64,000 nt of DNA, taken from assembly GCF_029851875.1 (NCBI RefSeq), contig NZ_JARKVC010000020.1, positions 1-64,000 of the forward strand, in the 5' to 3' direction. The DNA is from Actinomyces sp. (GTDB taxonomy: Bacteria > Actinomycetota > Actinomycetes > Actinomycetales > Actinomycetaceae). Under the pieces are notes generated by a model, which was given only the letters and a program-made list of their open reading frames with translations, made no database searches and was not told the DNA's origin. This document shows positions 1 to 64,000 of this stretch, piece by piece (positions within the stretch are counted from its first letter, which is position 1; the number at the start of each line of letters is the position of its first letter). The translations under genes were made by a program, and so were the position numbers.

Positions 1-181
1 GGCAAACCAAAAACAAAAATCAAGAACAACCAGACCCAACCACCACAACAGCAGCCAGACCCAGCCATCCCCAACCATGGCATAAAAAACATGACACACT
101 ATCGAGTTCTCAAACAACACACCCACCGGAACTCCACTTTCCACATTTCGTGGACCGCTTCTTTCCGGAAGCGCCCGACGA
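1..181 (-). promoter_or_regulatory. Leader of a 16S rRNA operon (16S gene beyond left edge)
   Basis: Read on the minus strand this holds TGTTTGAGAACTCGATAGTG (about 100-119), closely matching the conserved boxA-type antitermination element in mycobacterial and other actinobacterial pre-16S leaders. It is followed by the usual T-rich stretch running to the window edge. Small hairpins such as CGCTTC/GAAGCG lie upstream. Two promoters precede it. The 16S gene itself is not in the window, so the rRNA operon is inferred from leader and promoters; confidence is high because this motif is rarely found elsewhere. Confidence 0.85.
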
Positions 182-210
182 ACTTTAGCGAGTCATTCTC
201 TTGAAGTCAA
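182..210 (-). promoter_or_regulatory. rRNA promoter, proximal
   Basis: Minus strand TTGACT (205-210), a 17-nt spacer, then TAAAGT (182-187). This is a near-consensus sigma-70 type promoter of the form seen in actinobacterial rrn operons. Transcription would start near 175 and enter the leader. Confidence 0.75.
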
Positions 211-307
211 ACCGGATTCTCGTGACCCCGATCTCTTCAATGACTCTCTTCAGTTCTCGGTTCCCGACGGCCTGCAGATCCCTCCGCCGCCATTCGGGCC
301 GCAGAGA

Positions 308-336
308 ACAATACACAGCCCTCACTCGACGGTCAA
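308..336 (-). promoter_or_regulatory. rRNA promoter, distal
   Basis: Minus strand TTGACC (331-336), 17-nt spacer, TATTGT (308-313). With the proximal promoter it gives the tandem arrangement common for rRNA operons. It starts directly after the tyrS terminator hairpin. Confidence 0.7.
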
Positions 337-343
337 ACGACAA

Positions 344-378
344 GGCGGTGACCCTGCCCACAACGCATGGTCACCGCC
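344..378 (-). terminator. tyrS terminator hairpin
   Basis: Perfect 10-bp inverted repeat GGCGGTGACC / GGTCACCGCC with a 15-nt loop, 15 nt after the tyrS stop. On the minus strand it is followed by TTGTCGTTTG, a weak T-rich tail. It separates tyrS from the rRNA promoters. Confidence 0.65.
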
Positions 379-393
379 CTGTCATGAGGTCCC

Positions 394-1668
394 TCAGGCC
401 GTTGGCGTCTCCTGACGCGCCGCCGCCAGGTTGCGGCGTCCCTTACGGACCAGCACCACTCCCCCGGCCAGCAGGTCGTCCTGCGTCACCACACGGTCCT
501 CATCCTCAACCTTGACGTTGTTGAGGTAGGCACCACCGCCTGCCACCGTCTTGCGTGCTGCGCTGCGTCCCTTCTCCAGGCCCGCAGCGACCAGCAGGTC
601 AACGATCGTTGAGCGACCGACCTCCAGCGGCGCACAAGGCAGGTCCGCCGTCGCCGACAGCACCGTGGCCTCATCCAGGTCGCTGAGCTCACCCCGTCCC
701 CACAGCGCCTGGGTCGCAGCCTCAGCGCTGTGGACCGCCTGCGCCCCGTGGACCCACGTGGTGACCTCGCGCGCAAGCACCTTCTGGGCCTCGCGGGCCT
801 TGGGGTTGTCCTGAGTAGCCCGCTCCAGACGCTCGATCTCCTCGCGGCCCAGGAAGGTGAAGACCTTGAGGAACCGCACGACGTCGACGTCGTCGACCCG
901 CAGCCAGAACTGGTAGAAGGCGTAGGGGCTGAGCATCTGCGGGTTGAGCCAGACCGCCCCGCCCTCGGTCTTGCCGAACTTGGTGCCGTCCGCCTTGGTG
1001 ATGAGCGGGTTGGTCATCACGTGCACGGACTCGCCCTCCACCTTGTGGATGAGGTCCATACCGCCCACCAGGTTGCCCCACTGGTCGTTACCTCCCACCT
1101 CCAGGGTGCACCCGTAGCGGCGGAAGAGCTCGAGGTAGTCGTTGGCCTGCAGGACCTGGTAGCTGAACTCCGTGAAGGAGATGCCCTCCTCGCTGGCCAG
1201 GCGGCGCGCCACGATGTCCTTGGAGAGCATCGTTCCCATGCGGAAGTGCTTGCCCAGGTCACGCAGGAAGTCGACCGCGGTCATCTGAGCAGTCCAGTCC
1301 AGGTTGTTGACGATACGGGCCGGGTTGTCCCCCTCGAAGTCGAGGAGGTTCTCCAGCTGAGCCTGCAGGCTCCTGGCCCACCCGGCCACGACCTCCTTGG
1401 TGTTCAGGCTGCGCTCGCCCTTGGCCCTGGGGTCACCGATGAGGCCCGTCGCTCCTCCCACCAGCGCCAGCGGGTGGTGGCCAGCCATCTGGAGGTGCCT
1501 CATCACCTTGACGGCAACGAGGTGGCCGTGGTGCAGGCTCGGTGCCGTCGGATCGAAACCGCAGTAGAAGGTGACACTGCCCTCATTGAGCGCTGCTCGC
1601 AGCGCGTCGATGTCGGTGTGCTGGGCGACCAGGCCCCGCCACTGCAGCTCATCCAGGATGTCGGTCAC
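394..1668 (-). CDS. tyrS: Tyrosyl-tRNA synthetase
   Basis: Charges tRNA-Tyr with tyrosine in the cytoplasm. The HIGH signature appears as PSLHHGHL (residues 43-50), the substrate-site motif GGNDQWGN at 192-199 and the KMSKS loop as KFGKT at 230-234. An S4 RNA-binding domain fills about 360-420. The 424-residue length is normal for bacterial TyrRS. The start is GTG, 24 nt after the mpg stop, so argH-mpg-tyrS look like one transcript ending at a hairpin before the rRNA leader. No T-box is visible upstream. Identity is secure. Confidence 0.97.
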   Translation of the reverse strand: MTDILDELQWRGLVAQHTDIDALRAALNEGSVTFYCGFDPTAPSLHHGHLVAVKVMRHLQMAGHHPLALVGGATGLIGDPRAKGERSLNTKEVVAGWARSLQAQLENLLDFEGDNPARIVNNLDWTAQMTAVDFLRDLGKHFRMGTMLSKDIVARRLASEEGISFTEFSYQVLQANDYLELFRRYGCTLEVGGNDQWGNLVGGMDLIHKVEGESVHVMTNPLITKADGTKFGKTEGGAVWLNPQMLSPYAFYQFWLRVDDVDVVRFLKVFTFLGREEIERLERATQDNPKAREAQKVLAREVTTWVHGAQAVHSAEAATQALWGRGELSDLDEATVLSATADLPCAPLEVGRSTIVDLLVAAGLEKGRSAARKTVAGGGAYLNNVKVEDEDRVVTQDDLLAGGVVLVRKGRRNLAAARQETPTA

Positions 1669-1692
1669 GGTCGTGAGCCTTCCAGGTCTTGT

Positions 1693-2454
1693 TCAAACAC
1701 GGTCCCGTCCCTGTCCGGGCGGGGGGCTGGGACCCACTGGTCTCAGCCCCGCTAGTCTGCCATGCCCGTCCGCCTCCGGCCGCTGGCGTCCGTGAGAGGA
1801 ACGACGGCGAGGCCGCGCCGCACGGTAGGCCGAGACACTGGGTTCTCCCTCCAGCCAGAAGCGCCACGGGAAGCGCTGCGCGTCACCGCCCGGCCCGCTC
1901 ACGCCGGTACGCGGTCCCCGGCGCACCAGCGTAAGGTCCACCTGCCCAGGCTCGGCCAGCCTCAGCGAGAGCCTGCTGCCCACCGGCCCCAGGCGAGCGC
2001 CGTCGTCCTGCCGTGCCAGCCCCAGTGCCTGCGCCAGCCGCGCTGGCCCTCGGGCCAGGTCACGATCGCTGCGGGCCGCGGGACGGCGCGCGCGAGCCAG
2101 CTCTCGACCCGCCACCACCTCACCTGCTCGCAGCAGGACCGCTCGTGACAGGCCGGCGGGCCCGCACACGAGGTTGACGCAGTAGTGCATGCCGTAGGTG
2201 AAGTAGACGTAGACCGCACCGGCAGCCTCGAACATGGCCGCGTTGCGTGCCGTCCTGCCACGGTAGGCGTGGGAGCCGGGGTCCGTCTCACCCCGGTAGG
2301 CCTCGACCTCGGTGAGCCTGACCGAGACCTCGCCGGCCTGCGAGGAGGAGGTCACCACGGCGCCCAGGAGCAGGGGCGCGACCTCCACGCAGTCTCGCTC
2401 CAGCAGCCGCAGGACGGGGGCCGGCGTACCCACGGCCCCGTCGGCCTCTCCCAC
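1693..2454 (-). CDS. mpg: DNA-3-methyladenine glycosylase (AAG/MPG family)
   Basis: Base-excision enzyme that removes alkylated purines from DNA. The family core is plain: VRLTEVEAYRGETDPGSHAY (catalytic Glu in the TEVEAY motif) and VYVYFTYGMHYCVNLVCGP. The ORF track extends upstream into argH, but the GTG at 2454 lies 4 nt after the argH stop with GAGG upstream, giving a 253-residue protein beginning just before the conserved LLERDCVEVAPLLLG. The Arg/Pro-rich C-terminal 40 or so residues go beyond the family core and look disordered. It sits between argH and tyrS and is presumably co-transcribed. Confidence 0.88.
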   Translation of the reverse strand: MGEADGAVGTPAPVLRLLERDCVEVAPLLLGAVVTSSSQAGEVSVRLTEVEAYRGETDPGSHAYRGRTARNAAMFEAAGAVYVYFTYGMHYCVNLVCGPAGLSRAVLLRAGEVVAGRELARARRPAARSDRDLARGPARLAQALGLARQDDGARLGPVGSRLSLRLAEPGQVDLTLVRRGPRTGVSGPGGDAQRFPWRFWLEGEPSVSAYRAARPRRRSSHGRQRPEADGHGRLAGLRPVGPSPPPGQGRDRV

Positions 2455-2458
2455 GTCC

Positions 2459-4090
<1,632 letters not shown>

Positions 4091-4127
4091 TCACTGGCTC
4101 AGTCCCCCGGATCGTTGGCGCAGCTGC

Positions 4128-4133
4128 TAGGAT
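4128..4133 (+). promoter_or_regulatory. Extended -10 promoter for the small membrane protein
   Basis: TGC followed by TAGGAT is an extended -10 element 43 nt before the ATG at 4177. No good -35 is visible. A clear ribosome site, GAAAGGAAG, lies between it and the start. Confidence 0.5.
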
Positions 4134-4176
4134 CACGCCGATCTCTTGAGTCCCACCTCTGACCGAAAGGAAGCTG

Positions 4177-4470
4177 ATGTCCAGCTACACCCAGCCTGTC
4201 CCGAACACCACCTCCGGTCAGGTCGAGAACCCTGACTCTCTCGGCTCGTGGATCGTGGCAGTGCTCCTGTCCTACATCCCGGTCGTCGGCTTCATCTACC
4301 TGATCTTCCTCGCCTTTGGGCAGACGGCCTCCCCGGCGCGTAAGAACTGGGCACGCGCCACCTTCATCCTGCAGATCATCGCCTACGTGCTCGCCATCGG
4401 CCTGTTCGTCATCGTGGGCATCGGTGGCGCCATCGCCTGGAGCTCTGCCTCCAACGCCGCACTGGCCTGA
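4177..4470 (+). CDS. Small two-helix membrane protein, function unknown
   Basis: A 97-residue protein with a soluble Ser/Thr/Pro-rich N-terminus (about 1-22) and two hydrophobic helices, roughly residues 25-49 and 63-90, joined by a short basic loop (PARKNWAR). The pattern fits an inner-membrane hairpin with both ends on the same side. I do not recognise a family with confidence. It is one of very few plus-strand genes here, divergent from argH and convergent with argG. A strong ribosome site and a terminator hairpin after it support a real gene. Confidence 0.75.
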   Translation: MSSYTQPVPNTTSGQVENPDSLGSWIVAVLLSYIPVVGFIYLIFLAFGQTASPARKNWARATFILQIIAYVLAIGLFVIVGIGGAIAWSSASNAALA

Positions 4471-4530
4471 TCCCTGGGCTCGGTGACGGACACGCTCCTG
4501 ACTCACGGTCCTCACTGAGCCCTGCCACGC

Positions 4531-4566
4531 GACGGCGGGCCGCACCAGTGACTGCGGCCCGCCGTC
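4531..4566. terminator. Bidirectional terminator between small membrane gene and argG
   Basis: Perfect 14-bp inverted repeat GACGGCGGGCCGCA / TGCGGCCCGCCGTC with an 8-nt loop lies between two convergent genes, 60 nt after one stop and 67 nt after the other. No long T tract follows on either strand. Confidence 0.75.
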
Positions 4567-4633
4567 GTCTCTCCCGGGCTCGTCGACGGCCCCTGGCGGA
4601 ACGGGGTCTCGGGGCTGCGGCGCCGTCGGTGTC

Positions 4634-5857
4634 CTAGAAGCCGACGCCCTGGCCCAGGCGCACGTCACGCGCAGCCGCGAGCTTGGACTGCATACCGTAG
4701 ATCTCGATGAAGCCGCGCGAGGAGGACTGGTCGAAGGTGTCGCCGGTCTCGTAGGTGGCCAGGTTGAAGTCGTACAGGCCGGTGTCGGTCTTCCGGCCGT
4801 TGACCACCGCGCGGCCCCCGTGCAGCACCATGCGGATGTCTCCCGTGACGTACTTCTGCGTGTCCTCGATGAAGGCGTCCATGGACTTCTTCAGCGGCGA
4901 GTACCACTGGGCCTCGTAGACGAGCTCGCCCCAGGTCTGCTCCATCTGCTTCTTGTAGCGGCGCTGCATGCGCTCCAGGGTCACTGACTCCAGCGCCTGG
5001 TGGGCCTCGATGAGGGTAAGGGCTCCGGGGGCCTCGTAGATCTCGCGGGACTTGATGCCGACCAGGCGGTCCTCGACCATGTCGATCCGCCCCACCCCCT
5101 GCGCGCCGGCACGGCGGTTGAGCTCCTGGATCGCCTGGAGCGGGGTGACGGGCCTGCCGTCGATGGCGGTGGGAACGCCTTGCTCGAAGTGGATGACGAC
5201 CTCGTCGGGCAGCGGCGGGTAGGTCGGGTCGTCAGTGTAGACGTAGACGTCCTTGGTGGGGGCGTTCCACAGGTCCTCCAGGAACCCGGTCTCGATGGCG
5301 CGGCCCCACACGTTCTGGTCGATGGAGAAGGGGTTGTGCTTCGTGGTCTCGATCGGCAGGTTGTGCTTCTCGGCGTAGTCGATCGCCACGTCACGGGTCA
5401 GCGCCAGGTCACGCACCGGGGAGATGCAGTCCATGTCCGGGGCCATCGAGGTGATCGCCACCTCGAAACGGACCTGGTCGTTGCCCTTGCCGGTGCATCC
5501 GTGGGCCACGGTGGAGGCGCCGAACTGGCGAGCCGCCTTGACCAGGTGCTTGGCGATGACCGGACGCGAGATCGCCGAGACCAGCGGGTACCTGCCCTCG
5601 TACAGCGCGTTGGCCTTGAGCGCCGGCATGCAGTACTCGTCGGCGAACTCGTCACGGGCGTCAGCCACGTAGGCCTCCACGGCGCCACAGTCCAGGGCTC
5701 GCTGGCGGATGACCTCCAGGTCCTCGCCGCCCTGGCCGACGTCGACAGCCACCGTGATGACCTCACGGCCCGTCTGCTCGCCGATCCAGCCGATGGCGAC
5801 GGAGGTGTCCAGTCCGCCGGAGTAGGCCAGGACCACGCGGTCCTTGGATGCGCTCAT
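4634..5857 (-). CDS. argG: Argininosuccinate synthase
   Basis: Joins citrulline and aspartate with ATP to give argininosuccinate. The N-type ATP pyrophosphatase loop AYSGGLDTS begins near residue 11. The ORF track starts 15 residues upstream, but the ATG at 5857 has AAGGAA at good spacing and gives the family N-terminus and the usual 400-odd residues (407). It lies 71 nt after argR with no obvious terminator between, so it is probably the distal gene of the arg operon. Confidence 0.97.
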
Positions 5858-5928
5858 GTGTGTTTCCTTCATCGTGTGGTGCCGCAGGCGGGCCCTGGGC
5901 ACAGGTGGGAGTGTGGTGGTGAGAAGTC

Positions 5929-6495
5929 CTAGGCCCGCGAGGCGGGATCAGCCAGCGAGAGCAGGTGGGTCCCCACCTGGCTGGCGACGTCCTGGCTGCG
6001 GGTGATGACTAAGACGGTGTCGTCTCCGGCGATGCACCCCAGGACCCCGGGAAGCATGGCGTCGTCGACGGCGGAGGCCAGCAGCTGCGCGGCCCCGGCC
6101 GGCGTGCGCAGCACCAGCTGCTGCCCCGCCCACTCGGCGGTGACCAGGAGGTCAGCGCACCAGCGGGCCAGCCGCGAGGTCGTGTGGTCAGCCAGGGCGC
6201 CGTCGACCGAGGCGGGCGTGAGCCCGGCCTGCACCTGCCCGGGGGCGCCGGCCTCCGGGATGGCGTAGACCTGGGACCCCCCGGCGCTGCGGACCTTGGT
6301 GGCCCGCAGCTCGACCAGGTCGCGCGAGAGCGTGGCCTGGGTCGTCGTGACGCCGCGCTGGGCCAGCGCCTGGCGCAGCGCGGCCTGGGAACGGATGCGT
6401 TCCTTGGCGAGCACCTGGGTGATCAGGGCGTGGCGCGCGGCCTTGGTCTGCGGGGCCGAGGAGGGGCTGGAGGTATCGGGGGCGGAGGAGCTCAT
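5929..6495 (-). CDS. argR: Arginine repressor
   Basis: DNA-binding regulator of arginine synthesis with arginine as co-repressor. It has an N-terminal winged helix (recognition stretch TQATLSRDL, residues 52-60) and a C-terminal hexamerisation and arginine-binding domain with [11 protein letters not shown]. At 188 residues it is slightly longer than the family norm through a Ser/Pro-rich N-terminal tail. Its ATG overlaps the argD stop (ATGA). It is embedded in the operon it should control, and a candidate ARG box is present upstream of argC. Confidence 0.95.
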
Positions 6496-7736
6496 GCGGC
6501 ACCTGCCTGGGTCAGACGGCTGGCGAGGACCCGACCGAGCGCCTGGGTGAAGGCCTCGGCCTGCTGGTCGGTCAGGACAAAGGGCGGCGCCAGCCGCAGG
6601 GTGTGCGGACGGGGGGCGTTGACGATGAACCCGGCCTCCAGGAGCTCAGCCGCCACCTGGCTGGCGGGGCCGACCTCCTCAGCCAGGCCCACGCCACGCA
6701 GCAGGCCGCGGCCACGCACCTGGGTCACGCCGTCGAGGGCGGACAGCTGCGCCGTCCACTGCTCCCCCAGCTCACGCACCCTCTCCAGCAGGCCCTGGGA
6801 GCGGATGGTGTCAATGACTGCCAGGGCAGCGGCGCAGGCCACCGGGTTGCCCCCGAAGGTCGTGCCGTGCTGTCCGGGCTGGAGGAGGCTGGCCGCCGGC
6901 CCCGTCGCCACGACGGCCCCGATCGGGATACCTGCGCCCAGGCCCTTGGCCAGGGTGACGACGTCGGGGACGACGCCGGGGGCCAGGAGGTGGTGGGCCG
7001 TCCAGGCGCCGCAGCGCCCCATCCCGGTCTGGACCTCGTCGATAATGAGCAGGGCGCCTGCGGCGCGGGTGAGCTCACGAGCCTGGGCGATGTAGCCCTC
7101 GGGCAGCTCGCGCACCCCTGCCTCGCCCTGGATGGGCTCGATGATGAGCGCAGCGACGTCCGGTCCCATCGCCGCCGCCAGCGCCTGCGTGTGGCCGGCA
7201 GGGACGAACTCGACCCCGCCGGGCAGGGGCTCGAAGGGCTCGCGGTAAGCGGCCTTGTGGGTCAGCGCCAGTGCCCCCATGGTGCGGCCGTGGAAGGCCT
7301 GCTCCAGCGCCAGCACGCGCGGGCGGGCCGTCCCCCCGTGGCGGCGGGCGATCTTGAAGGCGGCCTCGTTGGCCTCCGTACCCGAGTTGGCCAGGAAGAC
7401 ACGCGTGTCCTTCCTCGAGCACGTGGGGAAGATGATCCCTGCCAGCTCCTCGGCCAGACGGATCTGCGCGGGCGAGGTGAAGATGTTGGACACGTGCCCG
7501 AGGGTGGACAGCTGCTCGGTGACGGCTGCCACGACGGCTGGGTGGGCGTGCCCCAGGCAGCTGACGGCGATCCCTGCCAGCAGGTCGGTGTAGGTCCGGC
7601 CGTCGGCGTCCGTGACCTCGGCGCCGGCGCCGCGTACGAGCACGCGCTGGGGCGTGCCGAAGGTGTTCATCACCGCACCGGCGTAGCGCTGGGTCCACTC
7701 CTGCTGGCTGCCAGCGACGTGCTGTGCCTGACTCAT
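6492..7736 (-). CDS. argD: Acetylornithine aminotransferase
   Basis: PLP-dependent class III aminotransferase that makes N-acetylornithine from the semialdehyde and glutamate. Visible are NSGTEANEAAFKIAR, the cofactor-binding LLIIDEVQTGMGR and the PLP-lysine segment VTLAKGLGAGIPIGA. At 414 residues it is typical. Its ATG shares one base with the argB stop (TGATG) and its stop overlaps the argR start, so translation is coupled on both sides. Confidence 0.96.
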   Translation of the reverse strand: MSQAQHVAGSQQEWTQRYAGAVMNTFGTPQRVLVRGAGAEVTDADGRTYTDLLAGIAVSCLGHAHPAVVAAVTEQLSTLGHVSNIFTSPAQIRLAEELAGIIFPTCSRKDTRVFLANSGTEANEAAFKIARRHGGTARPRVLALEQAFHGRTMGALALTHKAAYREPFEPLPGGVEFVPAGHTQALAAAMGPDVAALIIEPIQGEAGVRELPEGYIAQARELTRAAGALLIIDEVQTGMGRCGAWTAHHLLAPGVVPDVVTLAKGLGAGIPIGAVVATGPAASLLQPGQHGTTFGGNPVACAAALAVIDTIRSQGLLERVRELGEQWTAQLSALDGVTQVRGRGLLRGVGLAEEVGPASQVAAELLEAGFIVNAPRPHTLRLAPPFVLTDQQAEAFTQALGRVLASRLTQAGAA

Positions 7737-8713
7737 CAGGACATCCCTCCCTTGGTCCGTGAGACGGCGGAGTGCTCGGGGCAGACGACGGTGCCTACGC
7801 CGTCGTCGGTGACGATCTCCAGCAGCATCGAGTGCGGCTGGCGCCCGTCGACCACGTGTGCCTGGCCCACGCCCCCGCGTACGGCTCGCAGGCAGGCCTC
7901 CATCTTGGGGATCATCCCCGACTCCAGCTCGGGCAGGAGCGCCTCCAGGGCGTCGACCCCGATACGGGAGACCAGCGAGGAGCGGTCTGGCCAGGCGGAG
8001 TACAGGCCCTCGACGTCAGTGAGCATGATGAGCTTCTGGGCCCCCAGGGCGATGGCGATGGCCGCCGCCGCGGTATCAGCGTTGACGTTGAGGACGGTGG
8101 TCGGGTCGGTGGCCAGCGGCGCGACCGAGGAGACGACCGGGATGCGTCCCTGGTCCAGCAGCTCGGTCACCGGGCCGGGGTCGACCTCGACGACGTCGCC
8201 GACCAGGCCGACGTCCACGCTCTCGCCGTCCACGGTGGCCAGGCGCTGGCGCGCCCGCAGCAGACCGCCGTCCTCCCCGGAGATGCCCACGGCGGCAGAG
8301 TCCACCTCGTTGAGCAGGGAGACCAGCTCACGCTGGACCGAGCCGGTGAGCACCATGCGCACCACGTCCATGACCTCGGGTGTGGTCACCCGCAGGCCAC
8401 CACGGAACTCAGGCTCGATGCCCAGACGCTGGAGCATGGCGTTGATCTGGGGCCCGCCGCCGTGGACGACGACGGGGCGCAGACCCACCTGGTGCAGGAA
8501 GAGGATGTCCTGGGCGAAGGCTCGCTTGAGGGAGACGTCCACCATGGCGTTACCGCCGTACTTGACGACGATCGTCGCCCCGCGGTAGGCGCGCAGCCAG
8601 GGCATGGCCTCCAGCAGGACCGAGGCCTTGTGGGTCGGTGTCAGGGCCTCCAGGGCGCTGACGGGCTCGGTCAGTGCCCGAGCCGGCGAGGTGGTCGAGG
8701 GCGAGTGCGTCAT
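7736..8713 (-). CDS. argB: Acetylglutamate kinase
   Basis: Phosphorylates N-acetylglutamate, usually the arginine-sensitive step. The amino-acid kinase fold shows VVKYGGNAM (residues 49-57), [11 protein letters not shown] and [12 protein letters not shown]. The ORF track begins far upstream inside argJ. The ATG at 8713 overlaps the argJ stop (ATGA) and gives 325 residues. About 27 residues precede the core, consistent with the N-terminal helix of arginine-inhibited, hexameric forms; that regulatory point is inference. Confidence 0.96.
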
Positions 8714-9921
8714 GTCGTGTAGTCCGCGTTGATGGTGACGTATCCGTGGGTGAGGTCGTTGGTCCACACCGTGGCCTGGGCCGAACCGATGTGCAGGGCG
8801 ATGTCGATGCGGGTCTCGCGCGGGCTCATGTCCACCAGTGACCGGTCCTCGCCCACACCGCCGTGGCGGAAGACCGTCACCCCGTTGATGGTGACATCGA
8901 CCTCGTCCGGGTCGAAGGGGCACAGGTGCTCGGGCACGGTGCCGAGCTGGGACAGCACGCGCCCCCAGTTGGGGTCCTGCCCGGCGACCGCGCACTTGAG
9001 CAGGTTCGAGGCGCTGACCGTGCGGGCCGCCAGCTCCGCAGCCTCCTCACTCACCGCACCGGTGACGGTGACGGCGATGTCGTGGGTGGCACCCTCGGCG
9101 TCGGCCACCAGGCGCCGACCGAGGGCGCCCAGCACCTCGGCGACGGCTGCGTCCAGCTCGGCCTGACTGGGCGCCACGCCCGAGGCGCCGGAGGCGAGCA
9201 GGAGGACGGTGTCGTTGGTGGACATGCACCCGTCGGAGCTGATCCGGTTGACCGTGCGTGCCGCTGCCTGGGACAGGGCGTGCTGAGCGGCGGCAGCCTC
9301 GACGACGGCGTCCGTGGTCAGCACGCACAGCATGGTGGCCATGCCCGGGGCGAGCATGCCCACGCCCTTGATCATGCCGCCCACCGTCCAGGCCGCTTCC
9401 TCACCCTCTCGCGTGAGGGTCAGTGCGTCCTCCTTGGAGACGGTGTCCGTGGTCATGATGGCCGTGGCGGCGTCGTGCCCGGCCGCAGGCGTGGAGGCCA
9501 GCGCCTGCACCGCGCTGCCAGCGCCTTCCAGCACAAGCCCCATGTCCAGGGGCTCGCCGATGACGCCGGTGGAGCACACCAGCACGTCGCAGGCCGCGAC
9601 GACCTCGCCCGAGCCCACCTCGGCCGTGGACAGCAGGTGCGCCACCTCGGCCGCGGTGGCAGCAGCGTCGTCGGCCCCACGGGTCCCGGTGCAGGCGTTG
9701 GCGCTGCCTGAGTTGAGGATGACGGCGCGCGCACGCCCGTCCGCCACGGCCCGGCGGGACCATGCCACGGGGGCGGCGACGACCCGGTTCGTGGTGAAGA
9801 CGCCAGCGGCCACGTCCAGCGGACCGTCGTTGACGACCAGGGCCAGGTCCGGCCTGCCGGAGGCCTTGAGCCCGGCGCACAGGCCCGCCGCCCGGAACCC
9901 CTTGGCTGCGGTCACGCTCAC
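8710..9921 (-). CDS. argJ: Bifunctional ornithine acetyltransferase / N-acetylglutamate synthase
   Basis: Recycles the acetyl group from N-acetylornithine to glutamate. The enzyme self-cleaves at a Thr nucleophile; the site is visible as [13 protein letters not shown], with the Thr near residue 196. Start chosen is GTG at 9921, which gives the family N-terminus ([12 protein letters not shown]) and a 4-nt GTGA overlap with the argC stop; the ORF track extends about 37 residues too far. Length 403. No separate argA or argE is seen, consistent with the cyclic pathway. Confidence 0.96.
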
Positions 9922-11027
9922 GGTGCCACTCCTTCCGTCACCACACCGGTGGTCTCGCTCAGCCCCAGTGCCAGGTTGAGGGACTGCACGGCGGCGCTCG
10001 CCGTGCCCTTGCCGAGGTTGTCGATCGCGCACACCATGACCGCTACCCCGGCGGCGCGGTCGTAGGCGACCTGGACCGTGGCCAGCCCCGAGCCGGCCAC
10101 GCTACCTGTGGTCGGCCAGGTCCCCTCAGGCAGCAGGTGGACCAGGGGCTCGCCGGCGCCAGGAGCCCCGTAGGCGCGGGCCCAGGCCGAGCGCAGGACC
10201 TCGTCCGGGTGCTCGCAGTGGAGGAGCGAGTCGGTCACCGGAGCCGTCACGGTCGCCAGGATCCCACGGCTCATCGGTACCAGGACCGGGGTGAAGGACA
10301 GGCGGGTGGACCCCGCCGCCGCCCCGGCAACCTCCAGGTTCTGGACGATCTCAGGGATGTGACGGTGGGTGCCGCCGACGGCGTAGGGCTGGGCTGAGCC
10401 CAGGGCCTCGGCCGCGCTCAGGTGCGGCTTGAGGGACTTGCCGGCCCCGGAGTACCCCACAGCCAGGACGGCGGTGAGCTGGGAGGTGGCGATGAGTCCT
10501 GCTGCCACGCCAGGTTGGGCAGCCAGGGTGACGGCCGTGACGTTGCAGCCGGCAGCCGCCACCCGCGAGGTGGAGGCCAGCTCGGCACGCTGTGCCCTCG
10601 CCTCTGCCTCACCTGCGTGCAGGAGCTCAGGCATGCCGTAGGTCCAGGCTCCGGCGTGATCAGTGCCGTAGAAGGCCTGCCACGCCGAGGCGTCGGTCAG
10701 TCGGTGGTCCGCGCCGCAGTCGATGAGCAGGGTACGGCTGCCTCGCGCGGCGTCAAGAGCCTCGATCTGGGCGGTCAGGGCACCCGAGGCACCATGAGGC
10801 AGAGCGAGGAAGACGACGTCGTGCTCAGCCAGCCGCTCGGCCTGCGTGGGCTCGACCACGCGCTGTGCCAGCGACAGGAGGTGGGGGTGGTGCTGTCCCA
10901 GGAGCGAGCCGGCCGAGCTCGCGGCCGTCAGGGCACCGATCTCAATGTCGGGGTGGGCGGCCAGGAGGCGAAGAAGCTCTCCGCCGGCGTATCCCGTCGC
11001 ACCGGCGACGGCTGCTGTCCAGGTCAT
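9918..11027 (-). CDS. argC: N-acetyl-gamma-glutamyl-phosphate reductase
   Basis: NADPH-dependent reduction of N-acetylglutamyl phosphate. The nucleotide-binding [14 protein letters not shown] is at the N-terminus and the catalytic Cys lies in AAGCNVTA (residue 161). Length 369 is slightly above the family norm. It is the first gene of argCJBDR(G). The ATG at 11027 has no ribosome site; TATGGT lies six nt upstream, so the transcript is probably leaderless. Confidence 0.96.
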
Positions 11028-11033
11028 ACAGAA

Positions 11034-11061
11034 ACCATACGCCCAGCTGCATACAAATACG
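11034..11061 (-). promoter_or_regulatory. argC promoter -10 and candidate ARG box
   Basis: On the minus strand TATGGT (11034-11039) lies six nt before the argC ATG. Just upstream, TGCATACAAATACG on the plus strand (11048-11061) matches the generic ARG-box pattern TGCATNNNNATNCA except at the last base. A repressor bound there would cover the core promoter. No good -35 is visible. The sequence match is direct; ArgR binding is inference. Confidence 0.5.
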
Positions 11062-11092
11062 AAGGCGACGGGAGTGGGCCCACCGTCGCCTT
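11062..11092 (-). terminator. Terminator hairpin after the flavodoxin gene
   Basis: Perfect 10-bp inverted repeat AAGGCGACGG / CCGTCGCCTT with an 11-nt loop, between the flavodoxin stop and the argC promoter. On the minus strand it runs into TTCGTATTTG, a partly T-rich tail. Confidence 0.7.
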
Positions 11093-11117
11093 CCTCACAC
11101 CTTGGCTGGCGTCGCCC

Positions 11118-11624
11118 TCAGGGGCGCTGGTCCTGGCCCTCCTTGAGGCTGGCCACGATCGTGCCAGCCCACTGGCGCGCCGCCTCAAAGTCCCGGTAGT
11201 CACCCTCGGCCGCTCCGCCCATCCGGGCGATGGTCCGCTCACGCAGCGAGAGCTGAGCCGGGTCAAAGCGCCCGGCGAAGGTCTTGTGGTCCTCAGGGTC
11301 GAGAGCCAGCAGCACCGGCCCGATGCGGTGCGGGTCTGAGACGGTGCCCTTGGGCAGGCCTGACAGGCCGACCGAGAAGGCCCACACCGGGTGCCCCTCC
11401 AGCTCCTCACGGAAGCGCTTGGTGAAGTCCACGGCCTCGGGTGTCCAGTGGGTCATGTAGACAGCGCTGCCCAGGACGAAGGCGTCATAGCCCGACACGT
11501 CCGTGACGTCCTCAGGCTTGGCGACGTCCACCGTGAGGTCAGCCTCACGCAGGCGCTCGGCAATGACCTCGGCCACGCTCTCGGTGGCGCCGTGACGGGA
11601 AGAGCATGTCAGGAGGATCTTCAT
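11118..11624 (-). CDS. Flavodoxin-domain protein
   Basis: A 168-residue protein with an N-terminal FMN phosphate loop, TCSSRHGATESVAE (residues 6-19), as in flavodoxins and HemG-type protoporphyrinogen oxidases. The following blocks (YDAFVLGSAVYMTHW, then GHPVWAFSVGLSG) fit that fold. Electron partner and substrate are unknown. Its ATG has GGAGGC immediately in front, too close to act as a ribosome site, with CATACT six nt upstream, so it may be leaderless. Confidence 0.82.
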   Translation of the reverse strand: MKILLTCSSRHGATESVAEVIAERLREADLTVDVAKPEDVTDVSGYDAFVLGSAVYMTHWTPEAVDFTKRFREELEGHPVWAFSVGLSGLPKGTVSDPHRIGPVLLALDPEDHKTFAGRFDPAQLSLRERTIARMGGAAEGDYRDFEAARQWAGTIVASLKEGQDQRP

Positions 11625-11710
11625 GCCTCCAGTATGGCGGCACCAGCCCGTTCAGATGGCGTCGAGAGGTCCCAGACACTGAGGCGTGAGCACTCGCACA
11701 TCCCAAGGTG

Positions 11711-12991
11711 TCACAGCTCGACCCCAGCCCAGTCCTGCGCCAGCGGGAGCGTACGAACCCGCCTGTAGACGGCAGCGACCACGCAGCCCAGGGCCATGAC
11801 CACCACACTGGTCACCACGCCGATCTCGAGGCTGGCACGAGCCAGCAGGGCGCCGGCCAGCGCCGCCGCGGTCGAGACAGGAAGCCCTATCAGCAGGTTG
11901 CTCGCGGCTCCGACGCGCCCCTGCAGGTCCTCAGGGACGTGCTGGAACACGAAGCCGCCCATGGCGGCGTTGACGGCAGGAGCGAGCAAGGCGTAGAGGA
12001 AGCTGCACGCCAGGATGACCCCGTAATCACTGACGAGGGCCACCGGCACGATGCACAGTGCCGACCACAGCTGACCCCCGACGACGACTGTCCCGGTCCT
12101 GATCCGCCCCACGCACCAGGTGGCCAGCGGGGCTCCGAGAAGTACCCCCAGTGCCTCCGCCGTGGCGATCAGTCCCACCCGTGTCGCTGTCGTGCCCTGA
12201 GCGATGAGGTAGAGCTGGACAAGGCTCATGTACAAGAAACCCCCGAAGCTCGACAGGACGCACAGCCCGGTCAAGACGGCCATGACTCTGTGCCTCGCGA
12301 TCCACCCCAGCCCTGCGAGCGCCTCGTGCAGCAGGCTGGTAGGCACCTGCGGAGCCCCCTCGACAGCCTTGTCCCCAGGCCTCACGTGCTGCGGGGCCAG
12401 CGAGGGCAGTAGCGCCGCCGTGATCGTGGCAAGGACGTCCATGACCACACCGAACAGGATCGCGCCGAAGGTCCACAGGGAGAACAGGAAGCCTGCGAGC
12501 GGCGAGCCGATGAGCTGGGCCGAGGCGTCGCGGGCCTCATTGACCGCCCTGGCACGTGCATAGACCTCCTTGTCCACGATCGAGCGCAGCGCTGCCTCTG
12601 CCGCCCCGCCCAGGAGACCCTCGATCACGCCGTCGAGGAGCACGAAGGTCGCAAAGGCCGCAACGGTGAGGCCACCGCCCAGGAAAAGGACCAGAGCCAC
12701 CCCCCCCCAGACCGCGATATTGGCCAGGCCCCTAGCCATCATGAGGACCCTGCGGTCCCAGCGATCAATGATGACCCCTCCGCACAGGGGGAGGATGAAG
12801 GACAAGAGGCCTCTCAGAGTCGCCAGGACTCCAGCGACCTGCGTCGAGCTGGTGAGCGCGTAGGCGATGAGGCTCACCGTCAGGGCCTGGACCGACGCGC
12901 CGTAGCGCTGCGCCGCGCTTGAGGACAGCCACAGAGCGTACACGCGCCCTGTCCCTCCTGAAGCAGCCGTGCTCAGCGGTGATTCCTCCAC
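11711..12991 (-). CDS. MFS transporter (efflux type)
   Basis: Integral membrane protein of 426 residues with about 12 hydrophobic segments. The loop after helix 2 reads GGVIIDRWDRRVLMMARG, the MFS signature motif, and the layout resembles macrolide or multidrug exporters of the MefA-like group. Substrate cannot be told. The start is GTG at 12991 with GAGG upstream. A candidate -10 (TATATT) lies in the upstream gap. It is not obviously linked to its neighbours. Confidence 0.85.
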   Translation of the reverse strand: MEESPLSTAASGGTGRVYALWLSSSAAQRYGASVQALTVSLIAYALTSSTQVAGVLATLRGLLSFILPLCGGVIIDRWDRRVLMMARGLANIAVWGGVALVLFLGGGLTVAAFATFVLLDGVIEGLLGGAAEAALRSIVDKEVYARARAVNEARDASAQLIGSPLAGFLFSLWTFGAILFGVVMDVLATITAALLPSLAPQHVRPGDKAVEGAPQVPTSLLHEALAGLGWIARHRVMAVLTGLCVLSSFGGFLYMSLVQLYLIAQGTTATRVGLIATAEALGVLLGAPLATWCVGRIRTGTVVVGGQLWSALCIVPVALVSDYGVILACSFLYALLAPAVNAAMGGFVFQHVPEDLQGRVGAASNLLIGLPVSTAAALAGALLARASLEIGVVTSVVVMALGCVVAAVYRRVRTLPLAQDWAGVEL

Positions 12992-13033
12992 GGGATGGCC
13001 TCTTTGTCATCACTGGCGAGTTCCAGCACGACC

Positions 13034-13081
13034 AATATATGACGCTAGCCACACATCCGCACAGGTTTCGTGAGATCACAC
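13034..13081 (-). promoter_or_regulatory. Candidate promoter and imperfect palindrome before MFS gene
   Basis: Minus strand TATATT (13034-13039) is a good -10 about 45 nt before the GTG. Further upstream GTGTGATCTCAC (13070-13081) is a palindrome broken at one base pair, a possible repressor site. No convincing -35. The palindrome is seen directly; its role is a guess. Confidence 0.35.
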
Positions 13082-13132
13082 CACGTTAACGGACGCGACC
13101 TCCCCAGGAGGGGCCGGGTCTGCTCTCTGTGG

Positions 13133-15787
13133 TCATGCGCGCAGCTGCGCCCCCAGACGCTTGGCCGCGCGCTTGACCACACGCTTGCGCACGGCGGCAG
13201 TCTCCTCAGCAGTCAGGGTGTGGTCGCCGCGAAGGCGCAGGGAGAAGGCCAGCGACTTGCGCCCGGCCCCCAGCTGCTCACCACGGAAGACGTCGAACAG
13301 ACGCACCTCCTCAGCCAGCTCGCCTGCGGCCTCGCGGATGACCGCCTCGACCTCGCCGGAGGTGACAGCCTCGTCGACGACCAGGGCGATGTCCTCCTTG
13401 GCAGCCGGGAAGGTGGAGACGGCCTTGACCTGCAGCACGCCAGCGGCCTCAGCGGCCTCCAGCAGCGGCTCCAGGTCGATCTCGACGGCGCAGGCGCGCG
13501 CGGGCAGGCCCAGGTCCCTGGCCGTGCGCGGGTGCAGCTCACCGGCGTGGGCCACGACGGCGCCGGGCACGAGCTCCTTGCCCTTGCGGGTGGAGGCCAG
13601 GCGGATCTCGGCGGTCCGGCCCGGGTGCCAGGGCGCGTAGGGCTGGCTCGGCGCAGCGACCTCGACCGCCACGCCCAGCGTCGCGGCCACGGTCCGCACG
13701 ACCTCGACGGCGTCGGCCCAGTCCCAGGACCGCGCCGCGCCCAGGACCCCGGCACGCTCGCGCTCGCCAACCAGCACCGCGCCCACGTGGGTGGGCTGGT
13801 AGGGGGTGCCGGCCTCCAGCGCGGCCAGCTCGTCGTCGGTGGGACGGCGGTCCACCCCCACGATGGGCGCTGGGACCGTGCCGGCAGGCAGGGTGACGGT
13901 CCCCAGCTCGTAGACGGCCACGTCGCCCAGCCCGCGCGAGACGTTGCGCCGGGCCACCTCGACCAAGGAGTCGAGCACGCTGGTGCGCATGAGCGGGGCG
14001 TCCTCGGCCAGAGGGTTGGCCAGGCGCATCGCCTGGCGACGCGGGTCGCTCTCCGCGATACCCAGGCGGTCGTGGACGTCCCCGATGAAGGGGTAGGACA
14101 GCACCTGGGTGAGCCCGGCGTCCGCCAGCGCGGCCACCACCTGGCGCCGCGCGCGCTGGCGCGGGGTCAGCCCGGTACCGGCAGGGGCCGTGGGCACGAC
14201 GACGGGGATCTTGTCGTACCCGTCCAGGCGGGCAACCTCCTCGGCGAAGTGCGCCGCTCCCACGAGGTCCGGGCGCCAGGTGGGAGGCGTGACGGCGAGC
14301 ATCTCGTGGCCGGCGTCATCAGAGCCCGCCGGCTCGACCGTGCAGCCGATCATCGTCAGCAGCTCACTGACCCGCTCGGTCCCGTAGGCGACCCCGGTCA
14401 GGCGCTGGGCAGCGTCGGAGCGGATGAGGACCGGGGCGGGAGCCACCGTGCGGTCCACGTCCGTGGCCACCGGGTCCGCGGTGCCGCCGCCGTACTCCAC
14501 CAGCAGGTCCACGGCGCGCTGCGCCGCCACGGGGGCCAGGGCCGTGTCCACACCGCGCTCGTTGCGCTTGGAGGACTCGGTGGGCAGCCTGTGGCGACGC
14601 GCCGAGCGGGCGATCGAGACAGCGTCGAAGTGGGCGGCCTCGATGAGCACGTCCGTCGTCGTGGAGTCCACCTCGGCCGCGGCGCCGCCGAAGACGCCAG
14701 CGAGCACCAGGGGGCGGGAGCCGGTTGCCTCGGGGGAGTCGGCGATGACCAGGTCCTGCGGGTCAAGCTCACGGGTGACCTCGTCGAGGAAGGTCAGGCT
14801 CTCCCCCGCCTCGGCCCGGCGCACGACGATGGGGGCGTGCACCTTGGCCAGGTCGAAGGCGTGCAGCGGCTGGCCCAGGTCCAGCATGACGTAGTTGGTC
14901 ACGTCCACGGCCAGGCTGATCGGGCGCATCCCGGCGGCGGTGAGGCGCTCACGCATCCACGCAGGGCTCGGTGCGGCCGGGTCGATCCCGCGCACCACGC
15001 GGGCCACGTAGCGGTCGGCCCCGCTACGAGCGTGGATCGGGCGGGGGTCGGCAGGGATCTCGACGGCGAAGCCCCCCTCCCCTGCCGGCGCGACACCGTG
15101 GGGGTACAGGCCCGGGTTGGTCCCGTCGGCGGGATCCGTGAAGGCGGCCCCGGTGGAGTGGGAGTACTCGCGAGCCACCCCGCGCATGGAGAAGCAGTAG
15201 CCACGGTCCGGGGTGATGTTGATCTCCAGGACCTCCTCGCCCAGGCCGAGCAGGGGGATCGCGTCCGTTCCGGGCTCCGGCAGCTCCTCGCCGTCGTGCC
15301 CGTGGGCGGCCAGCCACTGGTCGAGCACGATGATGCCCGAGTGGTCCTCACCGATCCCCAGCTCGCGGGCCGAGCAGATCATGCCGTCCGAGGTGTGGCC
15401 GTAGGTCTTGCGGGCAGCGATGGCGAAGCCACCGGGCAGGACGGCTCCGGGCAGGGAGACGACGACGCTGTCCCCCGCCTCGAAGTTGTGCGCCCCGCAC
15501 ACGATGCCGCGGCTGGGCAGGTCCGAGGGCTCCTTGCCGGTACCGGGGGCGTCGTTGTGCTGCGGGCCCACGTCCACCCGGCAGTAGCTGACGACCTTGC
15601 CGTTGGACTGCTCCTTGGCCTCACGCGTGAGGACCTTGCCGACCACGAGGGGGCCGGTGACTGAGGGAGGAACGACGCGCTCCTCCTCCAGACCGACCTT
15701 GACCAGGTCCGCTGCCAGCTGGGCGGCGGTGGTGCCGGAGGGGACGGAGGCGTGCTCGCGAAGCCACTCGATCGGGACGTAGGGCAT
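13133..15787 (-). CDS. pheT: Phenylalanyl-tRNA synthetase beta subunit
   Basis: Large subunit of the alpha2-beta2 PheRS. 884 residues; the order fits the family: N-terminal end MPYVPIEWLREH, an EMAP-type tRNA-binding domain at about 40-160 (SLPGAVLPGGFAIAARKTYG), B3/B4 editing and B5 domains, an inactive synthetase-like core, and a C-terminal anticodon-binding domain ending about KRLGAQLRA. The ATG is 1 nt from the pheS stop, so the two subunits are translated together. Confidence 0.97.
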   Translation of the reverse strand: MPYVPIEWLREHASVPSGTTAAQLAADLVKVGLEEERVVPPSVTGPLVVGKVLTREAKEQSNGKVVSYCRVDVGPQHNDAPGTGKEPSDLPSRGIVCGAHNFEAGDSVVVSLPGAVLPGGFAIAARKTYGHTSDGMICSARELGIGEDHSGIIVLDQWLAAHGHDGEELPEPGTDAIPLLGLGEEVLEINITPDRGYCFSMRGVAREYSHSTGAAFTDPADGTNPGLYPHGVAPAGEGGFAVEIPADPRPIHARSGADRYVARVVRGIDPAAPSPAWMRERLTAAGMRPISLAVDVTNYVMLDLGQPLHAFDLAKVHAPIVVRRAEAGESLTFLDEVTRELDPQDLVIADSPEATGSRPLVLAGVFGGAAAEVDSTTTDVLIEAAHFDAVSIARSARRHRLPTESSKRNERGVDTALAPVAAQRAVDLLVEYGGGTADPVATDVDRTVAPAPVLIRSDAAQRLTGVAYGTERVSELLTMIGCTVEPAGSDDAGHEMLAVTPPTWRPDLVGAAHFAEEVARLDGYDKIPVVVPTAPAGTGLTPRQRARRQVVAALADAGLTQVLSYPFIGDVHDRLGIAESDPRRQAMRLANPLAEDAPLMRTSVLDSLVEVARRNVSRGLGDVAVYELGTVTLPAGTVPAPIVGVDRRPTDDELAALEAGTPYQPTHVGAVLVGERERAGVLGAARSWDWADAVEVVRTVAATLGVAVEVAAPSQPYAPWHPGRTAEIRLASTRKGKELVPGAVVAHAGELHPRTARDLGLPARACAVEIDLEPLLEAAEAAGVLQVKAVSTFPAAKEDIALVVDEAVTSGEVEAVIREAAGELAEEVRLFDVFRGEQLGAGRKSLAFSLRLRGDHTLTAEETAAVRKRVVKRAAKRLGAQLRA

Positions 15788-15788
15788 G

Positions 15789-16874
15789 TCAGTTCCCCTT
15801 TCCGGTGGTACCGAACTGCTGGGAGAAACGGACGTCTCCCTCGACGATGTCGTGCATGTCTGCGATGCCGTGACGCAGCATGAGCGTGCGCTCCAGCCCC
15901 ATGCCGAAGGCGAAGCCCGTGTAGACCTCAGGGTCGATGCCGCAGGCGATGAGCACGTTGGGGTTGACCATGCCGCAGCCTCCCCACTCGATCCAGCCCG
16001 GCCCTCCCTTCTTCTGGGGGAACCACAGGTCCATCTCGGCGCTGGGCTCGGTGAAGGGGAAGAAGGAGGGACGCAGGCGGGTGCGCGCCTCGGGCCCGAA
16101 CATGGCGCGGGCGAAGTGGTCCAGCGTGCCCTTCAGGTGCGCCATGGTCAGTCCCTTGTCCACCGCCAGGCCCTCGACCTGGTGGAAGACCGGGGTGTGG
16201 GTGGCGTCCAGCTCGTCGGAGCGGAAGACCTTGCCCGGGCAGGCCACGTACAGCGGCGGCTCCTGGGCCAGCATGACGTGGGCCTGGACCGGGGAGGTGT
16301 GGGTACGCAGGACCAGGTTGGCCTTCTGGCCCTCGCCTGCGCCCACCGAGGGGCCGTCGACGTAGAAGGTGTCCTGCATCTGACGGGCCGGGTGGTCGGC
16401 GTCGAAGTTGAGGGCGTCGAAGTCGAACCACTCGTGCTCCGTCTCCGGGCCCTCCGCGATGGACCATCCCATGGAGACGAAGAAGTCGGAGACCTCGTCC
16501 ACCAGCACGTCCAGGGGGTGGCGGGCGCCGCGGGCCACGCGGGCCGTGGGGACGGTGACGTCAACGGCCTCGGTAGCGAGCATCTGCTCCTCGGCCTCGG
16601 CCTCCAGCACCTCCTCGCGCTGGGCCAGGGCCGTGCTCAGGCGTGCGCGCGCCCCGCCCAGCAGCCTGCCGGCTGCCGGCTTGTCAGCCTTGTCCAGGGA
16701 ACCGATAGCGCGGTTGGTGCGGGCCAGGACGGAGGAGTCCCCCGTGTAGGCCAGACGCACCTCCTTCAGACCAGGAAGGTCGGCCGCCGCGGCCACCGCC
16801 GCCAGCCCTTCTTCCACGAGCGCGTTGATGCCTGCCTCGTCCAGGGGCGAGAGAGCCCCGGGTGCGTCAGTCAT
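15789..16874 (-). CDS. pheS: Phenylalanyl-tRNA synthetase alpha subunit
   Basis: Catalytic class II subunit. Motifs seen are [35 protein letters not shown] and the motif 3 segment [18 protein letters not shown]. The ORF track continues 129 residues upstream, but the ATG at 16874 gives the expected 361 residues starting [15 protein letters not shown]. It lies directly before pheT. No Phe-rich leader peptide or T-box is evident in the 176-nt gap upstream. Confidence 0.97.
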
Positions 16875-16959
16875 GAGGTGTGTGCCTTCCAGCCGTCCGT
16901 GGCTCCCTGGCCGGAGGCACCTGGTCGGTGCCCTCCAGGCAGGGAGTGCTTTGTCGCCC

Positions 16960-16987
16960 AGGGTAGTCGTCACCCCCTGGCCTCCAA
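16960..16987 (-). promoter_or_regulatory. Candidate pheST promoter
   Basis: Minus strand TTGGAG (16982-16987), 16-nt spacer, TACCCT (16960-16965), about 86 nt before the pheS ATG. The -10 fits the actinobacterial TANNNT pattern. Confidence 0.4.
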
Positions 16988-17050
16988 ACTTGGCAGGCCG
17001 GGGCTGGCGCTGGCCGGGTGGCCGCATCGACGAGGGCCGCCCCCAGGCTC

Positions 17051-18022
17051 TCAGGTCTGCGCGATGGTGGGGGACGCAGGGAGCGAGGAGGCCGGTGGCG
17101 TCGTCCCCTGCCGCTGAGCCCTGGCCGAGGCGTAGAAGCACACTGCCGCGGCGGTCGCGACGTTGAGGGACTCGGCCTGGCCGTACAGCGGGATCGAGAC
17201 GACGGCGTCCGCCTGCCTCAGGCTCTGGGGGGACAGGCCGTGCGCCTCGTTGCCCAGCCACCAGGCGGTCGGACGGGACAGCAGCGCCTCAGCCTCGAAC
17301 AGGCTGGTCCCGCCGCGGCCGTCAGCGGCCAGGACCGCCAGGCCCGCGCCGTGGACCGCCTGCGAGACCTCCTCCAGGCCCAGCCCCCACAGCACTGGCA
17401 GGTGGAAGAGGCTGCCGGCGCTCGAGCGCACGACCTTGGGGTTGGTGGGATCGACGCTGCCACGGGCGAGCACGACGGCGTCCGCGCCAGCAGCGTCGGC
17501 GGCCCGGATGATCGTGCCGGCGTTGCCCGGGTCCTGCGCCTGGGTGAGCACCGCGACCAGCCGAGCGGAGTCCAGGACCTGTCTCAGCCCAGCCGCCTGC
17601 GGGGCACGCGCGGCGCCGGCCCCCGAGGGGCGGGCCACGGCCTGCGTGCGGACCACAGCGAGCAGTCCCTGGGCGTCGGTGCTCATGGCCGCCATGACCG
17701 CCGGGGTGACCAGGTGGGTGTACACGGCCGCTGCGCGGGCCTCAGACAGGATCTCGGGGTGGCGCTGGGCGGCCTCCTGGGTGGCGTAGAGGTCAAGGAC
17801 GTCACCGCAGGCGTGACGGACCGCCTCGCGTACCCCTTGCGGACCCTCGACGAGGAAGCGCTCGTACCTCGTCCGCGCGGGTCGCCGCGTCAGCGCGGCG
17901 ACCCGGGACACGCGGGCCGAGGAGGGGTTGTCCAGCAGGTCCGGCTCCGGCAGGGGCACGCCGTCGGGACGGGCCATCGGGGTGCCTGGGTGCCAGGTGC
18001 GTGTGTCTGCCCGCTTGCTCAT
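17051..18022 (-). CDS. TrmH/SpoU-family RNA 2'-O-methyltransferase
   Basis: SAM-dependent ribose methylase of the knotted SPOUT class, probably acting on 23S rRNA. The three SpoU motifs are present: [29 protein letters not shown] and [18 protein letters not shown] substrate-binding N-terminal domain precedes them. Length 323 includes a polar tail of about 40 residues at the N-terminus. TAGGCT lies seven nt before the ATG, suggesting a leaderless transcript. The exact target nucleotide cannot be read from sequence. Confidence 0.92.
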
Positions 18023-18029
18023 AGGAGGG

Positions 18030-18035
18030 AGCCTA
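18030..18035 (-). promoter_or_regulatory. Leaderless -10 element of the TrmH-family gene
   Basis: Minus strand TAGGCT, seven nt before the ATG at 18022 and just after the rplT terminator. No ribosome site precedes the ATG at normal distance. Confidence 0.5.
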
Positions 18036-18037
18036 CG

Positions 18038-18080
18038 CGAGACGGCGCCGCCTCCTTGACCGGGAGGCGGCGCCGTCTCG
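18038..18080 (-). terminator. Terminator of infC-rpmI-rplT
   Basis: Perfect 18-bp inverted repeat starting CGAGACGGCGCCGCCTCC, 7-nt loop, located 45 nt after the rplT stop. No T tract follows, which is common for actinobacterial terminators. Confidence 0.8.
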
Positions 18081-18124
18081 TGAGGTGAGGTGAGGACCGG
18101 CTCATCGCCGGCCCTCGCTCGTTC

Positions 18125-18505
18125 TCAGGCGCGAGGGGCGTTGACGTCGGCAGGCAGGGCCTTCTTGGCGACCTCGACGAGGGCCTTGAAGCCAGCCGGC
18201 TCGTTGACGGCCAGCTCGGCGAGCATGCGGCGGTCGATCTCGACGCCGGCCAGGCCCAGACCCTGGATGAACCGGTTGTAGGTCAGGCCCTCCGCGCGAG
18301 CCGCGGCGTTGATGCGCTGGATCCACAGGCGACGGAAGTCACCCTTGCGGGCGCGGCGGTCACGGAAGGCGTAGACGCCGGAGTGGGTGACCTGCTCCTT
18401 GGCCTTGCGGTAGAGACGAGAACGCTGACCGCGGTAGCCCGAGGCCTTCTCGAGGACGGAACGACGCTTCTTCTGGGCGTTGACAGCCCGCTTCACACGT
18501 GCCAT
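18125..18505 (-). CDS. rplT: 50S ribosomal protein L20
   Basis: Binds 23S rRNA early in 50S assembly. The sequence [32 protein letters not shown] and [14 protein letters not shown] are L20 hallmarks; 126 residues is standard. L20 is the usual autogenous regulator of infC-rpmI-rplT in other bacteria. It is the last gene of that operon here, 27 nt after rpmI. Confidence 0.98.
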
Positions 18506-18532
18506 GTGATGACTCCTTTAGGTGGTGGGCTC

Positions 18533-18727
18533 TCAGCGGCCGAGCAGCTTCTTGACCTCGCGCAGGTTGCTGGCGTCAACAACCTGGTCCCTGGACAGCT
18601 TGCGCTTGCGGCGCGAGGACTTGACCTCAAGCAGGTGGCGCTTGCCTGCCTGCTCACGCATGAGCTTGCCGCTACCGGTGACCCGGAAACGCTTCTTGGC
18701 ACCGGAGTGCGTCTTGTTCTTCGGCAT
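18533..18727 (-). CDS. rpmI: 50S ribosomal protein L35
   Basis: A 64-residue, very basic protein beginning MPKNKTHSGAKKRFRVTGSG, the standard L35 N-terminus. It sits between infC and rplT as in nearly all bacteria. The 101-nt gap after infC contains a 7-bp hairpin (ACCCCAC / GTGGGGT, 18774-18798). Confidence 0.98.
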   Translation of the reverse strand: MPKNKTHSGAKKRFRVTGSGKLMREQAGKRHLLEVKSSRRKRKLSRDQVVDASNLREVKKLLGR

Positions 18728-18828
18728 TGTTGGATTCCTCTTCTCGGCCCGAGACAGGGTGCCTGGGCTGCGGACCCCACACGGTCTGCCGGTGGGGTGG
18801 GTGGTGGTCTGTGGGCGACCCGAAGGTC

Positions 18829-19455
18829 TCAGGCCTCGGTGGACGGCGTCTGGGCACCAGAGGCGGCCTTGGCCGCGTTCTTCTCGGCTCGACGGCTGGC
18901 CCGGGCCTCCTCGCGACGACGGCGCTGGTCTGACTTGACCTCCGCCTTCTTGCGCGTGGGGGCCAGGACCATCACCATCTGCCGGCCGTCCTGGCGCGGG
19001 TGGGACTCAACGGTCCCCAGGTCGCCGATCTCCTCGGCCACACGCTGGAGCAGGCGGATACCCAGCTCAGGACGAGACTGCTCGCGGCCTCGGAAGCGCA
19101 CGACGCACTTGACCTTGTCCCCGCCCCTCAGGAACCGCTCGACGTGCCCCATCTTGGTGGAGTAGTCGTGCTGGTCGATCTTGGGGCGGAACTGGACCTC
19201 CTTGAGCTGGGTGTTGACCTGGTTGCGCCGGGCGTCACGTGCCTTCATGGCCGACTCGTACTTGAACTTGCCGTAGTCCATGAGCTTGCACACCGGGGGG
19301 CGTGCGTCAGGCGCGACCTCGACGAGGTCGAGACCGGCCTCCTCGGCCAGGCGCAGCGCGTCCTCGACGCGCACGACGCCGACCTGCTCGCCGCCGGGGC
19401 CGACGAGGCGCACCTCGGGGACGCGGATCCGTTCGTTGATACGGGGCTCGCTGAT
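18829..19455 (-). CDS. infC: Translation initiation factor IF-3, ATC start
   Basis: Binds the 30S subunit and discriminates start codons. The core is clear: [13 protein letters not shown] and [23 protein letters not shown]. The ORF track starts at an internal GTG (19413), but the family N-terminus [19 protein letters not shown] continues 14 codons upstream to an ATC at 19455 with GAGGAA five nt before it, and no in-frame ATG or GTG lies nearby. A rare ATT/ATC/ATA start is characteristic of infC and underlies its self-control in E. coli. This gives 208 residues with a charged Ala/Arg/Glu-rich C-terminal tail. First gene of infC-rpmI-rplT. Confidence 0.93.
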
Positions 19456-19491
19456 GACAGTTCCTCACTCTTGGTGATGATCAACCGCCGC

Positions 19492-19534
19492 GGCAAGAAA
19501 CAGGGCCCTCGCCGCAGATCGCGCACGAAGGCCC
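19492..19534 (-). terminator. Terminator-like hairpin (possible attenuator) before infC
   Basis: On the minus strand GGGCCTTCG pairs with CGAGGGCCC (9 bp, one G-U), and the second arm is followed by TGTTTCTTG, the best T-rich tail among the hairpins annotated here. It lies about 50 nt before the infC ATC codon and inside the leader, where an attenuator would be expected. Confidence 0.5.
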
Positions 19535-19667
19535 ATCACGTACCTGGTGGTACGGCGCACAGCCTAGGCTGTGCGCCGCGAGGCTGTCCTCGCGTGACCC
19601 GGTTCCCGTCAGGAACCCAGGTGGGATCTCTCCGCTTGCGCGCCAGAGTAGGACTCTGGCCGGTCAG
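19492..19667 (-). promoter_or_regulatory. Structured 5' leader of infC-rpmI-rplT
   Basis: Successive hairpins on the minus strand: GCCAGAGT/ACTCTGGC (19642-19660), GGTTCC/GGAACC (19601-19617), CGCGAGG/CCTCGCG (19577-19594), a perfect 24-nt palindrome (19554-19577), GTACC/GGTAC (19540-19553), then the terminator-like hairpin. In other bacteria this operon is controlled by L20 or IF-3 through leader structures; here the arrangement does not match a leader I can name. The structures are seen directly; control is inference. Confidence 0.6.
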
Positions 19668-19673
19668 TGCTGA

Positions 19674-19679
19674 ACTGTA
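19674..19679 (-). promoter_or_regulatory. infC operon promoter (extended -10)
   Basis: Minus strand TGG-TACAGT is an extended -10 element. Transcription would start near 19667 and give a leader of about 210 nt. The -35 region is weak. Confidence 0.5.
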
Positions 19680-19747
19680 CCAGGCCTCTCCCCTGCGACC
19701 CCGGCACGGCCCCGGCGAGCAGTCCGTGAGGCTGGACACGCCCCGGA

Positions 19748-20506
19748 TCAGGCCGGCACCGGGCACAGCTCGACGGTGTCGATGAGCTCACCCCATGCCG
19801 GGTTGACCATGACGAGCTGGCAGGTCTCCAGGGTCGCGGCCACCGCCGGCATCCCGCCTGAGGCGTCGACGCGGACGAAGACCCTCAGCTCGGCACCCTG
19901 CCCAGGCTCGAAGGCCACGCCCGTGACCCCTGCCACCTCCATGAGCTGGGCAGTGACCTCCTGCTGCACCGGCTCGTTGCGCCAGGAGGGGACCCAGTCC
20001 TCTCCCCCTGCCAGCGCCACGACCGCCGGCCGCGGCAGCCGCAGGTCCTTGGTGCCCGGGTCCAGGACCCACAGCTGGTCCGTGGCCTGCACGGCGACCT
20101 GGGCCGCCCGACGCGGCTCGACCGGCACCGGGCGCACGTCCTGGCGCCACGCGCCCATCGCGTCGACGCTGGTGAAGACGGGCAGCGCCACGTGGCCGTC
20201 AGGAAGGTTGACGGCCAGGGTCGCGGCGTCCTGCGCGGCGTCACTGGTGTGGGGCTCGCTCCCCCCGCGGGGGTGTGCCGCCACCGCAACGATGAGGCGA
20301 CTGGCGACCAGCGCCTGCCACAGGTGGTCCAGGTAGAGGTGAGGGGGCTGGCTCGTCTCCTCCAGGGCCCGGGTCACCCGAGGATCGGCACCGCCGTCGT
20401 CATCCGCGAAGGGGGTGGGTGAGGCCAGCAGCCGCTCCATCTTGGCACGTGCAGCCAGCGCGGCCGCCAGCTGGGCGTCAGGCTGACCCAGGGCCTGCTG
20501 GCTCAT
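19748..20506 (-). CDS. SseB-family protein
   Basis: A soluble protein of 252 residues with the SseB N-terminal domain pattern ([44 protein letters not shown]). In actinobacteria a gene of this family commonly follows priA. Its ATG overlaps the priA stop (ATGA), so it is translated with the histidine genes. The molecular function is unknown; a link to histidine metabolism is only contextual. Confidence 0.8.
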
Positions 20507-21246
20507 GCCTGCACGTCCTGGACCGCAGCCCCGCCAGCCACCGCCAGGGCCTGGGGCAGCGTGAAATTGCCGTTGTAGAGGGCCTTGCCCACGATCGCGC
20601 TATCCACTCCCTGCGGCACGAGCCCGGCCAGGGCAGCGATGTCCTCCAGGCTGGCGATCCCGCCCGAGGCCACCACCGGGGCGCTCGTACGGGCAGCCAC
20701 CTGGCGCAGCAGCTCGGTGTTGGGACCGGTCAGGGTGCCGTCCTTGGTCACGTCCGTGACCACGTAGCGTGCGCACCCGGCCTCGTTGAGGCGATCGAGG
20801 GTCTGCCACAGGTCGCCGCCCTCCTTGGTCCAGCCCCGTGCCGCCAGCGTGGTGCCACGCACGTCCAGGCCGACGGCGATCCTGTCCCCGTGCTCAGCGA
20901 TGACGCGAGCCGTCCACCGCGGGTCCTCCAGCGCCGCGGTCCCCAGGTTGACCCGTGCGGCACCGGCCTTGAGGGCACGCGTCAGTGAGGCGTCGTCCCG
21001 GATCCCGCCGGAGAGCTCGACCTTGATCCCGACCTCCCCCACGATCCGCTCCAGGAGAGGGGCGTTCGAGCCCCGCCCGAAGGCCGCGTCGAGGTCGACC
21101 AGGTGGATCCACTCGGCTCCCGCCTCCACCCAGTCCCGGGCAGCCTCGACGGGGCTGCCGTAGTCGGTCTCGGAGCCAGCCTCTCCCTGAAGGAGACGCA
21201 CGGCCTTGCCGTCAGCGACGTCGACGGCGGGCAGGAGGGTCAGCAT
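20503..21246 (-). CDS. priA: Phosphoribosyl isomerase A (HisA, likely bifunctional HisA/TrpF)
   Basis: Beta/alpha-barrel isomerase acting on ProFAR in histidine synthesis. The start [17 protein letters not shown] holds the first catalytic Asp, and [15 protein letters not shown] holds the second. The ORF track starts 121 residues too early; the ATG at 21246 follows AAGGAAA and gives 247 residues. Actinobacterial members are usually PriA, which also performs the TrpF reaction; no trpF is in view, but that cannot be settled from the window. Confidence 0.92.
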
Positions 21247-21281
21247 GGGGTTTCCTTCCGGTCGGAGGACGAGGACCAGGC

Positions 21282-21932
21282 TCAGGCCACCGTGGCGAGC
21301 CAGTTGCGCAGGAGCTGGGCACCGGCGTCGCCGGACTTCTCGGGGTGGAACTGGGTGGCTGACAGCGCCCCGTTCTCCACGGCCGCCACGAAGTCCTCGC
21401 CGTGGGTGGCCCAGGTGGTCTGCGGCAGCCGGGTCGGCCCCTGGTCCAGGAGGCTGGCCGGGTCCGTCTTGGCCGCGTAGGAGTGGACGAAGTAGAAGTG
21501 CTCGTCCTCGATGCCCGCAAAGAGCCGCGAGCCAGCAGGCGGGCGGACCTGGGACCAGCCCATGTGCGGGACGACCGGTGCCTCCAGGCGCGAGACGGTC
21601 CCGGGCCACTGGGCGAGTCCCGGCGTGCTGCCGGCCTGACCACCGTGCTCGGTGGAGGAGGCGAACATCACCTGCATGCCCACGCAGATGCCCAGGACCG
21701 GACGGCCGCCGGCCAGGCGCCGGTCGATGAGGCCAGGCGCGTCCACGTCAGCCAGCTGCCGCATCACCGAGGCGAAGGCGCCCACGCCGGGCACCACCAG
21801 CGCGTCGGCCGCCTCGACGGCGGCGGGGTCCGCGGTCAGCTCGACCTGGGCACCCACGCGCTCCAGGGCGCGCACGGCCGAGCGGACGTTACCGCTTCCG
21901 TAGGACAGGACGACGACGTGTGGTTGCCTCAC
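21282..21932 (-). CDS. hisH: Imidazole glycerol phosphate synthase, glutaminase subunit
   Basis: Supplies ammonia from glutamine to HisF. Class I amidotransferase with nucleophile Cys83 in GICVGMQ and the His/Glu pair in QFHPEKSG. 216 residues. Start GTG at 21932 with TAGTCT six nt upstream, so a leaderless promoter is likely, as needed because an opposite-strand gene separates it from hisB. hisF is not in the window. Confidence 0.96.
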
Positions 21933-21938
21933 GAGATC

Positions 21939-21944
21939 AGACTA
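21939..21944 (-). promoter_or_regulatory. Leaderless -10 element of hisH-priA-sseB
   Basis: Minus strand TAGTCT, six nt before the GTG start of hisH. No ribosome site precedes the start. Confidence 0.5.
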
Positions 21945-22035
21945 CCTGCGCCCGTGACGGCCACGGCCCGCACAGCAGCTCGACGGCGCCACCACCCCGT
22001 CCCTGCTCGGGCGACACATGATGCACCACCATCTG

Positions 22036-22065
22036 TTGCCTACACCACATCCGATGTGCTAGCGT
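22036..22065 (+). promoter_or_regulatory. Promoter of the 22136 membrane protein gene
   Basis: TTGCCT (22036-22041), 18-nt spacer, TAGCGT (22060-22065) on the plus strand, giving a leader of about 65 nt. Confidence 0.5.
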
Positions 22066-22135
22066 AGTCCAACCCCAAGTTCCCCAGGGCCTTCGACCAG
22101 TCTGGCCCAGACCGAATCCAGATCCAGGCGTAGAC

Positions 22136-22567
22136 ATGAAGACTCGAAAGCTCACAGGTTCGCTTGTCTCCCTCATCGTGTTCGTCGCACTTGACTTCTA
22201 CGCGGCATATACCAACACGCAGCACATCAACCCGTTTCCTGCCGTGACGTGGGGACTTGCCGCCGCTCTTGCTCTCAGCATGGTCACTGTCGCCGCCTCA
22301 GAGATCCTCATCGCCCCCACCCACAGACGCAATGCGCTGCTGGCAGGGGTCGTCGTCCTGCTCGTGGCGCTCAGCTTCGCCGCAGGTATCCTGTACACGC
22401 TCCACATGACGCTCCATACCCCACACGTCATGCGCTCGTACTGGCAGGAGGTCACCGCGCCGGCTGTGGCCTGCATCGTTGTGGCACTGGGTCTCGTCGT
22501 CCGTGCCGCCGTCATCATGCGGGGCCGTGGAGCCACAGCCCGGTCTGTTGCGTCCCCGGCGCGGTGA
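22136..22567 (+). CDS. Four-helix membrane protein, function unknown
   Basis: A 143-residue protein with four hydrophobic segments at roughly 8-24, 37-60, 66-90 and 108-128, joined by short loops, and a basic tail. The N-terminus MKTRKLTGSLVS is basic. I do not recognise a family. It is a plus-strand gene placed inside the minus-strand histidine cluster, with its own promoter. Base composition is a little less GC-rich than its neighbours, so recent insertion is possible but not shown. Confidence 0.7.
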   Translation: MKTRKLTGSLVSLIVFVALDFYAAYTNTQHINPFPAVTWGLAAALALSMVTVAASEILIAPTHRRNALLAGVVVLLVALSFAAGILYTLHMTLHTPHVMRSYWQEVTAPAVACIVVALGLVVRAAVIMRGRGATARSVASPAR

Positions 22568-22636
22568 TGGACGCCTTCGTGCTTGTTCCTTCCTCTCCCG
22601 CGTGTGGCGGGTAGTGGTCCCTGCGCGGGCGCTGAC

Positions 22637-23350
22637 TCACTGTCCGTCGAGGTGTGTACGCCCGCGCATACCGCGTCCCAGCCAGCGCATGGCCCGCGAC
22701 GGTCGCACCTGGGAGGAGCGCACCGCCCCCTTGACGTCCTCGGCCCTGGTCAGCCCGAGCAGGACGTCCTCGACCACCTGGTCCACCGCCGACAGCAGCA
22801 GGCCCGCGCTGGCCTCCTGACCAGCCGTCCCGTTCTCGTAGCGGCGGGCCGTGATGGTACCGGACAGTCCTGACTCGATACCGACGTCGGTCGCCAGGTC
22901 GGCGGTGAGCAGCACGACCCCGCCTCGCGACAGCCGGGAGAGCGCACCAGCCAGCTCAGCGGCCTCGGCCGGCTCGGTCTCCGCCCCGCCCAGGAGCTCG
23001 GCCACGTCCCACTCAGCGTGGGCCGAGACAAACTCCTTGACGGCGAAGGCGCCCGAGCGCGCCGGCACGACGGTGCAGTCCAGGTCGCTCATCGCGCACA
23101 GGGCGGCCAGGGCGTCGGCGCTGGCCAGGGGTGTCAGGACGACGGCGACCTTGACCGCCCGGGCGGTGGCCGTCACGTCCTGGTCGTCCAGGGCCGAGGT
23201 GTCCTGAGGAACCTCCAGCGAGTCCGTGTCCAGGGCCGGGGAGGCCTCCTGCGGGGCGTCCAGGTCAAGTCCTGCTACGAGGGCGGCGAACTCGGCGTCC
23301 AGGTCCTCGCCGTCGCGACCGTCACGGCCGGGCTGGTCCGCGCCCATCAC
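22637..23350 (-). CDS. Conserved-context protein of the his operon, function unknown
   Basis: A soluble 237-residue protein. The first 60 or so residues are acidic and low in complexity. A following alpha/beta-like region ([19 protein letters not shown] through [15 protein letters not shown]) and a basic C-terminus ([14 protein letters not shown]) complete it. I recognise no catalytic motif. Its GTG start overlaps the hisB stop (GTGA), with an ATG one codon on, so it is translated with hisC-hisB. A role linked to histidine synthesis is only contextual. Confidence 0.75.
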
Positions 23351-23946
23351 AGGGCTCCCTTGGTGGAGGGGATGCCCTCGACACGCGGGTCCGGCTCGAC
23401 GGCCTTGCGCAGCGCGCGCGCCAAGGCCTTGAACTCGGCCTCGGCGACGTGGTGCGGGTCGCGACCGCAGAGCACGCGCACGTGCAGGCAGATCCCGGCG
23501 TGGTAGGCGATGGCCTCGAAGGCGTGGCGCACCATGGAGCCGGTGAAGTGACCTCCGATGAGGTGGTGGACGAAGGCCTCGGACTCCCCCTCGTGCACCA
23601 GGTAGGGACGCCCGGAGACGTCCACGACGGCGTGGGCCAGGGCCTCGTCCAGCGGGACGGTGGCGTCACCGAAGCGGGCGATCCCGCGCTTGTCCCCCAG
23701 CGCCTGCCTGAGCGCCTGGCCGATGCAGATCGCCGTGTCCTCCACGGTGTGGTGGACGTCGATATCGGTGTCACCACTGGACCGCACGGTCAGGTCGATG
23801 AGCGAGTGCCTGCCCAGGGCGGTGAGCATGTGGTCGTAGAAGGGGACGGTGGTGGAGATGTCGGTGCGTCCGCTGCCGTCGAGGTCGAGCTCGACGACGA
23901 CGCTGGACTCACTGGTGCTCCGCTCGATGCGGGCGGTACGGCTCAT
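23347..23946 (-). CDS. hisB: Imidazoleglycerol-phosphate dehydratase
   Basis: Manganese-dependent dehydration of IGP in histidine synthesis. The His-rich metal motifs are visible: [34 protein letters not shown] and, near the end, [18 protein letters not shown]. 199 residues, the monofunctional form without the phosphatase domain. Its ATG overlaps the hisC stop (ATGA). Confidence 0.97.
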
Positions 23947-25124
23947 GCGTGGGTCTCCTTGGGTGTGTGGGCTCGCTGCGGCCGAGGAAGGCCACTCGTC
24001 ACCGCCTGGAGGCTGCGGCGGAAGGTCTCCATCTCCTCAGGCGTGCCGATGCACACCCGAAGGTACCCTGCCGGTCCCACGACCCGGACGAGGACGCCTC
24101 GCTCCAGCATGGCGGAGAAGACGGCCTCGCGGTCAGCGAAGGGGCCGAAGAGCACGAAGTTGGAGTCGGAGTCGAAGGCGGTCCACCCCTGCTCGCGCAG
24201 CCACTGGACCAGGGCGTCACGGTCGGTACGCATCGCGGCGACCTGGCTCATGAGCTCCTCACGGTGGGCCAGCGCCGCCAGGGCGGCGGCCTGGGTCACT
24301 GCAGACAGGTGGTAGGGCAGGCGGACCACGCGCAGCAGGTCGACGAGCTCGCGCGACGCGGCCAGGTAGCCCAGCCTCAGCCCGGCCATACCGAAGGCCT
24401 TGGACATGGTTCGGCACACCGCCAGGTGCGGGTAGCGTGCGCCGTCGTCCTCGCTCAGCAGCTCCAGCGCGCTGGGGACACCGGGGCGGCGGAACTCCCC
24501 GTAGGCCTCGTCGACGACGACGACGCAGTCCGTCGCGCTGCCGTCCGCGGCGAGCGGACCGTGGCCACGAGCGGCCTCGAGCACGGCCCGCACGTCCTGG
24601 AGCCCCAGCGCTGTTCCGGTGGGGTTGTTCGGGCTGGCGAGCAGGATGACAGCAGGGTGGTGGGCAGCGACGGCCTCGCGGACGACGTCCACGTCCAGGG
24701 TGAAGTCCTCGGCGCGCGCGGCGGCGACGTAGCGCGTGAGGGTGTCACGGGCGTACTCGGGGTACATGGAGTAGGTCGGCGTGAAGGACAGGCACACCCT
24801 GCCTGGTCCGCCGAAGGCCTGGAGGACGTGGAGCATGACCTCGTTGGAGCCGTTGGCGGCCCAGACCTGCTCCCAGGGCACGCGCACCCCGGACTCGACG
24901 GCCAGGTAGTCCGCGAGCGCCTGGCGCAGGGCCGGGAAGTCACGGTCGGGGTAGCGGTTGAGGGTGCTTGCTGCCCGGGCAACGGCGTCAGCGACGTCCT
25001 GCACCACCTGCTGTGAGGGGGGGTAGGGGTTCTCGTTGACGTTGAGGCGGACGGGGACGTCCAGCTCAGGGGCGCCGTAGGGCGTCTCACCCTCAAGGCC
25101 GGGTCGCAGGGGAAGGGTGCTCAC
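23943..25124 (-). CDS. hisC: Histidinol-phosphate aminotransferase
   Basis: PLP-dependent class I/II aminotransferase. [10 protein letters not shown] at the N-terminus, [12 protein letters not shown], the DEAYGEF cofactor site and the PLP-lysine segment [15 protein letters not shown] are all present. 393 residues. Start GTG at 25124; TAGACT lies seven nt upstream, so the mRNA is probably leaderless. It heads hisC-hisB-orf; hisD, normally just upstream in actinobacteria, is about 8 kb away. Confidence 0.96.
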
Positions 25125-25131
25125 GTACCGC

Positions 25132-25137
25132 AGTCTA
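25132..25137 (-). promoter_or_regulatory. Leaderless -10 element of hisC
   Basis: Minus strand TAGACT, seven nt before the GTG start. The expected -35 position falls inside the preceding terminator stem. Confidence 0.5.
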
Positions 25138-25144
25138 CGAGGAG

Positions 25145-25186
25145 CGAGCCTGCACCGGCGCGGACGTCCGCGCCGGTGCGGGCTCG
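25145..25186 (-). terminator. Terminator of the antiporter gene
   Basis: A 42-nt near-perfect inverted repeat around a GGACGTCC centre, one mismatch, beginning two nt after the antiporter stop. It isolates hisC from the upstream gene. Confidence 0.75.
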
Positions 25187-25187
25187 T

Positions 25188-27059
25188 TCAGTGCGTGGCG
25201 TCCAGAAGGATCTCCTCCGCGTCCAGACGCGTGAGCGCCGCCTCCAGGGTCTGGGAGGTGAACACGCCGTCGTCACGGGCGTCCAGGAGCGCGTCACGCT
25301 GGGCGTGGATCGCCTCCTTGGCCAGCGCCCGCATCTTCTCCCGGGGCAGGGTGCCAAGGGTCTGCAGGGCGGCCAGCGTCCCTGACTCGCTGCTGCCCTG
25401 GGCGCGTGCCTGAAGCTCTCCGGCCTGCAGGGCCTTGCCCACCGAGGGCAGGGAGACCATCGTTCCTCCTGCGGCCCCGGCCTGCTGGGCCGAGGCGGAG
25501 GACGGGTCCTGGGACTGCGGCAGGTCGCCAGGCTGCCCCGCGACGAACTGGGCCAGCGCCGTGTCCTTGACGGCGTGGCCCAGCAGGCGCATCAGGCGTG
25601 CGCGCTCCTCCTCGTCCGCGCCCTGGGAGGCCATCTGCGGCCTGAGGAGCCGGATGAGCGGAGTCAGCGTCATCCCCTGGACCACCAGGGAGCCGGCGGC
25701 GACGACGAGCGCGACCAGGAGCATGAAGGAGCGCATGGGTGCCTCAAGCGGCAGGGTCTGTGCCGCGGCCAGGGTGACGGCGCCACGCATCCCGGCCCAC
25801 ACGATGACGGCTCCCTCACGCGGCCCCAGCGGCTGAGACAGGAAGTAGTCCAGGTCGCTGCGAGCCCGCTTCTGCCTGCGCCGTCCCCGCTCCAGGCGAC
25901 GGCGCCACCGCTCCAGGGCACGCTGCCACTCCTCGCTCGACAGGTTGCGCGCCGCCAGCATCTCCTCGTCCGCGTCGCAGGCGTGAGCCAGACGCTCCTC
26001 GAACTGAGTGATCCGTTCCTCGCCCAGGTCCACCCGGCGCAGAGACCGGCGTCGCAGCCCAGCCAGCCACACCAGCAGAGGCGCCACGAAGGCGGCCCGG
26101 ACCACGACGGTCAGGCCGCCGCAGACCACGGCGACCAGCACGGCCAGGCCCAGGCCCGCCCCTGCGGGGTCGTCAGTGAGCTCGTGGACGATCCCGTAGG
26201 CCTGCAGGCCCATGACGAGGAAGACACCGCCTTCGAGGATGAGCTCGACCGTGCGCCAGTTCTTCTGGGCGGTGCGCCGGTTGGCGGGCGGCAGCAGGCG
26301 CGGTCCGCGGTAGGAGACCACGAGCCCGGCCACCACCGCCGCCACCAGGCCGGACCCGCCCAGGTGCTCGGCCGGGACGGAGGCCAGGAAGGGCACGGTG
26401 AAGGAGACAGCCGTGTCCGCTGCCGAGTCGGAGACGCGCGCACGCACACGCACCGCGACCTCGCCCACGACCCAGCCCACGACCAGGGCCACCGCCAGGG
26501 CGAGCAGGAGCTCCCCTGTCAGGGCCAGCGGCTCCAGGGCGTCCTCGTTGGTCATGAGCCCGGCCGAGACGGCTGAGGAGAGCAGGACCAGGGCGGTGGC
26601 GTCGTTAAAGAGCCCCTCGCCCTCCAGGATCGTGATGATGCGGTGGCTGACGCCCGAGCCTCGGGCGATGGAGACGGCCACGGCGTCGGTAGGACTGAGC
26701 ACCGCTCCCAGCGCGATCGCCCAGGACAGGGCGATCGCGGGCACCAGGAGGTGGATGACCACGCCCAGCACGACCGCCGAGACCACCACCAGCCCGATCG
26801 CCAGACCAGCCACGGTCTGCAGCTCTCGGCGGAAGTCCATCACCGGCATCGAGACAGCCGCCGCGAAGAGCAGGGGCGGCAGCACCATCTCCAGGATGAC
26901 CTCCGGCTCGACCTCCACGGCCGCCACCCAGGGCAGGAACCCGACGCCGACTCCCAGAGCCAGCAGGATCAGCGGTGAGGCCACCCCCACCTTGGGTGCC
27001 AGCTGGTTGCAGGCGGCGATGACCAGGAGCCCGGCGACAGCGACAAGAAGAGGAGTCAC
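25188..27059 (-). CDS. CPA1-family sodium (potassium)/proton antiporter
   Basis: Membrane protein of 623 residues. The Na_H_Exchanger core spans about 1-335 and 415-470, with LSPTDAVAV at 121-129, GEGLFNDATALVL at 147-159 and GMRGAVTLAAA at 423-433. A highly charged, predicted helical stretch (about 336-410, rich in Arg and Glu) interrupts the loop before GMRGAVT. The C-terminal 150 residues are a soluble, probably cytoplasmic, regulatory tail. Start GTG at 27059 with TATCCT six nt upstream. It would control internal pH and sodium; ion preference is not readable. Confidence 0.88.
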   Translation of the reverse strand: MTPLLVAVAGLLVIAACNQLAPKVGVASPLILLALGVGVGFLPWVAAVEVEPEVILEMVLPPLLFAAAVSMPVMDFRRELQTVAGLAIGLVVVSAVVLGVVIHLLVPAIALSWAIALGAVLSPTDAVAVSIARGSGVSHRIITILEGEGLFNDATALVLLSSAVSAGLMTNEDALEPLALTGELLLALAVALVVGWVVGEVAVRVRARVSDSAADTAVSFTVPFLASVPAEHLGGSGLVAAVVAGLVVSYRGPRLLPPANRRTAQKNWRTVELILEGGVFLVMGLQAYGIVHELTDDPAGAGLGLAVLVAVVCGGLTVVVRAAFVAPLLVWLAGLRRRSLRRVDLGEERITQFEERLAHACDADEEMLAARNLSSEEWQRALERWRRRLERGRRRQKRARSDLDYFLSQPLGPREGAVIVWAGMRGAVTLAAAQTLPLEAPMRSFMLLVALVVAAGSLVVQGMTLTPLIRLLRPQMASQGADEEERARLMRLLGHAVKDTALAQFVAGQPGDLPQSQDPSSASAQQAGAAGGTMVSLPSVGKALQAGELQARAQGSSESGTLAALQTLGTLPREKMRALAKEAIHAQRDALLDARDDGVFTSQTLEAALTRLDAEEILLDATH

Positions 27060-27065
27060 GGGGCC

Positions 27066-27071
27066 AGGATA
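27066..27071 (-). promoter_or_regulatory. Leaderless -10 element of the antiporter gene
   Basis: Minus strand TATCCT, six nt before the GTG start at 27059; no ribosome site is visible. Confidence 0.5.
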
Positions 27072-27087
27072 GGACGGCCAGGCCTCC

Positions 27088-28284
27088 TCACAGGCGCTCG
27101 GAGGCCAGGCGAGCGCCCTCGGTCAGCGAGGCGAGCTTGGCCCAGGCGATGTGGGAGTGGATACGCCCGCCCAGGCCGCAGTCGGTCGAGGCCACGACGC
27201 GCTCGGGCCCCACCAGATCAGCAAAGCGCGTGATGCGGTCGGCCACGAGCTCGGGGTGCTCGACGACGTTGGTCGCGTGGGAGACCACGCCCGGGATGAG
27301 GTACTTGCCCTCAGGCAGCTCGACGTCCTTCCAGATCTTCCACTCGTGCTCGTGACGGGCGTTGGCGGCCTCGAAGGTGAGCCCGTTGGCCCTCACGCTC
27401 AGCGCCAGGTCCACCACGTGGCGCAGCTCCAGGTCGGTGGAGTGCGGTCCGTGCCACGAGCCCCAGCACACGTGGTAGCGCACGAGGTCGGGGTCGATCC
27501 CCTCCAGGGCGTGGTTGAGGGCCTCGATCCGCACCGCGGAGAAGCGCCGGTAGTCCTCGACAGGGGGCTCGACCTTGAACTGGTCCCAGGACTCCGTCAG
27601 GTCAGGGGCGTCGATCTGGACGGTGAGGCCGGCGTCCGTGATGGCCTTGTACTCCTCACGCAGGGCCTTGGCCCAGGCCCACACGGCCGCCTCGTCGTCC
27701 TCGTAGTAGTAGTTGCCCACGCGTGCCGCCGCCGCCGGGCTGATGGAGGCCACGAACCCCTCGGACACAGGCCTGCCGGCCTTGCCCAGCGCCTCCTTGA
27801 GGGAGGCGATGTCACGGGCGACGGCCTCCTGGCCGGTGTAGGACAGCTCGCCGGTGAGCACCGGGAAGGACCAGGGACGACGTGTGGCCAGGTGGATACC
27901 GGAGGTGGGGTCGGAGTAGGCGTCGGCGAAGGCGACCCAGTCGCGACGGTCGGTCATCGCGTCCAGCTCGAGCCTGCCGGCGGGGGTGGGCCTGCGCGCA
28001 GGCAGCTCGTCAAGCAGCTCCAGGCCGGAGAAGCGGGTGAAGGAGTAGGACCACCAGGCGCCGTAGTCGACCTTCTCGGTCATGGCGTGGCCGTACTCGC
28101 CGTCGTTGACGATCGTGATGCCCAGCTCAGCCTGCCTGGCGACCACCGCATCGGTCTCCCGGCGGACGACGGCGGCCAGGTCCTCGTCAGACAGGGCGCC
28201 GGTGGCGTGGTCGGCGTTGGCCTTGAGAAGGGTGTCGGTGCGGGGCAGGGAGCCGACGTGGGTGGTGCGGACGGAGGTGGTCAT
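27088..28284 (-). CDS. MetE C-terminal domain-like methionine synthase
   Basis: Cobalamin-independent methyltransferase of the UROD/MetE barrel type, comparable to the C-terminal half of MetE alone. N-terminus VRTTHVGSLPRT is typical, and the zinc ligands are recognisable as HVC (in RYHVCWGS), a Glu in FEAANARHEHE and a Cys in STDCGLGGR. No N-terminal MetE barrel is present, so the methyl donor may differ from methyl-THF-glutamate. Start moved from 28299 to the ATG at 28284, which has AGGA at good distance; 398 residues. A SAM riboswitch upstream supports a role in methionine supply. Confidence 0.87.
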   Translation of the reverse strand: MTTSVRTTHVGSLPRTDTLLKANADHATGALSDEDLAAVVRRETDAVVARQAELGITIVNDGEYGHAMTEKVDYGAWWSYSFTRFSGLELLDELPARRPTPAGRLELDAMTDRRDWVAFADAYSDPTSGIHLATRRPWSFPVLTGELSYTGQEAVARDIASLKEALGKAGRPVSEGFVASISPAAAARVGNYYYEDDEAAVWAWAKALREEYKAITDAGLTVQIDAPDLTESWDQFKVEPPVEDYRRFSAVRIEALNHALEGIDPDLVRYHVCWGSWHGPHSTDLELRHVVDLALSVRANGLTFEAANARHEHEWKIWKDVELPEGKYLIPGVVSHATNVVEHPELVADRITRFADLVGPERVVASTDCGLGGRIHSHIAWAKLASLTEGARLASERL

Positions 28285-28342
28285 GAGTGGTCCTGTCATT
28301 CCTGCGGCAGGTGCCGCGGTGGCTGAGATGAGGGGACCGGAA

Positions 28343-28355
28343 CCGGCAGGGCCGG
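28343..28355 (-). other. Small hairpin between uORF and metE-like gene
   Basis: CCGGC-AGG-GCCGG, a 5-bp stem in the 96-nt gap between the uORF stop and the MetE-like start. Together with GCGGC/GCCGC close to the ribosome site it could form part of an expression platform. This is suggestive only. Confidence 0.3.
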
Positions 28356-28380
28356 CTGGGGGCTGAGACGTCCGGGCGCC

Positions 28381-28479
28381 TCAGCGGCACATGACCACCC
28401 CTGCCACGCCAGCGGGCGTGGGCAGGGGAGCCTCCGTCCTGACGGTGCAGCAGGCGCTGCTGCATCGGCTGGTGGTCAT
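28381..28479 (-). CDS. Small upstream ORF / leader peptide with Cys codons
   Basis: A 32-codon ORF, too short for the track. It begins at ATG 28479 with GGAAGGA as ribosome site and ends at TGA 28381. The first part reads MTTSRCSSACC and a further Cys stands near the end, four Cys in 32 residues. Its ribosome site overlaps the 3' strand of riboswitch helix P1. Cys-rich leader peptides in front of sulfur genes are known in mycobacteria and Streptomyces; here the case is inferred from position, codons and ribosome site. Confidence 0.6.
   Translation of the reverse strand: MTTSRCSSACCTVRTEAPLPTPAGVAGVVMCR
28398..28428 (-). other. Strong hairpin inside the 3' part of the uORF
   Basis: CCCCTGCCACGCC pairs with GGGCGTGGGCAGGGG (13 bp with one bulge, 3-nt loop). 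It has no T-rich tail. Ribosomes on the uORF would cover it, so translation of the uORF could decide whether it forms; this is inference. Confidence 0.45.
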
Positions 28480-28490
28480 CAGGTGTCCTT

Positions 28491-28578
28491 CCATCGGCCC
28501 TGGCGGGAGCACCGGGCCGGCAGAGCCGGTCGGTTGCTGCGGCGTCGAAGAGCCAGGTCTCTCAGCCGCTCGGGATGG
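28491..28578 (-). promoter_or_regulatory. SAM-I (S-box) riboswitch aptamer
   Basis: The minus strand matches the SAM-I core in order: helix P1 CCATC/GATGG closing the element, GAGCGGCTGAGAGACCTGGC with the kink-turn, CGCAGCAACC (consensus GGCAACC), P3 CCGGC-TCT-GCCGG, the junction GGTGCT, and a short P4 CCC/GGG. It senses S-adenosylmethionine. It lies upstream of a MetE-like enzyme, the expected regulon. The 3' strand of P1 contributes the first bases of the uORF ribosome site (GGAAGGA), which points to translational control of that uORF. No classical terminator with T tract follows. Confidence 0.88.
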
Positions 28579-28588
28579 CTACGACGGC

Positions 28589-28594
28589 AGGATA
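28589..28594 (-). promoter_or_regulatory. Promoter -10 before the SAM riboswitch
   Basis: Minus strand TATCCT; a start near 28582 would begin the transcript a few bases before aptamer helix P1. No clear -35. Confidence 0.45.
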
Positions 28595-28739
28595 CACGTG
28601 CACTCCCTGCCTGCACGTCCGCCCGTCCGTCAGGCGAGACGCCGGGGTGCCCGGACGCCTGGGTCAGTGACCGCCCAGGCGCCCCGGCCTCGCCACGGAG
28701 GAGGGAGGCGGCGCCGGCCCCAGCCGGCCCCAGCCGGCC
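28595..28739. other. Gap between marR stop and riboswitch promoter
   Basis: No gene seen. It holds a marR terminator hairpin (28656-28681: CGCCTGGG/CCCAGGCG, 10-nt loop) and a short direct repeat of GGCCCCAGCC just before the marR stop. Confidence 0.6.
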
Positions 28740-29432
28740 TCAGTCGCGCCGCCCCTCACCGTGATACCCACCGTGGTGCCCGCCATGGTGCTCACCGTGG
28801 CCGGGGCCCCCGCCTCCGCGGTGCCCGCCACGGGGGCCGCCGCGATGGCGCTCCGGGCCGTAGCCCATCTCACGCATGCGCCGCAGGCCAGCCACGCGCT
28901 CCTCCCCCATCCGGCGACGGGCCTCCTCCAGCCAGGCCTCGACGTCGTCGTCCTCCTCGAGGCCAAGCTCCTCCTCCAGGGAGGCGATGACCTTGTCGAG
29001 CAGGGTCGTCAGCGTGGCCGCCTCGTCGTCGCTCAGGACGCCCAGGTACTCGCTGCGGTCGCCGCCGATGGCGGCGTCACGGCCGGCCTGCGTCAGGGTC
29101 ACGACCCTGACCCGGCGGTCACCCTCGCTCGGGGTGCGCTCGATGAGGCCCTGAGCCTCAAGCTTGGTGAGCAGCTCGTTGAGCGACTGCTGGCGGATGT
29201 CGAGCAGGTAGGCCAGGTCGCGGGTAGGCAAGGGGCTGGAGAGCCTGAGAGCAGCCAGGACCCGCCCCTGGCCGCCAGTGGTGTCCGCGTAGGGGCCGCC
29301 ACAGGTGCGGGCCTCGGTGCGACGGCGGTGGCTCAGACGCTGCAGACGGCGAAGCCGGTCGTGGACGGGGGCCAGGACGCTGGTGCGGTCCTCACAGCCG
29401 CTCCGGCCAGTATCGTCAGCACAGGTAGTCAT
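28740..29432 (-). CDS. MarR-family regulator with His/Gly-rich tail
   Basis: Winged-helix regulator of 230 residues. The HTH is in LPTRDLAYLLDIRQQSLNEL and the wing in RTPSEGDRRVRVVTLTQAG. After residue 190 the protein turns into a Gly/His/Arg-rich tail (about 10 His in the last 40, e.g. GHGEHHGGHHGGYHG) that could bind metal such as nickel or zinc; that is inference. ATG at 29432 has AGGAG at ideal spacing, preferred over the track start at 29459. Divergent from recQ with shared operator-like half-sites between. Confidence 0.85.
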   Translation of the reverse strand: MTTCADDTGRSGCEDRTSVLAPVHDRLRRLQRLSHRRRTEARTCGGPYADTTGGQGRVLAALRLSSPLPTRDLAYLLDIRQQSLNELLTKLEAQGLIERTPSEGDRRVRVVTLTQAGRDAAIGGDRSEYLGVLSDDEAATLTTLLDKVIASLEEELGLEEDDDVEAWLEEARRRMGEERVAGLRRMREMGYGPERHRGGPRGGHRGGGGPGHGEHHGGHHGGYHGEGRRD

Positions 29433-29467
29433 GTCATTCTCCTGGTTCGTGTCGGGCACCTTTCTTA

Positions 29468-29550
29468 CTGGTACCTGTTGATCTGTGGTGGCACCAAAAC
29501 TACAGGCACCTTCCGCATTTCACAAGCCTTGTCATACAGGTGCCTGTATG
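29468..29550. promoter_or_regulatory. marR promoter and three operator half-sites
   Basis: The marR promoter is TTGTGA (29520-29525), 17-nt spacer, TAGTTT (29497-29502) on the minus strand. The half-site ACAGG(T/C)(A/G)CC occurs three times: as GGTACCTGT at 29470-29478, ACAGGCACC at 29502-29510, and in CATACAGG-TG-CCTGTATG (29533-29550), a perfect 8-bp inverted repeat. The second copy overlaps the -10 and the third lies just upstream of the -35. Likely binding sites for the adjacent MarR protein. Confidence 0.6.
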
Positions 29551-29603
29551 TTGTGCGTCACATCCTCCACAGTGCTATCCGTGAGCGTGTCGGCCCCTGT
29601 CGC

Positions 29604-29609
29604 TACGGT
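29604..29609 (+). promoter_or_regulatory. Leaderless -10 element of recQ
   Basis: TACGGT, six nt before the ATG at 29616. No ribosome site precedes the ATG. The MarR-type sites lie 55 nt upstream. Confidence 0.45.
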
Positions 29610-29615
29610 GGCGTC

Positions 29616-31868
29616 ATGAGCACCTCACTCCTGCGCGAACGCGCCCAGACGATCCTGCAGCTGCTGGTCGGCAGCCCTGACGCCAGGCTGCGCGAGGACC
29701 AGTGGACAGCCGTCCACGCCCTGGTGGCGCAGCGTCGCCGCGCCCTGGTGGTCGAGCGCACCGGGTGGGGAAAGTCGGCCGTCTACCTCGTGGCTACCGC
29801 GCTCATGCGTGAGGGCTGGGGCGGCTGGCAGCCGGGAACGCCCCCACCGCCCGTACGTGCGCAGGGCTCCCCTGCCCGCCCCGGCGTCGGAGCCACCGTC
29901 ATCATCTCGCCCTTGCTGGCCCTCATGCGCGACCAGGTCGCTGCCGCCGAGCGCGCCGGGATCCAGGCCGCCACGATCAACTCGGCCAACGCCACGCAGT
30001 GGCCTGAGGTCGAGGCCCGCATCGCCACCGGCCAGGTTGACGTCCTCCTCGTCTCCCCCGAGCGGCTCAACAATCCCGTCTTCCGCGAGGAGGTCCTGCC
30101 CCACCTGGCCTCGGACACCGGCCTGGTCGTCATCGACGAGGCTCACTGCATCTCGGACTGGGGCCACGACTTCCGCCCGGACTATCGGCGTATTCGTACC
30201 CTGCTGGCCGGCCTGCCTCCCCGTACGCCCGTCCTGGCCACCACAGCCACGGCCAACGAGCGCGTGACCCGTGACGTCGCTGAGCAGCTGAGCGCGGGTG
30301 AGGCCTCCTCCTCGCACCAGCCGGTCCTGGTCCTGCGTGGCAGCCTGGACCGCTCCTCCCTGCACCTGGGGGTCAAGCGCCTGGAGGACGACGTCTCCCG
30401 CCTGGCCTGGCTGACGAGCTACCTGCGCACCACGCCCGGCTCCGGCATCGTCTACTGCCTCACCGTCGCGGCCGCGGGCGAGGTCGCCGAGCAGCTGCGC
30501 CAGGCCGGCCTCGAGGTGGCCGCGTACACCGGTGGGACCGATCCCGCCGAGCGCGAGAGGCTGGAGAGCGAGCTCAAGGCCAACCAGGTCAAGGCCCTGA
30601 TCGCCACGAGCGCGCTCGGCATGGGTTTCGACAAGCCGGACCTCGCCTTCATCGTCCACCTCGGAGCCCCTGGCTCCCCCGTGGCCTACTACCAGCAGGT
30701 CGGGCGCGGGGGCCGTGGCGTCGAGCGCGCCGAGGTGGTTCTCCTGCCCGGCGCACAGGACCAGGCGATCTGGAAGTGGTTCGGTTCCCAGGCCTTCCCA
30801 CCCGAGCAGGAGGTGCGCCAGGTGCTCGCTGCCCTGGAGGAGGCCCACAGCCAGGGCCAGGGCCCGCTGAGCACGGCAGTGCTAGAGACCTCCACCAGCG
30901 TGCGGCGCGCACGCCTGGAGTCGATGCTCAAGGTCCTTGACGTCGACGGTGCCGTGAGCCGGGTCAGGGGCGGGTGGGTGTGGACGGCAGAGCCCTGGGT
31001 CTACGACGCTGCGCGCTACGAGCGCGTGGCAGCCGCCCGAGCCCAGGAGCAGGACCTCATGGTCGCCTACGAGTCCCTCCAGGCTCCGCAGTGCCGGATG
31101 GCCTTCCTGCGCCAGACCCTGGACGACCCGACCCTGGAGCCCCGCTGGCGCTGCGGACGCTGCGACCTGTGCGGAGGACTGTCCCTGGCTGCTCGCGCTC
31201 AGGCGCAGGAGGTCGAGGCCGCTCGCCAGGCGCTGGCACAGGTGGGCAGCGTCATCGAGCCGCGGCGCCAGTGGCCCACCGGCATGGACCGCCTGGGCCT
31301 GGCCAGCCTGCACGGACGGATCAGGGAGGAGCACCGCGCCGCCCGCGGTCTGGCAGTCGGGCGCCTGGACGGACTCGGGATCTCGACGACGCTGCGCGAC
31401 CTGCTCAGCTCCGGCGCGCACGCCGAGGTCCCGCCCAGCCTGCGGGAGGCGGTGGTCGAGGTCGCGCAGCGGCTGGGCAGCCTCATCGAGACCGAGACAG
31501 GCGGCCTGGAGGAGGGCTCCTCCCCGCTGGTCGTCGTCGTCATCGACTCGCGCACCCGCCCGACGCTCGTGCGTCAGCTGGGCCGTGCCGTGGCTCATAC
31601 TCTCGCAGCCCAGCCCCTGGCAGTGGTCGGGGTCCGTGGTGAGGTCGCACGCCACGACGTCGGCTCTCCCTTCCGCCTGGCGGCAGTCGCCCGCTCACTC
31701 ACCCTCCAGGACTGGCCTCGTGACACGCTGGCCGGCCTCCAGGGAGCCACAGTGGTCCTCGTCGACGACTGGACGGACTCCGGCTGGACGCTCACGCTGG
31801 CCACACGCCTGCTGCGCGAGGCCGGCGCCGCCAGGGTCTACCCCTTCGTCCTGGCCCAGCGCTCGTAG
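29616..31868 (+). CDS. RecQ-family DNA helicase with C-terminal phosphoribosyltransferase-like domain
   Basis: Superfamily 2 helicase. Walker A variant RTGWGKS at residues 48-54, DEAH in VIDEAHCISDWGHDFRP (174-177), the motif VI region QQVGRGGRG, and a zinc-binding Cys cluster (WRCGRCDLCGG near 510). The last 130 residues look like a type I phosphoribosyltransferase: VVLVDDWTDSGWT at about 713-725 is the PRPP-loop signature. The track ORF begins 285 codons upstream without support; ATG 29616 gives 750 residues starting MSTSLLRERAQ. It may act in DNA repair with the C-terminal domain as a nucleotide-binding or regulatory unit; the latter is inference. Confidence 0.88.
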   Translation: MSTSLLRERAQTILQLLVGSPDARLREDQWTAVHALVAQRRRALVVERTGWGKSAVYLVATALMREGWGGWQPGTPPPPVRAQGSPARPGVGATVIISPLLALMRDQVAAAERAGIQAATINSANATQWPEVEARIATGQVDVLLVSPERLNNPVFREEVLPHLASDTGLVVIDEAHCISDWGHDFRPDYRRIRTLLAGLPPRTPVLATTATANERVTRDVAEQLSAGEASSSHQPVLVLRGSLDRSSLHLGVKRLEDDVSRLAWLTSYLRTTPGSGIVYCLTVAAAGEVAEQLRQAGLEVAAYTGGTDPAERERLESELKANQVKALIATSALGMGFDKPDLAFIVHLGAPGSPVAYYQQVGRGGRGVERAEVVLLPGAQDQAIWKWFGSQAFPPEQEVRQVLAALEEAHSQGQGPLSTAVLETSTSVRRARLESMLKVLDVDGAVSRVRGGWVWTAEPWVYDAARYERVAAARAQEQDLMVAYESLQAPQCRMAFLRQTLDDPTLEPRWRCGRCDLCGGLSLAARAQAQEVEAARQALAQVGSVIEPRRQWPTGMDRLGLASLHGRIREEHRAARGLAVGRLDGLGISTTLRDLLSSGAHAEVPPSLREAVVEVAQRLGSLIETETGGLEEGSSPLVVVVIDSRTRPTLVRQLGRAVAHTLAAQPLAVVGVRGEVARHDVGSPFRLAAVARSLTLQDWPRDTLAGLQGATVVLVDDWTDSGWTLTLATRLLREAGAARVYPFVLAQRS

Positions 31869-31885
31869 CCGCTGGCGCCCCAGAG

Positions 31886-31906
31886 CCCGCAGCCCCAGGC
31901 TGCGGG
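31886..31906 (+). terminator. Terminator hairpin after recQ
   Basis: CCCGCAGCC-CCA-GGCTGCGGG, a 9-bp perfect stem 17 nt after the recQ stop; no T tract. Confidence 0.55.
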
Positions 31907-31935
31907 CGCCAGGCGCCACGTGGCAGGATTCCGCC

Positions 31936-32928
31936 ATGGCACTGTCCTTTCGTTCCCTCGCCTGGCGTGACGGGGTGCCCTGCGACGAGGCTCCCACGGA
32001 CATCGGTGACATCGACCGGGCCATGGCTGACCACTCCCTCCTCATCTGGGCCGACATCGTCGCTCCCACGCACGAGGACCTGCGGGTCCTGGCCACCGAG
32101 CTCGGGCTGGACACCAACGCCCTGGAGGACGCGGTGGCTCCCTTCGAGCGTCCCAAGGCCGCGCAGCAGGAGAGCTACCAGTACTTCGTCACCTACGCGA
32201 CGCTGCCGAGCTTCGCCTCCACCCTCGACGACGAGGAGGACCAGCTCACCCGGATCGCCGGCTTCATCTTCGACCGGGCGCTGGTGACGGTACGCACCAC
32301 TGACAGGCTCGACCTGTCCCGGGTGCTCCAGCGCTGGCACACCAACCGCAGCCTCATCCGGCTCGGCCCTGCGGCACTGGTCCACGGGCTCCTGGACGTC
32401 GTCGTCGACGGCTACTTCACCACGGTCCAGGAGCTCGATGACGCCATCGAGGACCTGGAGGACGACCTGTTCTCCCCCAGCTCGCGCTCGACCGAGTTCC
32501 AGCGCCAGGCCTACGACGTGCGGACCAAGCTGGTGACGCTACGACGCATCGTCCTGCCCATGCGCGAGGTGGTCAGCGTGCTGTGGCGCCACCGCGAGGA
32601 CCGCGTCCGTGAGCTCGACCCCTTCTACGCCGACCTCAGCGACCACATCCTGCGCGCCTCGGAGTGGACTGAGTCGCTGCGCGACATGATCGCCTCGGTC
32701 TTCGAGACGCACCTGTCCCTGCAGGACCAGCGACTGAACAACGTCATGAAGAAGCTGGCCGGGTGGGCGGCGGTGATCTCCGTGCCCACCCTGGTGACAG
32801 GGTGGTTCGGGATCAACGTGCCCTACCCGGGTGAGGGGCAGGACGCGGGCACCGTCGCCGCCGCCGTGCTCGTCATCGTGCCCGCCGTGGTGCTCTACCT
32901 CGTCATGAAGCGCAACGACTGGATCTGA
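31936..32928 (+). CDS. CorA-like divalent metal transporter (2-TM-GxN family)
   Basis: A 330-residue protein with a large acidic cytoplasmic domain and two C-terminal helices: VISVPTLVTGWFGINVPYP and VAAAVLVIVPAVVLYLV. The signature after the first helix is GIN, not the GMN of classical CorA magnesium channels; GxN variants occur in ZntB-like members, so substrate is uncertain. Ends KRNDWI, positively charged as usual. ATG at 31936 with CAGGAT six nt upstream suggests a leaderless mRNA. Convergent with hisD. Confidence 0.85.
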   Translation: MALSFRSLAWRDGVPCDEAPTDIGDIDRAMADHSLLIWADIVAPTHEDLRVLATELGLDTNALEDAVAPFERPKAAQQESYQYFVTYATLPSFASTLDDEEDQLTRIAGFIFDRALVTVRTTDRLDLSRVLQRWHTNRSLIRLGPAALVHGLLDVVVDGYFTTVQELDDAIEDLEDDLFSPSSRSTEFQRQAYDVRTKLVTLRRIVLPMREVVSVLWRHREDRVRELDPFYADLSDHILRASEWTESLRDMIASVFETHLSLQDQRLNNVMKKLAGWAAVISVPTLVTGWFGINVPYPGEGQDAGTVAAAVLVIVPAVVLYLVMKRNDWI

Positions 32929-32962
32929 CCCGCGGCCACCCCGGCTCCTGCGGCCCCCCCTG

Positions 32963-34330
32963 TCAGGCCCGGGGTCCTCGACGGGCCCGTGCGGCCTCGC
33001 CGTGGGCCGGCAGGTCCTCGGACTCGGCCAGGGCCGTGAGCGCATCCGTCATCAGCTCCAGCGCCGCGGCGTCGTACTCGATGACCTGGACAGGCTTGAT
33101 GTAGGCCATGACGTTCAGGCCGGCGGCGAAGCGTGCGGTGCCGCCGGTGGGCAGCACGTGGTTGGAACCGGCCAGGTAGTCGCCCAGCGGCACCGGGGAG
33201 TAGGGCCCGACGAAGATCGCTCCCGCGTTGCGGATCCTGCGTGCCACGGCCCGGGGGCGGCGGGTCTGGATCTCCAGGTGCTCGGCGGCGTAGGCGTCGG
33301 CGACCTCGACCGCCTGGTCCAGGTCCCGCACCAGCACGATCCCCGACTGACGTCCCTGAAGCGCCGTGCGAGAGCGCTGGGTGTGCCTGGTGGCTGCCAG
33401 GCGGCGCTCCAGCGCCGCCTCGGTCGCCGTGGCCAGCGGCTCGGAGTCGGTGATGAGGACGCTGCCGGCACTCGGGTCGTGCTCGGCCTGCGAGAGCAGG
33501 TCGGCAGCCACGAGCTCGGGGTCAGCCTCGCCGTCTGCGATGATCGCGATCTCGGTGGGGCCGGCTTCGGCGTCGATCCCGACCACACCGCGCACCGCCC
33601 GCTTGGCGGCGGCGACGAAGACGTTGCCCGGCCCGGTGACGACGTCGACCCTCTCGCACAGCGGCGCCCCCGGCGCCCCGCCCGCAGCGGCCACGTCAGC
33701 CTCATCTGTCGCGTTCTCGCAGGCCGCCCCGTAGGCGAACATCGCGACGGCCTGCGCGCCGCCGACGGCGTAGACCTCCTCCACCCCCAGCAGCTCGCAG
33801 GCCGCCAGGATGGTGGGGTGGGGCAGGGCGTCGAAGGCCGCCTGGGGAGGGGAGGCCAGCGCCACCTGCTCCACACCGGCCACCTGGGCCGCCACCACGT
33901 TCATCACCACGCTGGAGGGGTAGACGGCCAGGCCACCAGGCACGTACAGACCCACGCGGCGCACCGGGATCCAGCGCTGGGTGACCGTGCCGCCGGGGAC
34001 GACCTCGGTGACCACCTCGCTGGGCAGCTGGGCCTCGTGACCAGCCCGGTTGTGGGCGACGGACAGCTCCAGGGCCTCGCGCACCGCCGGGTCCAGGTCC
34101 GCCAGGGCCCGGGTCAGCGCCTCGCGCGGCACCCGCAGGTGCTCGGGGCGCACGTGGTCGAAGCGCTCGGCCGCCTCCCGCAGCGCAGCCGCACCACGCT
34201 CGCGCACGTCGGCGATCGTCGGGGCGACGGCGTCCATGGCGGCGGCGACGTCGAGGGTCGCGCGAGGCAGGACCTCAGCCAGCTCTCGGGCAGTCAGGTC
34301 ACTCTCACGCAGGTCGATGCGGTTCAGCAT
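32963..34330 (-). CDS. hisD: Histidinol dehydrogenase
   Basis: NAD- and zinc-dependent oxidation of histidinol to histidine, the last step. Family blocks VGLYVPGGLAVYPSSVVMNV, DVVTGPGNVFVAAAKR, EAGPTEIAIIAD and AAEHLEIQ are present; 455 residues. ATG at 34330 with TACCCT six nt upstream, suggesting a leaderless transcript. It is separated from hisC by about 8 kb of unrelated genes. Confidence 0.97.
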   Translation of the reverse strand: MLNRIDLRESDLTARELAEVLPRATLDVAAAMDAVAPTIADVRERGAAALREAAERFDHVRPEHLRVPREALTRALADLDPAVREALELSVAHNRAGHEAQLPSEVVTEVVPGGTVTQRWIPVRRVGLYVPGGLAVYPSSVVMNVVAAQVAGVEQVALASPPQAAFDALPHPTILAACELLGVEEVYAVGGAQAVAMFAYGAACENATDEADVAAAGGAPGAPLCERVDVVTGPGNVFVAAAKRAVRGVVGIDAEAGPTEIAIIADGEADPELVAADLLSQAEHDPSAGSVLITDSEPLATATEAALERRLAATRHTQRSRTALQGRQSGIVLVRDLDQAVEVADAYAAEHLEIQTRRPRAVARRIRNAGAIFVGPYSPVPLGDYLAGSNHVLPTGGTARFAAGLNVMAYIKPVQVIEYDAAALELMTDALTALAESEDLPAHGEAARARRGPRA

Positions 34331-34336
34331 GGGCCC

Positions 34337-34342
34337 AGGGTA
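34337..34342 (-). promoter_or_regulatory. Leaderless -10 element of hisD
   Basis: Minus strand TACCCT, six nt before the ATG. It lies in the 17-nt gap after the GH3 gene, so hisD can be read independently. Confidence 0.5.
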
Positions 34343-34347
34343 GCCGC

Positions 34348-36699
34348 CTACGCGCTGACGGCGGCGTAGCGTTCCACGCGCTCGTCATGGATCACGCCCT
34401 TCCAGTCCAGGCCGAAGCCGAAGCGGTAGGTGTGGCCGGCACCGTCCTCATAGGCGGCGTAGTCGAAGGGGCGGTCCTCGTCATGGCGCTCCACCACCTC
34501 CATCGAGGCAGGAAGCGTCAGGGGCAGCAGGCCGCGCGGGGCCGCTCGCCCGCGCAGCAGCTCCCAGACAACCTCCTGCTGGACGCCGAAGTCGATGACG
34601 AGCGCGTCCGCCAGCGGCTCCAGCTCAGCCATGACCACCGGGTTGCGCATCCGCAGCACGACGACGACCGGCCGCTCCCCCATCTGCGCACGGGCCTGGC
34701 GCACCAGCTCCAGGTCGCCGGCGTTGGCCACCTGCGCCTGCTTGCCGCGCACTGAGCGGTCCGGGTGCGCCGTCTCGCGAAAGTCGCCGCAGGCCAGGGA
34801 GTGCTCACGTGCAGCCTCGGCCGTGTAGGGACCCCATTGCAGGGATATCGGCAGGTAGCCGTTACCCCCGGCCTCGCGATCGGCCACGGAGTAGCTCTCG
34901 CACAGCGGGGACTCGATGAAGACGACGGCAGCCTGAGCCTGGGCAGGGTCCTCCACCCGTTCCAGGGCGGCACGGCTGGGCTGGTAGGGGTCGGTGTCGC
35001 AGGCGGGCTCCGGAAGACGCATGAATCCCAGGCGCTGGTCAATGTGACGGCGCGGGACCCACACCCGGGTCACTGACGGAGCCAGCGGAAGCGGGGCGAG
35101 GCCGTCGGCCCCCTTGTTCTTGAGCAGCACGAGGCTGTCACGCTGGGCAGCCAGCCCTGCCTGGACGAAGGCCTCGCAGCCCACCGTCGCCGCCGAGGCC
35201 GCCGGGTCGAGGTAGGGGTTGTCGAACAGGCCCGTGCGGAAGAAGACCCGCAGCAGACGCACGGCCGAGGCCTCGAAGCGGGCGCGAGCAGCCGCCTCGC
35301 CGTCGCGCTCGACCAGGACCCGGTAGGCCTCCAGCACTGCAGCGGCCTCGCTGTTGCCGCCCAGCTGGTCGACGCCGTTGTCAATAGCCAGGACGTGACG
35401 CTCGACGACGCTCAGCTCTTCGACGCCGTAGCATCGCTGGCCGAAGCTGCTCATCTCCGGGTCAGGATCAGCCGTGATACCCCAGTCAGTGCACACGACG
35501 CCGTCGAAGCCGTAGCGCTGGCGCAGCATGTCGTGGACGATGACGCGGTGGTAGGCGTTGGCGCGTGGCCTGCCGTCACCACCGGTGTTGAGCACCTGGC
35601 CGTCCGGGGTGCGGTATCCCGAGGAGATCGTGTAGTACGGCATGACGGCGCTCGCACTGGCCGTCGGGCCGTTAAGGTCGAAGGCTCCGTGGGTGAAGGG
35701 CAGGAGGTGCTCGGCCTCGTTGCCACCCGGGTAGACGGCGAACTTGCCGAAGCCGTAGTGGGCGTCGCGCCCGGCCTCCCCGGTTCCGCCGCCGGGCCAG
35801 TGCTTGACCATGGTGGACACCGAGGCCTGGCCCCAGCCGGCGTCGGCGTAGGAGGGCTCACGCACCGCCGGCCCGAAAGCAGCCCCCTGCTGCTGGTCCG
35901 GAGCGGGGGTGGTCTGCATGGCGTCGCACACGGCTCGGACGTAGTCCGTGACCAGCAGCGGGCTCGGGCCCCAGGTGTCCTGCAGCCGCATCCACCGTGG
36001 CTCGGTGCCCAGGTCGATCTGAGGGCCGAGCGCCGTCGTGATCCCCAGCGCCCGGTACTCCTGGGAGATGACCTCGGCGTACTCGCGCGCCCGCCGCGGG
36101 TCGAACAGAGCCGCCATCCCCATGCCCTCTGGCCAGCGTGAGACGTCGACGGCGCTCGTGGCGAACTCGGCTCCCGTGGCCTGCCCCGCCCCGTGGCGCG
36201 GGTCGGTGGCGATGGAGACCGGGACGCCCAGCGGGGTGGACTCGGCCAGGGCCTGCAGGGCGTTGTTCCACCGCGCCGCCGTGTCCGCCGACTCCAGCGT
36301 GATAGCCAGGACGTGACGGATGTGGTCGCGGGTGAGCATCCGAGTCTGCTGGTCGGTCAGGGACCAGGGATCGGCTCCTGCCTCGGCCAGGCTGCGCCCG
36401 CCGTAGGTCCCGGGGAAGGGGCCGTGGCCCGGGTTGGGCACGGCCTGGTGGGGCGAGTAGAGCATGAGGCCGGCGATCTGCTCGATGCTCAGGCGCCCGG
36501 CCAGGTCAGCGGCGCGCTCGCTCGCGCTCAGGCGCCAGTCCTCGTAGGGCAGCAGCTCACCGGTGCGCGCCAGGTCCTTGAAGAGGTGGCCGTCGACCTT
36601 GATGACCGGCGCGCCGCAGGTACCGAGCGTCGGCCCCTCGTCCTGCCGGTAGAAGGTGGGCGCCTGCTGGCTGGGGGTCGGGGTCTCGTGGCTCGTCAC
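34348..36699 (-). CDS. Glycoside hydrolase family 3 beta-glycosidase
   Basis: A 783-residue enzyme. The N-terminal barrel contains MLTRDHIRHVLAIT, PVSIATDPRHG, TMVKHWPGGGTGEAG and the nucleophile motif VVCTDWGIT (Asp near residue 402). A C-terminal alpha/beta sandwich follows (VVVLRMRNPVVMAE, FGVQQEVVWELLRG). No signal peptide, so it acts inside the cell on imported oligosaccharides. Substrate may be beta-glucosides or beta-xylosides; sequence alone does not say. SD GAGGAGG precedes the start at 36699. It ends 17 nt before hisD. Confidence 0.88.
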   Translation of the reverse strand: MTSHETPTPSQQAPTFYRQDEGPTLGTCGAPVIKVDGHLFKDLARTGELLPYEDWRLSASERAADLAGRLSIEQIAGLMLYSPHQAVPNPGHGPFPGTYGGRSLAEAGADPWSLTDQQTRMLTRDHIRHVLAITLESADTAARWNNALQALAESTPLGVPVSIATDPRHGAGQATGAEFATSAVDVSRWPEGMGMAALFDPRRAREYAEVISQEYRALGITTALGPQIDLGTEPRWMRLQDTWGPSPLLVTDYVRAVCDAMQTTPAPDQQQGAAFGPAVREPSYADAGWGQASVSTMVKHWPGGGTGEAGRDAHYGFGKFAVYPGGNEAEHLLPFTHGAFDLNGPTASASAVMPYYTISSGYRTPDGQVLNTGGDGRPRANAYHRVIVHDMLRQRYGFDGVVCTDWGITADPDPEMSSFGQRCYGVEELSVVERHVLAIDNGVDQLGGNSEAAAVLEAYRVLVERDGEAAARARFEASAVRLLRVFFRTGLFDNPYLDPAASAATVGCEAFVQAGLAAQRDSLVLLKNKGADGLAPLPLAPSVTRVWVPRRHIDQRLGFMRLPEPACDTDPYQPSRAALERVEDPAQAQAAVVFIESPLCESYSVADREAGGNGYLPISLQWGPYTAEAAREHSLACGDFRETAHPDRSVRGKQAQVANAGDLELVRQARAQMGERPVVVVLRMRNPVVMAELEPLADALVIDFGVQQEVVWELLRGRAAPRGLLPLTLPASMEVVERHDEDRPFDYAAYEDGAGHTYRFGFGLDWKGVIHDERVERYAAVSA

Positions 36700-36735
36700 G
36701 GCGTCCTCCTCGGCGTCGGCTCATCAACGCCACGG

Positions 36736-36741
36736 ATTTTA
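36736..36741 (-). promoter_or_regulatory. Candidate -10 of the GH3 gene
   Basis: Minus strand TAAAAT about 36 nt before the GH3 start, the most AT-rich spot of the gap. No good -35 is visible. Confidence 0.4.
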
Positions 36742-36834
36742 CCGACTGGTCCGGTCCGCGGCGGCTGCGCGCGCCGGCGCCTCAGCGTGGTGGAGGGACA
36801 CCATAGCCTCCGTCACGGCTGTCCTGGCCGCAGG

Positions 36835-37410
36835 CTACCTCAGGCCCGGTCGCCAGCCCTCGGCCGAGCCCGCCTGCCGGCTGGCGGCCCAGGCACCTGT
36901 CGCCAGGAGGGCCAGCGCGCTCACCACGACTGCCGGAGGGACCGGCCCGCGAGGCAGGAGGGTGAGCCCGGCCCACACCGCCGCCGTCGCCCCAGCCACA
37001 GCCAGCCCGCGCAGCACGGCGCGCCGGACCACAGGCCACGGCAGGCGGGCACGAGCCGGCGCCGACGAGGCCAGGACGAGGCAGGTGTGGTCGGTCACGA
37101 GTGCGAGCGCCATGAGCAGGGTGGTCCAGGAGGAGGCGTCACGGCGACCGAAGAACCAGGCCAGGACCAGGACGGCCAGACTCAGCAGGCACCCCTCCTC
37201 CGGAGCGAGCGCCGTCCACAGCGCCACGACGGCCAGGGCGACCAGCAGCAGCGGGAAGGTCCCGGCCACTGCTGCTGCGCCAAGCAGCACGAGCACCGAG
37301 AGCGCACGCACCACCACCTGCGAGGGCGACAGGACCCGCGGCACACGGGCCAGGAGCCAGCCAAGGGGCCCGGAGCGAGGCCTGTGCTCCGTGCGGCCTC
37401 GCGCGTTCAT
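36835..37410 (-). CDS. Membrane protein of the MoxR/DUF58 operon
   Basis: A 191-residue protein with about six hydrophobic segments between residues 30 and 175, a basic N-terminus and a short C-terminal tail. No family recognised. Its ATG overlaps the DUF58 stop (ATGA), making it the last gene of the operon. A scaffold role at the membrane with the AAA+ ATPase is only inferred from position. Confidence 0.75.
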   Translation of the reverse strand: MNARGRTEHRPRSGPLGWLLARVPRVLSPSQVVVRALSVLVLLGAAAVAGTFPLLLVALAVVALWTALAPEEGCLLSLAVLVLAWFFGRRDASSWTTLLMALALVTDHTCLVLASSAPARARLPWPVVRRAVLRGLAVAGATAAVWAGLTLLPRGPVPPAVVVSALALLATGAWAASRQAGSAEGWRPGLR

Positions 37411-38678
37411 GCGCTCCTCCGGGGACGGGACATCGCCGTCAGCGCCGTGTCCAGCGTGCCCGGGCCCCGCCAGGGCACGACGGCGATCCCCCGGTGAGCC
37501 AAGGCGGCGACGGTGCGCTCTCGCTCCAGACGGAGCACCTGGCGAGCCGCGTGCTCCACGCTGGTGAGCCCACGCGGGTCAGACAGCGCCGGGGCGGTGT
37601 CGACGACGAGGACGTCCAGCCCGCCGGCAGCATGCTGGGCTGCCAGCTCCACCACCTGCGGCTCAGTCAGAGGGCTGAGGACCACCACCAGGCTTCCCGG
37701 CGGGGTGGCCAGGCGCGCACGGCGTGACGCAGGAGCCCGGTCTGATCCCGGACGCAGGCGTCCCAGGGTGCCCAGGACCCGCAGGTAGTGACGGCGCCCG
37801 TGACCTGCCGGTACCGGCGTCGTGGCTGCGCCCATCACCCGCAGCCCTATCCGGTCCCCGGTACGCAGGCACCATGCGGCCACGGATGACGCAGCGTGCA
37901 CCGTCCGGCTCAGGCTCCCCTCGTCCTGGCCTGAGGAAGCAGGGACGTCCGCGAAGGCGTCGACGACCAGGAGGACCTGGGTGTCGGCCTGCGCGTAGGT
38001 CGTGCGCACGTGGAGCCGACCCGTGCGCACCGAGGTCGGCCAGTGCACGAGGCGGGGACGGTCACCTGGCTGGAAGAGGCGGATGTCGTGGAGCTCGGCC
38101 CCCTCCCCCGCGTGCCTGGCCCCGTGGACCCCCAGCATCCGCGAGGGGTGAGGCACCGGCGCGTCGGAGGTGAAGGCCCCGGGCGCGGGCGCGACGGTCA
38201 TCTCCATCGGGTGAGAGGCGCGCCAACGGTTGTCGAAGGCTCCCCACACGCTGCGCAGGTGCCGTTCGCCCTGGCCCACCTGAGCCGGTCCCCAGCGCAC
38301 AGGTTGCACGAGGAACGAGCCCTCGTCCTGGTCACCGCGCACCAGCGCCACCCGCGCCTGGGGACGCAGACGCACTCCGGGCGTGCCGCCGAGCTCGTGG
38401 CCGATGGTCTCAGCGCCCTGGGCCCCGCTCGTGCGCACGCGCAGCGTGACCGCCTGGCCCTCGACCAGGTCGGCTCCCTGCCCCAGGACCTGTGTCCGCG
38501 GACAGCCGTGGGGGCGGCACGCCGCGCCCCAGCAGGCGATGACCAGCAGCGGGGCAGCCAGCACCGCCAGGTCAGGGCGGTGCCCGACGACGGCGAGCAG
38601 CGCCAGCCCAAGGCCACCGGCGACGGCGCGCAGGTGGAGCGACGTCGGCCTCCAGGGCTCAGCCTCGTGCTGCGTCAC
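37407..38678 (-). CDS. DUF58 protein (vWA-like)
   Basis: A 423-residue protein with two N-terminal hydrophobic segments and a DUF58 core: GDRPRLVHWPTSVRTGRLHVR is the family signature, followed by a vWA-type strand VLLVVDAFADVP. Such proteins are partners of MoxR ATPases. The GTG at 38678 overlaps the moxR stop (GTGA) and is preferred over the track start 25 codons upstream. Confidence 0.85.
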   Translation of the reverse strand: MTQHEAEPWRPTSLHLRAVAGGLGLALLAVVGHRPDLAVLAAPLLVIACWGAACRPHGCPRTQVLGQGADLVEGQAVTLRVRTSGAQGAETIGHELGGTPGVRLRPQARVALVRGDQDEGSFLVQPVRWGPAQVGQGERHLRSVWGAFDNRWRASHPMEMTVAPAPGAFTSDAPVPHPSRMLGVHGARHAGEGAELHDIRLFQPGDRPRLVHWPTSVRTGRLHVRTTYAQADTQVLLVVDAFADVPASSGQDEGSLSRTVHAASSVAAWCLRTGDRIGLRVMGAATTPVPAGHGRRHYLRVLGTLGRLRPGSDRAPASRRARLATPPGSLVVVLSPLTEPQVVELAAQHAAGGLDVLVVDTAPALSDPRGLTSVEHAARQVLRLERERTVAALAHRGIAVVPWRGPGTLDTALTAMSRPRRSA

Positions 38679-39661
38679 TGCCCGGCTCCAGGGACAGGGG
38701 TGCTCGCCAGGACCTGGGCGATGACCTCGCGTCCACTGACCGGGCTCATCCACAGCTCGGGGCGGATGGACAGGCGGTGTGCCAGGGCCGGGACCGCCAC
38801 GTGCTTGACGTCCTCAGGGGTGACGTAGTCACGACCGCGGACCACGGCCAGGCCACGAGCGGCGGTGGCCAGCGCGAGGCAGCCGCGGGGCGAGGCTCCC
38901 ACGGCCACGGCCTCGTGCTCACGCGTGGCCGCGGCCAGGGCCACGCAGTACCGGCCGACCGACTCCTCGACCTCGACGTTCTCCACCGCCAGCTGGGCGG
39001 CCCGCAGACGGGTGGCGTCGGCGACCTGGGGCACGACCTGCTCCTCCTGGCGGCGCCCGATCCGGCGGGCGAGGACCTCCCACTCCTGGTCCGCGCTGGG
39101 GTAGCCGAAGGACAGGCGCAGCAGGAAGCGGTCGAGCTGGGCCTCAGGGAGCTGGTAGGTCCCCTCGTACTCCACCGGGTTCGCGGTGGCGATGACGTGG
39201 AAGGGCTGGGGCAGGGGGAAGGTCGTCCCCTCCACCGTCACCTGCCGCTCCTGCATGGCCTCCAGGAGGGCCGCCTGGGTCTTGGGAGGCGTCCGGTTGA
39301 CCTCGTCAGCCAGCAGCAGGCCGGTGAACAGCGGCCCGGGGCGGAAGGCGAACTCGCCGCGCTTCTGGTCGAACAGGAAGGAGCCGGTCAGGTCCGAGGG
39401 CAGGAGGTCGGGGGTGAACTGGGCGCGGGTGAAGTCCAGCCCGAGGGCCTGGGCGAAGGAGCGGGCCGTCAGGGTCTTGCCCAGCCCCGGGTAGTCCTCC
39501 AGGAGGACGTGGCCTCCGGCCAGCACAGCAGCCAGGATGAGCTCCAGCTCCTCGGGGTTGCCGACGACGGCCTGGGAGACAGACTCCAGGATCTGCCCCG
39601 CCAGGGCGGAGGCCTGCGCGGCGCTGAGGGCCTGGGGCGGCGTCGGGTGGCTCATGGTCAT
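38675..39661 (-). CDS. MoxR-type AAA+ ATPase
   Basis: A 328-residue ATPase. Walker A DYPGLGKTLTA (GLGKT at 59-63), Walker B GLLLADEVNR, sensor FHVIATANPVEYEG, arginine-finger region LPEAQLDRFLLRL and a C-terminal lid. MoxR proteins act as chaperone-like assembly factors with vWA-domain partners. Start ATG 39661 overlaps the previous stop; a second ATG two codons on is an alternative. Confidence 0.92.
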   Translation of the reverse strand: MTMSHPTPPQALSAAQASALAGQILESVSQAVVGNPEELELILAAVLAGGHVLLEDYPGLGKTLTARSFAQALGLDFTRAQFTPDLLPSDLTGSFLFDQKRGEFAFRPGPLFTGLLLADEVNRTPPKTQAALLEAMQERQVTVEGTTFPLPQPFHVIATANPVEYEGTYQLPEAQLDRFLLRLSFGYPSADQEWEVLARRIGRRQEEQVVPQVADATRLRAAQLAVENVEVEESVGRYCVALAAATREHEAVAVGASPRGCLALATAARGLAVVRGRDYVTPEDVKHVAVPALAHRLSIRPELWMSPVSGREVIAQVLASTPVPGAGQ

Positions 39662-40131
39662 AGGGACTGGATCCTCTCGATCAGACGGATGAGGTCGCGC
39701 TCAGTGCGGGGAGCAGGGGTGGTGCCGCTGACCAGCTCCCACAGCTCCTCTCCCAGGAGGGCGCGAGCACGCTCAGGGTCAGTGCCGACGTCGATGGCCT
39801 GGCTCTCACGCAGGCGATCACGGGTGAGCTGGGCAAGGTGCGGACGCACACCTCTGTCCCAGCCTCGTGGTGAGGTCGCCTCACGCAGGAGCCAGGTCAG
39901 CGTGGACAGGCGCCGGTCGACAGGAACCCGAGGTGGTGCTGGAGGCTCCCTCACCGGGAAGGCGGGCGGGCCGAGCTCGATGCGCCGCAGGAGCACGGTG
40001 CCCAGAAGGAGCAGCGGGACCGCGAGCACGATGACAGGGTGGAGGTGGACTCCCACGAGGCTGAGGCCCCACAAGGCCGCCCAGACCGCGAGGGTCGCGA
40101 GCACGGCTGCCCGCAGGCCATGCGCCTTCAT
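39658..40131 (-). CDS. Membrane-anchored protein of the MoxR operon, unknown
   Basis: A 157-residue protein with two N-terminal hydrophobic segments (about 7-25 and 31-47) and a soluble charged C-terminal half. No family recognised. It overlaps both neighbours by one to four bases, so it belongs to the operon. Confidence 0.75.
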   Translation of the reverse strand: MKAHGLRAAVLATLAVWAALWGLSLVGVHLHPVIVLAVPLLLLGTVLLRRIELGPPAFPVREPPAPPRVPVDRRLSTLTWLLREATSPRGWDRGVRPHLAQLTRDRLRESQAIDVGTDPERARALLGEELWELVSGTTPAPRTERDLIRLIERIQSL

Positions 40132-40904
40132 CAGGGCCTCACCTCACTGAGCCCCGGCTCATCGGCTGCCGGCGCCCGCTCACCGCCCAGGCCGAGAGCA
40201 GCGTGTACCTGCGCCAGGTCCCGGCGAGCCCGCTCACGTGCCTCCTCGGCCATCTCGTGGGAGGAGAAGCGGGCCTCACGGTAGAGGACGGCGAGGTCCT
40301 CGATCGCGGCGGCCGGTACCTGCCGCTGCGCCATCACCCGCAGGACCAGCTCGGTGGAGGTCTCGTGAGGCCGGGTCCCCACACCCGCCTCAGTGACGTC
40401 TCGTTCCAGCTCCCTCCAGACGGCCACGATGGCGTCGGTCGGGCTTGCGTGCCGCAGCGCCTCCACCTGCCGTGCCGCCTGGCTCGGGCTCAGGAGGGTG
40501 AGGTCAGGACCGTCTCCCTCAGCCGGCTCCTCCGCGCCAGCCGGCTTCAGGCGTGGCAGACGTGCGACGAGCAGCCTCGCCAGCCGCCAGACCACCAGGA
40601 TGGTGAGCGCACCTGCGACGGCCGCAGCAATGACGACCAGAGCCTGGCCCCACCACGACGTCCCGGTGCTGGAGGTCGGGGCCGGCGGGGCGACGGGCTG
40701 GGGGGACGGAAGGGGCGGCGTGGTCGCTGAGCCCGGCTGCGGCCTCGTGGACGCCGCGGTAGTCACCATGAGCGGTGCGGTGTCCGTTGACGCCCACGCC
40801 ACCAGGACCACGGCGAGGGCTGCGGCGCACAGGACGAGCCCGCGCCACGTCGTCGTGGAGGCATGTGGGCGCGTCCTCGTTCCTGTCACTGGGTCCTCGG
40901 TCAT
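40131..40904 (-). CDS. DUF4129-type membrane protein
   Basis: A 257-residue protein: basic N-terminus, hydrophobic segment about 23-42, Pro/Thr/Ser-rich linker (50-80), a second helix about 87-112, then a soluble C-terminal domain with DAIVAVWRELERDV and AAAIEDLAVLYREARFSSHEM, the DUF4129 pattern that usually stands beside MoxR/DUF58. First gene of the operon. No transglutaminase-like gene, a common partner, is present. Confidence 0.8.
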   Translation of the reverse strand: MTEDPVTGTRTRPHASTTTWRGLVLCAAALAVVLVAWASTDTAPLMVTTAASTRPQPGSATTPPLPSPQPVAPPAPTSSTGTSWWGQALVVIAAAVAGALTILVVWRLARLLVARLPRLKPAGAEEPAEGDGPDLTLLSPSQAARQVEALRHASPTDAIVAVWRELERDVTEAGVGTRPHETSTELVLRVMAQRQVPAAAIEDLAVLYREARFSSHEMAEEARERARRDLAQVHAALGLGGERAPAADEPGLSEVRP

Positions 40905-41053
40905 TGAGCTGCCAGGCCGAGAAGGGCACCGACGTGCCGGTTGCGGTCCACCAGCGGCGCTGCCTCGCGCGCGCTGGCCCGCCGCTGCGACGACGGACCG
41001 GTTGGCGCTCCCATAGTTCCTCCCTCGCTCTGGTAGGCGATCATATCCCGCCC
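40905..41053. other. Gap upstream of the MoxR operon
   Basis: No gene or clear promoter motif seen. A GATCATATCCCGCC stretch at 41038-41051 is the most AT-rich part and may contain the operon's -10. Confidence 0.3.
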
Positions 41054-41118
41054 AACGTGTACGGGTGCGACCGAATGAAGGGTTTCGATCTCTTCACTCG
41101 GTCGCACCCGTACACGTT
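41054..41118. repeat. Long perfect inverted repeat after the GH31 gene
   Basis: Two arms of 21 bp, starting AACGTGTACGGGTGCGACCG, are perfect reverse complements around a 23-nt loop, and the loop pairs further (TGAAG/CTTCA). It lies 17 nt after the GH31 stop and about 150 nt before the next gene. It probably ends transcription of the sugar operon, but it has no T tract and is longer and more perfect than its neighbours. Confidence 0.8.
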
Positions 41119-41135
41119 CGGCGCGCTGGGAGGTC

Positions 41136-43418
41136 TCAGTCCAGGGTGAGCCTCACCGTGGTCTCGCCCACGCCGTCGGCCCGTCGGCCAGCGCTGACCA
41201 GCGACCAGGAGCCGTTCAGGCCGCTCGCCGTGGCGCGCAGGACCTGGCCCTGGCGCGTGAGGCGGACACTGGCCTGCTCAAAGCCGTCGTGTGCCGGGAC
41301 CGTGACCACGCGCTCGCCCCCCTCGGGCAGGTCGAAGACGCGCACGGTCAGGCCCTCACGCCAGTCCTCCTCCGGGCGAGTGATGCCGCCGGCCAGCGCC
41401 AGCGCGGCGCCCTGACGCACGTACAGCGGCAGGCTCTCCACCCCGTGCCTCTCGTGGACCCAGCGCGGGCCCTGGACGACCTGGCCGCTCCAGTACGAGG
41501 TCCACGTGCCCTCGGGCAGGTAGACGTCCACCTCGCCGTCTGCGTCCATGACCGGGGCCACGAGCAGGTCAGGGCCAAGCATGTACTGCGTGTCCACGTC
41601 CCAGGCCCCGCGGTCGTCCGGGAACTCCAGGAACATCGAGCGCATCACCGGCGTGCCGGTCTCGTGGGCCTCGCGCGCGGCCGCGTAGAGGTAGGGCATG
41701 AGGCCAAGGCGCAGGTTGATGAACCGGCGTGCCACGTCCACCGACTCCTCGTCAAAGGCCCAGGGCACGCGCACCGAGCCCGACCCGTGCAGACGGGCGT
41801 GGGAGGACAGCAGGCCGAAGGCCAGCCAACGCTTGAACACGCCCGGGTCCGGGGTACCCTCGAAGCCGCCGATGTCATGGCTCCAGTAGGCGAAGCCCGA
41901 GCTGGTCAGTGACAGCCCACCGCGCAGGGTCTCCCCCATCGAGGCGTAGGTCGACTCGTTGTCCCCGCCCCAGTGGACCGGGAGCTGCTGGCCGCCAGCG
42001 GTGGCCGAGCGGGCGAAGAGGACGGCCTCGCCCTCACCACGCACCTGGGTGAGCAGGTCAAAGACCGTGCGGTTGTACAGGTGGGTGTAGTAGTTGTGCA
42101 TCCGCTCGGGGTCCGAGCCGTCGTGCCAGGCGATGTCCCGCACCGGGATGCGTTCGCCGAAGTCGGTCTTGAAGCAGTCCACGCCCGTCTCCAGCAGGCC
42201 GGCGAGCCTGGAGCGGTACCAGGCGACGGCGTCGGGGTTGGTGAAGTCCACCAGCGCCATGCCGGCCTGCCACAGGTCGGTCTGCCAGACGTCCCCGCTC
42301 GTGGTGCGCACGAGGTAGCCCTTGGCCGCTCCCTCGGCGAACAGCGTCGAGCGCTGGGCGATGTAGGGGTTGACCCACACGCAGGTCCTCAGGCCCTTGG
42401 CCTTCATCCGCGCCAGCATCCCCGCCGGGTCCGGGAAGGTGGCCGGGTCCCACTCGAAGTCGCACCAGTGGAAGCCGCGCATCCAGAAGCAGTCGAAGTG
42501 GAACACGCTCAGCGGCAGGTCGCGCTCAGCCATGCCGTCCACGAGGCTGGTGACGCTCTCCTCGTCGTAGGAGGTGGTGAAGGAGGTCGTCAGCCACAGC
42601 CCGAAGGACCAGGTCGGCACCATCGGCGCCCGGCCGGTCAGGGCCGTGTAGCGGCGCAGCACGTCCTTGGGGCTGGGCCCGTCAATGACGTAGTAGGTCA
42701 GGCACTCGCCCTCGACCGAGAACTGCGTCCGGGTGGTGACCTCGCTGCCCACCTCGAAGGAGACGCCGCCCGGGTTGTCCACGAAGACGCCGTAGCCGAC
42801 GGTGGTGAGGTAGAAGGGGATGTTCTTGTAGGCCTGCTCCGAGGAGGTACCCCCGTCCTCGTTCCAGATGTCCACGCTCTGGCCGTTCTTGGTCAGGGCA
42901 CCGAAGCGCTCACCCAGGCCGTAGACCCGCTCGCCCGGGCGCAGGCTCAGCTGCTCGCGCATGTAGGTCTGTCCGTCCGGGGCGACCACGTGGGCCACGG
43001 CCCGCGGCAGGGAGGCCGTCAGCTCCTTGCCGGCGTGGGTGAAGCGAGCAGTCCAGTCCCGCCCCTCCTCCAGGTGGACGGCCAGGTCCCCGGCGTGCAG
43101 GCTCAGACCCCCGCCCTCAGCCTCGACGACGCCGGAGCAGCCCGGCTCGCTGGTGACCTCGAAGTGGGGGCCGGGGTCACGCCGGCCGGCGTGGTTGACC
43201 AGCGAGACCTTGATGACGCCGTCGGCCACGGCGGTGAAGGTGGCCGTGAGCAAGGGGTTGTTGAGGGTGTCGCCACGTCCGGTGACCGGACGGACCGGGG
43301 CGTAGGCGCGCAGCGCGGTGGCGCCGTCGTCGGTGACGGGGCCCAGGTCCAGCAGGCCACGGGCCTTCTCGACCCGGTAGCCCTCACGGTCGAGCCAGTA
43401 CCCGTTGGAGAACTTCAT
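41136..43418 (-). CDS. GH31 alpha-xylosidase (YicI-like)
   Basis: A 760-residue retaining glycosidase. The nucleophile motif reads DCFKTDFGE at about 413-421; the KTDFGE form is typical of alpha-xylosidases rather than alpha-glucosidases. Other blocks are VYGLGERFGALTKNGQSVDIWNEDGG, SVFHFDCFWMRGFHWCDFEWD and WSHDIGGFEGTPDPGVFKRW. No signal peptide, hence a cytoplasmic enzyme that would release xylose from imported oligosaccharides. SD AAGGA, 69 nt after the permease gene; last gene of the sugar operon. Confidence 0.9.
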   Translation of the reverse strand: MKFSNGYWLDREGYRVEKARGLLDLGPVTDDGATALRAYAPVRPVTGRGDTLNNPLLTATFTAVADGVIKVSLVNHAGRRDPGPHFEVTSEPGCSGVVEAEGGGLSLHAGDLAVHLEEGRDWTARFTHAGKELTASLPRAVAHVVAPDGQTYMREQLSLRPGERVYGLGERFGALTKNGQSVDIWNEDGGTSSEQAYKNIPFYLTTVGYGVFVDNPGGVSFEVGSEVTTRTQFSVEGECLTYYVIDGPSPKDVLRRYTALTGRAPMVPTWSFGLWLTTSFTTSYDEESVTSLVDGMAERDLPLSVFHFDCFWMRGFHWCDFEWDPATFPDPAGMLARMKAKGLRTCVWVNPYIAQRSTLFAEGAAKGYLVRTTSGDVWQTDLWQAGMALVDFTNPDAVAWYRSRLAGLLETGVDCFKTDFGERIPVRDIAWHDGSDPERMHNYYTHLYNRTVFDLLTQVRGEGEAVLFARSATAGGQQLPVHWGGDNESTYASMGETLRGGLSLTSSGFAYWSHDIGGFEGTPDPGVFKRWLAFGLLSSHARLHGSGSVRVPWAFDEESVDVARRFINLRLGLMPYLYAAAREAHETGTPVMRSMFLEFPDDRGAWDVDTQYMLGPDLLVAPVMDADGEVDVYLPEGTWTSYWSGQVVQGPRWVHERHGVESLPLYVRQGAALALAGGITRPEEDWREGLTVRVFDLPEGGERVVTVPAHDGFEQASVRLTRQGQVLRATASGLNGSWSLVSAGRRADGVGETTVRLTLD

Positions 43419-43487
43419 GAGGTGTCCTTGGTGTCAGTGTGTGGGGAGGGTCAGGAGCGCAGACCAGTGCCTGCTCCTCGTCGTGGC

Positions 43488-44360
43488 CTACTTCACCGCT
43501 CCGGCGCTCACGCCTCGGGTGAGGGTGCGCTGGAAGAAGAGGAAGAACAGGAAGGTCGGGACGAGGGAGACCAGCGCGCCGGCGTTGAGGGTGGGCACGT
43601 CAAGCATGCGGTCACCCTGGAGGCTGGACAGCGCGATCGGCACCGTCTGGGTGTCGTTGGAGGTGAGCATGACCAGCGGGATGAAGAACTCGTTCCACGT
43701 CCAGATGAAGAAGAAGACCATGAGCACGCTCGTCGTGGGGCGCACGATGGGGTAGACGACCTTCCACAGGATCTCCCAGCGGCTGGCGCCGTCGAGCTCA
43801 GCCGCCTCCAGCAGGGCGCGGGGGAAGGTCCCCAGCACCGAGGACAGCAGGTAGGTGCCGAAGGCGGACTGGATGACGGTGAAGATGATGACGATGGACC
43901 ACGGGTTGTCCGTCAGCCCCACCTTCTGGGCCATCATGAACAGCGGGTAGATGAGGCCCTCCTGCGGCAGCATGTTGGCGATCATGAACAGGGCGATGAT
44001 CCAGGCACGGCCCTTGACCCGCCCCACGCCGATCGCGTAGGCGTTGAGCAGGGACAGGAAGGCTCCGGCCACGGCCACCAGCGCCGAGGTCCAGATCGAG
44101 TTCCACAGCTTGACGGGGAACCTGACCCGCTCCCAGAAGTAGGCCAGGCCGTCGGTGTAGAAGCCGGTGGGCAGGGACAGCGGGCTGCCCCCTGAGTAGT
44201 CGGCCGGGGACTTGAAGGCGTTCATCACCATCAGGACGAAGGGCGCGACCATGAGCAGGGCGAGCGCGCCGACGACGGCGAGGACCACCCAGCGGGCGGC
44301 ACCACGGTGGAAGCGGTCCTTCGTCCTGGCAGTGGTGGCCTGGGCAGTGGTGGCACTCAT
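43488..44360 (-). CDS. Sugar ABC transporter permease (MalG type)
   Basis: Inner-membrane subunit with six helices. The EAA loop contacting the ATPase reads EAAELDGASRWEILWKVVYPIVRP. Start chosen at ATG 44360, one nt after the previous stop, instead of the track start at 44438; 290 residues. No ATP-binding gene is in the operon, so a shared MsiK-type ATPase encoded elsewhere probably drives it. Confidence 0.92.
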   Translation of the reverse strand: MSATTAQATTARTKDRFHRGAARWVVLAVVGALALLMVAPFVLMVMNAFKSPADYSGGSPLSLPTGFYTDGLAYFWERVRFPVKLWNSIWTSALVAVAGAFLSLLNAYAIGVGRVKGRAWIIALFMIANMLPQEGLIYPLFMMAQKVGLTDNPWSIVIIFTVIQSAFGTYLLSSVLGTFPRALLEAAELDGASRWEILWKVVYPIVRPTTSVLMVFFFIWTWNEFFIPLVMLTSNDTQTVPIALSSLQGDRMLDVPTLNAGALVSLVPTFLFFLFFQRTLTRGVSAGAVK

Positions 44361-44361
44361 G

Positions 44362-45297
44362 TCAGCGGCCCTCCTCTGCACGGCGTGCGCTGCGGTTCTG
44401 GAAGAGCTGGATGACGCCGGCGATGACGATGATGACAAGGGTCAGGACGGTCGAGATGGCGGCTCCGTAGCCGACCTTCGACTTGTCGAAGAAGCTCAGG
44501 TACGAGTAGTAGCTGGGCACCAGCGTCGAGGACTCCGGGCCACCACGGGTGAGCACGTAGACCGGCGCGAAGACCTTGAGCGCGGCAATGGTGCAGGTGA
44601 GCACGATGACGAAGGTCTCGGGCTTGATCTGCGGGATCGTGATGGCACGGAAACGGGCCAGCCAGCCGGCGCCGTCGAGCTCGGCAGCCTCGTAGAGCTC
44701 GGGGTCCACACGCTGGAGGGCGGACATGAAGATGACCGTCGGGTAGCCGATCTGGATCCAGATCAGGACGAGCATGACCGCCGGCAGCGCGGTGGAGGTC
44801 GAGCCCAGCCAGTTGGGTGGGTTGTCGATCCCGATGCCTCGCAGGATGGTGTTCAGCGCCCCGGTCTGGGAGCTCAGGATCCAGTTCCACACGATCCCGG
44901 CCACCGAGACGGGCAGGATCTGGGGCAGGTAGTACATGGCCCGAAGCGTCGTGGCTACCGAGGAGCTGAAGTGCTTGCCGACGTAGTCGAAGAGCACCGC
45001 GGCCAGCAGCAGGCCGATAAGCGTGGGAATCACCACCATCGCCACGACCATGTACATGGAGTTGCCGAAGGAGGACCAGAACTTCTCGTCAGCCAGCAGC
45101 GCCTTGTAGTTGTCCAGCCCGATGAAGCGCATCGGGGCCATGCCTCCCTTCCACTTGTGCAGGGAGTACCAGATGTTCATCGCCAGCGGGAAGGCGATGA
45201 TGACGGCGAAGGAGACCGCTCCGGGGACGAGGTAGAGCAGGTAGGGCAGGCTGCGGCGCCTGGAGCGGTGGGTGGTGGTTGTGCGTGATACGGGCAC
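44362..45297 (-). CDS. Sugar ABC transporter permease (MalF type)
   Basis: A 311-residue permease with six helices; the basic N-terminus precedes YLLYLVPGAVSFAVIIAF. The EAA loop is EAAELDGAGWLARFRAITIPQIKPE. Forms the pore with the following MalG-type permease. A strong hairpin separates it from the binding-protein gene. Confidence 0.92.
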   Translation of the reverse strand: MPVSRTTTTHRSRRRSLPYLLYLVPGAVSFAVIIAFPLAMNIWYSLHKWKGGMAPMRFIGLDNYKALLADEKFWSSFGNSMYMVVAMVVIPTLIGLLLAAVLFDYVGKHFSSSVATTLRAMYYLPQILPVSVAGIVWNWILSSQTGALNTILRGIGIDNPPNWLGSTSTALPAVMLVLIWIQIGYPTVIFMSALQRVDPELYEAAELDGAGWLARFRAITIPQIKPETFVIVLTCTIAALKVFAPVYVLTRGGPESSTLVPSYYSYLSFFDKSKVGYGAAISTVLTLVIIVIAGVIQLFQNRSARRAEEGR

Positions 45298-45336
45298 TGG
45301 ATGCTTCTTCCGTGAGAACCGGGCTCGGCAGGAGAG

Positions 45337-45382
45337 GACGACGGCGCAGCGCAGCTCACGCCGGGCGCGCTGCGCCGTCGTC
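45337..45382 (-). terminator. Hairpin between binding-protein and permease genes
   Basis: Perfect 16-bp inverted repeat GACGACGGCGCAGCGC / GCGCTGCGCCGTCGTC with a 14-nt loop in the 102-nt gap. Such hairpins after the binding-protein gene often cut read-through so that this protein is made in excess. Confidence 0.7.
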
Positions 45383-45399
45383 GCGGGGCTGGGTGAGGA

Positions 45400-46713
45400 C
45401 TACTCCTCGCCCACGCCCATCTCGCTCCTGCCCTCCTCGTAGGCTGCCTTGAGGTCAGCCAGGACCTCCTCGGCGCTCTTGGAGCCGTTGATGAGGGACT
45501 GCATGGCAGAGGTGATCTGGTCGTAGAAGCCGGCCACCGGCCAGTCGGGGTAGAAGGCCAGGCCGTCCTGGTCCAGGATGGTCTGGAAGCTCTCGGTCAG
45601 GGTGCGGGTCTTGTCGTCCTCGATCGTCGAGGAGTCCCCGGCCACCGGCAGACCACCCTTGCGCCCCAGGATCTCCTGGACCTCGTCGGACAGGGTGATG
45701 TCGATGAAGTCGTAGGCCAGCTCCTTGTTCCTGGCGTTGGTGGGCACCACCCACAGGTTGCCGGAGGAGCCGAGGGACAGCCTCGAGCCGGGGAAGAGGA
45801 ACTGGTCCCAGGTGAAGCCGGTGATGTCGGCGGCCATGCGGCCGAACCACCACGAGCCGGAGACGAACATCGGGTAGGAGCCGGCGATGAAGGAGGCTCC
45901 GGCGTCCTCAGCGGTCAGGCCGGCCGAGTCCGGGGCCACGTAGCCCTTGGAGATCCACTCCACGAGCCTGTCCGTGCCCGACCTGACCGGGTCCGCGCTC
46001 CAGTCGACGTCACCCTGGAAGAGCTGGTAGGCGTTGACGAAGGAGCGGTCGGCCTGGGCCAGGACAAGCTGGTACCACAGCTGGCCCATCGGGTACTCCG
46101 ATCCTGCCTCCGCCAGAGGGACCTGGCCACGGGCGACGAAGGCGTCGCACACGGCCTCCAGCTCCTCCAGCGTGGTGGGCACCGCCAGGCCCGCCTCGTC
46201 GAACATGTCCTTGTTGTAGTAGACGAGGACGTACTCGCCGTAGTTGGGCACCCCGTACCAGTCGCCGTCGCCCATGAGGCCGTCCTCGGTGTAGCGGGCG
46301 GTGGTCTGGATGGAGGCGGGGAGCCTGGTGTCCCAACCACGCTCGGCGGCCTGCTCGGTGAGGACCTCGATCAGGCCCTGGGAGGCCAGCTGGCCGGAGG
46401 TGGAGTTGCCCTTGTTGTACTCCATGACGTCCGGCACGTCGTCGCCGGTGAGCACGATCTTGGCGTTCTTCTGGAGCTGCTCGAAGGTCTGGTCCTCGGT
46501 CCTGACGGTGACGTCGGGGTGCCTGTCCTTGAAGATCTCGATGGCGCGGGCCCAGGCCTGGCCCATCGCGGAGTCGTCAGACTCGTAGTCCCAGATGACG
46601 AAGGTCTTGGAGCCTGCTCCGGAGTCCGAGCCTGCGCACGCGCTCACTCCGAGCAGGCCGGCGCCCGCCAGGCTCGTCATGGCCAGGGTGTTGAAGGTCC
46701 TGCGGTTGATCAT
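45400..46713 (-). CDS. Sugar-binding lipoprotein of an ABC transporter
   Basis: Extracellular solute-binding protein, family 1. The N-terminus MINRRTFNTLAMTSLAGAGL plus GVSAC is a lipoprotein signal with the modified Cys at residue 26. 437 residues. Blocks such as DVPDVMEYNKG and YGEYVLVYYNKDMFDEAGL are typical of oligosaccharide-binding members. Delivers sugar to the two permeases downstream. SD AGAGG. Confidence 0.92.
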   Translation of the reverse strand: MINRRTFNTLAMTSLAGAGLLGVSACAGSDSGAGSKTFVIWDYESDDSAMGQAWARAIEIFKDRHPDVTVRTEDQTFEQLQKNAKIVLTGDDVPDVMEYNKGNSTSGQLASQGLIEVLTEQAAERGWDTRLPASIQTTARYTEDGLMGDGDWYGVPNYGEYVLVYYNKDMFDEAGLAVPTTLEELEAVCDAFVARGQVPLAEAGSEYPMGQLWYQLVLAQADRSFVNAYQLFQGDVDWSADPVRSGTDRLVEWISKGYVAPDSAGLTAEDAGASFIAGSYPMFVSGSWWFGRMAADITGFTWDQFLFPGSRLSLGSSGNLWVVPTNARNKELAYDFIDITLSDEVQEILGRKGGLPVAGDSSTIEDDKTRTLTESFQTILDQDGLAFYPDWPVAGFYDQITSAMQSLINGSKSAEEVLADLKAAYEEGRSEMGVGEE

Positions 46714-46803
46714 GGTCGTTACCTCTGCATTGAGCTGCCGTTGGTGGGATCTGGGTACGGTGCCCCGGACCTGTGCTGGTGCGGGGACGCAGGTGGGCGC
46801 CGT

Positions 46804-47829
46804 CTAGGGCGCAGGGACCGGGCCGATGGTCTCGCCGGCCACGAGGGAGCAGCGCACCAGGCGCTGGCAGTCGGTGGGGGTGATCTGGCCGTCCAGGAGG
46901 GCCACGAGCGCCTGGGCGGCGTAGGCTCCCATCTCCTCCCCCGGTCCGTGGGAGGTGGTCAGGGGCGGGTATGTCATGGCGGACAGGGTCCGGGAGGACA
47001 CGGCGCCGACGACGGAGACGTCATCTGGCACGTCCAGGCCCATCTCGTGGAAGCCGGCGAGCAGGCCCAGAGTCGCCATGTCGTTGAGGACGACGAGGGC
47101 CGTGGGGCGGTTGGCCTGCGTCCACAGGCTGCGAACCAGGTGCCGGCCAGCCACGGGGCTCGCGTCGCAGGAGACCGTGGCCGGGGTCAGCCCCAGGGCC
47201 TCCATCGAGCTTCGGTAGATGGTGCGTGAGCGCACCGCGGGCCCGTAGCCGGTGGCGACCTGGGTCTGTGGGCGTCCGACGAAGGCGATGCGCTCGTGGC
47301 CCAGGGCGTTCAGGCGCCGGACCGCGGAGTCGATCGCCTCCTCGAAGTCGATGTCGACGTAGGCGCAGGCCGAGGGGTCCTCGGTGCGGCCCACGAGCAC
47401 GAAGGGGACCTCAGCCTCCTCCAGGTGGCTCACCCGGGGGTCTGCGACGGCGACCTCGACCAGCAGCACGCCGTCGGCCTTGCCCTGACGCACGATGGCG
47501 GCCAGCTCTGCGCCTCCGCGGTCGCGGCTGACGGGCCACACCGCCAGGTGGTAGCCCAGCTCGGCAGCCGCGCGCTGGGCACCGCGGACGATGCCGAAGA
47601 CGGTCTCGCCCATCGCGGTGTCGAACTCGGGGAAGCTCATGGCCAGCGTGTAGGAGCGCCGACGTGCCAGCCCGCGCGCCATCGCGTTGGGCTCGTAGTC
47701 GAGCTCCTCCATGGCCTGGCGGATGCGCTCGGCGGTGGCCCGGGCCACGGGGCGTGCACCGGACAGGGCGTAGGAGACCGTGGAGACAGCCACGTTGGCC
47801 CGCCTGGCGACGTCCTGCATGGTGACCAC
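46804..47829 (-). CDS. LacI-family regulator of the sugar operon
   Basis: Repressor with an N-terminal HTH (TMQDVARRANVAVSTVSYAL) and a periplasmic-binding-like effector domain ending near VRCSLVAGETIGPVP. The track starts 35 codons early. GTG at 47829 has AAGGGGG at workable spacing; ATG three codons later is an alternative. 341 residues. It lies 90 nt upstream of the binding-protein gene on the same strand and behind two operators, so it likely controls itself and the locus. Confidence 0.9.
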   Translation of the reverse strand: MVTMQDVARRANVAVSTVSYALSGARPVARATAERIRQAMEELDYEPNAMARGLARRRSYTLAMSFPEFDTAMGETVFGIVRGAQRAAAELGYHLAVWPVSRDRGGAELAAIVRQGKADGVLLVEVAVADPRVSHLEEAEVPFVLVGRTEDPSACAYVDIDFEEAIDSAVRRLNALGHERIAFVGRPQTQVATGYGPAVRSRTIYRSSMEALGLTPATVSCDASPVAGRHLVRSLWTQANRPTALVVLNDMATLGLLAGFHEMGLDVPDDVSVVGAVSSRTLSAMTYPPLTTSHGPGEEMGAYAAQALVALLDGQITPTDCQRLVRCSLVAGETIGPVPAP

Positions 47830-47859
47830 CCGTCCCACCCCCTTGTGAGAGCCTTGAAT

Positions 47860-47885
47860 CGAAGCGCTTCGTCGAAGCGCTTCGA
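47860..47885. promoter_or_regulatory. Two tandem LacI-type operators
   Basis: CGAAGCGCTTCG occurs twice, at 47860-47871 and 47873-47884; the second is part of the 14-bp palindrome TCGAAGCGCTTCGA. Centres are 13 bp apart. A central CG and AT-flanked arms are typical of LacI-family sites. They lie about 35 nt before the regulator gene, so self-repression is likely. Confidence 0.8.
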
Positions 47886-47924
47886 CAAGGATGGAAGGTG
47901 TCTCCTCAGCCAGGCAAGCAGATC

Positions 47925-47956
47925 GGGCGATCATCGAACATTTTCGATGATCGCCC
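47925..47956 (-). terminator. Terminator of the alpha/beta hydrolase gene
   Basis: Perfect 14-bp inverted repeat GGGCGATCATCGAA / TTCGATGATCGCCC with a 4-nt loop, 61 nt after the hydrolase stop and upstream of the LacI-type operators. Confidence 0.7.
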
Positions 47957-48017
47957 GGTCACGCAGCCCCGGACAGCCCGGAGCAGCAGGCCAGCGGCCC
48001 GGCCGCTGGAGGCGGCG

Positions 48018-48968
48018 CTAGGCGGCCTTGGCGACGCAGTGCTCGACAAAGGTGACGATCTCCGCCTCTACCTCGGCGCGGGTGGCCGGCTCGTTGTGCA
48101 CCTCGTGGCGCACCCCGGTGTAGACACGCGTGCGCACGTCACGGAATCCCGCGTCCCACAAGGAACTGGCCACGACGTAGGCCCCGTGCCCGAAGTCCGC
48201 CACCGGGTCCTGGTCACCAGCCAGCAGGAGGACCGGCAGGTCGGTCGAGACCGGGGACATCCACCCCTCGGCATTGGCACGGTCGTACAGCTCGATGAAG
48301 GAGCGGCCGAAGCGCAGGGTCATGGGCGCCCCGAAATTGTTGTACGGGTCCACGGCATGGTCGGCCACCACCTGCGGGTCGGAGGCGACCCAGTCGGTCG
48401 GCCCCGCGCCCTCGCCGAAACGGTCGAGAAAGCCCTCGAACATGGCGGCGGTCAGGTTGTCGTCGTCCAGCGCCTGTCCCCCGCGCTCAACGATCGCCGC
48501 GTCCAGGTCACCACGCAGATCAGGGTTGCGCATGCCCTTCATCGAGGCGGCGACACCGCACAGCGCCAGGCCAGCCAGGCCCTGGGGGTGGGTGGAGGCC
48601 AGCGAGCGGGCGATCATGGAGCCCCAGGAGTGGCCGAAGACGACGTAGGGCAGGTCCGGGTGACGCTCGGTGACGATCTGACGCAGCCGCTGCTCGTCCT
48701 CGACGACGACGGTGGCGCCGTCCTCTCCGGCGTCCTGCCACACGCCAGAGAGCATCGCCGTGCGGCCGTGGCCGGCGTGGTCGTCGGCGGCGACGACGAA
48801 GCCCGCGTCCAGGAGAGCGGTGATGAGGTGGAGGTAACGACGCGAGTGCTCCCCCAGGCCATGGACGATCTGGACGATCGCACGCGCGGGCGTAGTCGGC
48901 TCATAGATCCAGGCCTGGATCTCGTCGCGGCCGTTGGTGGAGGTGAACGGTGTCTCGTGCAGTGCCAT
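48018..48968 (-). CDS. Alpha/beta hydrolase, monoacylglycerol lipase-like
   Basis: A 316-residue serine hydrolase. Oxyanion segment IVHGLGEHSRRY (HGLG at 36-39), nucleophile Ser114 in GHSWGS, acid in LLLAGDQDPVADFG and the catalytic His in YTGVRHEVHNEP. The order fits the serine aminopeptidase S33/lysophospholipase group. No signal peptide. Physiological substrate unknown. SD AGAGG before the ATG; divergent from the FGGY kinase. Confidence 0.87.
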   Translation of the reverse strand: MALHETPFTSTNGRDEIQAWIYEPTTPARAIVQIVHGLGEHSRRYLHLITALLDAGFVVAADDHAGHGRTAMLSGVWQDAGEDGATVVVEDEQRLRQIVTERHPDLPYVVFGHSWGSMIARSLASTHPQGLAGLALCGVAASMKGMRNPDLRGDLDAAIVERGGQALDDDNLTAAMFEGFLDRFGEGAGPTDWVASDPQVVADHAVDPYNNFGAPMTLRFGRSFIELYDRANAEGWMSPVSTDLPVLLLAGDQDPVADFGHGAYVVASSLWDAGFRDVRTRVYTGVRHEVHNEPATRAEVEAEIVTFVEHCVAKAA

Positions 48969-48988
48969 GACTGACCTCTGTGTCAGAT

Positions 48989-48994
48989 GTTATA
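48989..48994 (-). promoter_or_regulatory. Candidate -10 of the hydrolase gene
   Basis: Minus strand TATAAC about 20 nt before the ATG, allowing a short leader with its ribosome site. Confidence 0.4.
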
Positions 48995-49135
48995 GCGGAT
49001 CAATATGTGTCCGACCTTACTCCCATGCTCCTGTCCAGAGTGCCGGACGTTCGGCACCGTCCTTCGCGACCGCCCGGCAGAGCCCGTATGAGGGCCGCGA
49101 CGTCGCGTCCACGCCCGCCCACCAGGGCCCCGCAA

Positions 49136-49172
49136 GTGAACGCTCACATTCAGGCTGGGTCCCGTCTACACT
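49136..49172 (+). promoter_or_regulatory. Promoter and operator-like palindrome of the FGGY kinase gene
   Basis: TACACT (49167-49172) is a good -10; the -35 position (CACATT) is overlapped by GTGAACGCTCAC (49136-49147), a LacI-type palindrome with one mismatch. A leader of about 70 nt follows. The rest of 48995-49135 shows no gene. Confidence 0.45.
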
Positions 49173-49249
49173 CGCTACCAGCCAGGTGGCGTCCTCCACG
49201 ACCGCGACGCCGCTCCTGCCAACCCACCGACCCGCGACGGAGCCCTCGG

Positions 49250-50839
49250 ATGTCCCACCACCGCCTCACCTCAACCCCCTTGGACCTGGCGCGCACCGCG
49301 TTGGGTATCGAGCTCGGCTCCACCCGGATCAAGGCGGTACTGATTGATCCTGCCGGCACGGTGCTGGCCCGCGGCACCCATGACTGGGCCAGCTCCCTGG
49401 TTCACGGGGTGTGGACCTACTCCGTGGAGGAGGTCGTCACCGGCCTGCAGTCCGCCTACGCCGCCCTGGCCAGCGACCTGGAGCGCACCCACGGCCTGGC
49501 CCTGACCACCACCGGAGCCATCGGGGTCTCAGGCATGATGCACGGCTACATCGCCCTGGACGCCCACGGCCGCCTCCTGGTCCCCTTCCGTACCTGGCGC
49601 AACACCATGACCGCCAGCTCCTCCGCCACCCTGTCCAGGCTGTTCGGCCTCAACATCCCCCAGCGCTGGACCGTCTCCCACCTCCACCACGCCATCGCCA
49701 CCAGCGAGCCCCACGTCCCGCAGATCAGCAAGGTCACCACCCTGGCCGGCTACGTCCACTGGCGCCTGACCGGCCGCCACGTCCTGGGAGTCGGTGAGGC
49801 CTCCGGCGTCCTGCCCATCGGCGCCGACCACCGGTCCTTCGACACCGACATGCTCACCGCCTTCGACCAGGCCGTCCGCCTCCCCTGGCACCTCGCCGAC
49901 GTCCTGCCCGAGATCGCCCTCGCCGGCCAGGACGCCGGCACCCTCACCCCCGACGGCGCAGCCCTGCTCGACCCCACCGGCACCCTCCAGCCAGGCGTCC
50001 CCCTGTGCCCGCCGGAAGGAGACGCCGGCACCGGCATGGTCGCCACCGCCGCCCTACGCCCCCGCACCGCCAGCGTCTCGGCCGGCACCAGCGCCTTCGC
50101 CATGATCGTCCTGGACAAGCCCCTACGCACCCTCATCCCCGAGATCGACCTCGTCGCCACCCCCACCGGCCACCCCGTCGCCATGGCCCACGCCAACAAC
50201 TGCACCTCCGACCTCAACGCCTGGGTCGAGGTCTTCTCCCAGTTCGCCACCGCCCTGGGCCACCCCGTGGAGCGCGGCACCCTGTTCGACATCCTCCTCG
50301 CCGCCGCCGAGACCACCACCCTGGACCAGGCCGGCACCATGTCCTACAACTTCCTGTCCGGCGACGCCCTGGTGGGCCTGACCGAAGGGCGCCCCCTGAC
50401 CCTGCGCCGCCCCGAGGCCGACTTCGGACTCGCTGGCCTCATGCGCTCCCACCTCTTCGCCCTGTTCGCCTCCATGGCCCACGGGGTGCAGGTCCTACGA
50501 CGCTCAACCAGCCTCACCATCGACTCCGTGCACGCCCACGGCGGCATCTTCACGACCCCACGCGTTGCCCAGCAGGTCCTCTCCGCGGCCTTCGACACCC
50601 CCGTCACCGTCTCCACCACCGCCTCCGAGGGCGGCGCCTGGGGCATGGCCCTCCTAGCCGGCTACACCCGATGGGGCCACGGCACCGTGCTCGAGGACTG
50701 GGTCGACGACGTCGTCAGCGCTGACGAGCAGGCCGTGACCCTGCGAGCCGCACCCGAGCAGGTCGCCGAGTACCAACGCTACCTCCAGCGCTTCATCGCA
50801 GGGCTGCCCCTGCAGAAGGCCGCCGTCGAGGCCTTCTGA
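49250..50839 (+). CDS. FGGY-family carbohydrate kinase
   Basis: A 529-residue sugar kinase with N-terminal phosphate loop GIELGSTRIKAVLID (residues 19-33), the family segment ISVSGMMHG-like GVSGMMHGYIALD, and the second actin-fold domain with SVSAGTSAFAMIV and VHAHGGIFTTPRVAQQ. The length fits ribulokinase- or xylulokinase-like members. The track ORF starts 90 codons early without a ribosome site; ATG 49250 is chosen. No isomerase or epimerase gene is beside it, so the sugar is uncertain; xylulose would fit the nearby alpha-xylosidase. Confidence 0.85.
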   Translation: MSHHRLTSTPLDLARTALGIELGSTRIKAVLIDPAGTVLARGTHDWASSLVHGVWTYSVEEVVTGLQSAYAALASDLERTHGLALTTTGAIGVSGMMHGYIALDAHGRLLVPFRTWRNTMTASSSATLSRLFGLNIPQRWTVSHLHHAIATSEPHVPQISKVTTLAGYVHWRLTGRHVLGVGEASGVLPIGADHRSFDTDMLTAFDQAVRLPWHLADVLPEIALAGQDAGTLTPDGAALLDPTGTLQPGVPLCPPEGDAGTGMVATAALRPRTASVSAGTSAFAMIVLDKPLRTLIPEIDLVATPTGHPVAMAHANNCTSDLNAWVEVFSQFATALGHPVERGTLFDILLAAAETTTLDQAGTMSYNFLSGDALVGLTEGRPLTLRRPEADFGLAGLMRSHLFALFASMAHGVQVLRRSTSLTIDSVHAHGGIFTTPRVAQQVLSAAFDTPVTVSTTASEGGAWGMALLAGYTRWGHGTVLEDWVDDVVSADEQAVTLRAAPEQVAEYQRYLQRFIAGLPLQKAAVEAF

Positions 50840-50862
50840 GCCGGCCCGGTCGCCAGCAGGGC

Positions 50863-51327
50863 TCAGGCGCCTGAGCCCCAGTAGTCCCAGCAGGCCTGAC
50901 GCTCAGGCCGCGCCCAGGCGCTGTCCGGGGTCGAGACCTCACCGGTCGAGGCCGACACGACCAGGGCCGCCAGGTCCGGCTCGCCGCGCTCGGCGCAGTC
51001 GTGCCCCAGCATGTGCAGCAGCGGGCCCATGTGGCGTGGCAGCACCATCGAGCCGATCACCCGGCTGAGCTCACCGTAGGTCATGACCTCGCGGTACCTG
51101 GCGGCCTCGACGAGCGCGGCCCGGCAGCGCGCCGTCGCCTCCGCCAGACGCGGTGTCAGGGTACAGCGCCGCTGCCCCACCGGGTAGCGCTGGCCGACGA
51201 CGAGCACGAGAGCCGCGTCGTCGGCCTCCTGAGCGCTGTCAGGCACGGTCGGTCCTGGCGCCTGCGAGGAGGGTGACACCTGTTCCACAGGCACATCATG
51301 CCTGGGCACCTGCCAGACTGTTGCCAT
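50863..51327 (-). CDS. Hypothetical protein
   Basis: About 154 residues from ATG 51327 (GTG 51309 and ATG/GTG further up are alternatives). The first 45 residues look disordered. The rest holds EAARYREVMTYGELSRVIG and LAALVVSASTGEVSTPDSAW, a pattern seen in small actinobacterial proteins of unknown function. It has no Cys motif of the alkyltransferases it faintly resembles. Convergent with the kinase gene. Confidence 0.6.
   Translation of the reverse strand: MATVWQVPRHDVPVEQVSPSSQAPGPTVPDSAQEADDAALVLVVGQRYPVGQRRCTLTPRLAEATARCRAALVEAARYREVMTYGELSRVIGSMVLPRHMGPLLHMLGHDCAERGEPDLAALVVSASTGEVSTPDSAWARPERQACWDYWGSGA
51314..51319 (+). promoter_or_regulatory. Leaderless -10 element of the S4-domain gene
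   Basis: CAGACT, six nt before the ATG at 51326. It lies inside the 5' end of the opposite gene, and its complement CAGTCT (offset by one) could serve the other strand. Confidence 0.35.
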
Positions 51328-51583
51328 GACTGCTGACGCCACCCGCCGCCCTCCCGCCTATCCGAGCGTGCCCGTGCGAGGCGAGATCAGGCTCGGCCAG
51401 TTCCTCAAGCTGGCTGGCCTGGTCGAGGACGGCGCTGAGGCGCGGATCGCCGTCCAGTCCGGCGACGTGCGGGTCAACGGCGAGGTCGACACCAGGCGCG
51501 GTCACCGCCTGGTGGCCGGCGACGTCGTCGAGGTCGATCTGCCGGCCCGTACTGCGGGCGCCGTCGTCGCAGCGCAGGAGTGA
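51326..51583 (+). CDS. S4-domain RNA-binding protein
   Basis: An 85-residue protein, essentially one S4 domain: IRLGQFLKLAGLVEDGAEAR, VQSGDVRVNGEVDTRRGHRL and VAGDVVEVDL. This form (YaaA/YbcJ-like) binds structured RNA, often rRNA. Its ATG overlaps the ATG of the opposite gene in a shared CATG. Convergent with dnaE; a weak hairpin GGGCC/GGCCC (51584-51598) follows. Confidence 0.82.
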   Translation: MTADATRRPPAYPSVPVRGEIRLGQFLKLAGLVEDGAEARIAVQSGDVRVNGEVDTRRGHRLVAGDVVEVDLPARTAGAVVAAQE

Positions 51584-51603
51584 GGGCCGCCGAGGCCCGG
51601 GGC

Positions 51604-54600
51604 TCAGTGCTTGAGGCAGCCCGGGCCCAGCAGCGCCTTGACGTCGGAGTAGAAGGCCTGTGAGGCCTCCACCCGTAAGGAGCTGCTCAGCTGGGTGCGC
51701 ACCTGGCGGTACTTGCTCGTCAGCGTCAGCCTGACCGGGCTCATCCCCGGGTGCTTCTCCAGGACGGTCTTGAGCTGGTCGATGAGCGGACCGGTACACC
51801 GGTTGGTCGGCAGCGTGAGCGTCACCGACTCGTGCGTCGCGCTGGAGACGTCGGGAATCGTCATCTCCTGGACAGCCAGGGCCACCTGCCCGTCACGACG
51901 GTTGACCCGGCCACGCAGGGTCACCACGGTGTCAGGAGCGAGCATCGTGGAGACCGTCTGATAGGTCGCGGGGAAGAAGAGCGCCTCCACCGTTCCGCCC
52001 AGGTCCTCCACCTGCGCAATCGCCCACAGGTTGCCTTGCTTGGTGGTCTTGCGCTGCAGGGAGGTGATGAGCCCGGCCACCGTCACCACGGCGCCGTCAG
52101 GCCGCTCCTCGTTCTCCAGCAGGTCGGCGATCTCCACGTCCGCCAGCTTGGAGAGCATGCCCTCCAGGCCCAGCAGCGGGTGGTCGGAGACGTAGAGACC
52201 GAGCATGTCGCGCTCAAAGGCCAGCTTGTCCTTCTTGTCCCACTCAGGCAGGTCCGGGACCTCGGAGGAGAAGACCGGGCCGGAGCCGAAGGCGGGGTCC
52301 TCAGACGCCTGGGCGCCGCCGCCGAGCGAGGCGAAGAGGTCGAACTGACCCACGGCCTCGTTGCGCTTGACCCCGATGATCTCGTCGACGAAGTCCTCGT
52401 GGCAGGCCTGCAGGGAGCGGCGTGACCTGCCCAGGGAGTCAAAGGCGCCAGCCTTGATGAGCGAGTCGATCGTGCGCTTGTTGCACACCACGGCAGGCAC
52501 CTTGTCCAGGAAGTCCTCGAAGCTGGTGAAGTCGCCCTGCTCCTCACGCGCCGTGACGATCCCGTCGACCACGTTGGCGCCGACGTTGCGGACCGCCCCG
52601 AGCCCGAAGCGGATGTCGGAGCCGGCGGCGGAGAACTGGGCGCGCGAGGCGTTGACGTCGGGAGGCAGCACCTTGATGCCCATGTGGCGGCACTCGCCGA
52701 GGTAGAGCGCCAGCTTGTCCTTGTTGTCCTTCTGGCTGGTCAGCAGCGCCGCCATGTACTCCGTCGGGTAGTGGGCCTTGAGGTAGGCGGTCCAGTAGGA
52801 CACCACGCCGTAGGCCGCCGAGTGCGCCTTGTTGAAGGCGTACTTGGCGAAGGGCACCACGACGTCCCACAGGGTCTTGACGCTCTCCTTGGAGAAGCCG
52901 TTAGCCACCATCCCGGCCTCGAACTCGACGAACATCTTGGCCAGGATGTCCATCTTCTTCTTACCCATGGCCTTGCGCAGGGCGTCGGCCTTCCCCATCG
53001 TGAAGCCCGCCAGGTCCGTGGCGATCTTCATCACCTGCTCCTGGTAGACGATGAGACCGTAGGTGTTGCCCAGGATGGGGTCCAGGGCCTCCTTGAGCTC
53101 GGGGTGGATCGGGGTGATCTCCTGCTGGCCGTTCTTGCGCAGGGCGTAGTTGGTGTGCGACTCCGCGCCCATGGGCCCGGGCCGGTACAGGGCGCCCACG
53201 GCGGAGATGTCCTCGAAGTTGTCAGGCTTCATCAGCCGCAGCAGGGTGCGCATGCCGCCGCCATCGAGCTGGAAGACGCCCAGGGTCTCCCCGCGTGAGA
53301 GCAGCTGGTAGGTCTCGACGTCGTCCAGGGCGACGTGGTCGATGTCCAGCGGCTCCTTGCCGTTGGCCACGATGTTCTCCAGCGCGTCGGAGATGACCGT
53401 GAGGTTGCGCAGGCCCAGGAAGTCCATCTTGAGCAGCCCCAGGTGCTCACAGGTGGGGTAGTCGAACTGGGTGATGTAGGCGCCGTCCTGGAGGCGCTGC
53501 ATCATGGGGATGATGTCGGTCAGCGTGGCCGAGGACATGATGACGGCGCAGGCGTGCACGCCCCACTGCCGGGTCATGCCCTCCAGCCCCTGGGCGAGCT
53601 CGACGATCTTCTGGGCGTCGGGGTCCTCAGCGTGCAGGGCGCGGAACTCCGCGGCCTCACCGTAGCGCTCGTCCTCGGGGTTGAAGATGCCCTTGATGGT
53701 GATGTCCTTGCCCATGATGGTGGGAGGCATCGCCTTGGTCAGCCGGTCGCCGACGGCGTAGGGGTAGCCCATGACGCGGCTGGAGTCCTTCAGGGACTGC
53801 TTGGCCTTGATGACGCCGTAGGTGACGACCTGGCTGATCTTGTCCTCGCCGTACTTGGCCTTGACGTAGTCAATGACTTCCTCACGCCGGCGCTCGTCGA
53901 AGTCGACGTCGATATCCGGCATGGAGATGCGCTCGGGGTTGAGGAAGCGCTCGAAGATGAGGCCGTGCTGGAGGGGGTTGAGCTCGGTGATCCCCATGGC
54001 GTAGGCGACCATGGAGCCGGCTCCTGAGCCACGTCCCGGTCCCACGCGGATGCCGTGGTTCTTGGCCCAGTTGATGTAGTCGGCCACTACCAGGAAGTAG
54101 CCGGGGAACCCCATCTGGACGATGACGCCGATCTCGTACTCGGCCTGCTTGCGGCAGTCCTCGGGAATGCTGCCGCCGAAGCGCTTGTCCATCCCCTTCC
54201 AGCACTCCTTGACGAACCAGGACTCCATGGTCTCGCCCTCCGGCACGGGGAAGGCCGGCATGAAGGAGGCGCCCTCGTCCACGGTGGCAAAGTGGACGTC
54301 GCACTGCTCGGCCACGAGCAGCGTGTTGTCACACGCCTGCGGCATCTCGCGGAAGAGCTCACGCATCTCCCGTCCGGGACGCAGGTAGTAGGTGTCGCCG
54401 TCGAACTTGAAGCGGTCGGGGTCGGAGAGCACCGAGCCGGAGTTGATGCACAGCATCGCGTCCTGGATGGTGCGGTCCTCGGGACGCACGTAGTGGGAGT
54501 CGTTGGTGGCCAGCAGGGGCGCGCCGATCTCCTTGGCCAGGCGCAGCAGGTCCTTGGTCACCCGCTGCTCGATCTCCAGGCCGTGGTCCATGAGCTCGAC

Positions 54601-55197
54601 GTAGAAGAACTCCTTGCCGAAGATGTCCTGGAACTCTCCGGCACAGCGCAGCGCCTCCTCCCAGTGTCCCAGGCGCAGCCGCGTCTGGATCTCCGAGGAG
54701 GGGCAGCCGGAGGTGCCGATGAGCCCGGAGGCGTAGCGCTGGAGCAGCTCGCGGTCCATACGCGGGGACTTGCCCCACTGCCCCTCCAGGGAGGCGTAGG
54801 AGTCCAGGCGCATGAGGTTGTGCAGGCCCTCGTCGTTGCGTGAGAGCAGCGTCATGTGCGTGTAGGAGCCTCGCGCCGAGACGTCGTCGGAGCGCTGGGA
54901 CTCCTCTCCCCAGAACACGCGTGTCTTGTCAAAGCGCGAGGTCCCGGGCGTCATATAGGCCTCGACCCCCACGACCGGCTTGATGCCGGCCTTGCGGGCG
55001 GCCTCGTAGAACTCGTAGGCGCCGAACATGTAGCCGTGGTCGGTGATGGCCAGCGCCGGCTGCCCCAGCCTCTTGGCCTCAGCCACGTAGTCCTTGATCT
55101 TCCCGGCGCCATCGAGCATCGAGTAGTCCGTGTGGACGTGGAGGTGGACGAAGTCGTCCTTCGCAGCCTCAGGTGCCTGGGTACCGGGATCAGCCAT
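51604..55197 (-). CDS. dnaE: DNA polymerase III alpha subunit
   Basis: Replicative polymerase of 1197 residues. Domains in order: PHP (HLHVHTDYSMLDGAGKI from residue 19), catalytic core with the aspartates in MPDIDVDFDERR near 420-430, fingers with GVHACAVIMSS, tandem HhH (near 850-950), OB fold VTVAGLITSLQRKTTKQGN, and a short C-terminal tail. It is DnaE1-like by length. ATG at 55197 with TAGGAT six nt upstream, so probably leaderless. Convergent with the S4 gene. Confidence 0.97.
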   Translation of the reverse strand: MADPGTQAPEAAKDDFVHLHVHTDYSMLDGAGKIKDYVAEAKRLGQPALAITDHGYMFGAYEFYEAARKAGIKPVVGVEAYMTPGTSRFDKTRVFWGEESQRSDDVSARGSYTHMTLLSRNDEGLHNLMRLDSYASLEGQWGKSPRMDRELLQRYASGLIGTSGCPSSEIQTRLRLGHWEEALRCAGEFQDIFGKEFFYVELMDHGLEIEQRVTKDLLRLAKEIGAPLLATNDSHYVRPEDRTIQDAMLCINSGSVLSDPDRFKFDGDTYYLRPGREMRELFREMPQACDNTLLVAEQCDVHFATVDEGASFMPAFPVPEGETMESWFVKECWKGMDKRFGGSIPEDCRKQAEYEIGVIVQMGFPGYFLVVADYINWAKNHGIRVGPGRGSGAGSMVAYAMGITELNPLQHGLIFERFLNPERISMPDIDVDFDERRREEVIDYVKAKYGEDKISQVVTYGVIKAKQSLKDSSRVMGYPYAVGDRLTKAMPPTIMGKDITIKGIFNPEDERYGEAAEFRALHAEDPDAQKIVELAQGLEGMTRQWGVHACAVIMSSATLTDIIPMMQRLQDGAYITQFDYPTCEHLGLLKMDFLGLRNLTVISDALENIVANGKEPLDIDHVALDDVETYQLLSRGETLGVFQLDGGGMRTLLRLMKPDNFEDISAVGALYRPGPMGAESHTNYALRKNGQQEITPIHPELKEALDPILGNTYGLIVYQEQVMKIATDLAGFTMGKADALRKAMGKKKMDILAKMFVEFEAGMVANGFSKESVKTLWDVVVPFAKYAFNKAHSAAYGVVSYWTAYLKAHYPTEYMAALLTSQKDNKDKLALYLGECRHMGIKVLPPDVNASRAQFSAAGSDIRFGLGAVRNVGANVVDGIVTAREEQGDFTSFEDFLDKVPAVVCNKRTIDSLIKAGAFDSLGRSRRSLQACHEDFVDEIIGVKRNEAVGQFDLFASLGGGAQASEDPAFGSGPVFSSEVPDLPEWDKKDKLAFERDMLGLYVSDHPLLGLEGMLSKLADVEIADLLENEERPDGAVVTVAGLITSLQRKTTKQGNLWAIAQVEDLGGTVEALFFPATYQTVSTMLAPDTVVTLRGRVNRRDGQVALAVQEMTIPDVSSATHESVTLTLPTNRCTGPLIDQLKTVLEKHPGMSPVRLTLTSKYRQVRTQLSSSLRVEASQAFYSDVKALLGPGCLKH

Positions 55198-55203
55198 GGC
55201 CCC

Positions 55204-55209
55204 ATCCTA
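55204..55209 (-). promoter_or_regulatory. Leaderless -10 element of dnaE
   Basis: Minus strand TAGGAT, six nt before the ATG. No ribosome site at usual distance. Confidence 0.5.
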
Positions 55210-55226
55210 GGGGTGGGAGCCGGGCC

Positions 55227-55652
55227 TCAGCGGGTGAGGAACCTCGCCATGTCCTGGTGCCAGATCCCGGCATCAAGGTAACGGCGTCCGTCCACCGGTG
55301 CGTAGCCGCAGCGTGCGTAGAAGCCCATAGCCTGCTCCTGGGCCGACAGCACGATCCGCACCCCGTCAGGGCCGCCCAGGCCATCGCGGGCCAGGCGGTC
55401 CACGGCGACCTGCTCGACGGCGGCCACGAGCCTGGCGCCCAGGCCCGTGCCCCGCGCCGCCCGCCTGACAGCCAGCCGCCCCAGGTGAGCCTCGCCAGGA
55501 CCGTCCGGGTCAGTCAGCAGCCTCGCTGCGCCCAGGGGCGTGCCGTCAGGAGCGCTCGCCAGGACGTGCACCGTCGTCGGCTCGTCGTCACGCGCGTCGA
55601 TCTCTAGGACGAGGGGCACCTGCTGCTCGCGGACGAAGACCTCCAGACGCAC
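55227..55652 (-). CDS. GNAT acetyltransferase (possibly 5'-frameshifted)
   Basis: A 141-residue GNAT domain: VFVREQQVPLVLEIDARDDE, LGRLAVRRAARGTGLGARLV (acetyl-CoA loop) and MGFYARCGYAPVDGRRYLDAG. It resembles ElaA-type enzymes. The track start (GTG 55652) leaves out the first strand and helix of the fold. A better start, GTG 55723 four nt after the rluD stop, is out of frame by one base with the rest. Either the short form is real or a frameshift occurred near 55655-55690. Substrate unknown. Confidence 0.7.
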   Translation of the reverse strand: MRLEVFVREQQVPLVLEIDARDDEPTTVHVLASAPDGTPLGAARLLTDPDGPGEAHLGRLAVRRAARGTGLGARLVAAVEQVAVDRLARDGLGGPDGVRIVLSAQEQAMGFYARCGYAPVDGRRYLDAGIWHQDMARFLTR

Positions 55653-55727
55653 CTGGGCCGGCCCGAGCGCACCACCTCGGCCCGTCCCCCGACGGCGTCT
55701 CCTGGAGCCGTCAGGATCCTCACCGTC

Positions 55728-56648
55728 TCAGGCAGGCCTCAGCACCTCCAGGGCGTGGACGAGGTCGTCAGGGTAGGGGCTGACGAAGGTCATCCACTCC
55801 CCCGTGATCGGGTGGGCCAGCCCCAGCCGGTGGGCGTGGAGCCACTGACGCACCAGGCCCGCGCGCCGGGACAGCGCCGCATCGGCTCCGTAGGTCTGGT
55901 CACCCACGCACGGGTGGCCGACGGCGGACATGTGCACGCGGATCTGGTGGGTGCGCCCGGTCTCCAGGTGGATCTCCGCCAGGTCCGCGGCAGGCATCGA
56001 CTCGATGACGTCGTAGTGGGTGACGGACTCGCGTCCGCCGTCGATGATCGCCATCTTCCACTCGCGGCCGGGGTGACGCCCGATCGGGGCGTCGATGGTG
56101 CCAGAACGCGGGTCGAGATGGCCCTGGAGAAGGGCGTGGTAGATCTTGTCCACCTCGTGCTGGCGAAAAGCCCGCTTGAGCACCGAGTAGGCTCTCTCAC
56201 CCTTGGCCACGATCATGGCTCCCGAGGTGCCCACGTCCAGGCGCGAGACGATTCCCTGGCGCTCAGCCGCCCCCGAGGTAGCCACCTGCACGTGCATGGC
56301 CTTGAGCGCCCCCAGGACGTCAGGACCGTCCCAGCCCATCGAGGGGTGGGCGGCGACCCCCGCCGGCTTGTCGACGACGACGATGTCCTGGTCCTCGTAG
56401 AGCAGGCTCATGCCCTCCACGGGGGTGGGGGCAGGCGCGAGAGGGCGAGGACCAGGCAGGTCAACCTCGATCAGGCCCCCGGCCACCAGGCGGTCTGACT
56501 TGCCCAGCACCGCCCCGTCCTGGAGCACCGCGCCCTGGGCGCACAGCTCGGACACCTTGGAGCGCGACAGGCCGGTCATCCGTGCCAGCGCCGCGTCCAC
56601 GCGCTCGCCGACCAGACCGTCCGGGACGGGCAGCAGACGCCGGCTCAT
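55728..56648 (-). CDS. rluD: RluA/RluD-family pseudouridine synthase
   Basis: Isomerises uridine in 23S rRNA. N-terminal S4 domain ([21 protein letters not shown]) and catalytic domain with Asp138 in RLDVGTSG and the [19 protein letters not shown] block. 306 residues, standard length. Its ATG overlaps the lspA stop (ATGA), the usual lspA-rluD pairing. The exact RluA subtype is not certain from sequence. Confidence 0.93.
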
Positions 56649-57265
56649 GCCCCCGCGCCTTCCTCAGGCACGTGCACCGCCTCAGCGGCCTGCCCTCCGT
56701 CACGGGCCTGCCCGTCCTGGGACGAGCGGGTCCCGTCCAGCTCCAGGCCGTACAGGGACAGCGCGACGACGGCGACCGCCGCCACGACGATGGCGATGTC
56801 CGCGACGTTGCCCACGAAGTAGCCGCCGTAGTCGATGAAGTCGACCACGTGCCCACGAAAGACTCCGGGGGCGCGGAGCAGGCGGTCGATAAGGTTGCCC
56901 ACGGCGCCGCCCAGCACCAGCCCGAGGGTCACCGCCCACCAGCGCGAGGCCAGCCGCCGGGAGGCGCGCAGGACGATCACCGTCACCACGAGGGCGACGA
57001 TGGTGAAGACCCAGGTCTGGCCGGTGGCGAAGGAGAAGGCAGCCCCCGGGTTGCGCACGAGCACGAGGCCCAGCAGGTCGCCCAGGAGCGCCACGCGGTG
57101 CCCGTCGGCCAGGGCGGAGGCGGCCCAGGCCTTGGTCAGCTGGTCGATGAGGACCACGCCGGCGGCAACCAGCCACAGGGCGAGGACGTAGCCAGAGGGA
57201 CGTCGTGGCCGGTGCGCCGTCGTGGCTGCGCGCCGGCCACGGGGCCGGGCTGAGGATGGTGTCAT
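56645..57265 (-). CDS. lspA: Lipoprotein signal peptidase (SPase II)
   Basis: Membrane aspartyl protease that cleaves prolipoproteins. Four helices; the two catalytic aspartates are in [12 protein letters not shown] and [10 protein letters not shown], and [13 protein letters not shown] is the conserved third block. 206 residues, with a long basic N-terminal tail and a charged C-terminus. It would process lipoproteins such as the sugar-binding protein in this window. Confidence 0.95.
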
Positions 57266-57299
57266 GGCGGAGCCAGCAGTCCTTTCTCACTCACGTGCG

Positions 57300-57330
57300 A
57301 GGGCGGCGTCCCGGCACGGGACGCCGCCCT
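57300..57330 (-). terminator. Terminator of divIVA
   Basis: Perfect 13-bp inverted repeat AGGGCGGCGTCCC / GGGACGCCGCCCT with a 5-nt loop, 24 nt after the divIVA stop and upstream of lspA. Confidence 0.75.
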
Positions 57331-57354
57331 CATGAGGCGGTCAGCAGGCTGGCC

Positions 57355-57963
57355 TCACAGCGACGGGGAGCTGGCCGAGCCCACGCCGTCCTCGACGTTG
57401 GTCAGCAGACCCTGCAGGTAGCTCTTGAGGCGGGTGCGGTAGTCGGACTCGAAGCGGCGCAGCTCGTCGATCTTGTGCTCCAGACCGGAGCGCTCCTTCT
57501 CCAGCTGGGCCAGCGTGCGGTTGCGCTGGTCCTCAGCCTCGCGGACGATCTGCTCACCCGTGCTTCGCGCCTCGGCGACGATGCGCTCGCCCTCGGCCTT
57601 GCCGTTGGCCACGTGCTCGTCGTGCAGGCGCTGGGCCAGCTCCAGCATGCCGGAGGCAGCCACCGGCTCCTCGCCGCCGGCGACGGCAGGCTCCGGGGTG
57701 GACACAGGGACGGCCTGGACGGACGGCTCGACAACCGGGGCCTGGGCCGGAGCCTCGTAGGGGGCGGTCTCGCTGCTGTCGGCCAGCCGGGCGTTGGCGG
57801 CCTCGAGCTTCGCCCTGAGGTCGGCGTTGGTGGCCTCGAGCTCACGCATCGCCTCGACGACCTCGTCGAGGAACTCGTCAACCTCGTCCTGCTCGTAGCC
57901 CTCGCGGAACTTCGTCGCCTGGAACTTCTTGTTGAGGACGTCGTCTGCCGTCAGCAGCGTCAT
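57355..57963 (-). CDS. divIVA: DivIVA / Wag31 polar growth protein
   Basis: Coiled-coil protein marking curved membranes and growing poles. N-terminal lipid-binding domain MTLLTADDVLNKKFQATKF, then FLDEVVEAMRELEATNADLR, a Pro/Ala/Val-rich linker (about 65-105) and a second long coiled coil. GTG 57972 is the track start; ATG 57963, with GAGGTGA at good spacing, is preferred (202 residues). Own promoter region with an inverted repeat resembling the ftsZ one. Confidence 0.94.
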   Translation of the reverse strand: MTLLTADDVLNKKFQATKFREGYEQDEVDEFLDEVVEAMRELEATNADLRAKLEAANARLADSSETAPYEAPAQAPVVEPSVQAVPVSTPEPAVAGGEEPVAASGMLELAQRLHDEHVANGKAEGERIVAEARSTGEQIVREAEDQRNRTLAQLEKERSGLEHKIDELRRFESDYRTRLKSYLQGLLTNVEDGVGSASSPSL

Positions 57964-58036
57964 GGTCGTCACCTCGGTGTCGTTACGGAAGATGTCACGA
58001 GCACCGGATCGGCCGGGTACTCATGCGAACAGAGTA

Positions 58037-58055
58037 CCTGAACTTGAGGTTCAGG
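58037..58055. promoter_or_regulatory. Inverted repeat upstream of divIVA
   Basis: CCTGAACTTGAGGTTCAGG has perfect 7-bp outer arms (CCTGAAC/GTTCAGG). On the minus strand it is followed at once by TACTCT, a possible -10, so the repeat would occupy the spacer as MerR-type operators do. The core AACTTGAGGTT is shared with the ftsZ site. Confidence 0.55.
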
Positions 58056-58172
58056 CCATATCGAAGAGGGCGCCAGGACCAGGATCCCCCCTCAGGGCAC
58101 CAGCATATCGCGGCCCTGGCACGTACCCGGGAGCCGGAGCGCAGACCCCCTGGCACGGTCAGACTGGCACGG

Positions 58173-58469
58173 TCAGATCCTCGCCAGCACCCCCAGGACA
58201 GCCTGGAGGACGACGATGACGAGGTACAGCGCGATGAAGCTGAGGTCGATGCCCATGGCGCCGACGCGCAGAACCGGGACCACACGTCGCAGCCACCTCA
58301 GCGGCGGGTCCGTGAGCGCGTAGACCAGGTTCGCCAGGACGAGCACGAGACCGCGCGGCCTCCACTGCCGGGAGAAGAGCTGGACCCAGTCCAGCGCGAC
58401 CCGCCCCAGCAGGACCAGGACGTAGAGGCTGAGCAGGCTCTGCAGGATCAGGACGACCGGAAGCAGCAC
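58173..58469 (-). CDS. YggT-family membrane protein
   Basis: A 98-residue protein with two hydrophobic segments (about 4-25 and 76-96) flanking LANLVYALTDPPLRWLRRVVP, the YggT motif. GTG start with GAGGG upstream, 17 nt after sepF. In Gram-positive bacteria it stands between sepF and divIVA, as here. Role in division or osmotic stress is proposed for relatives, not proven. Confidence 0.88.
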   Translation of the reverse strand: MLLPVVLILQSLLSLYVLVLLGRVALDWVQLFSRQWRPRGLVLVLANLVYALTDPPLRWLRRVVPVLRVGAMGIDLSFIALYLVIVVLQAVLGVLARI

Positions 58470-58486
58470 CGAGGCCCTCGTCCCGC

Positions 58487-58963
58487 TCAGCCCTGGTTGA
58501 AGAAGCGGTCGTGGCCGTCGGTGGCACCCTGGCCTGCGTCAGTCTCCACGGTAGCCGGGGTCAGGAGGAACACGCGCGGGGTCACGCGCTCGATCGCGCC
58601 GTGGAGCCCGAAGACCAGACCGGCGGAGAAGTCCACCATGCGGCGGGCGTCGGACTCGCTCATGTTGGTCAGGTTGACGATCACCGGCACGCCGTCGCGG
58701 AAGGACTCGCCGATGACGCGGGCCTCGTTGTAGGTCGAGGGGTGGACCGTGACGATCCGGCGCAGGTCCGCTCCCGCCACGGCGGCAGGGTCCTCAAGAC
58801 CCGCGTAGTCAGCGAGGTCCTCGACCTCCTGAGCGGAGTCGGCGACGGCGGGCGCGGCGTAGGTGTCATAGGCGCCACCGGCCTCGTGGTAGCCCTCGTC
58901 GTAGTCCTCAGCGGGCTCGGAGTACCCGAGGAAGTTCGTCATCTTGCGCAGCGCGCCGCTCAT
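58487..58963 (-). CDS. sepF: Cell division protein SepF
   Basis: Membrane-bound FtsZ-associated protein. N-terminal amphipathic start [15 protein letters not shown], acidic linker rich in Asp/Glu/Tyr, and the SepF core: [62 protein letters not shown]. 158 residues. It bridges FtsZ to the membrane in actinobacteria lacking FtsA; no ftsA is seen here. Confidence 0.95.
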
Positions 58964-59060
58964 GTGTTCGCTCCTGTGTCCTGCCGGTCCTGGGGCGGTC
59001 CGGACGGCACGACGTTATCGGTGCCGCACTGTCCTGCCCTCGATTGAATTCGGCGTGTCA

Positions 59061-59903
59061 TCATCCCGTCAGGACCACACCCGCCACGCGTCCGGTCACC
59101 GGCTCGCGCCGGTAGGAGTAGAAGCGCTCGTCCTCGTAGGTGCACCACCGGCTACGGGTCACGTGCGCCACCCCGGCCCGCTCCAACTGCGCCTGGACCC
59201 CGGCAGCGATGTCGAGACCCGGGGTGCCCCACCGGGTCCGCGAGGCGCACTCGCTCTCGCGGGCAAGACTGTCGGCCTGCATCTGCTCGGGCACCTCGTA
59301 GCACCGCCCGCAGATGCACGGGCCGATCGCGGCCCACACCTGCTGCGCGCCCGCTCCACGCCGCTCCATCTCCTGGAGCGTGGCGCTGACGACACCGTCA
59401 AGCATGCCCCGACGGCCGGCGTGGACGGCCGCGACCACGCCGCCGTCCTGGGAGGCCAGGAGAACGGGGACGCAGTCGGCCACCAGGACCCCGGCCCCGG
59501 CCACGCCCTGGCACTGCCGGTCCCTGCGGTCCAGGACCAGCGCGTCGGCCCGTGGCACGTCCGCGAGGTCCTCTCCGCGGTAGGCGGTGGCGACGACGGC
59601 GGAGTGCACCTGGTCCATCCAGGCCAGCACCCCTGGACCCGCCTGGCGGTCGGTCCCCGTCCCCAGCCCCAGAGCCTCCTCCAGGGCGCGCCGGGCGGAG
59701 CGGACGTGCTCAGGGCTGTCTCCGACGTGCGCCGCGAGGTTGAGACCCCGGTAGGGGTCCTGCTCCGAGGCGGTGTCAGCCGGCCACAGGCGGGTGGTGA
59801 AGACGCCCCGGGCCACCGGACCGAGGTCGGCTGCCAGGAGGACGGGTGCGCCGACGCCCCCTGCCTCGGGCGCGGACCGGGGCGAGGGGGCGTCAGGCGT
59901 CAC
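59061..59903 (-). CDS. pgeF: Peptidoglycan editing factor PgeF / polyphenol oxidase family
   Basis: A 280-residue protein of the YfiH/YlmD family. The His and Cys metal-site motifs are LAWMDQVHSAVV, VLVADCVPVLL and VAAVHAGRRGMLDG, followed by AAIGPCICGRCYEV. Relatives remove wrongly incorporated Ser from peptidoglycan precursors or act on purine nucleosides. GTG start 8 nt after ftsZ, no good ribosome site. Position between ftsZ and sepF is standard. Confidence 0.9.
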   Translation of the reverse strand: MTPDAPSPRSAPEAGGVGAPVLLAADLGPVARGVFTTRLWPADTASEQDPYRGLNLAAHVGDSPEHVRSARRALEEALGLGTGTDRQAGPGVLAWMDQVHSAVVATAYRGEDLADVPRADALVLDRRDRQCQGVAGAGVLVADCVPVLLASQDGGVVAAVHAGRRGMLDGVVSATLQEMERRGAGAQQVWAAIGPCICGRCYEVPEQMQADSLARESECASRTRWGTPGLDIAAGVQAQLERAGVAHVTRSRWCTYEDERFYSYRREPVTGRVAGVVLTG

Positions 59904-59911
59904 GACGGTGC

Positions 59912-61162
59912 TCAGCGCAGGAAGTCAGGCAGGTCGATCTCGTCGGACTCGGCGTCCTCGCCCATGAGCCGGGGGACCTCCAGCTCCACAGCGGCCTCGG
60001 GGGCGAGGTCGTCGACATAGGCCGGGACCTCGCTGGTCGGGGCCGTGGGAGCCGCCGGGGCGGGGCTGGAGACCTGCGGCACAGGCCGGGTCACCGGGTT
60101 CTCGGCCGCGTGGGCACCACGGGCCGGGGCCTGGGGCGCTGCGGCCGCCGGCTTAGCCTGCGTGCCGGCCCGGCCCTCACGCGCCAGCACGCCCTCCAGG
60201 CTGCCGGCCGAGACGGGCTCGGCGTCAAAGCCGGCCGCGATGACGGTCACGCGCAGCTCGTCGCCCAGCGCGCCGTCGACCACCGCGCCGACGATGATGT
60301 TGGCCTCGGGGTGGACCGACTCGCGCACGAGCTCGGCCCCCTCGGAGACCTCGAACAGACCGAGGTCGGAGCCGCCCTGGAAGAAGAGCAGGACGCCGTG
60401 GGCGCCGTCGATGGAGGACTCCAGCAGCGGGGAGGCGATGGCCTGCTCGGTGGCGGCCAGGGCACGCCCCTCCCCCGTGGCCGAGCCGATGCCCATGAGG
60501 GCGCTGCCCGCGTCCTGCATGACGGACTTGACGTCGTTGAAGTCGACGTTGATCAGACCCGGGGTGGTGATGAGCTCGGTGATGCCCTGGACGCCCTGGA
60601 GCAGGACCTGGTCGGCCTGCTTGAAGGCGTCGACGACGCTGATGCCGCGGTCGGCGATCTGCAGGAGGCGGTCGTTGGGGATCACGATGAGGGTGTCGAC
60701 GGCCTCGCGCAGGTTCTTCACACCGTCGTCAGCCTGGGTGGCGCGACGACGTCCCTCGAAGGCGAAGGGACGTGTCACCACGCCGATGGTCAGCGCACCG
60801 AGCTCGCGGGCGACCCGGGCGACCACGGGAGCCGCACCGGTGCCGGTGCCACCACCCTCACCGGCGGTGACGAAGACCATGTCCGCGCCGTCGAGGGCCT
60901 CGCGGATGTCGTCCTCGTGGTCCTCGGCGGCCTTGCGGCCGATGGAGGGGTCCGCTCCGGCGCCCAGGCCGCGGGTCAGGTCACGGCCGACGTCCAGCTT
61001 GGTGTCCGCGTCAGACATGAGCAGCGCCTGGGCGTCGGTGTTGACGGCGATGAACTCCACACCGCGCAGCCCCGACTCGATCATGCGGTTGACGGCGTTG
61101 ACGCCGCCACCGCCGACGCCCACCACCTTGATGACTGCCTGGTAGTGCTGGGACTCCGCCAC
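59912..61162 (-). CDS. ftsZ: Cell division GTPase FtsZ
   Basis: Tubulin-like GTPase forming the division ring. GTP loop GGGTGTG at 103-109, [12 protein letters not shown] near the N-terminus, the T7 loop region [12 protein letters not shown], an Ala/Pro-rich linker (about 320-395) and the C-terminal peptide [10 protein letters not shown] that binds SepF and other partners. 416 residues. Start codon GTG with GGAGG; own upstream region of 207 nt after ftsQ. Confidence 0.98.
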
Positions 61163-61212
61163 TGTGTGCCTCCGCGCTTGGTACCGAGCCGCAAGGGCTC
61201 CCCGACCCTCAA

Positions 61213-61225
61213 CCTCAAGTTGAGG
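61213..61225. promoter_or_regulatory. Inverted repeat in the ftsZ promoter region
   Basis: CCTCAA-G-TTGAGG, extendable by one pair to ACCTCAA/TTGAGGT, about 50-60 nt upstream of ftsZ. TATACC overlaps its edge on the minus strand and may be a -10. Related to the repeat before divIVA. A MerR-type activator of ftsZ (FtsR) is known from Corynebacterium; whether its relative binds here is inference. Confidence 0.5.
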
Positions 61226-61369
61226 TATACACTTATGTCATTCTCTCGATGACGGGAGCAACGCTATGGTCCCTCCCGCCACGCGCCCCGGATTTGCCTC
61301 GGCGTGTTCGACGCGTGTTCTGCGCCTCCGCCCGGTCGCTGCCGGCAGCGGCCCGGCGCGGACGGCGGG

Positions 61370-62305
61370 TCACGAGGTGGTCGGGCTGTGCGGCGAGGAG
61401 ACGTCGTAGACGCTGGCCTCCCGGGAGAGCAGGACCTTGAGCACCTGCGCCTTGAGCGCCGCCTCCTCGCTGCCTCCCCACCGCACGCTCGCCCCGCTGG
61501 TCAGGACCAGGGTGACCTGGCCGGACTGCGAGGCCGAGCCGGTGGCGACCCGGGCACGGGTCGCCACGTCCAGCGCGCCCACGGCCTGTGCCACGGCGGC
61601 CACCTGGGTGCCGCTGAGCCCGCCGTCCTGGGCAGCGGTGATCGTGACCAGGCCCTCAGGCCGGGCGTCAGTGGTCTCCAGGACCACCGCGTCGCCGTCG
61701 AGCACCTCGTAGGACTGGTCGACCTGCCGCACGGCCACCGGCACCCGCATCGTCACGGACACCGCCAGGCCGTGGGGCCAGGAGCGCGTCACCTGCGTCG
61801 AGCGCACGCGCACCAGCCCCTCCGTCACGCTCTGCGCGGCCTGCCGGAGGTCCACACGCACCAGGCTCGTTCCCTCCAGGTCCTTGAGCAGCTCACGCAC
61901 CTGCTCGGTCGAGACGCTGGAGTCCGAGCCGGAGACCGTGATCTGAGAGGTACGCACTCCCAGCAACGGGGAGAAGAGCACCGCCCACACCAGGACGGCG
62001 AGGAGCACGAGGACGGCGCCGCCCGCCCGCACCCGACGCCGCCGGAGGGTGCGCAGCGCACGACGCCGCTCGGCCAACCGGTCAGCCAGCCCGGTCGAGA
62101 CCACGCGGTCGCGTCCCTGACCGTCCCCGCCCTCGCGGCGCTCCCCGCGGCGAGCGAACAGGGACAGGTCCCCGCCGGCCCCCTGGTGCCACGGCTCGCC
62201 GTGGCCGGCGACCTCGGCGCCGGAGCGAGGCGGCTGACCGGCAGGCTCGTGACCGGCCTGGACCTCGGCGCCGGGCTCAGGGCGCGGCGGGCGGGGCTTC
62301 CTCAC
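61370..62305 (-). CDS. ftsQ: Cell division protein FtsQ
   Basis: Bitopic membrane protein of 311 residues: long charged cytoplasmic N-terminus (about 1-92), one helix AVLVLLAVLVWAVLFSPLLG, POTRA domain starting RTSQITVSGSDSSVSTEQVRELL and the FtsQ beta domain ending in the STEVEAA-like SEEAALKAQVLKVLL. Part of the FtsQLB complex. Its ATG overlaps the murC stop (ATGA). Confidence 0.94.
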   Translation of the reverse strand: MRKPRPPRPEPGAEVQAGHEPAGQPPRSGAEVAGHGEPWHQGAGGDLSLFARRGERREGGDGQGRDRVVSTGLADRLAERRRALRTLRRRRVRAGGAVLVLLAVLVWAVLFSPLLGVRTSQITVSGSDSSVSTEQVRELLKDLEGTSLVRVDLRQAAQSVTEGLVRVRSTQVTRSWPHGLAVSVTMRVPVAVRQVDQSYEVLDGDAVVLETTDARPEGLVTITAAQDGGLSGTQVAAVAQAVGALDVATRARVATGSASQSGQVTLVLTSGASVRWGGSEEAALKAQVLKVLLSREASVYDVSSPHSPTTS

Positions 62306-63798
62306 GCGGCCTCCCCGCCCGGACCGGCCAGGCCGCGCTCGACCAGCCGTTCCAGGACCACCTGGCCCATCTCCGTGACGTCACCCGCCCCGACCGTCAG
62401 CAGCAGGTCCCCCGGCCGGGCCTGGTCAGCCAGGCCGCGTGCCGCCTCCACGCGGTCGGCGAGGTAGCGGCCGCCAGGAACGTGGTCGCTCACGCTGCGC
62501 CCGCTCACCCCCGGGAAGTCCTCCTGAGCCTCCCGGGCCGGGTAGACCGCAGTGACGACGGCGAGGTCGGCCAGGCTCAGCGCGCGGCCAAAGCGCTCGG
62601 CGAAGGCCTGGGTCCGGGAGAACAGGTGAGGCTGGAAGAGGACCAGGAGCCGGCCTCCACGTGCCTGGGCCACCTCTCGGGCCGCCGTGAGCAGGGCCTC
62701 GATCTCGGTGGGATGGTGGGCGTAGTCATCGACCACGCGCACCCCGCCCACCTCGCCGCGCTCCTCGAAACGCCGCTTGGTCCCTCCAAAGGCCCCCAGG
62801 GCACGGGCCATGGCCTGAGGGTCCGCCCCCAGCTCCACGCCACAGGCCCAGGCCGCCGCCGCGTCCATGGCCATGTGCTCACCGGGCGCTGAGAGCTCGA
62901 TGCTGACCGGCTCGTCGTGGCTGGTCGGCGTGGTCCACAGGGTCAGACGCGAGCGTGTGCCCTGCGCCAGGTGCTCCTGGACCTCCAGCTCGACGTGAGC
63001 CAGCCCCACCAGGCCCTGCCCGGGCAGCGCAGCCGGGCTGAGGCTGCCGTAGGTGACCACGCGCCGGCCCTCACCGGCCGCGGCGAGGGCCAGTCGGAGG
63101 GCGCCGGGGTCCTGCGCGCAGGCGATGAGCAGCCCCCCAGGCACCAGGCGTCGTGAGAAGTCGAGGAAGGCCTCCTCGAAGGCCTCGCGCGTGCCGTAGG
63201 TGTCCAGGTGGTCGGGCTCGACGTTGGTGACGATCTCCACCGCCGGCTCGTAGCTGAGGAAGGAGCGGTCAGACTCGTCCGCCTCGGCGACGAGGACCTG
63301 TCCCCGCCCCAGGTGGGCGCCGCTTCCCAGCGCGCGCACGACTCCCCCGACGGCGAAGGAGGGGTCCCAGCCCAGCTCGGTCAGGGCCTCGGCCAGCATG
63401 CCGGAGGTCGTGGTCTTGCCGTGAGCCCCGGCTACCGCCACCATGCGCCGCCCGCGCGCTGCCAGGGCCAGGGCCTGGGAGCGGTGGATGACCTCCTGGC
63501 CCCGGGCGCGTGCCCGGACCAGCTCGGGGTTGGTCTCCTTGATCGCCGTGGAGACCACCACCGTGGCCTCGGGCGGCACCGCGTCGGCCTCGTGCCCCAC
63601 CTGCACCTCCAGACCCTGGGCGAGCAGGCGCTCCAGCGCGGGGCTGGGGTGGGCGTCCGAGCCCGTGACGCGCGCGCCCTGCTCGGCCAGCAGCTGCGCC
63701 AGGACGCTCATCCCGGCTCCGCCGACCCCGATCAGGTGGAAGGAACGACCGGCCAGGTCCTCCGTGGCCTGCTCCTGGTGCTGCGTCGTCGTCATCAT
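62302..63798 (-). CDS. murC: UDP-N-acetylmuramate--L-alanine ligase
   Basis: Mur ligase adding L-Ala to UDP-MurNAc. N-terminal Rossmann motif FHLIGVGGAGMSVLA, ATP loop VAGAHGKTTTSG near 120, central NVEPDHLDTYGT and C-terminal VDDYAHHPTEIEALL. 498 residues. ATG 63798 overlaps the murG stop; a second ATG follows immediately. Confidence 0.97.
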   Translation of the reverse strand: MMTTTQHQEQATEDLAGRSFHLIGVGGAGMSVLAQLLAEQGARVTGSDAHPSPALERLLAQGLEVQVGHEADAVPPEATVVVSTAIKETNPELVRARARGQEVIHRSQALALAARGRRMVAVAGAHGKTTTSGMLAEALTELGWDPSFAVGGVVRALGSGAHLGRGQVLVAEADESDRSFLSYEPAVEIVTNVEPDHLDTYGTREAFEEAFLDFSRRLVPGGLLIACAQDPGALRLALAAAGEGRRVVTYGSLSPAALPGQGLVGLAHVELEVQEHLAQGTRSRLTLWTTPTSHDEPVSIELSAPGEHMAMDAAAAWACGVELGADPQAMARALGAFGGTKRRFEERGEVGGVRVVDDYAHHPTEIEALLTAAREVAQARGGRLLVLFQPHLFSRTQAFAERFGRALSLADLAVVTAVYPAREAQEDFPGVSGRSVSDHVPGGRYLADRVEAARGLADQARPGDLLLTVGAGDVTEMGQVVLERLVERGLAGPGGEAA

Positions 63799-64000
63799 TC
63801 TTCTCCTCGCTCGGGCCCGGCCGCACGGGCACCCACGTCAGCGACCTGGCTCACGAGAGCAGCCAGCCGCACCGCGCCGTCACGTACCCCGGTCGAGGCC
63901 GCGGCCCGCGCCATGACCTGACGCGCCTGCGGGTCGGTGACCACCTGCGTGAAGGCACGGACCTGGGCCACGTCCAGCTCGGCGTCGGGCACGAGCCGCC
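63795..64000 (-). CDS. murG: MurG, C-terminal fragment (continues beyond right edge)
   Basis: Only the last 68 or so codons are in the window. RLVPDAELDVAQVRAFTQVV and MARAAASTGVRDGAVRLAALV match the C-terminal end of UDP-GlcNAc transferase MurG, which makes lipid II. Position before murC and the ATGA overlap support the call. The track start at 63992 is not a real start. Confidence 0.82.
   Translation of the reverse strand, partial: RLVPDAELDVAQVRAFTQVVTDPQARQVMARAAASTGVRDGAVRLAALVSQVADVGARAAGPERGEE

Follow-up and report, generated by a model that had tools for sequence, protein, structure and literature searches.

A SAM-I riboswitch, an upstream reading frame and a second conserved RNA element precede a MetE-like gene in Actinomyces

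The leader of a MetE-like methionine synthase gene combines a SAM-I riboswitch aptamer with an upstream open reading frame (uORF) and a second conserved RNA element, here called R1, that overlaps it. The aptamer and R1 are secure as sequence findings. Folding models suggest that the leader may act as a two-stage switch, in which translation of the uORF is gated by SAM and in turn activates translation of the MetE-like gene; we consider this reading to have an even chance of being right. The leader was identified in the window, i.e. the whole 64,000-nucleotide stretch of Actinomyces DNA that was analyzed. All of its features lie on the minus strand, in the order TATCCT, SAM-I aptamer, GGAAGGA, 32-codon uORF, 96-nt spacer, and 398-residue MetE-like gene.

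The SAM-I aptamer and the uORF

The aptamer (28488-28581) matches the SAM-I family RF00162 over its full length, with a cmscan score of 49.8 bits, above the gathering score of 44.4 (E 2e-8 for the window). The initial annotation had recognized this aptamer by eye and proposed an Rfam scan, which bears it out. The target is also typical: the downstream gene belongs to PF01717, and the pairing of SAM-I with a metE-like gene recurs in 14 Actinomyces loci. The aptamer presumably binds SAM. Just upstream, a -10-like hexamer, TATCCT, can be read by eye (28589-28594); no full sigma-70 consensus was detected. At the other end, the 3' strand of SAM-I P1 (GAUGG) leads straight into the uORF ribosome site GGAAGGA (28486-28492), as initially described, with the first GG of the site inside the P1 strand.

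To place this arrangement in context, all 103 SAM-I matches in 49 Actinomyces genomes were surveyed, of which 102 sites were usable. Of the 102, 95 have an ORF of 150 aa or more that begins -5 to 20 nt past the aptamer, mostly at 4-8 nt and with a mode of 4-5; the 95 include two loci (L013, L065) whose counted ORF overlaps the uORF in a different frame. On this basis, translational SAM-I control with P1 abutting the ribosome site appears to be the rule in the genus. Metabolic gene and aptamer are directly adjacent in eight of the 14 metE-like loci (L058, L060, L079, L081, L086, L091, L102, L103), where GATGGAAGGA leads into the ATG or GTG of the metE-like gene itself; these leaders appear from their sequence to control the gene directly. 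In the other six (the window, L036, L051, L013, L065, L055), a site of the GATGGAAGGA type leads into a uORF and the metE-like gene lies about 200 nt downstream. Given the sister loci in which the homologous site drives the metE-like gene, initiation of the uORF is very probably under SAM control, and the earlier proposal to this effect gains strength from both the 95 sites and the eight direct loci. One detail counts against such gating: SAM-bound P1 would cover only the first GG of GGAAGGA.

The uORF (28381-28479, stop codon at 28381-28383) encodes MTTSRCSSACCTVRTEAPLPTPAGVAGVVMCR in 32 codons. The same uORF is present in nine other Actinomyces genomes, in frame every time, and is open from its start codon to the same UGA in 10/10 homologues; the reading frame, whose conservation among relatives had been put forward as a check, is therefore kept. 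Its length varies by whole codons (30, 31, 32, 33 or 37), whereas the spacer from stop codon to gene ranges freely over 96-107 nt. Variable sites are spread evenly over the three codon positions (7, 8 and 6 of 19). This flat distribution indicates that the RNA rather than the peptide is under constraint, and a conserved peptide was rejected on the same ground. No matching leader-peptide family was found in NCBIfam or Pfam. The uORF is presumably translated and, as judged from the alignment, it is the path of the ribosome through it that is kept and not the peptide.

SAM-I also abuts a conserved 32-codon uORF (MLLRLPSTDV...MPGAART) in two further genomes (G015 and G048; loci L016 and L017). This uORF contains no Cys codons, is unrelated in sequence to that of the window, and lies about 285 nt upstream of an apparently full-length metE, an assignment based on the N-terminal sequence and not on a profile search. 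As the two sequences are unrelated, uORFs gated by SAM-I upstream of methionine synthases may have more than one origin.

A second conserved RNA element

The initial account did not notice a conserved RNA element that lies partly within the uORF and also occurs without SAM-I. This element, captured by the 113-nt covariance model R1 (28332-28444; 104.8 bits in the window), overlaps the uORF together with its stop codon and comprises helices P1-P4 and a possible pseudoknot. P1 pairs GGACGG with CC-GUCC. Its 5' strand lies in the 9-mer AGGACGGAG (28432-28440), which is invariant at 9/9 columns in ten sequences, and its 3' strand in UCCGGUCC (28334-28341), a segment that also includes the candidate pseudoknot partner and is invariant at 7/8. 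The P2 hairpin CCCCUGCC...GGCAGGGG (28398-28428) is the strong hairpin noted earlier in the 3' part of the uORF; its proximal 7 bp are invariant (14/14 columns) and its distal part is variable (5/17 columns invariant). It is followed by the junction J2/3, GGUGGUCAUG (28390-28399), which contains an invariant CAUG and is fully complementary to the gene start, CAUGACCACC (28285-28276). P3 (28362-28385) includes the uORF stop codon and forms 9 bp with 100% of cells paired. Its loop, CCGGA (28371-28375; 5/6 columns of the loop region invariant), may form a pseudoknot with UCCGG at 28341-28337. Among members, this candidate joins CCGG[A/T/C] to [T/G/G]CCGG, such that one pair covaries (AU in seven, UG in two, CG in one) and the remaining four are constant. 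In P4 (28341-28357) the distal part varies freely (0/22 columns invariant) and one pair is changed on both sides.

An invariant core with variable distal P2 and P4 is the pattern of a structured RNA. In the R1 alignment 97.6% of cells are paired, compared with about 41-45% when the partners are slid. Covariation is modest among the ten members, with four pairs changed on both sides and equally high values in 21/500 shuffles; since P1 and four of the five pseudoknot pairs are invariant, covariation cannot test these.

R1 is found in 10 of the 49 Actinomyces genomes (98.9-119.4 bits), in one copy each and always with a metE-like gene downstream. The leader stretch between SAM-I and the gene is homologous in all six loci that have both SAM-I and a uORF. 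In Actinomyces denticolens, Actinomyces gaoshouyii and two other genomes (G016, G042), the uORF and R1 occur without SAM-I and the uORF has its own ribosome site. Loci of this kind (L111, L115, L116, L219) have a small hairpin beside that site, CCACC/GGTGG or, in L219, CACC/GGTG, near the probable transcript start. Searches of 213 genomes of the family, 396 of the order and 397 of the phylum returned no R1 outside Actinomyces, with strict filters that may miss remote relatives. The sole extra match, of 27.4 bits, lies inside a recG-like coding frame and was taken as chance. Likewise, R1 was absent from 94 other metE-like loci, and comparison with Rfam 15 gave chance-level matches only.

Between the uORF stop codon and the ATG of the MetE-like gene at 28284 lies a gap of 96 nt that holds P3, P4 and P5, which accounts for the gap with small hairpins described in the initial annotation. 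P5 (GCGGCA-cc-UGCCGC; 28304-28317) precedes the ribosome site of the gene, AGGACC (28289-28294). This site pairs with GGUCC in the minimum-energy fold, and the GGUCC of the UCCGGUCC segment is complementary to it. The gene itself (27088-28284) encodes a Meth_synt_2 protein of 398 aa (PF01717, E 2.4e-15) that falls under every NCBIfam equivalog cut-off and is 95% identical to its homologue in Actinomyces urogenitalis DSM 15434, which places the genome of the window close to that strain. There is a further in-frame ATG at 28299; homologues align to the start at 28284. In some genomes metE-like paralogues stand in tandem, three in G026 (L110) and two each in G011 (L109) and G037 (L147), and SAM-I and R1 precede the first copy only.

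Predicted coupling and competing explanations

In the proposed switch, binding of SAM would close SAM-I P1, the 3' strand of which overlaps the uORF ribosome site, and the uORF would not be started; in the absence of SAM it would be translated. With the uORF untranslated, J2/3 GGUGGUCAUG and UCCGGUCC would block the metE-like gene by pairing with its start codon and Shine-Dalgarno (SD) sequence. On arrival at the uORF stop codon, inside P3 and beside J2/3, a ribosome would strip J2/3 from the gene start and so permit translation of the gene. High SAM would hence turn methionine synthase off, in agreement with the direct control in those sister species whose leaders are without the insert. Neither the peptide nor its cysteines would be the signal.

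Several folding results are consistent with this coupling. The uORF, gap and gene start together fold far better than shuffled sequences (z -6.0, 0/200), and in the folding ensemble J2/3 is the pairing partner of the gene start. The complementary run between them reaches 10 bp in the window, as do 0.5% of shuffles. Across the urogenitalis group it is 9-10 bp, a length that no more than 0.5% of shuffles attain, and haliotis, G026 and gaoshouyii have 7 bp. In partition-function calculations, the unpaired probability of the gene AUG rises from about 0.00 in the untranslated leader to 0.69-0.94 once a ribosome occupies the uORF stop codon in five of the six SAM-gated leaders, and from 0.01 to 0.86 in gaoshouyii. 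No shuffle (0/60 for each opening leader) matched this change. Of the six SAM-gated leaders, four still open when the aptamer is included in the fold, as does that of gaoshouyii.

Other results count against the coupling. The J2/3-gene start run is only 4-5 bp in AC-20-1, denticolens, G016 and G042, four leaders show little or no predicted opening of the AUG, and the haliotis leader stays closed once the aptamer is included. Minimum-energy folding is uncertain at this G+C content, and these folds leave out the pseudoknot and kinetics. In addition, the GGUCC/GGACC pairing with the gene SD was given little weight as evidence, because neither side varies and relatives that lack R1 have AGGAC ribosome sites as well. 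The structural coupling and its sign, as modeled here, could about equally well be right or wrong.

The alternative that survives best is that R1 itself binds a metabolite and, as an orphan riboswitch arranged in tandem with SAM-I, frees the gene SD by capturing UCCGGUCC in P1 and the pseudoknot, with the uORF as the path of the ribosome through R1. This explanation, which we regard as possible but somewhat unlikely, fits the conservation of R1 better than simple coupling does, and both may be true. It would explain why the junctions, P3 and the 3' strand are invariant while distal P2 and P4 are free to vary, and is in keeping with the candidate pseudoknot, the occurrence of R1 without SAM-I and its retention before metE-like paralogues of 53-67% protein identity. 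Forcing P1 in folding also raises SD accessibility in every leader. There are precedents in the tandem SAM-I/AdoCbl riboswitches before metE (PMC9481103) and in the metE B12 aptamer of Mycobacterium tuberculosis, which contains a translated ORF (PMC11260477). Set against this are the restriction of R1 to one genus, its lack of an Rfam relative, the need for the ribosome to unfold it, and a P1 too invariant to give a covariation test. Vitamin B12 or AdoCbl was rejected as the second input: the cobalamin riboswitch RF00174 was found neither in the leader (up to E 5) nor in the 49 genomes, and no MetH protein scored above cut-off in these genomes, which makes such an input unlikely. In its most specific form, the 113-nt R1 would represent a new class of riboswitch that senses a methionine-cycle metabolite and is traversed by a uORF under SAM-I control; this we propose tentatively and think rather improbable. 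If true, the SAM-I aptamer would decide whether ribosomes may unfold a second aptamer.

Rho-dependent polarity is a much less likely explanation. Here the C-rich untranslated leader would serve as a Rho site, transcription would end before the gene, and translation of the uORF would shield the RNA. The spacer after the stop codon is indeed C-rich (44 C and 26 G of 96), no intrinsic terminator-like site was detected in the leader, and coupling of riboswitches to Rho has been discussed for mycobacteria (PMC11260477). However, the spacer is itself highly structured, and polarity leaves the invariant nucleotides unexplained.

The initial annotation read the leader as two-level sensing, by SAM and by cysteine supply. 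The SAM level is very probably right and a second layer of RNA control exists, but cysteine supply as the second signal is not supported, and this part of the reading is probably wrong. The uORF has four Cys codons, three of them within six codons, as described. Such a cluster is rare within the window: among its ATG ORFs of 25-45 codons with an SD-like site, the uORF is the only one with at least three Cys codons in six, and of 167 such ORFs three have at least four Cys, two of the three as nested starts of the uORF frame. The three-in-six cluster is kept in three genomes of the urogenitalis group, the first Cys is common to the window, haliotis and G026, and Cys-rich leader peptides are known from Actinobacteria (PMC1262725). 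Yet the ten homologues have 4 (window), 3, 3, 2, 2, 1, 1, 1, 0 and 0 Cys codons, which are missing or placed elsewhere in the other five members. With the frame kept and the Cys codons lost, one half of the condition that the initial annotation had named for its refutation applies. In the window, the first three Cys codons fall in an 8-bp hairpin, P0 (28446-28464; folding p 0.02 against shuffles), whose two strands are UGCAGCAG and CUGCUGCA, separated by cgc. All homologues have a hairpin at this place with a different sequence, singly significant in the urogenitalis group only. Since UGCAGCAG and CUGCUGCA pair, the Cys run is most simply the P0 stem read in frame, a by-product of the hairpin, although a Cys role peculiar to this lineage is conceivable. 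The intrinsic terminator/antiterminator pair expected of a Cys attenuator is also absent from the leader; Rho-dependent or translational forms would be compatible with this. Attenuation, in which cysteine starvation would stall ribosomes at these codons and refold the leader, was accordingly rejected as highly improbable, as the codons are unconserved parts of a hairpin and, in the folding model of the urogenitalis group, the gene start stays occluded when a ribosome is held on codons 5-12.

Comparison with known systems and significance

The proposed SAM-gated, uORF-coupled switch shares parts with several known systems. It resembles other SAM-I (S-box) riboswitches of RF00162 in the sequence and structure of the aptamer and in its methionine gene target, but the start codon here directly follows P1 with no separate terminator, and the first target is a uORF. 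In the met operon of Xanthomonas campestris, a translational SAM-I riboswitch likewise has a second input in its expression platform. That system differs in using an anti-SD/anti-AUG hairpin and in binding uncharged initiator tRNA, and the part of the report consulted describes no uORF (PMC7270179). In M. tuberculosis, B12 riboswitches with uORFs are present at metE and ppe2, and expression of ppe2 requires its uORF (PMC11260477). The metE system there also places a riboswitch and a translated uORF before a methionine synthase gene. The ligand is B12 rather than SAM, coupling at ppe2 occurs through an overlapping stop and start, and there is no second conserved RNA (PMC11260477). In tandem SAM-I/AdoCbl riboswitches, as here, a second structured RNA stands between SAM-I and a MetE gene; the second element of the window is instead a non-cobalamin one that overlaps a uORF and is absent from Rfam (PMC9481103). 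Finally, the Cys-rich leader peptides predicted in Actinobacteria are similar in being short ORFs that contain a Cys cluster and precede a sulfur-metabolism gene, and dissimilar in that the Cys codons of the present uORF are unconserved and the cluster is not near the stop codon (PMC1262725). In the open-access literature, we found no report of a SAM-I riboswitch that controls a uORF through another conserved RNA.

A further element was observed in Alloscardovia. It is a near-invariant RNA of about 82 nt with four helices, located around 1255-1337 in L138 and present also in L139 and L142, in a single copy in each of three genomes. It lies about 150-200 nt upstream of metE-like genes that are 77-82% identical to that of the window. 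The closing stem shows changes in both strands, and nothing in Rfam matches the element.

R1 is a concrete example of a conserved RNA not yet listed, located upstream of a methionine synthase gene in a genus that yielded no cobalamin riboswitch and no full-length metH. Taken as a whole, the leader seems to be a natural device whose riboswitch acts on the gene by determining if ribosomes pass through a second RNA switch. The two halves occur separately in sister species, SAM-I directly on the gene in some and R1 with the uORF but without SAM-I in others. The logic of the device can as a result be dissected by swapping natural leaders.
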